Shown here piece by piece: positions 1 to 64,000 of a DNA stretch of 64,000 nt. Within the stretch, counting starts at the first letter, position 1. Each line of letters starts with the position of its first letter. The position numbers were made by a program, and so were the translations under genes. Below the pieces are notes generated by a model. The model did not search any database. It was given only the letters and a program-made list of their open reading frames with translations, and was not told where the DNA came from. The stretch lies in assembly GCA_950295325.1 (NCBI GenBank), contig OX485808.1, forward strand, positions 21,536,527 through 21,600,526. The letters are read 5' to 3'. This DNA is from Polytrichum commune (lineage: Eukaryota > Streptophyta > Polytrichopsida > Polytrichales > Polytrichaceae).

Positions 1-790
1 ACACAGCCTTGAAGTTGTCAGATGATGACAGTGACTAGCTCCCATAGCAACACGCGCTGAAGGTGAATTGATGATTCTGGAAATACGTGTGTAAGGTGAA
101 CTGAAGATTCTTGAAACACTACGTGTGGAAGGTGATGAAGCACTTCTTCCCTCTGGGACATATGTAATATCACTGTCTAAGCAACGGCTGATACGAGACT
201 TTGCAGCGCCACACAACCTTGAAGTTGTCAGATGATGACAGTGACTAGCTCCCATAGCAACACGCGCTGAAGGTGAATTGATGATTCTGGAAATACGTGT
301 GTAAGGTGAACTGAAGATTCTTGAAACACTACGTGTGGAAGGTGATGAAGCACTGCTACCCTTCAGGACATCTGTGTCACTGTCTAAGCGCTGACTGATA
401 CGAGGCTTTGCAGCACTACACAGCCTTGAGGCCGATAGATGATGGCAGTGAGTTACTGCTCCCTTGACAATTCGTGTAGAAGAAGGTGAAGTAATATGTT
501 TCTCCTGCACAGGGACAAACACTCATATCACTTTTTAAGCGCTGGCTGGTACGAGATTTTGGAGCACTACAGAGCCTTGAAGCCGAAAGATGATGGCAAT
601 GAGTTGCAACCTTAGAAGCTCGTGGTGTGGAAGGTGGAGTAACAAGTCGCTCATGCACAGGGACATTCATATTACTCTCTAATCGTCGCTTGATACGAGC
701 TTTTGCAGCACCACACAGCCTTGAAGATAACAGATGATGGCAATGAGTCCCTCCCTTAAGCTTGGTCACGCGTGTAGACTTCGATGAAGT
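1..790 (-). repeat. Coding tandem repeats, 207-210 bp and 144-151 bp units
   Basis: Units begin with ACAC/AGCCTTGA-like sequence at 1, 211, 418, 569 and 713. The first two units are almost identical over about 145 bp, so that duplication is recent. The shorter units are more diverged. The long units contain an additional Ser/Arg-rich block of about 22 residues that the short units lack. The array continues past the left edge. Confidence 0.85.
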
Positions 791-1129
791 TATGACTGGC
801 TCCTCCATTGGGACGTCTGTATCATCACTGTCCAGGCGGTTTTGAAGCCCAGATTCTTGAAGTAGTTTGGCTCTCTTATGTTGCACAGTCAAGTGGCTTT
901 TAAAGTTGGCTCTACTGTCTAGAGCACTTGATCGACCTCCGTGATTCTTCTGGCACTGGAGTGGCCACCTGAAATGTGTGGATTTCATTTGCCTTCGGAT
1001 GTGCAGTTGCTTCCAGTCCTGGTACTTTCCAGGGTCTGTACAAAGAAATGGTTGGATTGCACTCCACCCTCTTGTAATCATCTCTCCCCGCATCTGCAAA
1101 ATTGCCACAAATATTTGGCTGTTGGTCAA
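1..1129 (-). CDS. Tandem-repeat protein with HCHHL...SRLC motif (partial, frameshifted)
   Basis: An open frame runs from 1129 to about 522 on the minus strand and, after a frame change, to the window edge. The protein is built of repeats carrying HCHHL-x(3)-SRLC followed by A-x-K-x-R and RL-x-SD. Five copies are visible: two long units of about 70 residues at 1-417 and shorter units of about 48-50 residues to about 790. Ahead of them is a segment ending FKSHLTVQH, like the second half of a C2H2 finger but without a clear Cys pair. Next to the long units the repeat frame shifts, because about 4 extra bases lie near 517-522 compared with the neighbouring unit. The repeat frame itself stays free of stops to position 1. 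A likely acceptor (TTTGTACAG, near 1038) suggests the first codons of the open frame are intronic. I do not recognise the family. It could be a pseudogene or a gene with a sequencing error. Confidence 0.45.
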
Positions 1130-2136
1130 GTTTTCTTACAATCCAAGTTTGACCAGATTTCTAAATTTCTAAGAGCGATCCTGCTAAAATATGGACCTTT
1201 GTAGATCCATCATCAAAGTCACTTTTGCTTGTGTGATCTGAATGTTCACTCAAAGCAGCAATGACTCTGCGCAATAGTAGCCAACCTCAATTTCTTCCAG
1301 TCAATGCAAGGAAAATGGGTGGCTATGTGCTAGCAAAGATTGCAGTTGCAGTACCTCGTGATACAAGACCCACCAATGCAATCTACTAAGGACCATCCCC
1401 TCACTCGGCCATTAAGCTCTTTAGATTGGCCCTTCTACACAAAGTCGATCACATAACTGAATGTATTGCACCAGACAACCTATTCTTGAACGGCCACATT
1501 CTGGTCACAGGAAGGCAAGTGAATACGTCTGGGCACAGAAATCTTGCTCTGCAAATTGTCATGTGGATTTACCTGTTGAGTTTGCAGGAGCTCCTCCTCA
1601 AGGTTGCTTGCGGAATCATTCAATTCCGAAAGCCTCTTGCTCATCTCCTTCACTGTTGCCTGTAAAGGTATTGATCAGTTATCACAATAGTTGCCATATT
1701 ATCATAAGGCACAGTCTGAAGTAGGCCAGCAGAGCAACATCGTTAGGGCTTTGGGATCCTGGTTAAATTTGGCAGTAAGGGAATGAGTGAGGTGTAAACT
1801 TGAATAACCTTGCTGCCAGTGAGAGAGCAGTGCATGTCTGAACACACCTACTTAATGCCCTTGAATGACACTAGGTGTGGAGACAGTCATTTATGAGCTA
1901 TCACAAGAACAGAGATGAAAACTGGGTGCTTTAATGGATGAAGAGACTGACCATCACCAATGTCGAAAGAGGCAGACCTCTCGTCACTTCTAAGCAAAAA
2001 GTCGAGCTGGAAGCACGCAACGAGGATCACATCAAATTGAACTTGAAACATTGGGGTCTACTTACACGATGAATGAGGACATATATATGTAAACAACCAA
2101 AGAATTGCTCAAAACTTCGATAAGGAACCAAATGCC
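1130..2136. other. Non-coding spacer between two minus-strand genes
   Basis: No convincing coding segment was found. Short plus-strand open frames here have no recognisable composition or motif. Earlier exons of the repeat-protein gene at 1-1129 may lie here, but none could be delimited. Confidence 0.4.
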
Positions 2137-5100
2137 TTACCAATTATGAGTGCGGGGCACCTTCGGAGGATTACAAACTACACAATCTTCTGGAAATGGG
2201 CTAGAACAGGAACCACAAGCTACGCACTCTCTCTGCCATTCACTCAAACATCTTGGCCTCCCAGAAACTGGCGACGTGCAAACACCAGCAACGCTAAATC
2301 TCCCCCCTGCGTCCGTCACGCCACTTCTATGTATTCTCTCAGTGTCGAAATAACTGTAACGCATCAACTTGAGATTGCGGGCAACAGTTGCCAAGAATTC
2401 CTGCTCACCGAGTGAACTCTGCGAAAATAATTCAGGTGTCTTCATTCCTTCTTGACAAGGGCTTGAATCACTCACTTTATCCTCAACTTTGTCACTTATG
2501 TCCAAGCACCTCGTCATTTCATCCTCTCCAAATCGCAACCTTTCTGCCTCTGCCATCTGATTTGATACTTCCATATCTGGACGCTCAACACGTTTCCTCT
2601 CATCATCACGAGACTTCTCAGCATCAGCAAAGGTTTGGTCTTCAACTCTATCATCAACTTCGTTCATTTCATTGTCGCCTCGCTGCTCTTGATCTATTGA
2701 ACCCTGCCTCATATCACCTTCACCATACAGTCTATGCGCCTCTTCACAATCGGCCTCCATCCACTGATTTAATTTCCCCTTAATATTTCTCTTCTCTACA
2801 CCATCCTGAGACTTCTTTATGTCATTAGATCGGATTTGTCGCTCACCAAGTTTTAAGGAATCATCCTCAACCTTGTGATAATCCATAACATCGGATACAT
2901 CTATGCCACAAATACCCACAGGAACATCATCTACCTTCACATTTCTTTCCATCGTATCCTTTGACGTTCCAGATGTCTCTTCACCCATTTCAGTCCTCTC
3001 TGTAGAAGCTTCAGCAGAGAGTCCTTGGGCTGACTTGCTTGATCCCTCTCCGTAAGGTACAAATGGCAGCAAGAAGGGTTGCTTTCCTTTCAATTTCGAA
3101 CAAAGACGGAAGCGAGGATTGCCCGCTCCAAATTTACTTTTCCACCCTGTCTGAAGCCACACCAGACGCCTGCATCGAAACCCGCTGAAAGATGATTGAA
3201 TCTTTAATGCTGCAGCATGCATCCTCCACTGCAATAACATCCAAATTTGTCACACACACAAATCGTTCTAACGACTCCCAAGTACTGTCCCTTCTTGTGA
3301 GCCTACAAGCTACTTGTTAAAGAAGAGTCCAACAGTAGTCGTACCGTGAATCTTTCAAGGACGGCATCGAAGAATCGTCGCCACTTGGGGCCACTCTTGC
3401 ATTTCTTGACTTTCATTTGCATTTTGGTGACTGCAAGCCATGTATCTATTGCGGATTTGGTGGACGGCTTACATAGATAGAATCCTTCTGCCTCTGCATT
3501 CAACAAACACCATACTTGAGGTACTCAAAATTCTTGGCAACAGTTAAATTTGATCCGGTAAGAAAGTTCCAAATAACCTATCCAAGAGCCAGTTCTAAAA
3601 ATGTATGCAAAACAGTGTCTTCATGTCACGAATGTTTGAAGTCTACCTTGCAAGTCCTGGACCTTGAGGTGTTTTGACTTGCCTACATTGCGGCATTCCT
3701 TCTTCATCTGTCTGTGTCCATTTGTAGAACTACCATTCTCAGCTGCATCCATAGATTCTGCAATTCCTCTTGGAGATGCATCAGGTGAAGAAACCAGGAC
3801 TAAAACCTCAGCACATTCGCCTGCAAAGGGGTAATTCGTCTCTTTATTGAGCTCCTGAAACAGGGGTCCGCACACATGAGGATCAGTGACTAACTTGCTG
3901 TCTACCTCATCTTTCTGGAGAGTTTCTCCAAAGCTTCTCGCCGTGTGTGGGTCAGACTCCGGCCCACCCAAATGCCATCTCCAAGGATTACCTTTGTGCT
4001 TCTCGTCCATAGCCAAAGCACAAGTTGGGCCTCCTGGAACCTCCCTCACAAGCTTCGATTCTCCCAAGCACACAGACTCTCCAAAGGAAGAAGTCCACAC
4101 TTCTACATCACTAAATGTCAAAGTAGGAGTCTTGTCTTTGTCACTCACACATACGTCAATAGTTGCAGAAAGAATGGCAACATCAGCATCAGCATCGGCA
4201 TCACAACAAATTTCATCCCCTTGCTGTTCAGCACTAGTACTTGTGCTTTCGTGCAAACTCTCATCGCTGGAATATTCTTCATTAGTATCATTTTGACTGT
4301 CATCGATTTTCATGGTTTCATCGGCTGATATACTTTTGGAAGGAATGTCGTCCGTTTCGCATCCCTGGATTGAAGTTTGGTCAAGTATGGGTGTTGTTTG
4401 GCTGCTCATGTCATTTAAGCTTTTAGATTGTGGATCAATTCCCTTGGTCGGTATGCAACTGTTCGAAGAAGGCGTTCCACTAAGAACACTCTCTTTCCGC
4501 AGAATCTCACCGCCAGTTTGTGTCTCATCTTCCTGTGATGCTGTCTTCCTCATTTTCCCAAACACTTCAGTTCCCTCAGTATTTGTGGAGGTTGACATGC
4601 AACTCGTCAAAGGTGCAGCTCCGCTCAGAACACTCTCACTATGCAGACCTGTATCGCTAGTTTGTGTCTCATCTTCCTGAAATGCTGTCTTCCTCAAAAT
4701 TCTGAGCCCATCAACTTCCTCTGCATTTGTGGAAGTTGATATGCAATTCTTCAAAGAACACTCTCCACTTGGAACGCAATCTTTAGGCAGAATCATATCG
4801 CTAGCTTGTGGCTTGCCATCCAAGAATGCTATCTTTGTCGAATTCCCCAACACTTCAACAATATTACTGTTTTTGGAAGGTTGATCGTGGCCTTTCATAG
4901 TATTATCTAGCAGTATGATCAAACGTGGAGAGCTACTCATACCGGAATCTCTTGAATCTTTCCCAGGAGACTCCTTCTCCAGATAAGTATCTCCTGAGCT
5001 CGAACTCTTTCCACCTCGTTTGGACCCAACCCCTTGATGACTGTACCCTATTGAATTTGATTGGATTTGAAATGAAAATGTGCCACTGCTCTCCCCTAAA

Positions 5101-6490
5101 CTTGTAGAGTAGTCACCTGTTCTAGGGCTTTCATTTAACTCACCCAAAGGTTTTTCTCTCTTATCAGCACTTTGAGAGCACCCAACAGTATCTGTCCAAT
5201 TTTCTGGGGGGCAATAATTTCGTGGACCATCATCCGCAATGGAATCATCTCTAAGCAACTCTTTGATCACAACCTGTCTACTGTATCCCAATGTGCATGG
5301 CACCACACCTTCACACTGTTGAGGAAGTTTTATTTTGGATTCTTGCCAGACACCTCTGCGTGCTGTAGAAGTGCTATCCGACAATTCCTCTATGACAACC
5401 CCGCTATTAGGTGGTTTACATTCTTCAACATCAGCTAATACTTCGGCGTGGGCAGATGATCCCCATTCCACTTCCCCACTATTGACACTCCGCCATTCGT
5501 CTTGTGATGCTACAATTTCGTCTAAATTACTCTCAAAATTATCTTTGTGAACACTGACACATCTTGCATCCGCTTGACTGCGGACCCAAGCAAAGCACCC
5601 ACTGTTCCATCCCTCATTATTTTGCTCCCTTTGTGGCTGACCCTGATTTCTTTCTTCATGGATTCCTTGATCATCCATTGGACCCTGCATGTATCAATCA
5701 CCATAGAAAAGGTCAGACATCATAGATTTCTATAATCAGACATCAGCACCACAAACAACAACAAGATGATATATAGAATCGAGCTCACCTCTCTCCCACG
5801 TGCAACGAATGACATCCAAGCGTTCATCATCACAGCTTGCAAGTGTGCACCTTCGAGTGATGCAGCCCCAAGATCCCGGCTGGCTCCAACAACGTCCTTC
5901 ATCAAGCTATGTAGACCTGCATAAGCATGTAGATCAAAATAACTACATTACGGAATTCTGATGTGCAAATCTCTCCTTTCGACACATGAAAAATTGAAGC
6001 TCGCTCAAGATCTGGAGGGTTAACATGTACCGGCATATGCAAACCTGCATAAGCATGTAGATAAAAATAACTACATCACGGAATTCTGATGTGCAAATCT
6101 CTCCTTTCTACACATGGAATGTTGTAAGCTCACTCAAGACCTGGATGATGAACAAGTACCAGCATACACCTCGGCATTCATCTTAGCTTGGTCGGAAAGG
6201 GCTCCCGTGAAATTGCGGGTGATAGCATCCACCACCTCTACCATGACCTTATTTTCAGGAACATTAGGTGATCTTTCCATCAATGGTGTGCCTGGTGACT
6301 GTCGGCCACGCTCATGGCATTGCTTCTCTTCTGATGAAGTGTCAGCCGTCATGCCTCTCTGTTTTCCTGGACGCGGAGGCCATGGAGGTTCATGGCATAA
6401 CTGCTCGACTCGAATAAGCCGTGAATCCTTGTATGGGTACCCCTTCCCAGTGGGCTGCACATGAATCGCATCAACCCCCTTGACATTCAT
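2137..6490 (-). CDS. Large IQ-motif protein, five exons, 1245 aa
   Basis: Five minus-strand exons join in phase: 6490-6160, 5916-5789, 5684-3647, 3493-3345 and 3228-2137 (stop). Donors and acceptors are all GT/AG, and the exon lengths sum to 3738 nt. The start at 6490 is the first ATG in the open frame after a stop. Residues about 1-150 are mixed sequence with a helical stretch around LHSLMKDVVGAS. Exon 3 encodes about 680 polar, Ser/Thr/Glu-rich, probably disordered residues. Exon 4 has a compact basic block (KSGPKWRRFFDAVLERF). Exon 5 opens with an IQ motif (ALKIQSSFSGFRCRRLVW, about residues 888-905), the family site for calmodulin or myosin-light-chain binding. It then turns acidic and ends in a Cys-rich tail (CVACGSC...CVVC). 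No catalytic domain was seen. The exon structure is well supported; the function is unknown beyond probable calmodulin binding. Confidence 0.65.
5915..6170 (-). repeat. Tandem duplication of an entire intron with its splice borders
   Basis: Two copies of about 128 bp (5915-6042 and 6043-6170) fill the intron between coding exons 1 and 2 of the IQ-motif gene. Each copy keeps a donor (GGTAC) and an acceptor (ATGCAG). On the minus strand this leaves a 14-nt potential micro-exon at 6044-6031 between two mini-introns of about 115 nt. Including it would shift the reading frame. Confidence 0.8.
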
Positions 6491-6625
6491 GCTGTTGGCC
6501 AGTTGCAACAAGACCGAGTCAACAACATATCAACACAATTACGTTCTGAAACTCGGTTCTAACTTCAGGGCAGTAAGGCTACTTAGTGAATTCAGAGGAA
6601 CTGCAGGGTAACACTACTCAGAGGA

Positions 6626-6857
6626 CTTTCATAGCCAACGAAGGACTTTTGGTGTAACTTAGGACCTACTCCTGCATCTAGTCTTTTAGACACAAATATC
6701 AAACTTGAAACGCCTGCAAGCCCTAATTTCATCGTAAGAATGTCACATCGATTCTTCTGAATCACGTGAATCCCTCCCAAACTCAACAGAACTCAATCCA
6801 CCCTTTAGACATATTTCATAGCCAAACGAAGGACGTTAGGTTTGGAACTTATTCCTG
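6626..6857. repeat. Diverged tandem duplication, intronic
   Basis: The segment starting TTTCATAGCCAACGAAGGAC near 6628 recurs near 6806 as a diverged copy of about 50 bp. A neighbouring block of about 78 bp (6718-6795, CCCTAATTTCATC...GAATCACGTGA) has a second copy at about 8200-8277. These look like local duplications of non-coding DNA. Confidence 0.65.
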
Positions 6858-6860
6858 TAC

Positions 6861-7267
6861 CTGTCGTGGACAGTGTTTTGATCGTGAAGCGTGGCGGCGA
6901 CTTTGCAACTTGTCGAAATCTGGTTCATTCAAGGAATGCGGAGAGATGAAGTGGTAATTCTCACTGGCTTTCTCACTTCGTGAATTGTAATGCAATTTGT
7001 TTGCGTTATCCCAAGGATCTGAAACAAAGCCACCATAACGAGTAATGTCATATGAGATGGGCCTCTCTTGTCGCATAATAAAAGTTATACTCAGATGATA
7101 TGATACTCGATAGACCTGAACTTAATCCTACTTACACACACAAAACCACGTTGTCTTGTCAATGTTTGAAGACGAATACCTACAAACAATCCAAAACTGA
7201 ATAGTATTTGGTACAAGACACGTGATATTCCCGTGCTACTCACCAGTATCCACGGGCCAACCATCTT
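6861..7267 (-). other. Possible upstream exons of the IQ-motif gene
   Basis: Two exon-like pieces lie upstream of the chosen start. A 24-nt piece (7267-7244) sits between TTGCAG and a consensus donor GTGAGT, and reads KMVGPWIL. A longer open piece (about 7064-6861) reads RPISYDITRYGGF... and ends at CGACAG/GTACAG. They can be joined in phase through a weak acceptor near 7066. The next step to 6490 is out of phase at the only visible acceptor, so they may be untranslated exons or belong to another transcript. Confidence 0.3.
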
Positions 7268-7269
7268 CT

Positions 7270-9955
7270 GCAAGACTGTAACAAGATTCGTGGTGGCTGT
7301 ACGCTACCCTCCCTTCTCTGTGATGCGAGAGCATGCTTTTCCTGTGAAGTAGCCTCACCTCCTCCATTTCTTCTTACAAGCTTAAAGTAATGTGCGCAAG
7401 CCGAGAGTTCACAAGGTAACTCTTATTGCCACCTACTTGCACCGCAGATTTGCACATGCCACCGATATGTCAGAGTTTGCCAGGTTAATAAGAATGCAGC
7501 TGCGTGCTCTAAGGGCACTACATAAGTTCATACCGAATCTGCAACAATAAGTTCTTGGCCATTACCATGGAATTTCTATTCTCAAACAATAACTCCAGTC
7601 TCTGCATACACTTTGTGCAGCAACCAATTCTTGAATAAGTGCTTACATTTGTGTACATTATAGGGTGTGTAGTCCAAGGTTTGCATGATAATCATGTGCT
7701 GGATATAAAGAAAATTATACTGCAATGCAGGACGGAGATTGTGTGGAAGTGTTGTACCAAGAATATCGATCTCAGTTGCGTAAACATTATAATTAATTAA
7801 TTAAAACATCGACACAATACATTCAGTATCCACGAACTTCAGGCTTTCTAAACTAGTCAACCAATTAGGACACAAAACCAGAAGCTTAAAGGACAAGCCA
7901 GAGGGCGGATGAGAACTTCAACAAGCATACCCACACTTTTGATCACGACAACAACAGCGTTGATTCCCGAGATCGGTAACGAAGGTGTAGGTGATTTTAT
8001 ACCGTGGTAAAGTGGAAGATGAGTGGCAGAAAGTGTCTTGATAATACTTCGATCGTTCCGTCTCAGCGATCTCGATTGCAAGATAAAATGTTGATAGACA
8101 TTTGCGAAATATTTAGAGAATACAGTAGTTCAAGCATTTGATAAACGAATATTTCGTTCAGACACCAATTTCAACCATTCAAATGACTGCAAAACCCTAA
8201 TTTCATCATAAGCATGTGACATCGATTCCTCTGAATCACGTGACTCCCCTCTAAGTTAAACTCCACAAAAACATCCCGTTCAAGCCAATATCCTACATTA
8301 ATAAGTAGTTTACTTCTATTTCATCAGATGAAAGGTTCCCCCATCTTCATCCAAATATTAAGTCATCTCTCGGACAGGTCTTCCCCTACAGACTGCTAGG
8401 TAATGTGAAAAATCGACCATTCTCATAATGGTAGCCGTCCACATGCAATCATACCGTAACATTACTACGCAGTGTGTGTGTTCATTCTATGGGCTCTGAG
8501 AATATATTCATGAGATGCACAAATTTTTCGCAATGAGACTCGGATTTAGACTGAGCTCCTAGCATCCCATGGTTACATTCCCAAAGCTCATAGTTGCTTA
8601 GTAATGTAATAGGCTGTGGAGTTGATCGCATTGGTCACTTTTGGCACCTTCCATTTGGCATCTCTGGTTGTAATAATGTGAAAAGTGGTGGACTAGCATT
8701 TATTTCTCAACATAATTCCCAACAATTTCATGGTTGGAATTGGACGGAAACATTGGTGTGATCGGGGGATGAAGGACCAATCACACCAAACTGAAACTAC
8801 ATTTTATATAGGTGAATTGGTCTCCCACGGTGACTTTCATGTTGGGCCATCACCATCCAACCTATACGATGGCACTAGCATTGACGTCCACGTTTGGACA
8901 CGTGTCGGATGTGTGGGGCCCACCACCGAAAACCGGCTATCTCTTCAAGATTAGCCTCTACCAGTCACTCTCTTCCAGTTGCTCCACATTGAAGATTTCC
9001 TTATAAGACACCTTCCTCATTGTGTCATGCATCTCTGGATTCAACACACCTTTAGGTTGGTTTCTTGAACTCTTCATCTTCAAGTGGTTATTTCTCAAAC
9101 TATACCGGTTCCTCTAGAACCAGCGGTCGGTTCTTCGCATTTATTGATCACGTATATACGAGAGTATCTTCAAGTTCATTGGTTGCTATGATTTGTTGCG
9201 TTCCAAGAGACCCAGTTTGTTGTTGCCTTGCAATTACTTGCCTTCGTATATGTGGATGTTTGTGGATTTTGCACTCTCAAACACTCATAAAGTGTGTCTA
9301 CACAATGTTACAACACAGTGGATCGATCAGTCTTGTTCTACATCGTGCCTCTAAAACTCGAATTAGCAGTAGCTCGTAGACTTGCAGTAAGTAGTGATTG
9401 AATCTAATTTGTGGCCCTTAAATTATCATGTACATCTCAGACCTAGCTTCTTACATGCCAGGTGATCTTAACACTTGTGATCTGTGACAAGCTGAAATTT
9501 TCTGCCAAAAATATACGGTTGTGTTGGAGATTTAAAGACATACACTCCTCATTCTTGCAACTCAGTTGTTGGTACGAACAGGTTTTAGATAGTTCTACAA
9601 TATGAGTGAGTTGGACTCTTCATCCATAAAGTGGAGGCTGGAAAAAGTCTGAGTTACTTCTCCAGATCATCATTGGCCTAGATCATATCATTTCAATTTC
9701 TAGAACAGATTAGCATAGGTTTAGAACAGAACATGAAGAAGATTATGGAAATACTTCGATGAGGCAGCTTTCTGAAACTTGTAAATACTTGTTCTTTGTG
9801 AAAGAAAAATGCTTTCAAAAGGCATGCATACTTGAAGCAGTGAGCATCTCAATTCTAGGTTAAATGGTTCAGTCAGTTTTGATGTTAGTACTTGCAACTT
9901 GGTTTAACTTATTGCAACCATCCACAAGGCCCCTCCATCTTCAAATCATAGATGT
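7270..9955. other. Non-coding region upstream of the IQ-motif gene
   Basis: No gene recognised. The minus strand has a TATAAAA at 8001-7995 that could be a promoter element for the IQ-motif gene, but nothing confirms it. A second copy of the 6718-6795 block lies near 8200. Several short open frames at 8730-9380 have no recognisable features. Confidence 0.35.
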
Positions 9956-9959
9956 TAAG

Positions 9960-10190
9960 GTGTGCGGGTGTTATTTGGTTTGTTTTTCATGTTCTTCAAT
10001 TTTAACCCTAGCCCTTCTGAATGTCCAATCAAAAGCATCTTTATACATATCACCATTACCTCGATTAGAAAATGCCTTCATAACATGGATCATCAAAGGA
10101 TAGGCAAAATCACCCACAATGTAAGGTCGAACTAGTTGAGAGCCTAGTTGAATAATTGGTTTTTGAAAAATAGATTTCTCCAAACATTCC
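9960..10190 (-). pseudogene. PIF/Harbinger transposase relic (C-terminal part)
   Basis: Minus-strand open sequence reads PYIVGDFAYPLMIHVMKAF and then FDWTFRRARVKIE. This matches the HARBI1-like block around the second catalytic region (VGDxAYPL...LMKPF) and the start of the helix that normally carries the third acidic residue (RARxxVERAFG). Only about 70 residues remain and no terminal repeats could be tied to it. It is a short, old fragment. Confidence 0.65.
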
Positions 10191-10299
10191 TTGTAAAAAA
10201 ATGACTAGGTGAGATGACTAGGTGAGATGTATCTTTCGGGGTTGAAATTGATGTGTTCAGGACTAATCGCACAGACGCATCTTGTAAGCTCAATTTTTT

Positions 10300-11235
10300 G
10301 GCAATCGCCTGGCTTCGAAGCCCAACCCACTAATTTAGTGACTATTAGCAGCAATAGTCGCTTAAGGGCAATTAACCAGTGTGAACAGTGGGTAATAGTC
10401 ATTTTGAAGACATTTACAACTAACTTCACCTCCCCCACTGATGAGGAGGAGGTTGGCCATTGCCGAAGTGGGCTATTTTCATTGTAGTATCAGACATAGT
10501 CTCAAAGTAGGAGCAATTAGGCTGTTAGGAAGTTCGAGCACCCAGTGATTGAGGCCGAACCATTAGCAATAGACAATGCCAAGCATGGAACTGGCAGTAG
10601 TGGACAATGTGGAGAGCTGAGTGATTCAGACTCTCAGTAAACTTTGATTTTGATCAGTGTGAACAAATTATCTTGGAAGTGCAATGGTCTTGGAAGTGAA
10701 AGTTGTTGTTGTGTGCAAGCTGTTGATAAATGAAGAAGTGGTTGTATCTGATTTATGGCAATAGTCTTGAGTCTTGAACTGAGTTATCATACGCCAAGAG
10801 GGCGAGGAGCTGTAAGAGAAAGTTGTGACAGAATATGGCAATAGTCTGAAAGTAGCCATAGTCAAGAAAGAGGTTTCTTTGAGTCTGAAGTGAGAATCGA
10901 GGGCTAGAGACATTGAGCGCAAGTATCTGGGCAATAGCCGTAGGAAGTGACTGAGGGCATTGGCAATTGAGCGAGTGATTGGTAGAGTCTTAGAAGAGAG
11001 TGAAGAAAGGCCATAGCCAACATCGAAAGGAGTCAAGAGAGAGAGAGAAAGAGAGGAGCCAAGGAAGGCAAGAAGACCGAGAAAGGCAATCGCCTGTGTT
11101 ATCTGGCTATCGCCTACATGTAAACCGAGAGGCAATTACCAGGAGTGGGAGAGCAACAATCTCCATGGCCGTTGAGTGAGTCAGAGTGAGAAGAGGGAAA
11201 GTAAGGCTAGACCATAGCCCTTACATGTGTCATGC
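10300..11235. repeat. Cluster of GGCAAT-type short motifs
   Basis: About 15 near-copies of GGCAATAGTC, GGCAATCGCC or GGCAATTACC recur at irregular intervals, for example near 10300, 10366, 10757, 10838, 10931, 11087, 11103 and 11131. Several are partly palindromic (GGC-AAT-YGCC). The open minus-strand frame through this stretch (11135-10668) looks like a by-product of the composition and is not annotated as a gene. Confidence 0.5.
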
Positions 11236-13096
11236 CAGTGAGAGAAAGGCTCTTGAGAGGCAAGTGTACTAGATGATAGCCTAGGCAGAGCTACAAGATA
11301 TTACCCGGCGTGTAGCCTAAGCAGGACTGTAAGGACAAAGACATAGTTAGTAGCAAGCTGTAAGCTGCAATAAGACATTACCCTCTCATGAGAGAGATTG
11401 TTACTTAGTGAAAGACATTACCGAAGGTGAATCCTTTTAAGCTTAAAATGAACTTAAGTATTAATCAAGGAATATTGCCTAAATTGTTGATGCATTGATT
11501 AGGTATGATCTTGTGTTGTTTGTGGTGATGAGTTGCCAGACAAGTGGAAGATGAAGAGGATGGTTACAGTTTTGAGAAGAATGGCCGAAAGACTGTAAGT
11601 TAAACTAAAAAGGTTTAATTTGAGATTATTGCGAAAGCTCCATTCTTGTTGTGCAAGATGATGTGGTATGCTAAAGACATTACCCCGGACTACGGTCCCG
11701 ACCAATTGCCAAGGACTACTTGCCAAGCTTTTGAGCTTCACGACTGAAATAGGTCAAGACATAGAGTGATAGAAAATTACCTTATGATAGGACGGAATCA
11801 CTCACTACTGGAGATGCACAAAAGAACCATAAGAGTGTAGGATAAGTATAATAATAAAGGAATTAAGAAGGAAAAGTCATAAGTTGTTAATCTAATCCTC
11901 AATCCAATGTGACAATAACCAGTATAGACACTAACTCAGTCTTCCTAGAGACCTTAGTTCCCTGGGTTTTTGGTTGTTTTAAAAGACATAGTAAAAACTT
12001 ACTACACATCTCAACGAAATGGAAATGGGAATCGATCGATCTTTTTGTATTTGAGGTCGATTTCCATTCTTAGGAAGTTACGAGCACGGCATCAATGATC
12101 GGGGAGATCCGGTAGTTAGTTGTAAATTAGCCGGGTGAAATTGCAAAATTACCGATTTTTTTTGGGAGATTTCGGCCGTATAACTGAGTTAAATATGAAG
12201 AGTATGGGAAATCAACCGACCAATATGAGATAATGTAGGAAATTTAACCCCTCAGGCTCAGAAAATGGCGGAAATGAGTTGGGTCTCCCGAGGGTATAGG
12301 CGGATATTGGCTAGTCTCCCGAGGGTATGGGCAGATATTGAATGAGGGAGGTTCTCAGCCGTTTAGGTCACAGGGTCTCTTTGAAACGGCTCTCTATTTT
12401 TGTCTAGGTTTCGAGCCTTTCGACGCTCACTTGCTCTTCGTTGCCCACCGCTTCTCTCTCCAGCTTCTCTTCTCAGCTCTCAACTATTCTCTCCCTTTCT
12501 CTTCTTGCAGTTCCGCTCGCTCGTATATTGTTGTTCCGCTCGCCCCACCATCCTCACCCTACTGCACGTTGCTTCGAGATTTGCGTTATTCAAGGGAGTG
12601 GATTAAGATGCGGTGGTGATTGCTGTCTGAGACAATCAATTCCTGTAAGTTACTACTTTCGTTCATCTGCACAAGTGGAATTAATGTTGTTGAGAGATCC
12701 TCATCACGTGCACGATGTTGGTGGCAAAGCTCATGGAATCGGCACTACTAATTGGCAAACATCGTGACGATGAGGCCAGACGTAGTCCGCTTCTCATTTT
12801 GAGTGTCATCATCCTCATCATCTTCGTCATGACTTCTATAAGCCCATTTCCAGAAGTTGGTCCTATGCGAAGGTTAATTTTGCTGCAAGATCTCGACCCT
12901 GCCCCAGCCTCCAGTTGAAAAATCCGCAGAGACCGTTTCACATCTAAGAGGTGCTACAGGACCATGCGTAAGCCGAGATCGGCATTCTCAGTTTTAGGGT
13001 TTAGGGATCATCTGGTATTGAAGCTGCTACCATCAAATTTCTGGGCCATGAAGAACCAAGCTAACATACACATGGTGGCATATTTTCTTGTTGTAG
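11236..13096. other. Unassigned repetitive DNA with leader-like segment
   Basis: The motif AAGACATTACC recurs near 11372, 11412 and 11672. A short tandem pair (TCTCCCGAGGGTAT) lies near 12283 and 12313. From about 12370 to 12690 the plus strand is pyrimidine-rich, like a transcript leader or the R-U5 part of an LTR. No matching second LTR, primer-binding site or polyprotein was seen, so no element is called. Confidence 0.35.
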
Positions 13097-13738
13097 TTGA
13101 AATCATGTTTGCTTCTTCACCTCGATGGAACAAGTCCTGTTGCTGAAGACATCGGTCGGCAAGTAGGTTGCATTGGACATTTGACAAATTAAAGCTTTTT
13201 CTTTTGGTGCAGTGGTTGGATTGAGTATTTTTATGCAACTCGTATAGTAGTACCAAATGCCTGCCTGGTTTGTTCACAAAAGGCCGACAGGCATGGTCTC
13301 AGGTTCCATAGGACCAGAAGCTTTATTACTCGCAAAAGCTGGTGGTTTTCTTGCACATGCATTTGAGACTACTATAGTAGTGATTAAAGACTCCTGAAGT
13401 TTCTTACAACTTGTATGATGTGGGCTTAGAGAAACATCTTCTGATGCGAAAGGTGAGGATGCTACAAATGTTTATGCACTTCCTTTAGGACTCTTTAGGA
13501 TTTTGCGAAGGCTAAGGAAGCAACCTGTAAAGTAAACTGAACCTCACTGTTTGAGTAGCACACAGTTGTATCATCACTCATATTTTAATGCATCTTTTAC
13601 TTTGGTATCTACAGATTTTGACATATGGAAGACGAGTTCCTCTGGCTGAGTTATTTGCTCGTATTGATGTTGTGGATGCAGACACTGTAAAGCGTGTTGC
13701 CAGTGGGCAAAGACTCTGTTTGAAGTCATTCACCCTGA
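13097..13738 (+). pseudogene. Mitochondrial processing peptidase beta fragment (two exons)
   Basis: Two plus-strand exons match MPP-beta, the metal-dependent peptidase subunit that removes mitochondrial presequences. Exon a (13097-13162, after TTGTTGTAG) encodes LKSCLLLHLDGTSPVAEDIG plus RQ. Exon b (from 13615, after CTACAG) continues with ILTYGRRVPLAELFARIDVV to KRVA at 13701, the expected next residues of the family. After KRVA the family would continue with a NRFI-like strand, but here unrelated codons follow up to a possible donor at 13742. The N-terminal zinc-binding half and the C-terminal end are absent nearby. This is a broken gene fragment, possibly moved here by a transposon. Confidence 0.7.
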
Positions 13739-14157
13739 CAGGTATGTCTTAATTCATCCTTGCTTGCATTAGAATTCATCTCGTGGTTGTTGGAACTATG
13801 CTCAGAACTCTTTAAGGTGGATGGTGCTAAAACCATCACTTTAAGGTCTAAGTGTATCTACTGTTGGTATTATTAGATTGATGAAGTTTTGGATGGTTCT
13901 CGTTAGCAATTGAAAGGAGATTCCAACACCTCAAAGTATATCTCTTTTGAATTTCGTATACAAAAGTTATGAGGCTTCAGAGTGTTATTGGTAGATGACC
14001 CGAAACCATCAACACGGGAGCCTGATGATGTTAAGGAGGAAGTGGACACTCTTAAAATCAATATGTTACTTGTAGTGCAAGATTTTAGGGTGTTGGTTTA
14101 AGCATGCTCTACCTTAAGTACTCATGGAAATGTGATTTTGGTATCCTGCAATAATAG

Positions 14158-14251
14158 GAGCTTGCCGAAGGAGAATCGTCTGTTATTGCTGCAGCTGCCA
14201 AGGCCAACCCTATAGAGGAATTTCCCTCTTATTGCAGATACGAGCAAAATG
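14158..14251 (+). other. Exon-like segment of unknown origin
   Basis: A 31-codon open stretch lies between an acceptor-like AATAATAG and a donor-like GGTGAGT. It reads ELAEGESSVIAAAAKANPIE and continues to CRYEQN. It has coding-like composition but I do not recognise it. It may belong to the same shuffled gene material as the peptidase fragment upstream. Confidence 0.25.
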
Positions 14252-14259
14252 GTGAGTCT

Positions 14260-15492
14260 ATCAAATTTGGAGGTTGTAGCCCATCATGACACATTGCAAA
14301 TATATTTGATGCTCTGAGAAGTTTTTTATTCAACAAACCGAAGTAACTGTCCCCATTTGAAGCTACTAGAAAATTTCTGCTCAGACCAAAATTTCTGCTT
14401 TTGCTCCAACGTCTCATGTGACATGATGATGGTAAGTTTCTCGAGAATCCAACAATTGTCATGTCTATTTATCTTGTACTGATTGATTACCCAAGTTTTT
14501 CCAAGAGGACAGATTAATGTCAATCTAATTCCAATCAAGTTTAATTTTTAACCAGCTCAAGCATATCTTTAAGGTGTGAAGTTCGACTGCTGTAACGTCA
14601 TGAGCAAAATCATGATCCAACCGATGCTCCTCCTTCACTTTGTCTACTCAATTAATTAGTTAACTGACCAGGATCCCAAAGAGCCCTGCAATAGTTTGCA
14701 AACTGATCAATTGCTGATCAAGGTCCAATTTTCCAAGCATCAAATGCACCCAATTGCTCTTAGTTTATACTGGCTGATTAATCTATAGATCAAGAGTACT
14801 TGAGGTCATTTGGACTGATAGTCGACATTGCTAGCCGCAGTGGATCTTAAGATTAAAACCTCTCCGAATTGATATAGCTGCTTTCTACCAGAAATCATTT
14901 TGATCACACTTTCCAAGCCCTGGTTGCAGATTCAGGGACCATCATGCATTTTGGCAAGATAATCTGTAGAATTTTCAGGTAGCAGTTTGCAGAGCAAATA
15001 TTGACTTCCAATTTCAGTCTAAATAGATAAATAGAGATCAGCAACAATGATATGTAGGTTGCACTTTGAAGTGAATAATATGGCGGAACATTTTTGAGCA
15101 TGTAATTAGATAATACCATTTTTCATGTTTGCATGCGAGTGTCAAGGAAAATCCCAGAATCACACTCAACCCAGAAATCCACCAACAGATCTTGAAGCAA
15201 TATAGAACCCTAAAACGAAAGTATTATTAGTTTCAGACGAAAGGGAAGTTCTGATGTTTGTTCATACAGACTTAGCAAATTGACAGGAATTGTCTTTCAT
15301 GCAGGCCTGAAGTTAATATTGGAAGCAGGCTCTGGTGATTCTTTGTCTCCTCTTTGATGTGAGTCAGGGCCAAATTTTTTGACCAATTTAGGGTGAGCAA
15401 TAAAAGAGTTTTCTGCACTTCACCTTTAAACCTCGAATTTGATTTTCTATTGCTCACAGATTTTCATGCCAGGTTAATGTTCAGAAATTAGG

Positions 15493-15523
<31 letters not shown>

Positions 15524-15770
15524 TCTTATTGGTTTTTGGCTGTACTTGTTTTCCAGGTATGCGAGATTTGGAAGCACATGTATGCAATTGATGCAGCAAT
15601 ATGTCCAAAAATCCTCCCCTTCAAGTTTTGAATCAGGGTTTTTTTTCTTTTTATAGTATATTATGTTTTGAATCAAGGTTTATTATTTTCAGTGAAGTTT
15701 GTTGTTTTGAGGCAAGGTTTGTTGTTTGATTCATTTTTTGCTGAATAAGGATTTTTTTGTTAACATTAAA
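14260..15770. other. AT-rich spacer
   Basis: No gene recognised. A run of about 14 AT dinucleotides lies at 15492-15520. Repeated TTGAATCAAGGTTT-like phrases occur near 15630-15720, just before the hAT relic. Confidence 0.4.
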
Positions 15771-15776
15771 AATACC

Positions 15777-17975
15777 ATGGCCAAAAGACTAAAAACAATG
15801 AGGGATATGTTCTTGAGGAATGAAGGTCATGTAGATATGTCCAATGAATCATCAACAAATACATCAAACACTAAGAAGGAACTGACTCAAGTTGAGGCAG
15901 CAAGATTAGCTTGGATTGATGTTTGGTATTCTCAATTTCATTGGATTGAATTTATTTCAGATCTAGGTAGGGTTTTGTAAAATTTGTAAAGATAAGCAGG
16001 CTAGAAATGTGTTTGTAAAAGCTCGTTCAGTAAATATTAAGCTTTCAGCCTTTCAGGATTATAACATGTATATATAACACAAAAAATTAGAATGGGTTAC
16101 TAATCAAGGTGAGAAAGTAATGAAAAAAAATGTTGAAAAAATTATTACAGCATGTGATGATATTCTAATCACTATGTTTAGGTCAGTTTATTTCTTACCT
16201 AAGGAGACAGTCTCTTTAACAAAGTTTTCATCTCTTTGTAAGTTGCTTTTGAAATCTAAGTCTAATATTACTGAAAGTCTTTACCATGATGAAAAGTCAT
16301 GTGCTAAAATGGTGTTCTGTATTTTAAATGTAATTCACAAAAAAACTTTGGATAAAATTAGGGATTCGAAATTTTTTGAATTAATGATTGATGAATCAAC
16401 TGATGTGAGTATGACTGGTCATGTCGTAATCTTTGCCACATTTGTAGAGGATGGCGTGCATGTTAGCATTTTTTGGGTTTATTGTAGATTGCAAATGGCA
16501 GAAAAGATGTTGAAGAAATTTTTGAGAAGTTGTTGAAATCTACAAAGGAGTGGGATTTGAATCTTAATAAGTGTGTTGCTTTTGGATCTGATGTTATTTT
16601 ACAATGGTAGAAAGTAAAAGTGGTGTATCAACTAAATTAAAAAAGGCCGGTCCCTTTGTTATTTCAGTTCATTGCATTGCTCATATGACCAATTTGGCTA
16701 TTTTATAAGCTGCTAAATCTAGTTGATGTAAGGTTGTATCTTCTAAAATTGATAAGACTATTAACTTATTGGCTACTCATTTCAAAAAGTCAAATAAAAA
16801 AGAACCCATTCTTCATGTTATTCAGAAAGAATTAAATGATGTCCAAAAAACACTGAAAATGTTTCACAAGATTAGGTAGTTGTCTATATCTGAAGTAATC
16901 AACACCTTGTGTGATTCCCTAGAATCAATCATGGTTTCCATAGGATGTGCCAAAGGAAAAAAATGATGGTACAATCTCTTTGTTGTATGATAAATTAAGG
17001 TCTTTTTAATTTATTTATATTTTGTATTTCTTAGCTGATTTGCTTCACGGTTTGTCTATCTTATGTAAGATTTTTCAACGTAAATATGTGGATGTAAAAA
17101 CACTTGGCTTAATTGTGAGGACTGAAATTAAAAGTATTTGTATGTTGTATATTATGGAGAATATTGATCTGAATGAATGTATCTTTATTGAAAATAAAAT
17201 TTATCATGTCATTCCAAGTTTTGGCCCCCTAATGGATACCTCATAAGGTTGTCAAGTAAAATTAGAGGGGCCAAATTTCATTTTATAGACATGATCAGAG
17301 ATAGAACATGAGTTGATTTGGAAGAAGCTCTTGCTTTTCAGAAAGTATGTGCTAAAGCTGTGTGTAATGGTTTAGCTAGGCTTAGTAACAATGATATTAT
17401 TTTTGCTTTGAATGTTTTAAATCCTTCTAACATACCTTCAAAAAATGTTGGATTAAATTCATGGGGTGTCATTGAGTTGGAGCTTCTTTTGAAGCGATAT
17501 GGTGTGCAAAAAGTCTTGGAGGGTAAAATTATCTCTTCCCTTCTTGATTCAGATGCATGTATAAGAGAGTTTTTTAATTTCAAATTGCAAGTTAGTTTGG
17601 ATTGGAATAATAAAACCTTCAAGGACCTTTGTGCTATGGTAACTTGGAATGAACCTTTATTAGTGAAATATGCCAATATTTTTTTACTAGCTGAGATAGC
17701 AAGATGCCAGTGTATAAGTACAGCAGCTTGTAAGAGGGTTTTTTCAATCCAAAATGTCATTAAAACAAAACAAATGAATATGTTAGGCACAAAACACCTT
17801 GATGTTGTTTTTAGGGTTGTTTTGGAAGGGCCGCAAGATGATTATGATTATATTTTGGTTGAGGCCATAGAAATGTGAAGAAATAGTGCAAAATGAAGGT
17901 ATTTATACTCACACCCTGAAAAATATATTGTTGGTCACTCTTCTCAAATTGGTGGAAATGATGATTTACATGATT
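15777..17975 (+). pseudogene. hAT-family transposase, multiply frameshifted
   Basis: Pieces in changing plus-strand frames follow the order of a plant hAT transposase of the zinc-finger/MYM-like type. The start is at 15777 (MAKRLKT). A C-x2-C zinc-finger remnant (FCKICKD) follows near 15970, reached only by a +1 frame change. The conserved block FFELMIDESTDVSMTGHVVI, which carries the first catalytic Asp, lies near 16370-16430. A HCIAH remnant follows near 16670, then CDSLES near 16910. The C-terminal hAT dimerisation region is at about 17600-17830 (CISTAACKRVFSIQNVIKT). Several stops and shifts separate the parts. No terminal inverted repeats or 8-bp target duplication were identified. It is an inactive relic. 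Confidence 0.8.
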
Positions 17976-18566
17976 TTTTATGTTGCATTTCATTTTTTTC
18001 TTGAAAGTTATATTTTGCAAAAAAAAATTGAATTTTTTTATCAAATCTTACTTCATCAAAATTGATGAAGGAGAATCCTTGGCCTTCAATTGGGAAGGGT
18101 TAGGCCAGGTTCAAATCCTACCAAGGATGATTTTGATTTTTTTACTGCAGCTGATTTTGAATTTTACTACTGCTGATTTTAATTTTTTTACAGCAGCTGA
18201 TTGAAAATTGTGTATGCTAGTTTTTTAACTGGTTGGTTTAGAAAATTTAAAAAAATATAACCGAAATAAAAAAAAATTCATAGGTTATGAACTAGATGGT
18301 TTACATAAATTGCAGTCACAACCGAATGACCATAAAAAATTACCGAATGCATGCTGACAAACCAAGAAAATTACCTACTTTGCCAGGAATCTTCCCGAAC
18401 TGTGCACGGCATCCACAGAGAAACTCGCAGTCTGCTCATAGATGAGTTTGGTGCAATGGACATTAATGCACACATTGCAACTACTTTGAATATTTTACAA
18501 CTTTGAAGTTTCTGACCAATATTGTTCATCACAACTTTGATGATCTAATAGCCTTCTCATCAGAGA

Positions 18567-18674
18567 CTTAATGTGCATCTAGGTGTTTTACTGCAAAATT
18601 GATTTGAGCATGAACAATGCAGATGTAGATTTATGTTCGAATGAATATAATTAGCATGTACTGATGCTCGAGAC
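18567..18674 (+). repeat. Direct repeat flanking a CACTA-like element, left copy
   Basis: This segment (ACTTAATGTGCATC...GATGCTCGAGAC) recurs at 24462-24560 with substitutions and small indels. The two copies lie immediately outside the left and right termini of the element at 18679-24451. Confidence 0.7.
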
Positions 18675-20109
18675 GAATCACAACTACAGGCTAGTGTTGG
18701 TTGTAACACGTTTGTAACGTGCTAGAAATAGAGTTTTGTCACAATTCCAAAATTCCACAACCAAGTTCCTATTAGAATATTGCATAAAACACGTAGAAAA
18801 TGAGTTACAAACATGTAAGTGTTCATGTAGCAACCATCGTGTTCTTAAAGTGTATTATAGAGCGTTACAAACTTAAAATTGTAACATATTTGTAATGCAT
18901 TTTTAATGATTCTTGTCTTTTTTGGAACATTGTTCGTGCATCTTCTTTGTGCATTATTATCATAACTCTAACACTCAACCTTCAAATTTACAACATCATT
19001 TCAACAGAAATTATTATGTTACAAACATAATTGCAATATCTTCTTTATAATTATACTCGATGCATCACCAACATGGTTTTATTGTAATTGCATGTCTTTG
19101 TGTATGTTCCTTGTTGGTTGTCCAAATACAAGGGTTGTATGAATTTCCATTGACACAATGAGTATTTTACTCTATAACATATTTTTGCTAAATATTATGT
19201 CTACAAGATTGGCCAAGCTTAAAGCAATTGTGAACGAATCCATTGTCAACCGAGAATATATAAATTCACAATATTCAATAAAATATCTTTATTGCAAGTA
19301 GAAATCACATGTACAATCAATTTTTCTTGCACTACCAATGATAGGTAAAAAAAAATTAATGTTTGAAAGATATGAATTTGTCACTATCTTCTGATGATGA
19401 TGCTACATATTCATCATCACCAAGAATGTCCAAGTTACTATTGTTGAAGTCTTGGAAAAAGCTTCTCGCTCCAACACATTTTGTCTGCTCAATCTGCACA
19501 AATGTCAGAAATGATCCAAATCTCTGCAACTATAACACAACTCATACCAACAATGTTCAATTCCAATTTATTGAGACAAATATGTTCTCCAAACCTAAAT
19601 GCAATGAATAAAATACAAATTGGATACGAACACTTACAAAACGATTGCAAAAGGATGCAACCCCTCCACTACCCAATCGCGTTTTGGGGCCATCTCGTGA
19701 TTGGGTTGTTCGAAGTTGTTGGGCATTCCAGTCAAGGTTGGCTTTGTGAGACTTTGCCTCCTTCACAAAGTAGTGTCACGATTCTTTAGAGCAGTGCACC
19801 GGCTTGTGTACTACAGAAAAAGAACAGTACACCATAATATTAAAAGTTAAACTTGATTTAAACATGGATAGAAAATAGTAGCAAGAAAACAGTAGCATCA
19901 CAAAAAACCGAAAATCTGTCAGAAACTGAATACCTGTCGGAAAGCAATAGCAACAGAGAAAAATTAAGAATCTGAATGATCTCCAGGTGTTCAATTAATC
20001 AAGATACATGATCATTCTTGTAAGGACGTTCGATTCAAAAATTCACTCATACAACAACAGAGTAGGGTTCCATACCACCGCGAGCAGCAACTTTTCGATA
20101 TTCATGTCA

Positions 20110-20808
20110 TCTTCTTCGTAAAATACCAGACACAGATTTGGGTACCACCATGTCGTCCCAACTCGCTTTTGGAAACTGTTTTAACAACGCTTCAATGAGA
20201 AATTGAAATTCATCACTCTCTTTAGTCCATGGCAGATGCACATCTCGAAAAATAGAACCGCACCAATGTCTTCAACCTAGCCCTGAAAGCCTTCCCTATC
20301 TGTGGTGACGCTGGATACCCAAGCAGATCAATTGTACGTTGAATTTCTCTTACTTTAGAGCAAGGACGAGATCTTTGGGGCAACCTAGGACGATGATAGT
20401 GTGATGATGACCCTAGAACCACTATGGGTGAACTCAAGTTTCTGTGAACAACTCGTCCAAACCTCACAGGGATTGAGGGCAAGTGAGGGACTCTCACTCC
20501 ATTTGCAGGGGTATTCCCACCTCCCAAGCCAGACGAATTAGTAGGTCGAGAGGAAGGAATGAGACTTTCATTTCTCCCTCCCAAGCTACTGGATAGTCCA
20601 TTCCCTAAAGAAGGACTATGACGGATCGGAGATTGAGGCAAACTCCCCCTAGACAGTGCACAGGATATTCCGAATAATCATCGGTCTCTGCATCGAGATC
20701 AACATAAGAACGACCCCTGCGGTAAACAACAGAGTTTGTGAAATTAGGAGGAGTGCATTCTCCTAATCTCATACACTCATACAACGAATTTGGATCCAAT
20801 GGTTGCAA
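20110..20808 (-). pseudogene. Gene relic with SANT/Myb-like end inside CACTA-like element
   Basis: Three overlapping minus-strand frames join into one gene-like track. The first (from 20808) reads QPLDPNSLYECMRLGE. The second is Ser/Gly/Pro-rich and ends VRFYFSRCASAMD. The third reads LPWTKESDEFQFLIEALLKQ and FPKASWDDMV, resembling a Myb/SANT helix region. Frame changes at about 20640 and 20225 and a stop near 20115 break it. It could be a TNPA-type or captured gene; the family is not recognised. Confidence 0.4.
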
Positions 20809-21792
20809 TAGGGTACGTTGAGAGCGATAACGTTTTGAAGTACTTCCTGGGGTATACTGGTTGTTCGTGCTGTGATTTTGTGAACCAAAAGCCTCAGAAT
20901 CACGCCCCTGTATAGATCAGTCCAGAGATGCCTTAGTGATGCAGTTTCATCATAAACGAACTGTTACTACAAAAAATCCTATGTAACAAACATTATGCAA
21001 ACCATCCTACAACCGTGATATACTGACGATAAACGCACCATGAACCTCGGCATTATGATCAAAAGAAGTCGTGTAGACGTAGCTCCTTCCCTGTAATCCT
21101 TCCTTTCAAATGGTTCTTGTAAGTGGCATAAATATCCTCGAGTAAGATGTGAAGATCCCACTGGTAAAGTCCATGAAATCTGCAATTGAAACTTCATCAA
21201 ATCTACCCTAGAATGCTTGTTGTGTAATGTAGACATAAACTTCAACTAGTTCAAATAATCATTGACCAAATAACATATTCAATTGCGCAAGAAACTTATA
21301 TGTATGTGAGGATCCCACTGGTAAAGTCCAAGAAGTTAACATTGTCGAAGACTGAGTTGAAGACACTTTTGATCAAGGCGCTAAAATTTAATTCAACCAT
21401 CATTTGAAGTAATGTAATTTGTCATTTATGAAGAAAACCGATACACATCACATTTTTTCCACTGGTGACTTGCATATATTTCTTGTAGAAGAGAAAGCAT
21501 TTGAGCATTTTATTCTAATTCTCGTATTCTATACTCTAAACTATGTTATCAATGGCCAATATTTTATTTTAAATTTCTTTATTAAATTGGGTTCTATAGT
21601 AAATAAACAACCATACATATACATTTTTATTTTTAATATATAATTTAATTACAAAGATAATACATCATGATACAAGTATGGTATAATAATTTGATACATT
21701 CAAATGATATTCATTTATATTCAATTGCAAAATAGACCTTGAACACATATTTTGCTGAAAATGTAAGAGAAGTATAAAAAAGAAATTGTTAA

Positions 21793-22612
21793 ATGAAGTC
21801 TTTTGAGGGCCATGATGATATTTTTTTACGCCAATTAAATATCTATATGCTCTCAAAGAAAGAAATAATTCATGATTATGTTGCTTTATATAACAATGCA
21901 AAGCAACAAAGAGAAGGTGAAATAAACCAATGGAGGCTGATGGCACGAAATGTTCAAGGTGATCGCCCAAAGATATTTGAAAACATAGATAAATAAAATC
22001 CAAGATTATGTAAGAAATTTGTATTCGCCTGAATCAAGTGGTTATACCAAAGAAGTTCATGATATTGCCATGGGAATAAAAGAGAAGTACTTAAGTTACA
22101 AAAGCATGTGGGGTTTTGGCCAACATTTTAGAAAACATGATGTGGATGTAAATTTGAAGACATGTGTTTCTAGAGTTGCTACTAGAGTTAATACTCCAAA
22201 TGGTCTCATTGATTATGTGGGTATCATTGAAGATATAATGGAAGTTACTATTGGTGGATCAAAAGAGATTGTCTTGAAGGTCAATTGGTATGAAAATAAT
22301 ATAAACGCAACACCAACATTATTTTTTTCAATTGATACAACAAAAAAGCGACTATCACACAGAATTGTTACACAACCATTTGTATAAAGTAGTGATGTGG
22401 AATAAGTGTTTTTTGCTATTGATGAAGTAGAACCACATCGATCGTTTGTACTTCAAAGTCAAATCATGAAGCATACAATTTTTAGCTATTGCGAAATACT
22501 AAGCTTGAATGATAAAAGCCATGTTCCTGAATTGATAGTAGGACCAGAGCAAGAAACTATTGAGAGTAACCATGAATATAATGAGCCCCAAAGGTTTTCA
22601 AGTGACGATTAA
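21793..22612 (+). pseudogene. CACTA TNP2 transposase C-terminal relic (DUF4216-like)
   Basis: Three consecutive open pieces (21793-21996, 22019-22387, 22406-22612) correspond to the region after the catalytic core of TNP2-type transposases. The middle piece has TPNGLIDYVGIIEDIMEV followed by LKVNWYEN, matching the DUF4216 pattern D-YYG-x-x-x-EI-E...VLFKC-W. The third has VFFAIDEVEPHRSFVLQ, the usual following strand. Stops and frame breaks separate the pieces and no catalytic core is left nearby. Confidence 0.65.
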
Positions 22613-23243
22613 TGATGTTTTGAATCTTAATTTTACGATGAAGGACGATGAAGCTGACTATGCAAATGATGCCCTAAATCTTAATTTTACTTCCGATGAA
22701 GATTCTCAAATTGAAAGTCGGCAACTCAAGTATAAATTTGTTTTTACATTTACATCCTATCTATCAACCTCAGTTGTTGATTTACAGAATTACAAATAAC
22801 ATATCACACATTTGAATGTGTAAATGTTCTTACTAGTAGGAATTTCAAATTGGGAGTATACTAATTCATTTATACAAATTTGGTTATGTATAAATATTAA
22901 ATTTAAATTTAAAGCTTTCAAACCATTACGAACTAATTAGTGAAATTAAAATCTATTGTTTGAAATACAGATTGTGAACCCTCGATTAAAATCTTTTAAA
23001 TGATTTTCATTTGTAGATACTAAATGCACGACTCATGACACTGAACTATTCTAAATGCTACCATTTCTAATCATGTATATATTTTTGTATTTGAATGCAC
23101 ATGGATATTTCTACATTCTATTGAGTAACAATGGTATCAAATTGCAACATCCATGGCTGCAACCAATAGAAATCATACCAGCACAGTCTAAGAGGTTTAT
23201 TTTGATGTTCTTTAAGTTGAAGATACTGAAGACATGATACACC

Positions 23244-23652
23244 CACGGGGAGGTCACTCCATTGTCAAGTTGAACACCACGTGCGACCAAAAAAAATCTT
23301 CTTTTGGTAATTTGCACCACCAAAATGGGTCAAAATTTTATCAAATTTTTTTCATGAGTAGATATACACAGTACCTATGACATAGTTAAAAGTGGTAACT
23401 AAATTTGATGATTTTTTTTTTTCATAAAACATACCGTTTCTAACTAGAATGATACATAATTGAACTAAAATAATTACTAAAAATAGAAAGATGACTAATT
23501 TTTTTAAAAGAATATACAAAAGATACTATCAATGGTTATGTATATGTAGAAGAAATATCATAAATTTTAAAATTATATATGGCATGTAATATAGGGGTAG
23601 CAAACTTTGTCCGCACGTGGTGTCAACTTGACAATGAAGTGACCTCCCCGTG
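23244..23652. mobile_element. hAT-type MITE, 409 bp, with 8-bp target duplication
   Basis: Inverted ends of about 45-48 bp begin CACGGGGAGGTCACT on each side and differ at only a few positions. They are flanked by perfect direct repeats GATACACC at 23236-23243 and 23653-23660. An 8-bp duplication points to the hAT superfamily. The interior is AT-rich and has no coding capacity. It is nested in the older CACTA-like element. Confidence 0.85.
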
Positions 23653-24461
23653 GATACACCTGTGTTATAGTGCAGTGGTTTGTATTGATATACAACACAA
23701 TCACAATTAGTACATGTTGTATTGTGACCTTCAATTCTCAAACTGTAGTTGCTATTATACAAAAATAATTAAATGATTTTTGGTTTATCCAAAATACGTT
23801 CAATTTGCATCAAAATATAATTTTGGCATAATAACTTAACAAAAAACCTCATAGTTTTGCAAAAAAAATGAAAAGAAATAATTGTTTACTAGACAAAACA
23901 TAAAAACTTGTGCTAATGTTTTTAAAAGATTTTCATAAACTATTTTGAACCAAGCAATTTGATTGTATATTGAACAATAAATATGTGTAAATTGGGACAA
24001 ACTCGTATAGACAAATGAATGCAATAGAAGATAGAAATACAATTAAGTGAATACCAAATGAAGGGGCCACACCCATATATACCAACAATTGGACAATATA
24101 CTTGCATGATTGATCTTATAATTTAGAAAAATAATATATTTGTGTTAAATTTGATGGTGATACAATAGCATATATGATGTGTTGAAAATGCGTAAGAATA
24201 AGTGTAAGAATATGAAGACCAAATCTGAAAGAAGCATGTTGCAATGGTGACAATAAAGTGCATAAAATTTGAGAGAATTCTGATGTTACCAACAATGATA
24301 TCTCGATGAAAACGATCACAGAAAATGTGATAAATGTGTGAGTATACGCGTTACAAAACACGTTAAAAATGAGTACAAACCCTGACATCATATTTTAACA
24401 TTGAGGCCCTGTTACAAAACGCCTTACAAAATATAATGGCCCGTAGTTGTGGAAATATGAA

Positions 24462-24560
24462 ACTTAATGTGCATCAAGGCATTTTGTGGCAGAATTAATT
24501 GGAGCACAGGAGTATACTTATGTTCAATGAATATAATTAAGGTGTACTGATGCTCGAGAC
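24462..24560 (+). repeat. Direct repeat flanking a CACTA-like element, right copy
   Basis: Partner of the repeat at 18567-18674. It shares ACTTAATGTGCATC, ATGAATATAATTA and ACTGATGCTCGAGAC in the same order. Confidence 0.7.
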
Positions 24561-24719
24561 AAAATATTTTGGATCCAAATGAAACAAATTCAAAACCCCC
24601 GAGCAAGGAGCCACTGATGCAATCGTCTGGCTGCCTATGTTGCTTTGGGATGCGTATCCCATGGGAAAATTCTTCCACGGCCACGAGGAAACTGATATTG
24701 AAACCGAATGAAAGAATGA

Positions 24720-26060
24720 AGATATTGAGACTGATAACGTGTCCTTAATTTAGACGTGGAAGTAACATTCTAAGTCCTCCTAATAACGTGGTCCTCCTAA
24801 TTTCTTCTTGATATCAAGAAGTATGATTGCACTTGTTTGACTTACAACTAAGACATCTTTTCAACACGATTTGAAATTTTCCGAAACAGGACGTGATCAA
24901 GAGCTTCTAGAAATTCATAAGTTTTGAACATTCTCGAATATTCACTGCATCGGAGCACTCTCGATCGGTGAGAGTAGGTAGCAGGCGACTTAACTCAGTC
25001 ATTCGTAGTCATTCCAAAATAAAAGAATAAAGACGTTGAAACTGCGATATCTTATTCGTAATTCCATGTTCTGGAATTCAGCACGTTTGAGTACCAAAAG
25101 GCATGTTTTAAGGATGATTGGATTTTTTTTGAAACAGAAAAGAGAATCGATCAAGAAATTGACGAGTTCTGTTTACACTCTGATAGTCACTACATTGGAG
25201 CATTCTCAATCGGTGAGAGTAGCTTCTCAAATATTTATGATTCCTGTAAATACTCGGATAGTCCCTGCATCTGAGCATTCTCGAACGGTGAGAGTTAGGA
25301 ATCAGGTGTGTGAAGTGAGTTGTTTCAGAGAAATTTCATTTCTGAAACAATGAAGATATAGAAACCGCAATACCTTAGTACTTGAAAAAACGAAGATACT
25401 GAAACTACGATACCTTAGTACCTGAAAGAACGAAGATACTGAAACTGCAATATGTTATTCTTAGGACGCCTCGGCCAATGCAGGTAACAACACGCTACTT
25501 AACTTCCGAATTTTGTGACTGAGCACGTTTGATTACCAGAAGGCACGTTTTAAGCATAATGATTGAAGATCTTCTGAAACAGGAAGGGGAATTCATCATT
25601 GAGAGCTTCTAAGAAATCAATTAATTCTGTTTACCTTATACTCTGCTGGTCACCACATCGGAGGATTCTCGCTCAGTGAGAACAGAATAGCAGGCGTGTG
25701 AACTCAGTCGCTTCACAAAAACTCCATTATTAAAAGGACGAAGATATCTGCACAGCGAAACCTTACAAGTATCCGAAACCCTAACGAAGATACTGAAACC
25801 GCGACACCTTGTTCTTAATTCCACATTTTGGAATCGCGGAGCACATTCAGCTACAGAAGACATATTTTACGCACAATTGGAGATTCTCCGAAACAGGAAG
25901 GAGGATTGATCACGAGCCTCTAAAGAAATTGATGAGGTTTGGTAAACTCGGACTCTAATGATAGCTAGTGCATTTCCGCTCCTCCGTGAAAGTAGAGTAG
26001 CAGTAGGTGTGTGAACTCAGTCGTTTTGCAGACACTGTCGATAAGTTTTAAGGAGATATT
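24720..26060 (+). repeat. Degenerate repeat region with GGTGAGAGTA-type units
   Basis: Phrases such as CATCGGAGCATTCTCGATCGGTGAGAG, GTGTGAACTCAGTCG, AACGAAGATACTGAAACCGC and CGTTTGA-TACCA-AAGGCA recur in similar order near 24925, 25174, 25248, 25634 and 25945. The first unit contains a perfect four-box heat-shock-element pattern (GAAnnTTCnnGAAnnTTC) at 24926-24943. Later units lose it. No gene is visible. Confidence 0.6.
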
Positions 26061-26607
26061 TGAGGTCTGTCAGACGCATGAACAGGGATTCGTGGGCTGG
26101 CATGTCCTAATGAGAAACAATCTTCTCCCTCGCTCCAGTGAACAGTCGCCACGTGGTTGGATAACTGTCGTTAAGAAGCTCACCTTGCTGACACGTCATT
26201 GGTATGCATTCACAGTTTGCTCCTATGCTTGGAACTTTTCTTCAGTGTAGGGGAACTTGGGCCCGCCTTCAATTACTAAGACAGTTTCCTGCTACCAGGG
26301 ACCTGGGCCTCACAACACAACTTGGAAATTATCTGACAATTTGTAATACGGAAAGATCAATCATCAAGCACAACAATAGAATATTTCTCAACCGTTGTAA
26401 CCTCCACACCCATAAGGATTTCTACTAAGTAGTTCTATAGCTTTTTGTCTTCAATATGGAAAATAATAGTATGGAAAGAGTTGTGTGCATGTTGTGCTCC
26501 AGTGCACTAAAAAGTCTTTCCAATGTTCATATCATCGTCAAGTTACGTTATATACTATGCTTCATCGTATTTTGATCATTTCTCAGCTTGCTTGTGAATC
26601 CAAACTA

Positions 26608-26942
26608 CACTAAATATGATATTTAGTGTCATATGGTATTTAATGTCACTATGGGTTCGGATAACACTTTTCTGAATAAGCTTACAAATATTGTCATGGA
26701 TGATGGATGAGTTCATACATTGGCCGAAAGCCTACCTTCTCTTTGTCAGCAACTTGTGATGAAAAATCACTTTGTAAGTGACAATAATTGCAACATTGTA
26801 ATTCTCTAATCCCCCAAAAGATTGCAAGGAGTGACAAATAATGTTGGGTTAACATTTAGTGTTGGTAACACTAATACTGCGGTTTACAGTTAGTATTGAG
26901 CAAGACAATTGATATTGGTGACACTAAATATCATATTTAGTG
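26608..26942. mobile_element. Small TA-flanked MITE (Tc1/mariner-like)
   Basis: The ends match as inverted repeats of about 24 bp, CACTAAATATGATATTTAGTG plus TCA. Each end contains its own near-perfect palindrome. TA stands on both sides (26606-26607 and 26943-26944). The interior is non-coding. Because each end is self-palindromic, the assignment is less secure than for the 409-bp MITE. Confidence 0.5.
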
Positions 26943-26944
26943 TA

Positions 26945-28270
26945 CTTAACATCTGCTTGAATCCAAAAATGGAATGGAATAGAATGTGGTGGCCCAGGGA
27001 ATTTATTGTGTTATCAGAGTATGAAACTATAATTTTAAGTACTATGCATATAGATTTCTCATCAAAACAAAGAGGATTATGATTGTGATCAAGTTTCAAA
27101 TTTTTTGTTTATAAAGTCATTATGATAGGAGTCCCATCCACACAAAATAAAATATCTAACTAACTAACTAACTAACTTATTCTGGGTTGCACACTATTTC
27201 ATGGCTTTAACGTTAGATGGATGAATCGTACACTAATGTACAATAATACCCTCTCCCATCTTTTGTTATTTTGAAAATGCAAATGTACTCAGCCTTCAGA
27301 TTTGGAGTACGCTTTATGGTGAGAATTCTAATGCAAGCTTTCGCATCTCATAGATGTTTGGCCAATTTGTCCCAACTTAATGTCCTTAGAGTAAAGATGG
27401 CTTCTATGCTAATCCCAGGGTCAAATGTGCTAAGAAAATTGTTTCCTAGTTTTACCAGATTCCCAACATTTTCATCCACTACTTATCTTCAACTTGCATG
27501 GCTGCCACGCCGACGCTGTAATGTACTTCAACACTTCTCGCCCTCCTTATGATGATTTTCAAGGAATCCTTAGAAATATTATTTCTTCATGGTCAGGCCT
27601 TTGAAGGGTTCAATTCCGCAACTGGATACTTGCATTAGCGGAAGCGTTCACTGTTCTCATGCGAAAAATGTGGTGAACATCCGTTGAAATAAATATATAT
27701 ATCATGCCAAAGTGTTTCCCAGAGTAAAGGAGAGAAAGGATGCTCAGCTCAGGAATCCTGAGTTTAGCATATTTATGCAGCAGCATATTCCATATATAAA
27801 TTGTGACAAGATTTTGTCAAACAACCGTCACAAGCTTGGACTCGAAAACTGCAAAATATTTACGAGACAACGTCGCTAATTCTGTGAGAGAATATCAAAA
27901 AACTCTATAGATCCGATCGCTTCAACATCTTCTCCGAAGGTTTAATTTTCTGAGAATGATCATTGAGTGCTCTGAATCATCACGATCCTACCTTTTCGTG
28001 CCTGAATGTGTGAATAACCTTTAACGAAAAAACAAGAGATTCTACTTCATACTCGACTCTTTTCTCTTTACAAGGGTGCTACCACCAGTCAAGCGAACTT
28101 TATCTCTGTAAAGAAACGTCAAGTGTAAAGAAATTGATGGTGAACTACGTTCCCTTCAAACTCTTTCAAAAAGAAATGTAACGGTTGGTTACACCAAAAA
28201 CTACATATGTATCATCATCTAAGGTTGATCACAGCTTAGATGCAATTCAGTCGTGACTTAAATTGTGTAC
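26945..28270. other. Spacer downstream of the lysozyme-like gene
   Basis: No gene recognised. A short AACT tandem run lies near 27160. The open frame at 27271-27552 has no recognisable motif. The 3' untranslated region of the minus-strand lysozyme-like gene should lie just below 28275. Confidence 0.35.
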
Positions 28271-28274
28271 GTCT

Positions 28275-29312
28275 CTACGCATTGACGGTGGTAACCATGG
28301 AGATGACGTTCGGGCGAGAAGTGGGACACCCTTCAAGAATGATAGATTTGTCACTTCGGCATCGCTCCTTTCGTTCCTTGCACCAACGTGTCTCCTCCAA
28401 TTTCTCTCCGGCCTTCTCCCACTCCTTAGCGCTCACGGCTTCAATGAAGTCTTCAAAGCCATTTCCTTCGAAAGCGTCTCGGCCTGCAAAGAGAAAATCA
28501 AAAATCAAAAATCATGGTTTTTCTTCTATCGCAAACATTTCAGCCAAAATATAGAGAAGCGATATTTGCAAATAGACACCAAACTACAATCGCTACTCCG
28601 ACCTGATTTGCATCGACTTTATATCCGAGTAAGCAATAAGGGGTTTTGTCAGTTCTGAGCCAAATCGAAAATCTACCTTCTGCAGAGTGCTGGATGTCAC
28701 CGAATACAGCCATGACGGGGCAGCATTGCTCGTCCAATGACTTCACACTGTTGGCAGCCCTGTCAAGTGCTCGCCTGGTATCAAGTGCCAGCAACGCACT
28801 AATTTGCACTGTGTTCAAGCAGTCATTGCCGTCGTACACCTGCAAATCATCACAGCAATGGAGTTAGTTAAGAAAACGTCAGTCTAGTTCACGTTCTCCA
28901 AATGTCATTCTTGTGAAGAGGGCAAAGCGAAGAAACGGAGACATTCGACACTCCGCAAGAAGCAAGGAAACTAATTCTAAACAGACAGCATTAATCTGGA
29001 GTTGCATGCACGAGATACCTTGTCATAATCAGCAAGGACAGTGCTCATTTCGGAACGACGAGTTTCCTGGTCATCGTCCAAGTTGTAGCCTACACCGACG
29101 GCTCTGTCGCCGTTGGTCAGGTTGTACACACAGCTGTGCCTGCCTTCGTGCTCCTCCAAAAGCGACTCTGTCTTAGGAATGCACCACGCACGGATCGCAA
29201 AAGAGGCCATGCCGCGGCTCAACTTCCGGCTCGCAACCACTGGTGCGGGGAGGACAGCTCCCGCAATCGCTACACACAACAGAACCACCAAAAAGGTTGC
29301 ACGCTTCGCCAT
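28275..29312 (-). CDS. Secreted phage-type (GH24-like) lysozyme, 221 aa
   Basis: Three minus-strand exons join in phase: 29312-29019, 28839-28677 and 28483-28275 (stop). The splice sites are AAG/GTATCT, TTTGCAG/GTGTAC, GAAG/GTAGAT and TTTGCAG/GCC. Residues 1-27 form a signal peptide (MAKR then a long hydrophobic run ending VVA). The GH24 core follows: LLEEHEGRHSCVYNLTNGDR and AVGVGYNLDD align with the E-x8-D-x5-T region of T4-type lysozymes. Glu56 matches the catalytic Glu, but the usual Asp and Thr positions are Leu65 and Ala71. The middle helices (VQISALLALDTRRAL, SLDEQCCPVMAVFGDI) and the C-terminus (KLEETRWCKER then CRSDKSIILEGC) fit the fold, and the paired Cys suit a secreted protein. 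It likely binds or cleaves peptidoglycan outside the cell, or has lost activity. An upstream in-frame start (29396) is less likely because it would bury the signal peptide. Confidence 0.8.
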
Positions 29313-30301
29313 GGTTAACGCCAGTTGTCCAGCTTCTCCAGAACTTCGAACAGCATAGATTTCTGCAGTCACCAGAAACGCACAAAATAAGAACAAGAGA
29401 CTCTCGACGTCGCTCTGTTCGACACCAACTCTATATCACCTCTCTAAACTTACCGACACTCTTCACTCCAACGTCGGCTCTACCAGAGTTCGTGTCAAGA
29501 TGCATGTAGTAGCAGTAGCACAGAGAGCCTCTGATCAATCTCTCTCTAGTGCACAAACTATAACAAACCTTCCTCGAGATATCGTTACAAGAACGCCAAT
29601 CGGAGTGGCTTCCCGTTGTCTTTTCAGTGTCTACCTAGTGCTACCAGCCATCAAAGCCATTTAACCTCAACTAAAAACTAAGAAGAGGATTACTGATTAA
29701 TTGCTAACACTAATCAATCAACATTGTATCGAGCTCTACCAATCGACAAACCACGACAAGAGGAAGCTGCGAAAAGCTGTTGGCTCTAAAAGACTACAAC
29801 GTGTGCAGGAACCAACCTCCGGTAACTGATGAGATTCCAGTGATGCTGCTTCCGTAAGCGGGTGATGCGCTTCTTGGATGATGTCGTCCGCTCTCTGATG
29901 AGCAGTCGGGAAAATTTGCTTTCATTTTATGGCAATCGATTCCCGTCGCTGCTGCGAAGTTTCGACGCGGCGACAGGACGCAGACTGCCGCTGTGTCCGG
30001 CCAGGAACAGCCCAGAGTAACACGCGTCGGTCGCTCATGGGCTCTGATGGTGACCTGGCGGCCAGGCCGCCTGCTCAGTGGGGCCCGCTGCCACGCCGCC
30101 ACCTCGGACAGGCATATATGCTAGGCTCCCCTCCAATGAGTTCCATTTCCCCATGCGTACAATTCCAGGAAATACAAAAAACAAAAGGAACGAAAGGAAA
30201 AGATGGAACATCTTCAGGAACTGAAGAAACTCAGCAATCTCCCAATCCAAGCGCTTGCTTTAGGTCGGCAATCCTTTATTGCTTCCGGGTGTTTTGCTCT
30301 C
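29313..30301. other. Upstream region of the lysozyme-like gene
   Basis: No separate gene recognised. The promoter of the minus-strand lysozyme-like gene should lie here. A weak TATA-like GATATAGAG is present near 29436 on the minus strand. GC-rich open frames at 29794-30354 show no known motif. Confidence 0.35.
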
Positions 30302-30827
30302 TAAGAGCATCCGCACCCATGCTCACTATACCCGGCTCTTCAAAGGGCCAGTAGAGGGCTCCACAAGGCTCTAGGGCCTCGCCAAATATGGCGACCCCCA
30401 CCCTTCCTCCAGACCTCTCCAGAGGCCCTCGCGCTGCTTCCCGGCGCTCCCTCCCTCTCGCTGCCTCCCGCCGCTGGTCCGTCACTCCCCCGCCTGCCTG
30501 CCTGCCTCCCGCGCTGCCTGCCTCCCGGCGCTGCTCCGTCACTCCCCCGCTTGCTTGCCTGCCTCCCGGCGCGGCTCCGTCACTCCCCCGCTTGCTTGCC
30601 TGCCTCCCGGCGCGGCTTTGTCACTCCTCCCGCAGATAAAACAAATAAAGGTTGGACGAGCCACATCAGAGGCTGCGAGCAAACATAGATTTTTCGACTG
30701 TCACAGACCACCACAGACTGCCTGCAAACAGAGCTGCGAGGCTTGTTTTCTGCTCTTGAAGGAGGTTTAGGGTTGTTTGAGTTAATAGAGTTCCTCGGTT
30801 TGACATGTGTATTTTGTAGTTAATCTT

Positions 30828-32123
30828 ATGGATCAATGGCGGGAACGCCTTCTTGCGACTCGGGAGCTTATTTTGGAGGACGATGAGGAAGATGATTTCA
30901 ATGTTAATTGGATTATTGGATTAGGGTTGAGTGCACCGCGTGGTCACATGCCGAGCATTGTCCATGGATCACGTCCAGGGAAATCGCCCAACATTGACAG
31001 GCATAGACACGAGATGCATGCCCGCATGATGTCTGATTATTTTGCAGATGAACCTACGTATGGCCCAAATTTTTTCCGCCGTCGATACCGTATGCGGAGG
31101 TCATTATTTTTTACCATATTGGATAGGGTTTGTGCTAGAGACGATTACTTTGTTCAGAAACAAGATGCATGTGGTTTTTTGGGGTTGTCCCCGCATCAGA
31201 AGATCACCTCCGCTTTGAGGATGTTGTGTTACGGTTTGTGTGCCGATGCTACAGACGAATATTGCAGGACTAGTGAAACCACCGCGATGACATCTATGAA
31301 GCGATTTTGCATTGCAATTAGGTGTGAGTTTGAGGCATACCATATGAGACAACCTACTCGTGCCGATTTTGAAAAACAGTTGGCAATTAATGCTGATCGT
31401 GGATTTCCAGGCATGTTTGCCTCACTTGATTGTATGCATTACGAGTGGAAGAATTGCCCGGTTGCTTGGCAAGGGGACTTCGGTGACAAAGATGGGAAGA
31501 AGTCGATCATATTGGAGGCCGTGGCGGATGGTGGTTTGCACATATGGCATGCGTTCTTTGGGTTACCCGGTTCCAACAACGACTTGAACGTGTTGGATCG
31601 TTCACCGCTCATCCACAACATGTTGACTAGCGAAGCTCGTGACATGCAATTCGAGGTTAACGGGTGTCAGTATGATCGATATTATCTTCTCACGGATGGT
31701 ATATATCCCGAGTGGTCTTGCTTCGTGCAAAGCATCCATCAACCACAAGATGAGAAACGCAGCTATTTTGCGGAAAGACAAGAGGCCGTGCGCAAGGATG
31801 TTGAGAGATGTTTCGGGGTGTTGCAGGCCCGTTTTGCGATAATTCGCAACCCTTGCCGGCATTGGAGCATGGAAGTGATATCGAACATCATGTTCACGTG
31901 TTGTATCTTGCACAATATGATAATTGATGACGAAGAAGGTGTTGAAGGACTAGATGATATTATTGGTGAGTTGCATGAGGGAAATGTCCCAATGCAAAGA
32001 GGTTTATCCTTTGATGAGTATATGGCAAGTACCGTGGACATTACCAATGCGGACACTCATTTTGGTCTCCGTGGTGATCTCATTGAGCACTTGTGGATGT
32101 TGAAAGGCACCAATTTGGCCTAA
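30828..32123 (+). CDS. PIF/Harbinger (HARBI1-type) DDE transposase
   Basis: A single open frame of 431 residues from the chosen start (MDQWRERLLATREL). A start seven codons upstream is possible, but the sequence after MDQ fits the acidic N-terminus usual in plant copies. The helix-turn-helix region is around LSPHQKITSALRMLCYG. The catalytic triad is Asp201 (MFASLDCMHYEWKNCP), Asp252 (GLPGSNNDLNVL) and Glu326 (RKDVERCFGVLQARF). The motifs IILEAVADGGLHIWHAFFG and LTDGIYPEWSCFVQ are typical of plant PIF transposases. The enzyme cuts at the terminal repeats and reinserts into TWA-like targets, normally with the Myb-like partner encoded on the other strand. No internal stops. Confidence 0.95.
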   Translation: MDQWRERLLATRELILEDDEEDDFNVNWIIGLGLSAPRGHMPSIVHGSRPGKSPNIDRHRHEMHARMMSDYFADEPTYGPNFFRRRYRMRRSLFFTILDRVCARDDYFVQKQDACGFLGLSPHQKITSALRMLCYGLCADATDEYCRTSETTAMTSMKRFCIAIRCEFEAYHMRQPTRADFEKQLAINADRGFPGMFASLDCMHYEWKNCPVAWQGDFGDKDGKKSIILEAVADGGLHIWHAFFGLPGSNNDLNVLDRSPLIHNMLTSEARDMQFEVNGCQYDRYYLLTDGIYPEWSCFVQSIHQPQDEKRSYFAERQEAVRKDVERCFGVLQARFAIIRNPCRHWSMEVISNIMFTCCILHNMIIDDEEGVEGLDDIIGELHEGNVPMQRGLSFDEYMASTVDITNADTHFGLRGDLIEHLWMLKGTNLA

Positions 32124-32246
32124 TATATAAAGGGGTGACTAGTATCCATAAGTTTGGCCATATCAATTGCAATACATGTGAGTTTCGGAGAAAGAATGTA
32201 TGCTGAAATTTTTAAATAATATGCAAATGTGTGACTAATATCACAT

Positions 32247-32498
32247 TTATTGGAAAAAACTATGTCCAGTCAATGCTAAACCAAGTCCAATGTCATCCTC
32301 GGCGCACATGTTTTGTGAATTGTCATGATCTACCATGACATCCCATGTGGTGGGCATCCCCGGTCCAACATGCTCAATGTCATCCCACTGACCACTATCA
32401 CCATGGCTATCTACATATCTACCGGGTGCAATCCCGCCATCTTCTCGGAATCGCCGACTACAAGGATCATGCTCTTCATTCGCATGTTGTGCCTGCAA
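32247..32498 (-). other. Possible extra 3' exon of the Myb-like gene
   Basis: An open minus-strand piece of 83 codons follows a good acceptor (TTTGATTGCAG near 32493). It has coding-like composition (SRRFREDGGIAPGRYVDSHG) but no recognised domain. It could be an alternative last exon for the gene at 33428-34963. That gene already has its own stop. Confidence 0.25.
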
Positions 32499-32900
32499 TC
32501 AAAAACAACAAAACAGGGCTTAGGCACATTCAAGGCTTAGACACACTCAAGCTCATACACATTCAAGCACGGGCGTAATGCCACATTCGACCACAAATTG
32601 TCCATAATTGAAACATCCACACAGAATGCATGCAGAACAGAATCATCCACACACACAAACATGCCAATGCTCGGACTCAGCCTGCCCTGCAAATCACAGT
32701 CGGCAGCAATGCTGCATTCCATCAACCAAACTCGTTGACTGTAGACCACACAGACTGTCTGCAGAACAAAAAATTACAAAAAAACCTACATTCACACTCA
32801 GCCCTCACAGATTGCCTGCAGATAACCGAGAACTAAATAACCCCCTAAACCCCTAAACCCAAAACCTACATTCACACTCAGCCTTCACAGACTGCTCTCT

Positions 32901-33300
32901 TTTGTGCCTGCAATTAAACCAGAGCCTGTAATGCCACATACAGGGCCTGCAGAAAAAAAAAAAAAAAAAAAAAAAAAACCTACACTAACACTTATAGACC
33001 TTCCCCCTGTCAAAAAGAAGCATTCAGACTGCTATCTTTTGTGCCTGCAATCAAATCAGAGCCTAAAAATCCACATACAGGGCCTGCAGAAAAAAAAAAA
33101 CAAAAAAAACCTTCCCTAAACCCTTACAGACCCTCCCCCTGTCAAAAAGAAGCATTCAGACTAATCTCTTTTGTGCCTGCAATCAAATCAGAGCCTAAAA
33201 ATCCACATACAAGGCCTGCAGGAAAAAAAAAAAAAAAAAAACCTACATTATCCCTCATAGACTGCCTGCAGATAACCGAGAACTAAATAACTCACACAGA
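32901..33300. repeat. Tandem repeats of about 132-137 bp with poly-A tracts
   Basis: Three units start at TTTGTGCCTGCAA (32901, 33038, 33170). Each contains CCACATACA-GGCCTGCAG followed by a run of A. Units 1 and 2 also carry CCCCCTGTCAAAAAGAAGCATTCAGACT. Related shorter pieces with GACTGCCTGCAGATAACCGAG lie at 32750-32840 and 33255-33310. On the minus strand each unit offers a TTGCAG acceptor. All lie between the two genes of the Harbinger element. Confidence 0.8.
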
Positions 33301-33427
33301 CTGCCTGCAGGAAATTTTAAAAAAAAAACAGTCACATTCAAAGTCGGCCACAGTCTGCCCTAGAAGAGAATTAGAATTCGGACAGGGTCACAGTCGGCTC
33401 ACAAAAAGTGAATCCAGCATTCACATT

Positions 33428-34963
33428 TCAAATTTTATCAAGCAGGATCACAGGCTCACAGTCAAGCAAAGTGGCTGGTTTAGTACGAGAAATTGAATCC
33501 ACCTCAGAATCGAGATCGTCTTCCTCGTCGGATTCTTGCAAATCCCCAATTTCTCTATGACCCGGATGCTCGTAATTTGATCTCATAGAGTCGAATTCCA
33601 CTCGTGCATCCCGCAATTGCCTGAGTGTTTCCTCATCTTCTTGAGATCTCTTATCCGCTTCTTCTCGTTCGCGTGCCGCCTCGGACATTTCAAAAACCTC
33701 TCGCTCTTGTTGTTCACGCAACTCAAATGCAGCGGATTCCGCCCTTCGACGTCGTAATTTGAGCAGCTCCTCCTCACGAAGCAAACGAATAAATTCTTGA
33801 GCCTCCGGCGTGGTAACTTGGTTCATCGGTGCGGTGAAAAGGAGTAGCATGTTGTGGTACTCCAAACTTGCCGCCTTGCGAAGTGTTGCTTCCGCCATCT
33901 TCTCGGCGGCCTTGGCTTGAGTCAAAGCCGCTCTCTCGTGCACCTTGTCAGCACGTTGGGCATCTTTTGCTGCTTTTGTGCCTCCGGGCCTCTCTCTGAA
34001 TGTCATGCTTGTAGTTGCCTCACCTGTAGTATCCACAGCACTCACACCATTTTGGGTGTCCATTTGGGAACCCGATTGCGACTCGTGGTCAGAAGAACCA
34101 GACACCCTCCTAGAGGGAGTTGTTTGACGCGATGGACTAACACCGTCAGCCCAACGCGGAAAATCTTTCACCAATTCCCAACAGTGTTCAAACATGAACT
34201 CAGTGTTCTTAGCAGTTTTAGTACGATACAAATCTTTAGCCATGCGAATAATGTCAGATTCTTTACTACCACTTTTGTTTAATCTTTTGATTTGATTATA
34301 GGCTCCGATGAATTTTCCCACATCGTGTTTAATCATGCCCCATTTTGATTCCAATGATCGCGCGCCCCTATGTCCACCTGGTCTACATTGATCATAATGC
34401 AAATAAATTCGTTCCCAGAAAGCATTACCCTTTTGTTGATTCCCGCAAATTGGGTCCTGAGAGATTGCGAGAACACTCCTAGTCAACTGGCGCTCTTCCT
34501 CAGGAACAAAATTCTTACCTTTCGCAGGCCGCACAGACCCTCCCCCACGACCCCTGCCTCGGCTTCGACCAAAATCAACAGAGGGTTGAGTATGCAGGGA
34601 GAATGCTGGGTCACTCACCTGGGCTTGATGGCCTGCTCCAGTAGTCACATCCGGCACCGAGGCCGTCGGTGCTTCGTGTTCGCCGAAACCAGTTGAATGC
34701 TGCAAGTGAATCCCCGCATGCTGGCTGCGATCGAGCCCAGTTCGCCGAGATTGCAAACCATTCGCTTCACCCACTCGCGGCGACGGCCTCCCCCGCATCA
34801 AACCCTCAAATTCGACGTCGTCGAATCCCCGCTCACCAACCCCGAAAACAGTTGCCGCAGGCGCTCCTCGCTGCAAGCCACCGCGTCCACGGCCTCGAAG
34901 CACCGAGTGCCCACGGCCACGTCCTGCCATCCCGCCAAAAATTCTCCGAACAGCGGTGCACAC
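33428..34963 (-). CDS. Harbinger Myb/SANT-like partner protein, 511 aa
   Basis: One open minus-strand frame. Residues 1-45 are Arg/Gly-rich; a second start (MAGRGRGHS, 34930) gives 500 residues. A trihelix/Myb-like DNA-binding domain spans about residues 155-275: ERQLTRSVLAISQDPICGNQ, FWERIYLHYDQ, RSLESKWGMIKHDVGKF, then ELVKDFPRW. A NAM-associated-type C-terminal region follows, with RERPGGTKAAKDAQRAD and a long Glu/Arg-rich coiled coil (about 345-470). In PIF/Harbinger elements this protein binds the subterminal DNA and brings the transposase to the nucleus. It converges with the transposase gene at 30828-32123. Frame intact. Confidence 0.9.
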   Translation of the reverse strand: MCTAVRRIFGGMAGRGRGHSVLRGRGRGGLQRGAPAATVFGVGERGFDDVEFEGLMRGRPSPRVGEANGLQSRRTGLDRSQHAGIHLQHSTGFGEHEAPTASVPDVTTGAGHQAQVSDPAFSLHTQPSVDFGRSRGRGRGGGSVRPAKGKNFVPEEERQLTRSVLAISQDPICGNQQKGNAFWERIYLHYDQCRPGGHRGARSLESKWGMIKHDVGKFIGAYNQIKRLNKSGSKESDIIRMAKDLYRTKTAKNTEFMFEHCWELVKDFPRWADGVSPSRQTTPSRRVSGSSDHESQSGSQMDTQNGVSAVDTTGEATTSMTFRERPGGTKAAKDAQRADKVHERAALTQAKAAEKMAEATLRKAASLEYHNMLLLFTAPMNQVTTPEAQEFIRLLREEELLKLRRRRAESAAFELREQQEREVFEMSEAAREREEADKRSQEDEETLRQLRDARVEFDSMRSNYEHPGHREIGDLQESDEEDDLDSEVDSISRTKPATLLDCEPVILLDKI

Positions 34964-35177
34964 AAAAAATTAGAACAAAATCTTCCCTAAATCACCCGGC
35001 TTTTGGGCGCGCGCAGAGAACTCGAAGACTCTGGAAAATGGCGCGACATGGGAAGTTTTTCACGAGCCCGCTCTTGAAAGAGCCGTTGCCCGGGTTGCGG
35101 TGGGGTGGTCATTCCTACCCGGGCCCGCCAAAAGCCATTGAGGCCGGGTATAGCGAGCATGGGTGCGGATGCTCTAA

Positions 35178-38100
35178 GCTTTTACACAACTAAAAAGTGG
35201 GCTAATGTGTATTGTTGTAATTTGTAGCTTTTGCTAAGGTATTTTCCCTTTTATAAAGGATTGCCACAAGCCACTCACCACTCGCCTTTTAGTAAGATCC
35301 TTTATTATAGTTGACTTCATTTCGTAATAAACGTTCTCAATGAAAGGAAAGCATAATCAAGTTTAAGGTGGATGAGTTGTAAGTGGCTCGTTTTTAAATC
35401 AGACCCCTGGATTTGAACGGTATGTGGTTCGGTGAGGATCAAAGAGCAAACATCATAAAGACACATGTTGGAAAGAGATTGGACCACGTTTTCAAATATT
35501 AATAACTACTCTACACTCAATGGTGAATACAATTGGGAGGAACTAGTTAGAAAATCAATAAACATGTGCTTCTGATAACCATAACTAAATCAAGGGAGGT
35601 CCGATTTTCGATCCGGTTTTTCATATGCTTCATTGTAGATTTGCCAATGCAACACAAATTTTGTTATGTAACTCTAATTGGTAGAAATTGAAGAACATGA
35701 AAAACGGACCAAATAACACCCACATACCTTAAGATAGAGTCTACCTAATGATTCCATCCTCCATGCATATATCTCCCCTTTCCCTCTCTCGTCCTTCCTA
35801 CCTTACGTATTCCTCGAGGTTTTCTTTTACCATCATAACATCATAACATTATTCATATCCATAAGAATGTTTTGTGGGACTGACAGGTATTGCACATTAT
35901 ATTCCCCATATTTAGTCTGGATATGAGAAATATTTTGTGGAATAATGTCGGTCCCACATAAGATGTGAGCCTACTGATTATTCCAAGATTTGTAATGCCT
36001 AACATAATTCATGCACCGCACTTCTTTCTGTGGGAACACTCACACTATCTTATAAAATAGAATAAAATGAGAACAAGCATTGTGTTTGCAAAGACTATCG
36101 GATTATGTAAACCTTTATAATCAACACACACCCCAAGTCCACATGAACTTGAAAGACATGGACACTCCAACCTCCCTAACATCACACATGTGGCAATCAA
36201 AGTGCACGGGGTATTAAGGAGGTCTACAATGTTAACATGGACGTGTGATAATAGGGAATTAATGTAGCATGTGACATTATGGAATTATACAATTAACATT
36301 GCAACAATGTGTGTGAGCCTGTGGTGTGAATTCTTTGGTGGATTATTCTAATGTCAAACCCCCCGTGATATATGAGAGAGAAGTGTGACAACAAGGAAAG
36401 AGATGTCACGGTATGTGGCGTCGGCGGCCACACCTTATCCGTTGGGCTTCATCCATTTAGAGTTGGATGGATGAACCTTAGTTTTGGAAAGTGAGGCTCC
36501 TAAGTGAGAAGCCTCCTCCTTGGCTTGGCATTCTTGTCAAATGAGAAGGAAGATAGTAGAACACTCATAATAGCTCTAAATCTCTCTTCAAATGCACACA
36601 ATTAGTCAAGCTATCTCTCACTCCACCACGGGAGAATCCAATAGTGCAAGAGAGGGGAGAAGAACTCAAGATTTATTGCAAAAACATGCAATCTACACCT
36701 CACACTGTCGAGATGTGTTGTTCATGTGTGACCTTGCTATGTTTTAGTGTTGTTTGTTAGTGGTGGTTGGTACTTGAGCTACAGTGACACACGATCGGTA
36801 TTTACATGACAAAGATTTAAACTAAGCACATCCATTTCCTAGGCTTTTAAGATATAAGAGAGGAAGTGACATTACAAATGGTGATATCAAGGAGGTTAGG
36901 GTGTTGTAGATATGTATTTTGGATTGGATCCCACTTAAGAAAAACCACACATGAAGGCTAAATAAGTGTCATTGTTAGGTTAATTGATAGGTCACGATGA
37001 TTTAGAAATAAGATTTGAGTACAAAACCTAGGTGAAAGTTTGGTTTAGGTGAATATTAGGAAAATGTAAGGTTAAGGAGTGGATTTTGAAGGTCACTCAA
37101 TGCAGTGCATGCAATTGCGCGGTTTTTTCCTTACATCCAACCATAGTCTAGTAATAACAACTCGCTATTCCATGGATTGCAATGCAAGGAGTCTCAGCTC
37201 ATGAATTGTTTTTTTAAAGTATCAGTAACCATATGTAACCATGGCCAAGAACACCCCAATTTGAATAATGGTCTCTCCTTAATTATTTCATAACTTAGTG
37301 GATCTAAAAATATTGCTGAAAAACTCTTGCGAGTTGTGTCGTTTATTGATTTATCTTTTGTTTAATGAGTCAGTCGGATAGTTGTCCTTACGTGGACCAA
37401 TTGAAGAACTTCCTCCAAGCTTCCTCTTGTGAGTTTCCAGAGCTATTGCCCATGACAAGTTAGTTGACATGCATGCTCATGCTATAACTTAGTTCATTCC
37501 TCAATTTCAATTGATTTTAGTTGTAATATATGTGAGAACTTGGACATTTAACCTGTAGAATTCCTAGACCTCATCTCAATTCTTAGAGTTCAATTCTTTT
37601 CTTACATGATTTTTATAATTGTATGTTCAATTTATCATTGTTAAATTACTTGAGACAAATGCAAAGGCGATGGTCCAACTTATCTGACCATTCGGACATT
37701 ATTTCAAAGCACTTCAACTGCATGTAGCACATTATCATATCCTCGCTACATTGTCCATTCAATTGCTTTGACTCTTCGAATTCCAAAGGACAATAGCCAT
37801 GTTGAAGATTATGGCTTTTGCACTTCATTTGCAATGTTTTCTTTGCTTATGGCCCTTGAATCTCACTCAATCTCAACCAATGGTTGGAATTAAATCCTTG
37901 ACTTAGTTGTTTAAAATTCTTCTCAAAGAGCAAGCGATATGGTCATTCAATTCAAATAGAACTCTTGTGTGTTTATGGACTTAATGGATAACAAACAATT
38001 GGTCACTCCCCACTTAGCAAATTATCCACTCCATTGATTCCCACTACTCCATACCTTGGTAATTCATCAAACAATTATAATGTTCAAACTTCTTTATTCA

Positions 38101-39186
38101 CTTAGTTCTCTCTTTTTCCGGAGAGGAAGACAAGTGGTTACCCAATTTTACTAAGAAAATGGCAACCGCCCTTTATTACTCAAAGAGGATGGCTTTACAA
38201 AAAAACAAAAGGCTTCACACCCAACTCTGCATTTAGTCTATGGTGATAAAAACAAGAGGAAACTTCAAAACAAACCCACTCTCTTCTTGAGAGGGATCAT
38301 CCATCCATGTTTCTTCATGTGTCTCTCTTGAATTTAGATTATGGCCATCATGCAAAACTATGTGACATATTCAATGCTTATCCGCGAACTCTCGGTATCA
38401 GACGATTGTGTCACTTAAAACATTCACACAATTTTTGCACTCTCTTCCCAAGAGCTCAAATGATTTACACGGAGTTAATTGTCACAATCTAACATTTACT
38501 TCTCAAATATAATCTTACAAAGAACAAGGGCCTCACAACCTATTGCGATTTGATTGTTTCTCCGACTATGGCCTACTAGATTAAAATGGATGAGAGGAGC
38601 AAGGTGCTCGACTCTCAAGAGTTATGTATGTCCATAACCAAACTCAATTTTTTTTTCTAATTTCCCACATGTCTATGGCCTCTTCACTAACCCTTGCCAA
38701 TAGTCAAAATGTTTACTTCAGCAATTACTAACCTTCATTTGACCTAGTAATTATTAATTACACAGTTTCTTTGCTACATCAACGTTTATATATAAGATTT
38801 TAGCCAACAAATCATCCAAATTCAAAATTTAGATATTATGGGCAAAATTTTGGATCGTAGGTGTACATAACATTCAAACATAATAGACAACACATAGGAA
38901 GAAACTTCTATTGTTTTTGAGGTCCATTTGCAAAGTAGAAAAGTATAACTTGGTTATGATTACCCACATTGAGTATGATCATTGGTGTGGACCACACTAA
39001 TTGTAGATTCCCCATACCTAAGTCTTATGGTTGCCAACATGGCAACATTTTTTCGCTAGCAAGGTTCTCTAGAAGTCAAATTTCTTGAGCACCCTCAAAT
39101 CCTCGGACAAGAAACTTGGCTCTGGAGAACTCCAACTTGAAAGGCAATCTTCATCTTATCCGCCATACCAACCATTGCACGACAAC
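35178..39186. other. Intergenic region without recognised genes
   Basis: AT-rich and free of long open frames on either strand. The longest (37646-37834, 38307-38492) have no recognisable motifs. No terminal-repeat pair was found. Nothing further can be supported. Confidence 0.5.
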
Positions 39187-39229
39187 TTTCACTACTACAA
39201 AAACATGGCTTATATGACTGGACATATGA

Positions 39230-39800
39230 CTACTTTGAGTTTACAAAACACTCAAATACTTTTTGACTTCCTAGTCGTTTCAGGTTAGTCTAATAAGGCA
39301 TAGTCAAATGTTATGCAATCTAAAAAACATGGTGTACATTAGACTATGGGCTGGGTATGTACATTAGATTATGCTTTTGAACTTTACATTAGACTATAGT
39401 CAGTCAATAAAACATTGATACATTAGACTACATGTAGTCGCAAGTAACAAAGTACATTAGACTACATGTAGTCACAAGTAACAAAGTACATTAGACTACG
39501 GGTAGTCAAAACACATAGAGACATTATACTATGGGTAGTTAATAAAACACACATAAGTAGACTATGGATGGTCAAATAAACTACCGTGATGATTCATCTT
39601 GACAAATATTCTGAGACATAATAGACTACTCCTAGTCAATAAAACATAGTTTGTTGTGGCGTTGTTGACTACTTGGTGTATAGTAATTGACTATATTATG
39701 GTAGGGTTTATTAGTCAATAAGAACATGACTTATATGGTTAATTGACTATCGTTTGTGTATGATATATGATGTTGGGCATAATTGACTAGTCGTTTGTCT
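39230..39800. repeat. Left subterminal repeats of the CACTA element
   Basis: Repeats of ACATTAGACTAC-n-GTAGTC and GACTATGG-n-AGTCAATAA occur about ten times. Two adjacent copies of TACATTAGACTACATGTAGTC plus CAAGTAACAAAG differ at one base. Matching motifs lie near the right end (44665-44815). Confidence 0.8.
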
Positions 39801-40719
39801 ACTTAGAGTACAAAGAACTTCAACATCACAGCATCTTACAGTAAAAAATTAGCATATTGCACTGGGTTCTTTTGCAAATTGACTAAGAAAAGATGGCAAG
39901 TTGTGTCTTTTAAACCAATCAAACACATTCATAAGACTGAAATTAGTCTCCACTAGAGTCAATAAAACTTGCAACATGAGGCTAGGTAGACAAAAAAAGG
40001 TATGTGGACCTTTACTATATATGAAGTCATGACAGTCTACAATGAGTTCCCTAGTCCACCAAGAAGAATTAGATCCTCTTTTCTCCACAAAATTGGTGCA
40101 AATTGAGAGTCATTCATCCGTACTTGTGGAGGATTCCCCGCAATGTTTGGATATTGCAACTTCGCATATTGTACCTACACTTTGTTTACCAAAACACTAA
40201 AACATCCCTCTGGAATTTCATCTCCGTTCTAGTTGTCACCTGGATAACTTGCAATTTGTCCTTGAGCAACTAAACTAAAATTCGGATCCATTATATCCAC
40301 ACCTGCACACCCCTTCCACTGCATACATCCACAAACAAATCACATGTTAGTTTGAAGTGAACATTCTCTTCCAATGTATTTGAGCAATTGGTATTCAAAC
40401 ACTCGAAACAACCCAGCTGATTCTCTTTCTGCCTGTCTCTCAAACTAGAAGACAAACATCAATATGAATTAGCACGGCCAGGAATACAAAGTATACAAAA
40501 GTATATGGGTTTATGTAGAGAGCCTCCCATTCTATGAGCTATCTATTGAGCAACTGTATTTGAGTGGTGTGTGGTTGAATGAACTATCTATTGAGCAGTT
40601 GTATGTGATTTGTAGGAGGAGCTTCTGCACGTTTGGAAAAAAAAAAGCAAAGTGAAGAATCTTAGAGGAAAAATGACACCTAACAAAAGAAAATCACATG
40701 TGGATCACATTTGGAATGA

Positions 40720-41310
40720 TTTTTGCTCTTGCCTCAAACCCTTGTTTGCTCTGGCCCAAACCCTTGCATGCCTCTTAAAGTTCTTTGAGATGATTTCTGC
40801 TCTTGCCTCAAACCCTTGCCTGCTCTTGCTTCAAACCCTTGCATGCCTTGCCTGATTGTATGTCCCCAAACCCTATCCACCCTTAATGTTTCCTTGTCTG
40901 ATTGTATGTCCTCAAACCTTTGCATGCCTTGTCTGATTGTATGTTCAACTCTTGTTTGAGATGATTTCTGGTTTATCTTGTTGAAACCCACAATCTAAAA
41001 CCCTTAGAACTACCACTTAGAAACCTTGTCTCAAACCCTCAAACTACCACTTAGAAACCTTGTCTCAAACCCTTGCTCAAACCCTTGTCTCAAACCACTT
41101 CAGATTTCAAACCCTTGTCTCAAACCCTTGCTTGCTTGAGATGATTTCTGATGATGTCTCAAACCCTTGTCTAAAACCCTTAGACCCAAACCCTTGCTTG
41201 CTTGAGATGATTTCTGAGATGATTTCTGAAACTATTGTTTGAGATGATTTTTGCTATCTTGTTGAAACTCAAACCCTTGTCTGAAACCCTCAAATTACCA
41301 CTTAGAAACC
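40720..41310 (+). repeat. Minisatellite of CAAACCCTTGTCT-type units in the CACTA element
   Basis: Short units built on CTCAAACCCTTG(C/T)CTG and TTGAGATGATTTCTG recur irregularly many times. The short open frames across it are repeat translations, not genes. Confidence 0.75.
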
Positions 41311-41792
41311 TTCAGTAGGAAACCCTCACTTACAAACTCTCACTAGGAAACCCACAATTGTCCACCCTTACTGTTCCTCACTGCATTCTTGGATTCTTGC
41401 ATTCCTCAATTCTTGCATCCGATTCTTGTATCCGATTCTTGCATTCCTTGTTCCACTTGTTTCACTGGCCTTTCCCGCCTCCATAGAATCATGTTCCCAC
41501 CTTTTTTTTAAACGTTCAAATTTTAAATACCCTATGTAGTCAATAAGTTACCTTTTGACTCACAATATGTGACATCCAGTCAATAAAAAAATATTTATAA
41601 GCACCTCTGTGACTTATGTAATCAATTAAGCACCTATTGACTAACCTTAGTGTACATGGCAAAGACCTATGTATTGCAATATCCTACATGGCAAATAGTG
41701 TTTTAATTAATTTTGTGACACACTAATATGTATATTAGCATAATGTATCAATATAATTATTATGGTATTATCCAATAATTGTTACAGTAAAC

Positions 41793-44362
41793 ATGGTGGA
41801 AGGGGAACTTGATCCCAACACCATAGAGGCTGTCCTTTGTGCTAGAGAAGAACTACAAGCAAATCGTCTTAAGCTGCATGAATATCGTTGTCCATGCAAC
41901 AAATGTCATGGTTCTCAAGTGCTCAACTGAACGACGATACGAGCACATCTCCGAAAATTCAAGCGTGACGAATTCTTCACACAATCAATTCCGGTGAGTT
42001 TTTATTTATTCATGCAATGTTGATAGTTGGATCAATTTCATTGTTTGCAACATAATGTAGATAACATGGATATCAAAGCTTGATGTTTTGCATTTATGTA
42101 TGGTGTAGGATAAACATCGCCCACAAGTGAAAAAATCAATGAGCTTGGCATTAAAGGTTTTCCTTAGGGAAGGCTTTCCCAAGCAAGAAATGTCAGCTTC
42201 ATTTGTGCCTAAGGCCATAACCCAATTGGTCAATTTTGACGTGGAGAAGAACTATGGCCAATGACCTACTCTACCAATCCCACGGATGACCCCCTTCACA
42301 TGGTGGAACCGTCAATGGGAAATTAGAATATCCACATTTCCGTACATGGGTTGGGGTCTATTTACACTTCAAAATTTGGAAGCAGAAGAAGAATTGATTC
42401 CATTTACGGGGTCTTACTACACAACCAATCAATACAAGAAGATGCAAGGTTATTTTCCAAGAGTAAAATGCTATGCATTGAATGCGGAAAAAACATTTTA
42501 CATTGATGGGGATGTGAAAAAATGGAATGTTGCAGGCTATATCAATAGCTCTATTGATAGGCGTGAGGAGATTGAGAATGTCATTTGAGAATATCATGAT
42601 GTGGATCCTAGACCATGGAACAAGAAATAATGGGGATATGTAATGACTAGGTCAACTAGGCCTATCAAAGCAGGAGAAGAACTATTTGCATATTATAAAG
42701 TAAATTTTTGAGACTTTGAGGTTAGCAATGGACCAAATAACCATTTTTTACTATAAATTTCAAAACTTTCTATTTTTGTCTTGGTTGACTTGAGAACTTT
42801 ACACTTTATTATTTAATTTCAAAATTTGGCAGGGACCGGATCCCGAGTTGGCGCCATTGGGTTGTGATCCTTATTCACTGTCAAATCGTGAATATCCCCA
42901 TACATTGGGTCGTCATGGCAATCGAATTCAAACATCTTGTATAGGTTCATTCAATGAAAACATAGATCCTGAAACTGAGTTGCATCGCATGTGTAATGAA
43001 GCATTTATCCGCTATGACGAAGTCCATGGGAATAGCTCACGCGAAGATGACATCCCTGATGAGGTGGAAAATGATGAGGATGGACATACATTGAACTCAG
43101 GAGATCCTGTGGTGGACCCCAATTTGGATGAATTACTTAAGTGGGCTAACACTCCTTTGTATCCAGGGAGTAAAGTGAAGCTCTTACAGGCTGTGTTTCT
43201 TATTCTTAATACATGCACAGTGCATGGTACTACGAATGGCCATGTAGATGAATTATTAACTCTCATTTCTGAGGATATATTGGAGCCGGGCAATTTGTTG
43301 CCGAAATCTAGATATGAAGCCAAAAAAATTCTAAGAAACCTTGGATTGTCCTATGACTCTATACACGCTTGCGAAAATGGATGCATATTGTATCGAGGGG
43401 AGCACAAGGATCTTGACAAATGCTCAAAGTACGATTGCAGCCGATATGTGAAAGGGTCGTCCACAGTCCCGCGAAAAGTACTTCGCCACTTCCCTTTGAT
43501 CCCAAGACTTAAACGAATGTACCGTTGCAAATCCATAGCTGGGCTTATGCAACATCATGCACATAATCGACCAAAAGATACATGATCTCTTGAAACAAGT
43601 GCAGAAAATGAGAATTTGGTGCGATCGGTAGCAGATTCCAAGGCTTGGAAGCACATTGACAGTATGTGGCCGGATTTTGTTGTTGAGACCCGTAACATAC
43701 GATTGGGTCTAGCTACAGACGGGATGAACCCATTTGGTGATTTCAACTTGAAACATTCTACATGGCCAATGATACTTTTAAACTATAATCTACCTCCATG
43801 GCTTGTGACAAAAAGATTTTTCGTCATGTTGGCTCTCATCATTCCTGGGAAAGATGCGGTTAAGGATCATAACTTTGATGTTTATTTAGCACCTATCATT
43901 GAAGAATTTCTCCAGCTATGGCAAGGAGTGTGGGCATATGATGTTGCTGCAATTAATGGTAACCATCGCTTCTTGTTGCGAGCTGTTTTGATGTGGACCA
44001 TACATGATTTCCCAGCCCTAGGTCTTGTTTCAGGGTGTGTAACCAAGGATTACAAGGCTTGTCCAAATTGCGGGCCAAATACAATTGCAAGGTACTCGAA
44101 ACCTATGCGGAAAATGATCTATACCGGTCATAGACGCCTACTCGCTCGCCCACATCCTTACTGAAAAAAGAAAAGCTTGTTCAATGGCAAGATAGAAAAA
44201 AGGACAAAACCACGAGCACTCTTGACAGACGAGATTATAAAAAATGCTACAGAGCGGGATGAATGGATTGCTAAAGGGGGAAAACCTGGAGCCATAAATG
44301 ACCCTGTACACTTAGAGGACAATTCAGATTACCTTGGAATTTCATCTTCAGATGAAGAATGA
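41793..44362 (+). pseudogene. CACTA transposase: zinc-binding + SET + TNP2 fusion, seven stops
   Basis: Three exons join in phase 0: 41793-41993, 42109-42720 and 42833-44362 (780 residues in frame). Exon 1 is a transposase-associated domain (HEYRCPCNKCHGSQ, then IRAHLRKF). Exon 2 has SET-like motifs at about residues 145-264: GWGLF (148-152), IPFTG, TFYIDGD, NVAGYINSS (from 207) and RPIKAGEELFAYY. Exon 3 has the TNP2 core: LGLATDGMNPFGDFN (Asp about 567), NYNLPPWLVTKRFF, MWTIHDFPALG and ACPNCGP. It ends in SSSDEE, shorter than usual TNP2 proteins, which carry further C-terminal domains. TNP2 cuts the element ends. SET domains methylate lysines, but whether this one ever did is unknown. In-frame stops: one in exon 1, four in exon 2 and two in exon 3 (six TGA, one TAA). 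This copy cannot make the full protein. Confidence 0.85.
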
Positions 44363-44851
44363 ATGTCATACCGGCTTGTGTATCTCATACGTACAAAGTA
44401 GTTATTACAAGGTGCACATAGCCATGCTTCTAATTCAATTTGTATTTGATATGCCCAAACTTTATGTAGGATCATGTGCCATGCATGCATACAAATTACT
44501 AAGTAAAAAAAACAACATATGCAATAGATAGGTTGTTTGCTACCAATAATGTATGAACCCTCAAGTTTTTAAGACCGTAGTTAGTCTAAATGTGTGATTG
44601 GGTCTTGAGTCAAAAAAACATATTCAATGCATAGTTTGCTCGCTCCCAATAATGTATGCCTCCTCTGACTTTGTGGACTATGTTTAGTCAATAAGTGCGA
44701 TTGGATTGTTGAGTCAAAAAAACCAAGGGTGATTTGGGACTATGGTCAGTCACAAAAACCACCCTGACTATGAGGTCGGGCTACCTCAGTTAAATAAACA
44801 TGGATAGTCAATTGTGCCGAGACATTAAGCCATATTTTTGTAGTAGTGTTT

Positions 44852-46627
44852 GTCTTGGGCTGAAATTCTTCACCGACTAGTGCAGTTCTTCACCGTAGTC
44901 TAAACCAACCTTTGATCATCCACCCACATTTGAAGAACCGGTTAGCATGCACTAACCGAGTCCACACCAAGCCCATCCGAGAAGGCCTTTTGTGCTAACT
45001 TTCAAAGATGACTCACCCCATGGCTGGATCGTATTATTGACCAAACAACGGCCAATTTCCCAAACACTAGGTGGGGCTCGTCCCCAATTAATTGACCGCC
45101 CTTTCCAAGGTGATAACTCTAGTGCCACGTGTCGAGTTTTGGAGCGACGAGGAACTAATCATAGGCCCATCGATGTCGGCCTTGTAGTCGACCAAAGCCA
45201 AGGCCAACGGTGTGTTATAGAATGAAGTACGGGCATATATAGTGAGGTCTCTTTTTGACGTATTCGCGTTATTAGCGAGGAGTATATATATTCATTCAAA
45301 CACACAAGGGAAGGTGTCATGAGGGAACCAAGGGCATTTAGGAAATTGTCAAGGCATATTAGGAGCCGGGCCCACAAGTAACATTGAATCTACGTGACCA
45401 CCCGCTTTAGGTTTCTATAGTTGGGAATAAGGTAAACTTGCTATTTGAGTCGTGTTAACATAGAACACAAATAAAAATCAAAGGACACGTCATTCCATCA
45501 CGCGACGCATTTGGGTCTTGTGTTTTTAGTCGTCAATTGTAAGATTTGCCTATTGTATGCACTATTGGGGTTTAGGGTTGTCTGTAACTAAAACTAGTGG
45601 TGTCGTTCACATTAGGTGAGTCCAAGTTCAAAGAATCTTGTGTCCGAAGAACCGTTAAATGGACTCTTTTTTTGGACACAAGAGTGGTCCCAACCTTAGA
45701 GTTGGGTTCTTAACGTTTGATGTTTAGGTAAAAGTGGAGTAAGTCCAAATTCCAAAATTATAACATGTTCAAATCTATTCTAGGATCCTACGATAGCGTT
45801 GTGTGTTGGAGTCTTATGATATAATTATTATAAAGTTTTATTAAAATAGTATTAATCAGTTTTTTTTATTATATTATCGTGATTTATCATCTAACTATAT
45901 AGATTTAACATCATAAAATAGACCTTTGATATTTTTATTGCAATCTTATTATAATTACTTCAAGTTTTTAGTGAGGATACACATCTCCCATGAAATTTAT
46001 GTGTATTGGAAGTGTATTGATGGATCCACCCTTACAATTAAAGCAACCCAAAAGTCCAAATTTTGAGAATATGTCTAGATGTACTTCAATGTGAGCTTGA
46101 AAGTACAAGGAGTTTCTCTTTTCTTTTCTTTTCTTTTCTTTTGGGGGGAGGGGGCGGGGTTGTGGGTATGATAGATGACATACCATTACTCAATTGCCCT
46201 GACTTCATATTTGGTTTGAAGTAATGGGATTCCAACATCTAGAGTCTTTATTCTCGAATCTACTGCTAGGCCCATGAACACAACTAATCAATTGAGTAAT
46301 GCTATGGAAGTTTTGTAAATTTTTTTTCACATGGATGACATTTATTTTATGTTTTGCATAATTGACTCGTAAACCCCTCACATTACGTCATTGGGTTCAA
46401 TAGTAGGAGTTGAGTAGTTTATTCTCTAATTCTAAATAGGACCTCCGCCGATTACCAGAGAGATGGAGAAGGTTCAAATTCTATTGTCTGAGCCCTCCTC
46501 AATATAAGGAGAAATGAACATGTGTGTCAAAATGCAACCTAGATCATATCATAATCAACTTAAACAAGTAACCATATGCATTTTGGTTAAATAGTCCTCT
46601 CCAAAGGGAGCATGCTCTTCTCACCCA

Positions 46628-46660
<33 letters not shown>

Positions 46661-47710
46661 CACACACACACACACACACCTAAGGGGAAATCAAGAAACA
46701 ATGCCCATGTGGGGCGCTCTTTCAATTATCGAAAAAAAGTAGGATTGCTTGGTTATGGAATTTCCTTGATTGCGGATCCTAATGAGGACCCACCAAAGTT
46801 TTCAACCATATAAAGAATCTTAAAAGCATGTGTACCTTGAGGGAGAAACGTGGATTGGGTAGAAAACTTGGTAAGCAATCTTTCTTTGCCCATGGCTATG
46901 GAAAGGGAGGCGGGGACTAATTATTCTCTTGGGCGTTGTTGCAACAAAACTGAATGTGGAAAATGTTCGGGAATGTTCTGTGGAATATTGTTAGTTCCAC
47001 ATAATATTGTTGTGGGTGTGAATAATGTTATGAACACCAATTAGCTGCAAAATGGATTGTTTGTTTGATCAAGAGAGGTCAATGGGCCTTCGCTTGTCAT
47101 GTATGAGATAAGCCTAGTTAAAATCACACGTACTTACATAGGCATGTGCTTCTTCCTTTCAATGGCGGTCGAATGCACCGTCACATGGTACACTACCCCA
47201 CATGACATGGGCCTACAAGACATGGTCTCCAATGTGACTATTCCAATGAAGAGGGCCAGTCATGTGAAAACGTAACTCGCCCCTAGAACGGTTTTAAATG
47301 AATTGAATCCAAATAGACATTTCATGTACGAGGCTAAATAATAACCCAAGACTAAATTTTTATTTTTTTGTCAATAATGACAAATGATTATAGATCAAAT
47401 ACAAAATAATAAATAGTAGTGATACTCATGTAGTTCATTAGATGTGGCATTCAAGCATAAAACATTCATTTGTTTGAATGTGTATGGTTGTCCTTTTGAT
47501 TTTGTTCTCCTTGAAATGCTAGTATCATCCCCATTAAAACTTTCATGAAATCAAAAGGGCTAGCATCCATGAACAAAGAAGTTATTGTGGGGATGTAAAA
47601 GTTGGAACATTTTATAATTTATTGTTAATTGTATGTTAAAATATTTGTTGAAGTCTACATATATACATCAGCTTATGCACATGAGTGTAATACTTGCCTC
47701 TCTCACTGCA
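44852..47710. other. Intergenic region with microsatellites
   Basis: No gene recognised. A CTTTT run lies at about 46116-46142, and a compound GA then CA dinucleotide run at about 46633-46679. Open frames are short and featureless. Confidence 0.5.
46633..46679. repeat. (GA)n(CA)n microsatellite
   Basis: An uninterrupted GA run passes directly into a CA run. Confidence 0.95.
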
Positions 47711-47900
47711 AAACCCGTTGGACCATGTCAGTGCATTTATTAGACCTTAAGAATTATATTTTGGGGACCTCGACCTTCATGGTGCCTCTGCCATTTTTTC
47801 CTTAGTGTAAACCAAAGTTGTCCCGGGAGAACTTCAACAACCAATCAGCTGCCTTGCAGAGCCCTGGTCCAACTTCATGGTCCATAGTGTAAACCGGCCC
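47711..47900 (+). mobile_element. Solo right end of a PIF/Harbinger element
   Basis: About 190 bp resemble the right end of the element at 56695-60169. Shared phrases include CCGTTGGACCATG, ATATTTTG-GGACCTC, TGTAAACC-AAGT-GTCCCGGGA and CTTCATGGTCCATAGTGTAA. It ends at a GGCCC terminus followed by TTA. No left end was found nearby, so it is a truncated or solo copy, diverged from the full element. Confidence 0.7.
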
Positions 47901-50900
47901 TTAGCCTAACTACCAGATCATATTATTTTGATAGCCTACATGTCATTTAGCTAACAAAGACAATACACCAAATTTTGAAATTTTGAAATTTCAAAATCCA
48001 CACACACACACCCCAACACAACTCCTATAAATATGATCTCATGTAATAAGTATGGATAAATATAACTAGATAAAGCCATTGACTTTTGCAAATGTTTCAC
48101 ATGAGATGGATGAATCTAAATGCATACCAATATGCAAAATAAAAAAAAAAATACTAACAACATCACGTTAGCATGGATATGATTTAAAGTTCTAGCCAAG
48201 TCATTGAAAGCTACTAAATGGCATTAGACCTATGCACATGTGTAAGGGTGTCATGCCGAGAAAGGGAATTGTTTTTAGATTTCACATTCACGACTACCAA
48301 GTAAAGGAATATAGAACGAATAATGGAGCAATGGGGTGTCACGTGTATAGGCACCAACTAATTCACTATAGCCAAGTTAACCTACTCAAATGTTGGAACA
48401 TGACACTTTAAGGTATGTGGGCCTTACGTGGTCATCTTTCTTAATCGACATATGTATGTGAGTGGTATATGGCAAGGCTCGTAGTCAAGCACAAACACCA
48501 AAAAGACATGTGTTATGTTGAAATTGGACATTCTGCTCAAAGTATAAACACCATTCCAAGTTCAATAGGCAAACACAACCAACTTGGAAGACCTATGTGA
48601 ATATTTAAAGAGAAGGAGAACACTTTTTGAAGGTGAGGCTTGGGACTTGTGTCGAGCAAAAAACTCGACCCAACTCTCAACACAAGTCCCACAAATACAT
48701 TTACATAAAATAACCAGGATCCGAATTTAATGATAATTAGCCATATTTTAATGGTTTCTTAAGGTCAAAAGTTGGGACTTTTGCCTCCATGTTGGGACTT
48801 GCTAACATGAGTGGAACTTGGGACCCAATGTGAACGGGCCCTAAGTAAAGTCCAGCAAGGGCTGGGTGTCCATGACCCCTTGGCTTGGCCAAGATGTACA
48901 AATCCCCTATTTTGGCAGCGCTGCTTTATTGAACTCATGCACTTCAACATCTGTTTGCAGCTTCAGCTGACACAAGCCATGTATCCACTCACACATCTGT
49001 CTCACACAGGACAATGAACGCGGAGAACCAATTGCTAAGGTAGAGATATGATAAACCGTGAAAATAAGGTGATTCGCATTGAAGATATGGTCTTAAAATC
49101 ATGAGATAAGTTTCCAAGATAGAAGAGAAGGATTCATGAAGAATGCAAGTTGTTTCATATTTTGATTCCCTGTAAAAAAAAATCTACAATTTTTCAAAGT
49201 GGAAAGTTTGTCAAACTCCCTACTTGTTTCACTAGATTCTCTTCAAACCGAACACAATAATGCTCATTTCCACACACCACATCACCTAAACCGGTTAACT
49301 CATGAGTATATTAAACTGTGATTGATGGTAGTCAAACATGACTAATTTTGGCTAGACTGATTGTACACGCATTTCGAGCTGCCATTCTTGGAATTATCGG
49401 TTTCAGAAATGGCACTTCACTGTTATGACGGAAGTCTATTGCAAGAGTAGAGGGTAGTTTGCGGTTTATGGTATTTCTACCTTAGTTATAGATGAACAGG
49501 TTGAGTTTGAGAAATAACCAATTGAAAATCAAGACTTTAGGAAAATTACTGGTCATTTTAGAGGAATCTATGGAATATACCCAATTTAATAATGAAAACC
49601 GAATGATGTCAATATGTAACAAGTTGAACTCGGAACACTAGGATATCAACTGATTATGCCCAAAAATCTCCCCATACACTGCAAGAGGGCCGTATTGCTA
49701 CACTGGTACGTGCAATTAGGTTGTCTTCGTGAATACATTGTCTTTTTACTCATTCAAATTAAGAAATTAAGAAATAAAGAAAGAAAGGAAATGAACGTCG
49801 GTCTTTGTTTTGACATTGATATGCAATGCCCATTTGCCATCTCCGTTCCATGGCCGTATGACCATGGAAGCGGGGGTGGTTTAATGCCTTGATTTAGAGG
49901 TGGATTGTGGAATAGTGTTAGTAAGAAAATATGTGTATAGGTGGTTAGTTTCAGTAAGGTGTTTTAATCTAATGGGATTGGCACTTGTCTCTTTTCAAGT
50001 TTTCTTTTGGTTGGATGATTTGTGTTAGGTGTTGTGTGGCGAATTTTGAGAAGGTTTCCATTAGTTTGTGTATCTTGGCATAGGGGATCTCAATTTTTTT
50101 TGAAGATTTTATATGGAGGGGTTATGTATAGTGCCACAAGTGCTTGCCATAATGATGATGGGCGGAAGTGCTTCCCATCCTATTTGAGTTAGTAGTGGTT
50201 GAACCAGAGCATATTTATTGAGTTTTTTTTTGTTGGTGGCTTCCATGGGGAAACGATCATTGCAGTACGTAAATTCAAAGATTTGTATTTTTAGGTTTGG
50301 GCTAGGTGAGAAGGGGGGTTTGTTGTAGGTGGGGTTGTTGGTACACATAGTAAGTCTAGTCTAAGGCGGGTTGGGCACTTACATATGGGTAAGTAACAAG
50401 TGCATGGTAGTAAGCATGATGGTATGGTGTTGTCCGGAGTGTGATTGGGGGTTTTGCCGGCATTTATTGAAGTGAACCATTATGTCTTGGGGTGGGTTAG
50501 CAATGTGTTGGTAATGCATGTGCAACTTTGTTGTGGCAGTTTGTCCATAGGTTATTTATGTGTTTGTTTTTGTAGCATGAGAGTAAATGTAAGGATGTGT
50601 CATTTTGGTTTGGCATGCATAGGTTGCTTAAGGGGGTTGGGGGGGGGGGGGTATGTCTTGTTTTGAGGACATGTTTTCTACGGTAGTTACCAAGATATCT
50701 AACGTAGCGGAATTCAAGGACATGCCTGATTTGTGCATCGGTAATCCAAGGGGCATCCCAAAATAGGTTGGACCATTTAAAGTAGAGGTTGGTGTTGGAA
50801 ACCATTTTTGTGCATATGGTAGTGTGGTGGTTGCTTGTGACACAATTGCACTTACATGTTCTTTTCCAATGTATATTTTCATGTTCCAAATCGATCCGTC

Positions 50901-51539
50901 ATGTTGGAGGGATGCTAGAGGGATTGAGGGTCAATATGTTGTTTGGTGATCAATAAGATAAAAGGGGGTGGCTCTTATGCATGATGCTTTTGCACCTTGT
51001 TTGACAAGTTTATTGACTTCCTCATGTCCAGTAATGTGTGTATGAGCGCAAACCTTTTGAATGGTGATGTGGTGGTATGAGTTTTTAATGGCGTTGATTA
51101 AGTAGGCTATGAGTAGTTTATCGGGGTGATTGTATTGGGAGGAGGGACTTTTGATGTGGTTAAAGAGGAGGTATGTGTTATTAAGGTTGTTAGTGGATAT
51201 ATGTGTCTATGGTTAGTGTTTTAGTTTGTTCTAGAGCAAGAATAATGCATATAGCTAAGCTCAAAGGATATTTGGGTATTCGGATAGACAGGCGGCAATG
51301 CTAGTTTAAAGCTCAAAGGATACTATTGCAACGTCATTAGTTTAAAGTTTTTATATTAAATATCCTTGGAGTTAGTGCTTTGGAAGTGGTACAATATTAT
51401 TGTAGATTAGGTTATAAAATCTAGCATTTTGTTTGGTGGCAACAATGGTAGATGAGGAGAACACGTTACTGGAGCCTCCACGTGGTAGGGATTCAAGTTT
51501 GAGGGAGACTCTAATAAGGTCTTTAAGGTCGACTCTAGG
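47901..51539. other. Intergenic region, repeats only
   Basis: No gene recognised. Near 48630-48840 several GGGACTTG-type segments occur in both orientations, with an end-like GGGCCC followed by TAA near 48843, but no paired terminus. A G-run lies at about 50637-50651. The inverted-repeat arm at 49481-49674 is listed separately. Confidence 0.4.
49481..49674 (+). repeat. Inverted repeat arm, partner at 56091-56288
   Basis: This segment matches the reverse complement of 56091-56288 over nearly its full length, including TTATGCCCAAAAATCTCCCC, CATTTTAGAGGAA and GAGAAATA-CC. The arms are about 6.4 kb apart. The match is diverged, and neither arm shows a clean transposon end. Confidence 0.7.
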
Positions 51540-53230
51540 CAGTACACTTGAGAGAAGACAATTGATGCACCGAGGGGTAGACCATAGCCAATCAATTTGG
51601 AGGTGGCTTGGGATCCCAATAAATTTGCTAATCCTAGTTGGCAAAATGAAAGGGGCATGTGGACATATAGCACTGTCTGGAGGTATGTGGAGTGGACACT
51701 GATGATGAGGATGTTCATTCCAAGCTCAAATGTCATACAAATGTCCAAACAAACATATGGGACTATAGAAGGAGGTGATCCATAAGACTTTTGGAGATTG
51801 GTGCAAGGTGGTTTGGGTCATATGGGATATGCCAAAGGGGTTTGATTGTGGGCAATTACTCATGTGGTTGTGCCAAATGGTGTATGTTGAGGTTATGTTG
51901 TGCATAGTCATTGATTAGTCCACATTCCCATGTACTAACGCGGACTTGAATGCGCCGTGTTGTGAAAGGTTCATAAGTGTTGTGCTAGGTTGGAATGGTA
52001 ACCCTCCGATTCCATTGGCATGGCAACCTCCAACCCATCCTTTGTTGACTCATGAATTACAATATCGTGTTAGGGGAATTTGCTAAAACACCTAATAGGC
52101 CACAAATAATCTGGAAAACACCACCACATGGATTCCACTTTATTAGTTCACAATCTTTGCAAGTAGATGTAGAGATGGCATTAGAGGATTCACCATCATA
52201 ACACATAGTTGTAGACAATGAAGTGGTTGGGGCATCGAGGGTTGTGCTAGTTGAGTGCAAAATGGATAGCAAACTAGAATTGGAGTTGGTCCTATAGAAA
52301 CACACAAACGAGTTGCATGACTTGAAGGGCCAAATTGAAGAGTTGCGAAACCTTGGGAGTGAACAACAAGGCTTATCAACAATGGTCGGGATTGATGGGC
52401 CGGGATGGAAACTTGGGGGCATGATGCGTCACTGACATTGGGTTGATTACGACATTGTAACTAATAGGAACTAGGTATTGGAAGATGATTACATGGCGTG
52501 GTCACAACCACGCCTATATATGCAACTCAAGTGAGGGTGTTGAGGGATGAGACTCAAAAATTGAGGGACCCAACCAAAGAAAGGCATGCCCGCCAACTTC
52601 TTGTCATCTCATGGCTTTTATTGGAGTTCATGTTTGATTCCAATGCCTGCGCAACCTTCTATCCAACGCACAAAATGAGCTTCACATGGACTAAATGCCA
52701 AACCTAATATGGAATTCCAGTGGAAGACCATGGTCTCCTCTCACATTGTCCAACATCATGCACAACCAACTTTGTTGTGGCCATGCGTCCCTAAGTGGAT
52801 CAACGATGGGTGTCATTGTCTCATATGCTTGAATCCTTGGGGATCCATAGGCGCCTGGACCATTGGCTCTTGCGGTCATATGGGCCATCCCAAGTGCTTG
52901 ATACCTTACATGTGGCAACATTATTGTTGTCCGACATGCATGGCCCTTTTACACTACAAGTTGTATGATCAATTTGCCATCCTATGGTGAATGCCTATGG
53001 ATTCCAAGTACAATCACACCCATACCATACTCCCAACACTCTACAACAATCCTCTTACATACAACTAGCAAGCAAGGAGGACCATCATGGACCTCCAAGG
53101 CTTTTCCAAGGGACACACATCCATACACATCATAAAGGCAATCCATGAATTTTACCCAAGGACTTCTCCTAATTCCCATGGTTATTGGGTCCATTGTGGC
53201 AAAGAAGTTAAATGACAAAGTATGTTTTGC
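51540..53230 (+). pseudogene. Relic gene with coiled coil and RING-like finger
   Basis: Plus-strand pieces in shifting frames look like one decayed gene. From about 51595 a piece reads EVAWDPNKFANPSWQNERG and continues. At about 52100-52420 a coiled-coil-like stretch (HTNELHDLKGQIEELRNLGS) is interrupted by stops. At 52709-52990 a RING-like finger reads CLICLNPWGSIGAWTIGSC, GHMGHPKCL and CCPTC, with ligands C37, C40, C55 or H57, H60, C63, C74 and C77 in that piece (52817-52939). RING fingers usually act as ubiquitin ligases, but in a transposon-derived relic this is only a resemblance. The parent gene is not recognised. Confidence 0.5.
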
Positions 53231-55100
53231 ATGCTTGGGCTACTACAACTGTCCTACACATTCATAAGGTTGTTGACGTAAGATTATCGATGACAAGGAG
53301 GATTTTTTCTCATGTTTTTTTGTTTGAGGACCTTGGTGACATTCTCATGATAGGTAGAAAATCATTTATTGGAAAATCTATGTAACCTTATGGCAATTCT
53401 ACCAAACTATAGAACATTATCTACCTCTCATGATTCATTGGGGGTTCAACTATTGCACCGAGCACCAAAAGGATTATTGAGTAAAAACAATGATTCCTTA
53501 AATGATTGTCAATATGGTGAGAGTTGGTACCTAGTTCATACATAGACATAATATACTTAAAGTGATATTATCATTGTTATCTTTGTATTGTAATATGAAC
53601 CCTTAATGCATATGGTATTGTTGTATCAATATTCTATAAAGTGAGAATGACAATTATGAAAGTCCATCTATCGGCACATAAGGTACATGGGTCCTCAATG
53701 ATCACTCATTCCGAATAGGCCACATTTAGGCGGTTTTGAAACATGGGATTGGTACCATACATTTAGCAAGTCCAAATCCAAATCCAAGCCATAGCCACTT
53801 TCCTCATAAATTTTGGAGCTCATATGAATATCTCATTCACTATCAAAATGAGGATTCTTTTGCTTTCTAAATGGTCATATAGGCTCCCCCAACTAGGTTG
53901 ATTGTTGATACTTGACCTTGGAATGTTTAACTTCTGAATAGCTACAAAATGAACCGCATATTGAAGCATGCAGTCCAATCTCTTTTAATCACATGCATTT
54001 TTTTGTATCCAATAGGGAACCACACATAGCCACATGCCACTCAATAACATGTCTCCGATTAAATTAAGTAACTGCATTTGGCACATCTACCTATATTGTG
54101 AGCAGCCAGTTGCTAATTGTAGCCCAAAATTACTTTAATTAGAAATCGACTGCTAAGCATATTCGACTACTTTTGATTAGCAGCTAACTTCCCGAAACCG
54201 ATTGCCGAAGAAGCAGTCAACAACCCTTATTATGTTGCTAATTAACTTGCAATTGGGAGAAGGCACACTCTCCATCTTGACTGTTAGATGCGATCATCCG
54301 GATCCTTTGGATGGATTGTATCCATTGGTCAACACCTAGGAGATTGACATTGGGGTGTGGGAAGGCCCAAACACCTATATATAAAAGGACTTAAGGTGTG
54401 AAAGCTCATTGACCTATGTTTTCAACTATTCCACCCCAAGTGGGACATTGGGACCTACATGCATAACATGCTATACCCAATGTTCAAAGAGGGTCAAGGG
54501 GAGTTAGAAACTTGGTAACGAAGGAAACCCCTTGCCAATTTTGGATTGAATTTTTGCGGGATTAAGGTGTGAATACAACTATGTTTGCCAACACAAGTAT
54601 ACCGTGATATTAAACATGATGGTAGGTTTGACGTTGGGAGATTGACGAGTTGAGGTCACATGCATCCAATTAGAGTATTTTATCGGCCTAAGATCGTGCA
54701 AATGCCAAATGCGAGATCGGCATCTTCTTCAGGCATGAGACAAAATATAACACCCAATCTGACTTATTTCGTGCCTGTTTATTCAACTGTTGCCGCATCT
54801 GCTAATGGGCCACATGCAATTTCCAAGGCCTCGAGCTCATTCAATAAGAGTGCAAGGTCAAGAGTTGAATATTTGGATGCAATCATGGGAAGGTTAAGGT
54901 AGTAACATAAGTTGATATTTGCGAAACAATGTGAAGGGCATCTAATATAAATTTCGAATCTTTGGAAAGAATCAAGAAGTCCATTGAGACAAGCATTCGA
55001 CACGCAGTGGATGAAGCCGAATTTAGTGAGGAGAGAGATAAAATAAGAGACTCGATGCCCGATGATGCACCTATCAATACATCAACTTTTAGCATCAATT
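53231..55100. other. Intergenic region without recognised genes
   Basis: Short open frames only. The piece at 54660-54902 is followed by more open sequence near 54962-55249, but no motif allows identification. Confidence 0.4.
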
Positions 55101-55111
55101 TGTTAAACCAA

Positions 55112-55835
55112 ATGAGGCAATTTGTCTCCAAAATTGGTGCAAGTTTTGGAATGACCTTACTCTGTATTCAACTACCGAGCAAAACAAAGTGCAAAGGTCT
55201 CTGCATCTCCCCATGGCTATGGTGGACTCAACCCCTAAACCCCAGCTGAGGACAACCATTGAATTTACTTAAGAAAACTACAACACATAATGGATAGACT
55301 CATTCTAGCTTCCTAGAAATGAGTTAATTTAGCCCTTCAAGTGCTTTTTGTTGTGTGTGACAATTGTAAAATGCCCAAGCTGACATAAATGCTGAAACTT
55401 GCAAGACAGTCAAACTTGTATAAAATTATGAGCATGAGAGAATTAAGACATTGTGTGTACAGTGCCAAATTTAAGTCTAAGCCTGTTGATATTGATGATT
55501 AAGTATATTGCAATCTCAACAATTTTCACTAAGCAGATGCTAGCTGGGTTAATGATCTTCGACATCCACATGTCATTCAAATCAATGAGGGAACAATTTG
55601 TCTCTAAAATTCGCTGCAAGTTCTGGATAAGCCAACTCTGTTGCTGCGTCCCAGCAAAAGCAAAATGCAATGCCTCAACATCTCCCCATGGCTATGGTGG
55701 ACTGATATCCTAAAACTCAGCTAAGATTTGGCATTGAATTTACACATGAAGAAAGAAAAACTTCAACACAGAATGGATACGTTCATTCTATTGAGCCTCC
55801 TACAAATGAGTTCAATTATGCTTTTCAGGTTTTTT
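55112..55835 (+). repeat. Tandem duplication of about 245 bp, 476 bp apart
   Basis: The segment at 55112-55355 is repeated at 55588-55835. Shared phrases are CAATTTGTCTC-AAAATT, CATCTCCCCATGGCTATGGT plus GGACT, CATTGAATTTAC and ATGGATA-G-TCATTCTA. The copies have diverged with small indels. The partial open frames across them are related but not recognised. Confidence 0.7.
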
Positions 55836-56090
55836 CTTTCCTTTTCTTTTGCATCTCAAGGGGCAAGTTAGAGACTGGAATAAGTCCACATTGTGATTCC
55901 AATGAGGAACACTCACAGACTCTACAGAGACACTTATCTCCGAGTTTCCAACTGTCAAGTTTTGAGTCCCAACATGCAAAGAAAGAGTGGGAATTATCCC
56001 TGAGAATATGTCATCTTTGAAGCACATATAAGCAGGTGTAAACAACTGTAAGTAGACCATATGCTTTTGCGACTGTCTCAGGCAATGCCT

Positions 56091-56288
56091 GGGGAGATTT
56101 TTGGGCATAATCAGTCAAGATCCTAGTGTTTCCAAGTCCAACCGGTTACAAGTTGAAACCTTTCGGTCTTTCTTTTGTTCATTTGAAGTATATTCTGTAT
56201 GTTCCTCTAAAATGATGGGTAATTTCCCTGAAGTCTTGAACCTCAACCGGCTATTTCTCAATCTCAACCGGTTCATCTGTAACTAGCA
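56091..56288 (-). repeat. Inverted repeat arm, partner at 49481-49674
   Basis: Reverse-complement match to the arm at 49481-49674. This copy has several CCGGTT(A/G) phrases that are partly lost in the other arm. Confidence 0.7.
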
Positions 56289-56957
56289 GTCGATTCTCCC
56301 CGCTCATGGGTCTCAGGCCAGAGAGCCGATAAATTGTTCCTACTAACTTAGAAACCCACCCATGAATGCCGGAAGTGTGATTACTCTACGAAATGCACAT
56401 GCTCAATATCCGATTCCTGTGCAAATATTTGCCAAGATCAGGGAGTGGGCTACTGCAAAGAGGTTGCAAAGAGGTTACTCAAAACGAAGGTGGCCCTATT
56501 GTGGGCAATTCCCACTGCACAGACCAGTTTTGACCGATGGATAGATCGAGTGGGGAATTGTCTCCAATGCTTTGCAATTGCATTGTGCAGATCGTCAGTT
56601 GATCAGAGTTGAGATGCAGAAGCCAAACTGACAAAGCGAGTTTCCTTTTTCCCTTTTTATTCCTTCTTTCTTCCTAAATGATCATGTAAACTGAGGGGCG
56701 GTTTACACTATGGACCATGAAGTCGTCCCACATAAGAGGCCTATTTTGCGTGGGACGACTTCATGGGACGACTTTTATGGTCCGAGTTACTAAAATATTA
56801 GTTTTCATGGTTCATGGGCCCTTCACTAGGTGTAAACCGAATGTGGACCATGAAGAATGACCATGCACCAAAAAGTGGAGGTGCGGATTTTTTTAATAAT
56901 TAAAAAAAAAAGGCAGTTTTTGGAAAAAGTCAAGTTTGACCATTCTCTTCACTTCTA

Positions 56958-58430
56958 TTGACTTCTCTTCTCTTCACTTCTTTTCTCTTCATTTGTCTTG
57001 TAGTTTTCGCTTGCTTGAACCTAAAATTTCAGCAAGCAATGGAGGAGAGGAGGAGGACATTTGTTTTGCTTTTAGGATTGTACATGTTCTTGTACATGCT
57101 CGTAAAGCATGTGGTAGACATTCAAGCGCTGATTTTGCAAGGAAAATGGGAGAAGTTAGCAATTTTGAGCTTGGTTTATGAGAATATGGGGTATAGAGAG
57201 AGGAGTATATGGAGTCAAGAACGGATGATTGGATTTGTAGACCGCTTATTGTTGGGTTCGTGGACGGAGAATGAATTTAGAAAGCGAACTCGAGTGACAC
57301 ACATTACATTCAGATTTTTGTGTGAGAGGTTAGGTCCGTATTTGAAAAAACAAAATACTCAATTTAGGGTTACGGTTCCGGTGCAAGATAGGATAGCAAT
57401 GTCATTGCATCGGTTGGGAAGTGGTGATGGATTGCAAACTATAGGCGACTTGTATGGAGTGCACAAAAGTACATTATCAATAGTAGTGAGGGAGTTTTGT
57501 AAAGCGGTTAGAAAACATCTACAACCGGTTTTTGTACAAACTCCGAGCGAATCACAGTTTAGAGTTTTAGCTTCGAGGTTTGAAAAATTACACGGCATTC
57601 CTTATATCATAGGTGCAATAGATGGATCACATATTCTTGTTTTAGCCCCTCTAATTGGCGGATAATATTATTACTGCAGAAAGTCATTTCATTCAGCAAT
57701 TCTGCAAGGAATAGTCGGACCAGATTGTATGTTTTGGGATTATGAGTTCGGGTGGGCAGGAAGTCTTCACGATTGGAGCGTATTTCAAGTTACAAAAATC
57801 AAACGTGGATGTATAGAAGGTAAATTTCAGCCGTACAAACTTATAGGGGATGCGGCATATCCGGTTCGGCCATGGATGTATTGTCCATTTAAGGGCGGGA
57901 AGACAACACTATCCGGGAAGGAGGCTAATTGGAATTTCATTCAATCTTCAACTAGGATGTGTGTAGAGAGGGCATTTGGGATATTGAAGGGTAGGTGGAG
58001 GGTGATAATGAAGCGATGCGAAGTGCCTTTGTGGAATATGCCGGATATTGTAGCCACTTGTATAGTGTTGCACAATCTGTGCATTGTGAACAAGGAAGAC
58101 ATAGAAGAAGATTAGATAGTGGAGGCAGAAAATAAATTGAGTACAAGGATTGGTGAGGGAGAAATAAGAGAAGGTAGTGAATTACGGGGCGAAAGGGCTG
58201 GAATTGCTGAAGTGAAGAGGAGGATGTTAGCCACTGAAGATGCTCCAATTGCAGATAAAGTAAATGATGAAGAAACATATATTTTTTTATTAAAAGAAAA
58301 CGAGAAGGCAAATGATCTTCTGCGGGAAGCCACAATTATGCACGAATTGATGGCAGAAAGTTTGTGGCAATACAAATTCAGACAGAAATCAACTATAATA
58401 GATAGTGATAGTGATAGTGATAGTAGTTAG
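56958..58430 (+). pseudogene. PIF/Harbinger (HARBI1-type) transposase with two in-frame stops
   Basis: One frame runs for 491 codons with stops at codons 236 (TAA, 57663) and 386 (TAG, 58113). The N-terminus has hydrophobic and basic segments, then a helix-turn-helix region (VPVQDRIAMSLHRLGSGDGL, then GVHKSTLSIVVREF). The catalytic residues are Asp222 (YIIGAIDGSHI), Asp272 (GWAGSLHDWSVFQ) and Glu337 (RMCVERAFGILKGRW). GDAAYPVRPWMYCPF is also in place. Sequence after the first stop continues the family without a gap (YYYCRKSFHSAILQGIVGP). After the second it continues as IVEAENKLSTRIGEG to a Ser/Asp-rich tail. The second stop could be the natural end, since HARBI1 proteins vary here. The first removes two of three catalytic residues. 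Confidence 0.9.
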
Positions 58431-59703
58431 AATTTTTCTAGTAGGGCAGCAAAATTTCTGTCCATGTTCTTCAAAATATTTGTGGATTCCTGGAATGAAG
58501 AAAGAAGAGCCCCTGAATTACCAACAACCTGCTCTAGCAAAAGTTCTATCTTCTCTTGATTTTTCTTCTTCTTATCTTGTGTGGAAGTTGCTGTTGAGGT
58601 TGGTGTTGTAGCAGTTGTTGTCTGAGATGGAGGAATAGATGGAATGACATCTTCAAAAGTTGTTTCTGTAGCACTTGCTGGAATCTGGTTACGTACACTT
58701 GGTGTGTTGCCATGCCACTCATCCATTTCAGTGAACCACCTGCATTCTTGATGTCTGTCTGTACCTGAAATTTCATTAGCCCTTTTATCATTTCTGTAAT
58801 CAGTTAGAATGGATTTGTATTTTTTCTTACAGGACAGCCAAGACCTATTGAACCCTTTGATTGCAGCCACCAGCCGAATTTGCAGTTTGAGTCATGCGTT
58901 AACACCTGTAAAAATCCAATCAGAAATGTCAAAGAAGCATGTCAAAACAACATAAACTAGATATGTAAGTGATGTATATGAACGAAGTAATTGAAAGAAA
59001 TATCGAATAAATTGGATTGAAGTAGTGGTAGGTGAGTGAGGGACGAAAGGCTTTGGTCGGAAGTGAGCCGGGTTCGATTCCCCTCGCGCGCGAGGCGTCC
59101 GATCCTGTTTTGGGGGAGGGGGGCATAGGGGCTTACGGCCCATCATACGGCCTTCTACGGCCCATCATACGGCATCATATAAAACATTCAAGACATTCAA
59201 GATATTTAAGGTTTTCAAGGTTTTAGTTTTTGCTCAAAAAAATTGTACTTCTCTGAAAATTTACCTTGTTTGTTTGCCGATTTTGCAAACTCTTCTTTCA
59301 TTTCTCCTCGAATAGCAATGAGCTGATGAACCTCAAAGTCCTTCCACTTCACTCTTCCCGTTTCCTCTTCATCTGATTCTCCAACTTCTATAACATCCGC
59401 TTTCTTCACCTTCTTTGGTCCTTCTTTTGATGTGCGCCCCCTCTTCTTTCCAACCATTCCTTTTTTTCCTACTTCTTCTTTGCCTTCAAAAATTCCAACT
59501 TCAATAGTGGAAAGAAGAGGAGGAGGAGGAGGAGGAAATGCATTCAAAGAAGATGGAAGCAAACTAGGTCTTTGTAGCATTTCTGAAATTGAATAATGAG
59601 GTCTGAAAATTGGAGATGCCATTTCTTGCATCCACTCTGAATTTTGTGACCACTCTCCTTGTGACTCTCTTTGTGATCCCCCATCACCGCCATAACCCTC
59701 CAT
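58427..59703 (-). pseudogene. Harbinger trihelix/Myb-like partner with one in-frame stop
   Basis: Two minus-strand exons, 59703-59265 and 58905-58427, join in phase (305 codons plus stop). The splice sites are CAAG/GTAAAT and TTTTTACAG/GTG. The N-terminus is Ser/Pro-rich with a basic patch (GKKRGRTSKEGPKKVKK). A trihelix-type DNA-binding domain follows: VHQLIAIRGEMKEEFAKSAN, then IKGFNRSWLSCKKKYKSIL. The acidic/aromatic block CRWFTEMDEWHG and a Lys-rich coiled coil end the protein. A TGA lies five codons into exon 2 (58894-58892), likely from a Trp codon. The gene overlaps the transposase tail by four bases, tail to tail. Confidence 0.75.
59030..59215 (+). other. Possible tRNA-derived SINE fragment in the partner-gene intron
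   Basis: The sequence GGTTCGATTCC (near 59069) fits the RNA polymerase III box B consensus exactly. A plausible but weak box A lies about 48 bp upstream. A duplicated CGGCCCATCATACGG follows at 59139 and 59158. No target duplication or poly-A tail is clear. Confidence 0.25.
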
Positions 59704-60172
59704 TTTCTACCTCAAAAATATCACACACTACTAGTTGAAGTACACCAAAACAGTGATGAAACGAACAAATACAAACGATCCATTTCTTGCAAAAAAACGG
59801 ACCTTTTCTACTATGCTTTCAACCATAACGGAAATATGTATTTACAGTAATCCAACCTTCTAATTGTAGCCGAAGAAAATCATTAATTAATTCGGAAAAT
59901 AAAATCATTAAAACGGCATTTTTCTGACATGGGCCCTTGCTGTTTTTCCCAGACCACCTCTTTTGCTTGTCCCAACGGAAAATCCGTTGGACCATGGCAG
60001 TGGATAGAGTAGGCTTAAAAAAAAATATTTTGTGGACCTCAACCTCCGTGGTCACTCTGCCATTTTTCCCTTGGTGTAAACCCAAGTCGTCCCGGGACGA
60101 CTTCAACGTCCAATCACATCGCTTAGACGGCCGTGGGACGACTTCATGGTCCATAGTGTAAACCGCCCCTGA

Positions 60173-62485
60173 AGTGGATTTGTAATGGGGTCCAAGACCG
60201 AAGAAACTATGAAACTCAGCACTCATAGTGGTTGAAAACAAGATTTTGGACATAAAGAGTTTACTCTAGGGTTTGAGTCCAAAGTATGAGAAAAATTAAA
60301 TTTTTGTTAAGGTGGCAACATTTTTTTTACAAATCTTGCCATGTAGTCCCAACTTGAGAAAATATTCCACCCAATTGCATCGACCAAACTTCGAGGTTGG
60401 ATGTAATCTTGAGTTCCAAACAAAGGTCTATGGAGGGGTGTTTGGGATCTCAAGTTTCTTGGACCTTGACCCTTCTGTAAATCAGAGCCATGGCAGGTGG
60501 GTGGGTCAACTCGGATCACTCATGCTGCAAGATTCCCCCACAACTTTAAATTCTCAAGTCCATATTGGTTGATTTTGGGTTTACCTTGGACCAATGCTTA
60601 AGTTTGTTACCTTCACACCAAATCTAAAGTAATTTTGAAAATTTCAAATGTACCAACTGAAAATTAACTAGCATAAGTACATGTCCACAAAATTGTAGGT
60701 CAATCCAACCACATGTTCATTATTTGTTGAAGGTCAAACATTGACATCTACCCATTTCCACATAAACATATGTAGTGACGCACAGCTCCGCCACCATTGA
60801 CGGGAACTTGAATATAGAAAATATTTATTATTTCCAATAATAGGCTCAATGCAAGTTATTGGAATAAGTAAATTATTTAACTATTGAGTAGCCTTATTGG
60901 TAAATAAAACTGGTATTAATATTGTTTTAATCTTTAGACTTTTGAATTGAATATCTGCAAAAGCCAAAAAAGGAAAATATGATATAAATATAGTGTAGGT
61001 TTTGTATAGAAAGGATAATATATTACTATAAAAAAAATTGTCGGTTGGTATTTTGTGAATTATCTTAGTTTCAAAGTAGATCGTTGATAGAATGCATTAT
61101 TTTGTGTTAATTTGAAAATAAATTCAACTAATATGCACTCATTTGTGAAAATCTTGTGCATAAGTTAGTGCCTTGTGTTGTCTTTGTGCTAATACTTAAG
61201 TTGTGGCCACTTGGAAAACAACATGGTAACAACCCAAATCAAGAAAATCTTGGAATCTAACATTCTAAATTTGTATAAGGATGGTCTATCATTTATGTAT
61301 TAACTTCAATCGTCTCCACTCAAATTCACATGAGTCAAATGAAATTTATTTTATCTCAATTTTGGAGTTTTTCTCAAACTTAAGGATTTTTCATATTAGA
61401 TGCAAAAACCACCTTGGCAAAACCCTACATGTCTAAGGCTTTCCCAACAATCCTAAGCATGTATTTGACATGCAAATACTTTAAGAGATCTTAGCCCAAC
61501 ACACAAAACAAATATACATTCATCAATCTTAAAAACATGATTTCAGAATTTGATACCCAAATTGTTGGCAATTATTGTAGTTATAGAACCCATTCCTACA
61601 ACAAATTATATATATCAATCCAAAATTATGTTCATTCATCAAAACCCATGTATTTCACCCAATTTATATGAGATAGTAAAAGTTATGTCCAATAAAACAA
61701 TAACAAGGTTGAAATTAGTCATAAATTTGTAAGATCACATCTGCTTTGCCATTTTTCAACTAGATGTTTGGTTTTGACTACAATAAATCTCAAAGACGAA
61801 TGACCCACTTTTAAGCTTGAGCATGCCGAGTTCTAGTGGGGGGTGGAGAGGCCTATGGTGATGCCCTTACATGTGCTCAAACGGCACGGGTCACACTAGA
61901 TATCCTTGATTGTGGTGGCGTTTGAGTAAGGTCAAGGAAAGTTGATCACACTTATCCACAATTCCTTATGATGGAGATTCAAATTCTTGCTCTTCATTGC
62001 TCTTGATATCGTCACCCACTTGGGGTACATCGGTCTCACTACCTTTGCAATCATTCCGTTAATTGGACCAATTTGTGTCTCCATTGAGCAAGATTGGACT
62101 ATTTTTGGTTTTTAAACGTTTGAAAATTTATGCAAAGCTCACACTTGCATTGCTATACCCCTTGCTTTAATTTTGAGCCAATTTGAGCCATCCTAGATGA
62201 AAATTGGTATATTGTGTTTCCAATACACAAATTTTGTTTCTTCTGTATTATTTTCATTTTCAATTTGAATCCTAGGCAAAGCTTTGATGTACTTGAGTTG
62301 GTACGATTTGGAAAGTTGGTTTTGTATAATCTATGTCTTTGGGATGGCAATTCTCAGAATATGAGTGGAAAATTCTAAAAATTGAATTGTTGTGGACATT
62401 ACAAAACCCTAAAGGCGTAGCTCATATGCAAATTGTTATACTTTGGAACCCTAGGTTGTAGTTTTGGATAGTATATTGCTTTGTG
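60173..62485. other. Intergenic region upstream of the ubiquitin-like gene
   Basis: AT-rich, with no long open frame or recognised repeat. The promoter of the gene starting at 62486 should lie at its right end; no clear TATA box was picked out. Confidence 0.45.
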
Positions 62486-64000
62486 ATGGAAAATTTGAAA
62501 ATACGTGTGAGGGCGGCAACAGGTGGTCCCACATTGAAAATCCAAGTTCCACCTCCATATTCTCTGCAAGCTTTGAAGGACATTGTTGCTTCCCAAATTG
62601 GCCAGCCAACATCGTCATTTCATGTCTCACTTAACAAGAAGGCTCCCATTGACGGGCCATTGAATGCACTCCTCTCTGATTTTGGAATCATCAAAGGAGA
62701 TTTACTTTTTTATATTCCTACTACAACAACAAGTTGTACTCCCCTTTCCATCATCACGGTGAGTAGTGTGATCATCAAATTGATGTTAGTTTATTATCTT
62801 CACTCTTGCACTCGAAGATGATCGTTAATTAGGGTTTTGTGTATGGGAATTTCAAAGTAGTTCATAAACTTGAACCACGCTTGTAATCAAAAAAGTTCTC
62901 AATTCAACTAGGATGCAATGAGTTGAGCCCTATGTTGTTATGACATGTGTTAGGTCCACTTACATTTCAATTTTGGAAGGTTCAAAATGGAAGATGTTAT
63001 TGAAGTGTCCTAAAATCCACATGCTTACTATAATAATTTTACCAGCAAAACCTATTAAATTTCAAGATCTTAATATGCTAGCATCATTGTGACGACAAGT
63101 CATTGTATGCAAGTTGAACATCCAAATTGTAGCATAATTTGATGATTTTTTTGTAGTGTCTTGTTGACAAATATTTGTTCATGATGAAGGTTTGTATTTG
63201 ATCCCCATTTAATCAATTCTATGTAAACTTCAACTCTTTCTAGGCACATTCATTTCGATTGATTCTCTAATCAAAGTTGCTAGATAATTGGTGACCATAT
63301 CTCAAGCAAGTACTAGTGTATATAAGTCTTGATATGCAGTTGGGATTCTAGTCAAATAAATGTCATGTTGTAATGCAAAACATTCTTTGAAAAGATCTTT
63401 GAAAACCAAAGAAGCAATTTACAATGTGGAGTTGGGTTTGCTAACTTCAATTGTCTTTGGGGGGTAACATCATTTGGTAGGAATCAAATGAATGAGAATA
63501 TTAGGTCAAGTTTCAAGCTTGAAGCATCTAACTCTCTCAATTCCAAGCTCTCAAATTCCAATGTGGTTGCTTGAAAATGTTAATTACCCAAATATCTCCA
63601 CTATGATTGGGCGAGTCATATTAATATAGTGCACGGGGAGATAATTGCTAAGAAGATATGGGAGAAGAGAATATGACATGCCATTATTTTTGCTAAGACT
63701 CGTGTTTTATTTTTACTTTTATTTTTATTTTTATTTTATTAGCACCATATGCATATGTTGAAATGGAATCACCAAAAGATCCATATTCAAACAGAATTTG
63801 AGTAATAAGGGGAATAATGAGGACATTGTTCTTGGACTATTCATTAGACCTACGAAGCATGGCATGATGGCCAAGTAATCTCATGGAAGCTTAGGTTGAA
63901 CTAAATTTCATCAATTCATGCACTCAAGTTTCATTGTTGTTACTCTTGTAATGTGCAGAATGTTGAATCTGCTGATTTCAAGGTTTTGCGAAATTTGACC
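62486..64000 (+). CDS. Protein with ubiquitin-like N-terminal domain (5' part)
   Basis: Exon 1 (62486-62758, 91 codons) ends at a consensus donor, ACG/GTGAGT. After an intron of about 1.2 kb, exon 2 begins at 63959 following ATGTGCAG and runs in phase 0 (NVESADFKVLRNLT) off the window edge. Exon 1 encodes a ubiquitin-like fold: KIRVRAATGGPTLKIQVP, SLQALKDIVASQIG, FHVSLNKKAPIDGP and LLSDFGIIKGDLLFYI. This resembles the N-terminal domain of plant F-box proteins of the SKIP22 type and related proteasome-linked proteins, in which the strands K-R-R...TLKI-VP and GI-x-GDL-FY are conserved. The rest of the protein is needed to decide. The ATG at 62486 is preferred, as no upstream ATG in frame gives the domain. 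Confidence 0.65.

What the first reader, a model, noticed from the sequence alone, without database searches (positions are those of the whole stretch)
41793..44362. SET domain built into a CACTA TNP2 transposase
A SET-like segment (about residues 145-264) sits in the same exon and frame as transposase sequence and is spliced in phase 0 to the TNP2 core (42720 to 42833), after a phase-0 join to the zinc-binding exon (41993 to 42109). All three exon lengths are multiples of three. A transposase carrying a histone-methyltransferase-like module could act on chromatin at its targets or on its own silencing. TNP2 and SET families are well known; this architecture is an inference from the joined exons. 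The captured segment may instead be a passenger.
Basis: partly seen in the sequence, partly recalled or inferred. Interest (0 to 1): 0.85.

Follow-up and report, generated by a model that had tools for sequence, protein, structure and literature searches.

The report
Jumping gene with methyltransferase-like SET exon
A family of apparently plant CACTA jumping genes carries a conserved SET (protein-methylating-enzyme-like) exon inside its transposase gene, probably made as a separate small protein sharing the transposase's first domain, which suggests that these elements carry their own chromatin tool.

Summary
The SET segment is real and is not a private passenger. The window holds a decayed CACTA element with both ends (39190-44848; 23-bp CACTA/TAGTG repeats, TTT target duplication). 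Its exon 2 matches Pfam SET over the whole profile (E 1e-8). The same genome has at least 109 related SET loci, 77 with TNP2 downstream on the same strand.

The proposed in-frame fusion to TNP2 is not supported. In all 24 copies inspected (five lineages, A-D and H) the SET frame ends at a stop 0-5 codons after the last SET motif. In the window this is TGA 42709-42711, before the proposed donor (42720).

Exon 1 ends in phase 0, and the SET and TNP2 exons both begin in phase 0. Best model: alternative 3' exons of one gene, exon 1 + SET (about 265 residues) or exon 1 + TNP2.

SET is under purifying selection (dN/dS 0.26-0.34 in four of five bootstrapped pairs). It models as a SET fold (Z 11.4 to SET8) and keeps the cofactor Asn and final Tyr, but the usual His is Ser or Asn. 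A SET-less sister lineage (N) suggests that SET is dispensable.

SET capture is reported for other transposon superfamilies, so this is a new variant. Splicing, activity and targets are untested.

The parts
39190..44848 (+). Whole CACTA element, 5659 bp, flanked by TTT (39187-39189) and TTT (44849-44851)
   Evidence: Inverted-repeat search; flanks read; two lineage-A copies have the same ends with their own 3-bp duplications, AAA in L017 and CTT in L021
39190..39212 (.). 5' terminal inverted repeat beginning CACTA, 23 nt
   Evidence: 96% complementary to the 3' arm
44826..44848 (.). 3' terminal inverted repeat ending TAGTG, 23 nt
41793..41993 (+). Exon 1: CPC..C zinc-binding-like segment, weak Transpos_assoc match; one premature stop; phase-0 donor CCG|GTGAGT
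   Evidence: the same domain matched below its cut-off in one copy each of A, B, C, D, N and H
42109..42711 (+). SET exon, read as an alternative terminal exon: acceptor TGTAG| phase 0, family stop TGA at 42709-42711; three premature stops in this copy before it
42349..42699 (+). SET domain proper (PF00856, whole profile)
   Evidence: exon-2 residues 81-197
42700..42705 (+). Possible donor AAA|GTAAAT before the stop (phase 0), the place where a SET-TNP2 fusion could leave the SET exon after the last SET motif
   Evidence: the GT is lost in L002 and absent from the B and D copies scanned
42833..44362 (+). TNP2 (Transposase_21) exon, acceptor GGCAG| phase 0; two premature stops; 3' part lacks the later transposase segments seen in L018

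Best explanation
The window holds a dead copy of a CACTA lineage whose transposase gene carries a SET exon between exon 1 (zinc-binding-like, Transpos_assoc-like) and the TNP2 exon. Shown: the element ends, the recurrence in five lineages, the conserved exon limits, the conserved stop directly after SET, the matching splice phases, purifying selection on SET in the older pairs, and the SET fold. Inferred: the gene is spliced in two ways. Exon 1 + SET + stop gives a protein of about 265 residues. Exon 1 joined past SET to TNP2 gives the transposase. The shared exon-1 domain would bring the SET protein to the same DNA or partner as the transposase. Most likely function (inferred, weaker): the SET protein methylates a lysine on histones, or on the transposase or a silencing factor, at element copies. 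This would counter host silencing, or adjust transposition, in trans. It is an accessory function, because lineage N seems to do without it.
For: SET match, E 1e-8; 5 of 5 lineage representatives match Pfam SET, H only just over the cut-off (23.1 against 22.4 bits). 109 distinct SET loci at 45% identity or more, 77 with a same-strand TNP2 within 8 kb downstream. Among the 150 SET and 150 TNP2 matches listed, no pair lies within 8 kb in a wrong order or strand. A stop lies 0-5 codons after SET in 24 of 24 distinct copies: 12 A including the window, 4 B, 4 C, 3 D, 1 H; in L004 it is TAA instead of TGA. The open frame is exactly 202 in 18 of 46 matches of the B identity band and exactly 198 in 21 of 43 of the C/D band. 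Phase-0 exon-1 donor, SET acceptor and TNP2 acceptor, with the exceptions named in the report. The SET frame starts at the acceptor TAG in A-D, L021 excepted; in the intact D copy L024 the first Met of the exon lies six residues before the MGWG motif, which argues for translation from exon 1. dN/dS of SET: A 0.26 (0.16-0.41) and 0.27 (0.17-0.44), B 0.31 (0.12-0.79), C 0.34 (0.19-0.68). SET exon identity is 0.852 against 0.593 and 0.511 in the flanking non-coding stretches for L018/L020. Fold: Z 11.4, rmsd 2.2 over 115 residues to SET8; the 50 listed rows are entries of SET enzymes or their complexes. Exon 1 shared with SET-less N. Precedent in a paper's passages: En/Spm makes tnpA and tnpD by alternative splicing (PMC2613891).
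Against: There are no RNA data; both isoforms are inferred. One C pair gives dN/dS 0.61 (0.30-1.43). The six young A pairs give 0.65-1.67 for SET, higher than TNP2 in the same pairs (0.49-1.05); this may be drift after insertion or recent relaxation of SET in A, and the selection signal rests on a few older pairs. The usual His of the NH motif is replaced in 17 of 17 rows (Ser in 15, Asn in 2), so activity is uncertain. The exon-1 Transpos_assoc matches are below the curated cut-off in 6 of 6 exon-1 peptides, and the B one matches U-box just over its own cut-off (22.2 against 21.4 bits), so the nature of exon 1 is not settled. L021 has lost the AG of the SET acceptor and L012 has a frameshift in exon 1. 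For the B and C pairs the stretches beside SET are nearly as similar as the exon (0.84-0.95 against 0.92-0.96), so they say little. A and C have a phase-0 GT before the stop, and H a GT out of phase. A and H are not resolved relative to SET-less lineages, so a single origin is not shown. 32 of the 109 loci have no listed TNP2 nearby; the list held 150 of 618 candidates. Of the 38 SET matches under 45% identity, 1 had one.
Confidence: 0.62

Rival explanations
1. A true SET-TNP2 fusion transposase exists in lineages A and C, made by a donor just before the stop (window AAA|GTAAAT at 42699/42700, phase 0) joined to the TNP2 acceptor (phase 0).
For: A GT in phase 0 precedes the stop in the 6 A and 4 C copies scanned; the phases fit.
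Against: The 4 B and 3 D copies scanned have no GT there; the A copy L002 has lost it; the stop is conserved in all five lineages, which a fusion would not need; N has exon 1 and TNP2 without SET.
Confidence: 0.12
2. The SET protein is a catalytically dead adaptor or decoy, selected for binding (to histone tails, S-adenosylmethionine or silencing enzymes) rather than for methylation.
For: The His of the FINHS motif is replaced in 17 of 17 rows of A2, by Ser in 15 and Asn in 2. MLL5 is a known inactive SET protein (PMC5094779, abstract start and passages).
Against: The Asn of that motif, which that paper reports as contacting the cofactor and whose loss it links to loss of cofactor binding, is invariant here, and so are the final Tyr and the G.G motif.
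Confidence: 0.2
3. The SET protein acts on the transposase itself, or lowers transposition (self-limitation), rather than on chromatin silencing.
For: It would share exon 1 with the transposase, so the two could pair (inference); inclusion of the SET exon would also reduce full transposase by competing for exon 1 (inference).
Against: No direct evidence. Nearest solved relatives by profile and fold are mostly histone methyltransferases, which does not settle the substrate.
Confidence: 0.2
4. Passenger: a captured host gene fragment with no function, carried along by amplification.
For: CACTA elements can carry host gene pieces (recalled; the reference list of PMC4158355 seen cites such a case). 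The window copy is decayed. Lineage N lacks SET. Young A pairs show dN/dS near or above 1 for SET.
Against: Same exon limits and stop in five lineages with near-saturated silent sites, dN/dS about 0.3 in four of five bootstrapped pairs, and flanking stretches diverged more than the exon for L018/L020. No close host SET was found among the 14 of 29 other Pfam SET places fetched (best 18.3 bits).
Confidence: 0.04

Closest known systems
HarbingerS and MuDR transposons of Phytophthora that carry SET methyltransferase genes (Kojima and Jurka, Repbase Reports 2014, as cited in PMC12730594; passages seen; the reports themselves not seen)
   Same: DNA transposons of eukaryotes that have taken up a SET-domain gene, named in that paper among transposon counter-measures against epigenetic silencing
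   Different: Other superfamilies and hosts; here the element is CACTA with TNP2, and the SET exon lies inside the transposase gene, apparently sharing exon 1. Sequence relation not tested.
TET/JBP-carrying DNA transposons of fungi, including EnSpm (PMC12730594; abstract and passages)
   Same: CACTA/EnSpm elements carrying a chromatin-related enzyme
   Different: A DNA dioxygenase, not a SET domain; fungi
En/Spm tnpA and tnpD of maize, Tgmt* of soybean (PMC2613891, passages)
   Same: One CACTA gene giving two proteins by alternative splicing; in En/Spm the large transposase ORF lies in the intron-1 region
   Different: The second protein is a DNA-binding protein; here it is a small SET exon that lies in the intron
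SETMAR/Metnase of primates (PMC6326780, PMC8994322 and PMC4593633, seen only in search listings)
   Same: SET domain and transposase in one protein or locus
   Different: A domesticated chimeric gene of a mariner transposase and a SET gene; here a multicopy mobile family, and a stop between SET and transposase
Vandal/MuDR proteins of plants that regulate their own silencing (mentioned in a PMC12730594 passage; the name VANC is recalled)
   Same: Element-encoded regulator thought to counter silencing
   Different: No SET domain (recalled); other superfamily

Membership tests
CACTA/EnSpm DNA transposon | Terminal inverted repeats beginning CACTA and ending TAGTG | tested here: met
   39190-39212 / 44826-44848; same in L017 and L021
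CACTA/EnSpm DNA transposon | 3-bp target site duplication | tested here: met
   TTT; AAA in L017, CTT in L021
CACTA/EnSpm DNA transposon | TNP2-type transposase (Transposase_21) | tested here: met
   PF02992 E 4.1e-63
CACTA/EnSpm DNA transposon | Second element protein binding subterminal repeats (TNPA-like) | not tested
   Repeats exist in the 5' part; no TNPA-like gene was sought
SET-domain family | Significant profile match over the whole domain | tested here: met
   Window E 1e-8, profile 1-105/105; 5 of 5 representatives, H over profile 36-104 only
SET-domain family | SET fold | tested here: met
   Model of the L009 core pLDDT 72.4, Z 11.4 rmsd 2.2 over 115 residues to 1zkk; an earlier full-exon model was poor, pLDDT 61.6
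SET-domain family | Asn of the cofactor-binding N-H motif | tested here: met
   Asn147 invariant in 17 of 17 rows
SET-domain family | His of the cofactor-binding N-H motif | tested here: not met
   Replaced in 17 of 17 rows, Ser in 15, Asn in 2 (L023, L024); SET proteins without it exist (MLL5 RRS, PRDM4 RKA, named in PMC5094779)
SET-domain family | Tyr of the final GEEL..(D/Y)Y motif | tested here: met
   Tyr195 invariant in 17 of 17 rows; catalytic role recalled
SET-domain family | Lysine methyltransferase activity | not testable with these tools
   needs an assay
Transposase with in-frame SET (SETMAR-like fusion) | One open frame running through SET into the transposase | tested here: not met
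   Stop 0-5 codons after SET in 24 of 24 copies; a spliced isoform leaving before the stop is not excluded for A and C
Transposase with in-frame SET (SETMAR-like fusion) | Transcript joining SET to transposase | not testable with these tools
   no RNA data held
HarbingerS / MuDR SET-carrying transposons | Harbinger or MuDR transposase | tested here: not met
   Transposase is Transposase_21
HarbingerS / MuDR SET-carrying transposons | Homologous SET gene | not tested
   their sequences are not held here

The most novel reading that the evidence does not exclude
An old CACTA lineage makes two proteins from one gene by choosing between two 3' exons: the transposase, and a dedicated SET lysine methyltransferase carrying the transposase's own targeting domain. 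The second protein writes marks on element chromatin in trans to keep the family expressed. It would be a transposon-encoded, self-targeted histone writer kept in five lineages and lost in one that may live off the others.
Probability: 0.4. Interest if true: 0.86.

Novelty: new variant of a known kind. Interest (0 to 1): 0.7.

Why it matters
Plants silence transposons through chromatin marks. An element family that keeps its own SET enzyme-like protein under selection, apparently sharing the transposase's first domain, offers a direct test of whether transposons write histone (or other lysine) marks on their own copies. The SET-less sister lineage N gives a natural comparison in the same genome. 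Of the 119 Pfam SET matches listed in this genome, 90 overlap the transposon family, a warning that counts of SET genes may be inflated by transposons.

Tried and rejected
Passenger: disfavoured.

Host gene mistaken for transposon: the 36%-identity locus L028, first taken as a possible host SET gene, turned out to be another CACTA-like element with exon 1, SET and TNP2 pieces; its ends were not sought. Origin from a host SET: of the 29 Pfam SET matches that do not overlap the family, 14 were fetched as short stretches, and none scored above 18.3 bits with the transposon profile, so no donor was found. The other 15 were not looked at.

Full-exon structure model (pLDDT 61.6, TM about 0.3) was too poor, so the SET core was modelled again. 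NCBIfam gave weak matches for 3 of 4 proteins to a bacterial SET effector family, far below its cut-off, taken as general SET likeness. Below-cut-off or marginal matches taken as chance: Ntox17 for 1 of 5 SET exons, U-box for 1 of 6 exon-1 peptides (just over its cut-off), and an antibody chain in the structure-sequence search (E 0.018).

Literature: ten searches of the open-licence PubMed Central library. No listed title or abstract start reports a SET domain in a plant CACTA element. Searches found more papers than they listed, and papers were opened only in passages (PMC12730594, PMC4158355, PMC2613891, PMC5094779). Subscription journals and Repbase Reports were not searchable. Other plants could not be searched with the tools held; the genome searched is unnamed, and that it is a plant is my inference from the type of element.

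Dropped rows and gaps: the SET and TNP2 lists hold the 150 best of 183 and 618 candidates. SET matches under 45% identity (38 of 150, the H-type ones among them) are left out of the 109 loci. L034, L035 and L037 were fetched as TNP2 places without an intact SET. L034 and L035 proved to be B relatives with no SET in the held stretch, and L037 a decayed C relative; they were kept in the tree under their own labels, and L034 and L035 were left out of the count of changes. The stop of L037 was not inspected. The motif scan found the SET end in 4 of 8 loci L001-L008; all eight were then checked by alignment. L005 and L021 are the same place and are counted once, as are L001 and the window.

Full report
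What was checked. Exon 2 matches Pfam SET over the whole profile (E 1e-8, above the curated cut-off), exon 3 matches Transposase_21 (E 4.1e-63), and exon 1 matches Transpos_assoc weakly (E 2.3e-4, below the cut-off). The frames carry stops: one in exon 1, four in exon 2, two inside exon 3. The copy is decayed. Compared with relative L018, its exon 3 passes from the TNP2 region straight to the end of the gene.

The element. Inverted repeats at 39190-39212 and 44826-44848, beginning CACTA and ending TAGTG, flanked by TTT on both sides, bound a CACTA element of 5659 bases. Two relatives have the same ends with target duplications AAA (L017) and CTT (L021). The genome (G000, 408 Mb) is unnamed; that it is a plant is inferred.

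Recurrence. Searching the window's own genome with the SET stretch gave 150 scored matches of 183 candidates. Merged, these are 143 loci, 109 of them at 45% identity or more. Of those 109, 77 have a TNP2 match within 8 kb downstream on the same strand. No listed SET and TNP2 match lay within 8 kb in a wrong order or strand. The TNP2 list held only 150 of 618 candidates, so 77 is a lower bound. Of the 38 SET matches under 45%, 1 had a listed TNP2 nearby. Sampling gave four lineages, A (the window's), B, C and D, and a fifth, H (L028 with L039), 36% identical in SET, with the same exon order. Of 119 Pfam SET matches listed genome-wide, 90 overlap this transposon family.

The stop. In all five lineages the SET frame ends at a stop 0-5 codons after the last SET motif: A TGA, B TAG, C TAA, D TGA, H TAA. 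Adding the A copies checked by alignment makes 24 of 24 distinct copies (12 A including the window, 4 B, 4 C, 3 D, 1 H). In L004 the stop is TAA instead of TGA. The open frame is exactly 202 in 18 of 46 matches of the B identity band and exactly 198 in 21 of 43 of the C/D band. The B and D copies scanned (4 and 3) have no GT between the last SET tyrosine and the stop. The A and C copies scanned (6 and 4) have one in phase 0 (window AAA|GTAAAT at 42699/42700), so a fusion isoform there is not excluded; H has a GT out of phase. One A copy, L002, has lost the GT.

Splice phases. The exon-1 donor, the SET acceptor and the TNP2 acceptor are in phase 0 in the copies where each was found (H exon 1 and SET read). 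Exceptions and gaps: L012 has a frameshift in exon 1, L021 has lost the AG of the SET acceptor, exon 1 was not found for L022, and the scan gave no TNP2 acceptor for L019. In A-D (L021 excepted) the SET frame opens at the acceptor's own TAG. In the intact D copy L024 the first Met of the exon lies six residues before the MGWG motif, so translation from exon 1 is the simplest reading. Exon 1 resembles Transpos_assoc in A, B, C, D, N and H (one copy each), below the cut-off in 6 of 6; the B one also matches U-box just over its cut-off. Lineage N (L025, L026) has the same exon 1 and a TNP2 exon about 600 bases on, with no SET match in the two 7-kb stretches. In L027 the zinc-binding-like segment and TNP2 share one frame. 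The transposase thus seems not to need the SET exon, and an exon 1-to-TNP2 join is in frame.

Trees. In the TNP2 tree (31 rows) B, C, D and N form one group (98/99), with N beside D (100/99), so N most simply lost SET. A and H are not resolved against SET-less lineages. In the SET tree (17 rows) A-D are each single groups, as in the TNP2 tree (A with weaker support, 81/93), as expected if SET and TNP2 travel together.

Selection. dN/dS of the SET exon is 0.26 (0.16-0.41) for L018/L020 and 0.27 (0.17-0.44) for L021/L020 in A, 0.31 (0.12-0.79) for L009/L010 in B, and 0.34 (0.19-0.68) for L013/L016 in C; one C pair (L013/L014) gives 0.61 (0.30-1.43). The TNP2 exon of the same pairs gives 0.19-0.32. 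The six young A pairs lie at 0.65-1.67 for SET and 0.49-1.05 for TNP2. This fits copies drifting after insertion, but it could also mean that SET has lately been relaxed in A. For L018/L020 the SET exon is 0.852 identical, against 0.593 and 0.511 in the stretches on either side. For the B and C pairs the contrast is small (0.92-0.96 against 0.84-0.95).

The SET domain. The aligned exons keep the G.G motif, the Asn of the (F/Y)IN motif and the final Tyr in 17 of 17 rows, but Ser (15 rows) or Asn (2 rows) stands where the usual His is. A paper on the inactive SET protein MLL5 (PMC5094779, passages) reports that the Asn contacts the cofactor, links its loss to loss of cofactor binding, and describes the His as pointing outwards in a ternary complex. 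The Asn is kept here, so activity is possible but not shown. Sequence profile search finds mostly histone methyltransferases (ASH1L, EZH2, MLL and others; best E 1.4e-5). The core model (pLDDT 72.4) matches SET8 at Z 11.4, and entries of SET enzymes or their complexes fill the 50 listed rows. The substrate cannot be told from this.

Mechanism. The best account is one gene with two alternative 3' ends: exon 1-SET, about 265 residues, and exon 1-TNP2. CACTA precedent: En/Spm makes tnpA and tnpD by alternative splicing, with the large ORF in the intron-1 region (PMC2613891, passages). The shared exon-1 domain would guide the SET protein to element DNA or to the transposase (inference). A role against silencing is the favoured guess. 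Self-limitation, transposase methylation and a dead adaptor remain open.

Novelty. SET genes in DNA transposons are reported for HarbingerS and MuDR of Phytophthora (PMC12730594, passages). Ten searches of the open PubMed Central library listed no title or abstract start reporting one in plant CACTA elements. This is a new variant of a known kind.

Noticed in passing
L025, L026 (G000:C6:21332501-21339500; G000:C1:36915001-36922000): Sister lineage N has exon 1 and TNP2 but no SET exon. Of the 12 TNP2 matches at 64% identity, 11 have no listed SET within 8 kb upstream, so the SET-less form seems to have spread; only two were read.
   Followed up: partly
window 39419-39581 and 40722-41444: Short direct repeats in the 5' part of the element (TAGACTA..TAGTCA type near the end, CTCAAACCCTTG type further in); possible subterminal binding sites.
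   Followed up: no
L028 joined with L039 (G000:C5:1789501-1797500): The H element shows a repeated transposase segment, suggesting an internal duplication.
   Followed up: no
genome G000: 90 of 119 Pfam SET matches listed overlap this transposon family, so automatic counts of SET genes here would be inflated.
   Followed up: partly
L034, L035: B-type elements with TNP2 but no SET in the held upstream stretch, probably deletion derivatives.
   Followed up: no
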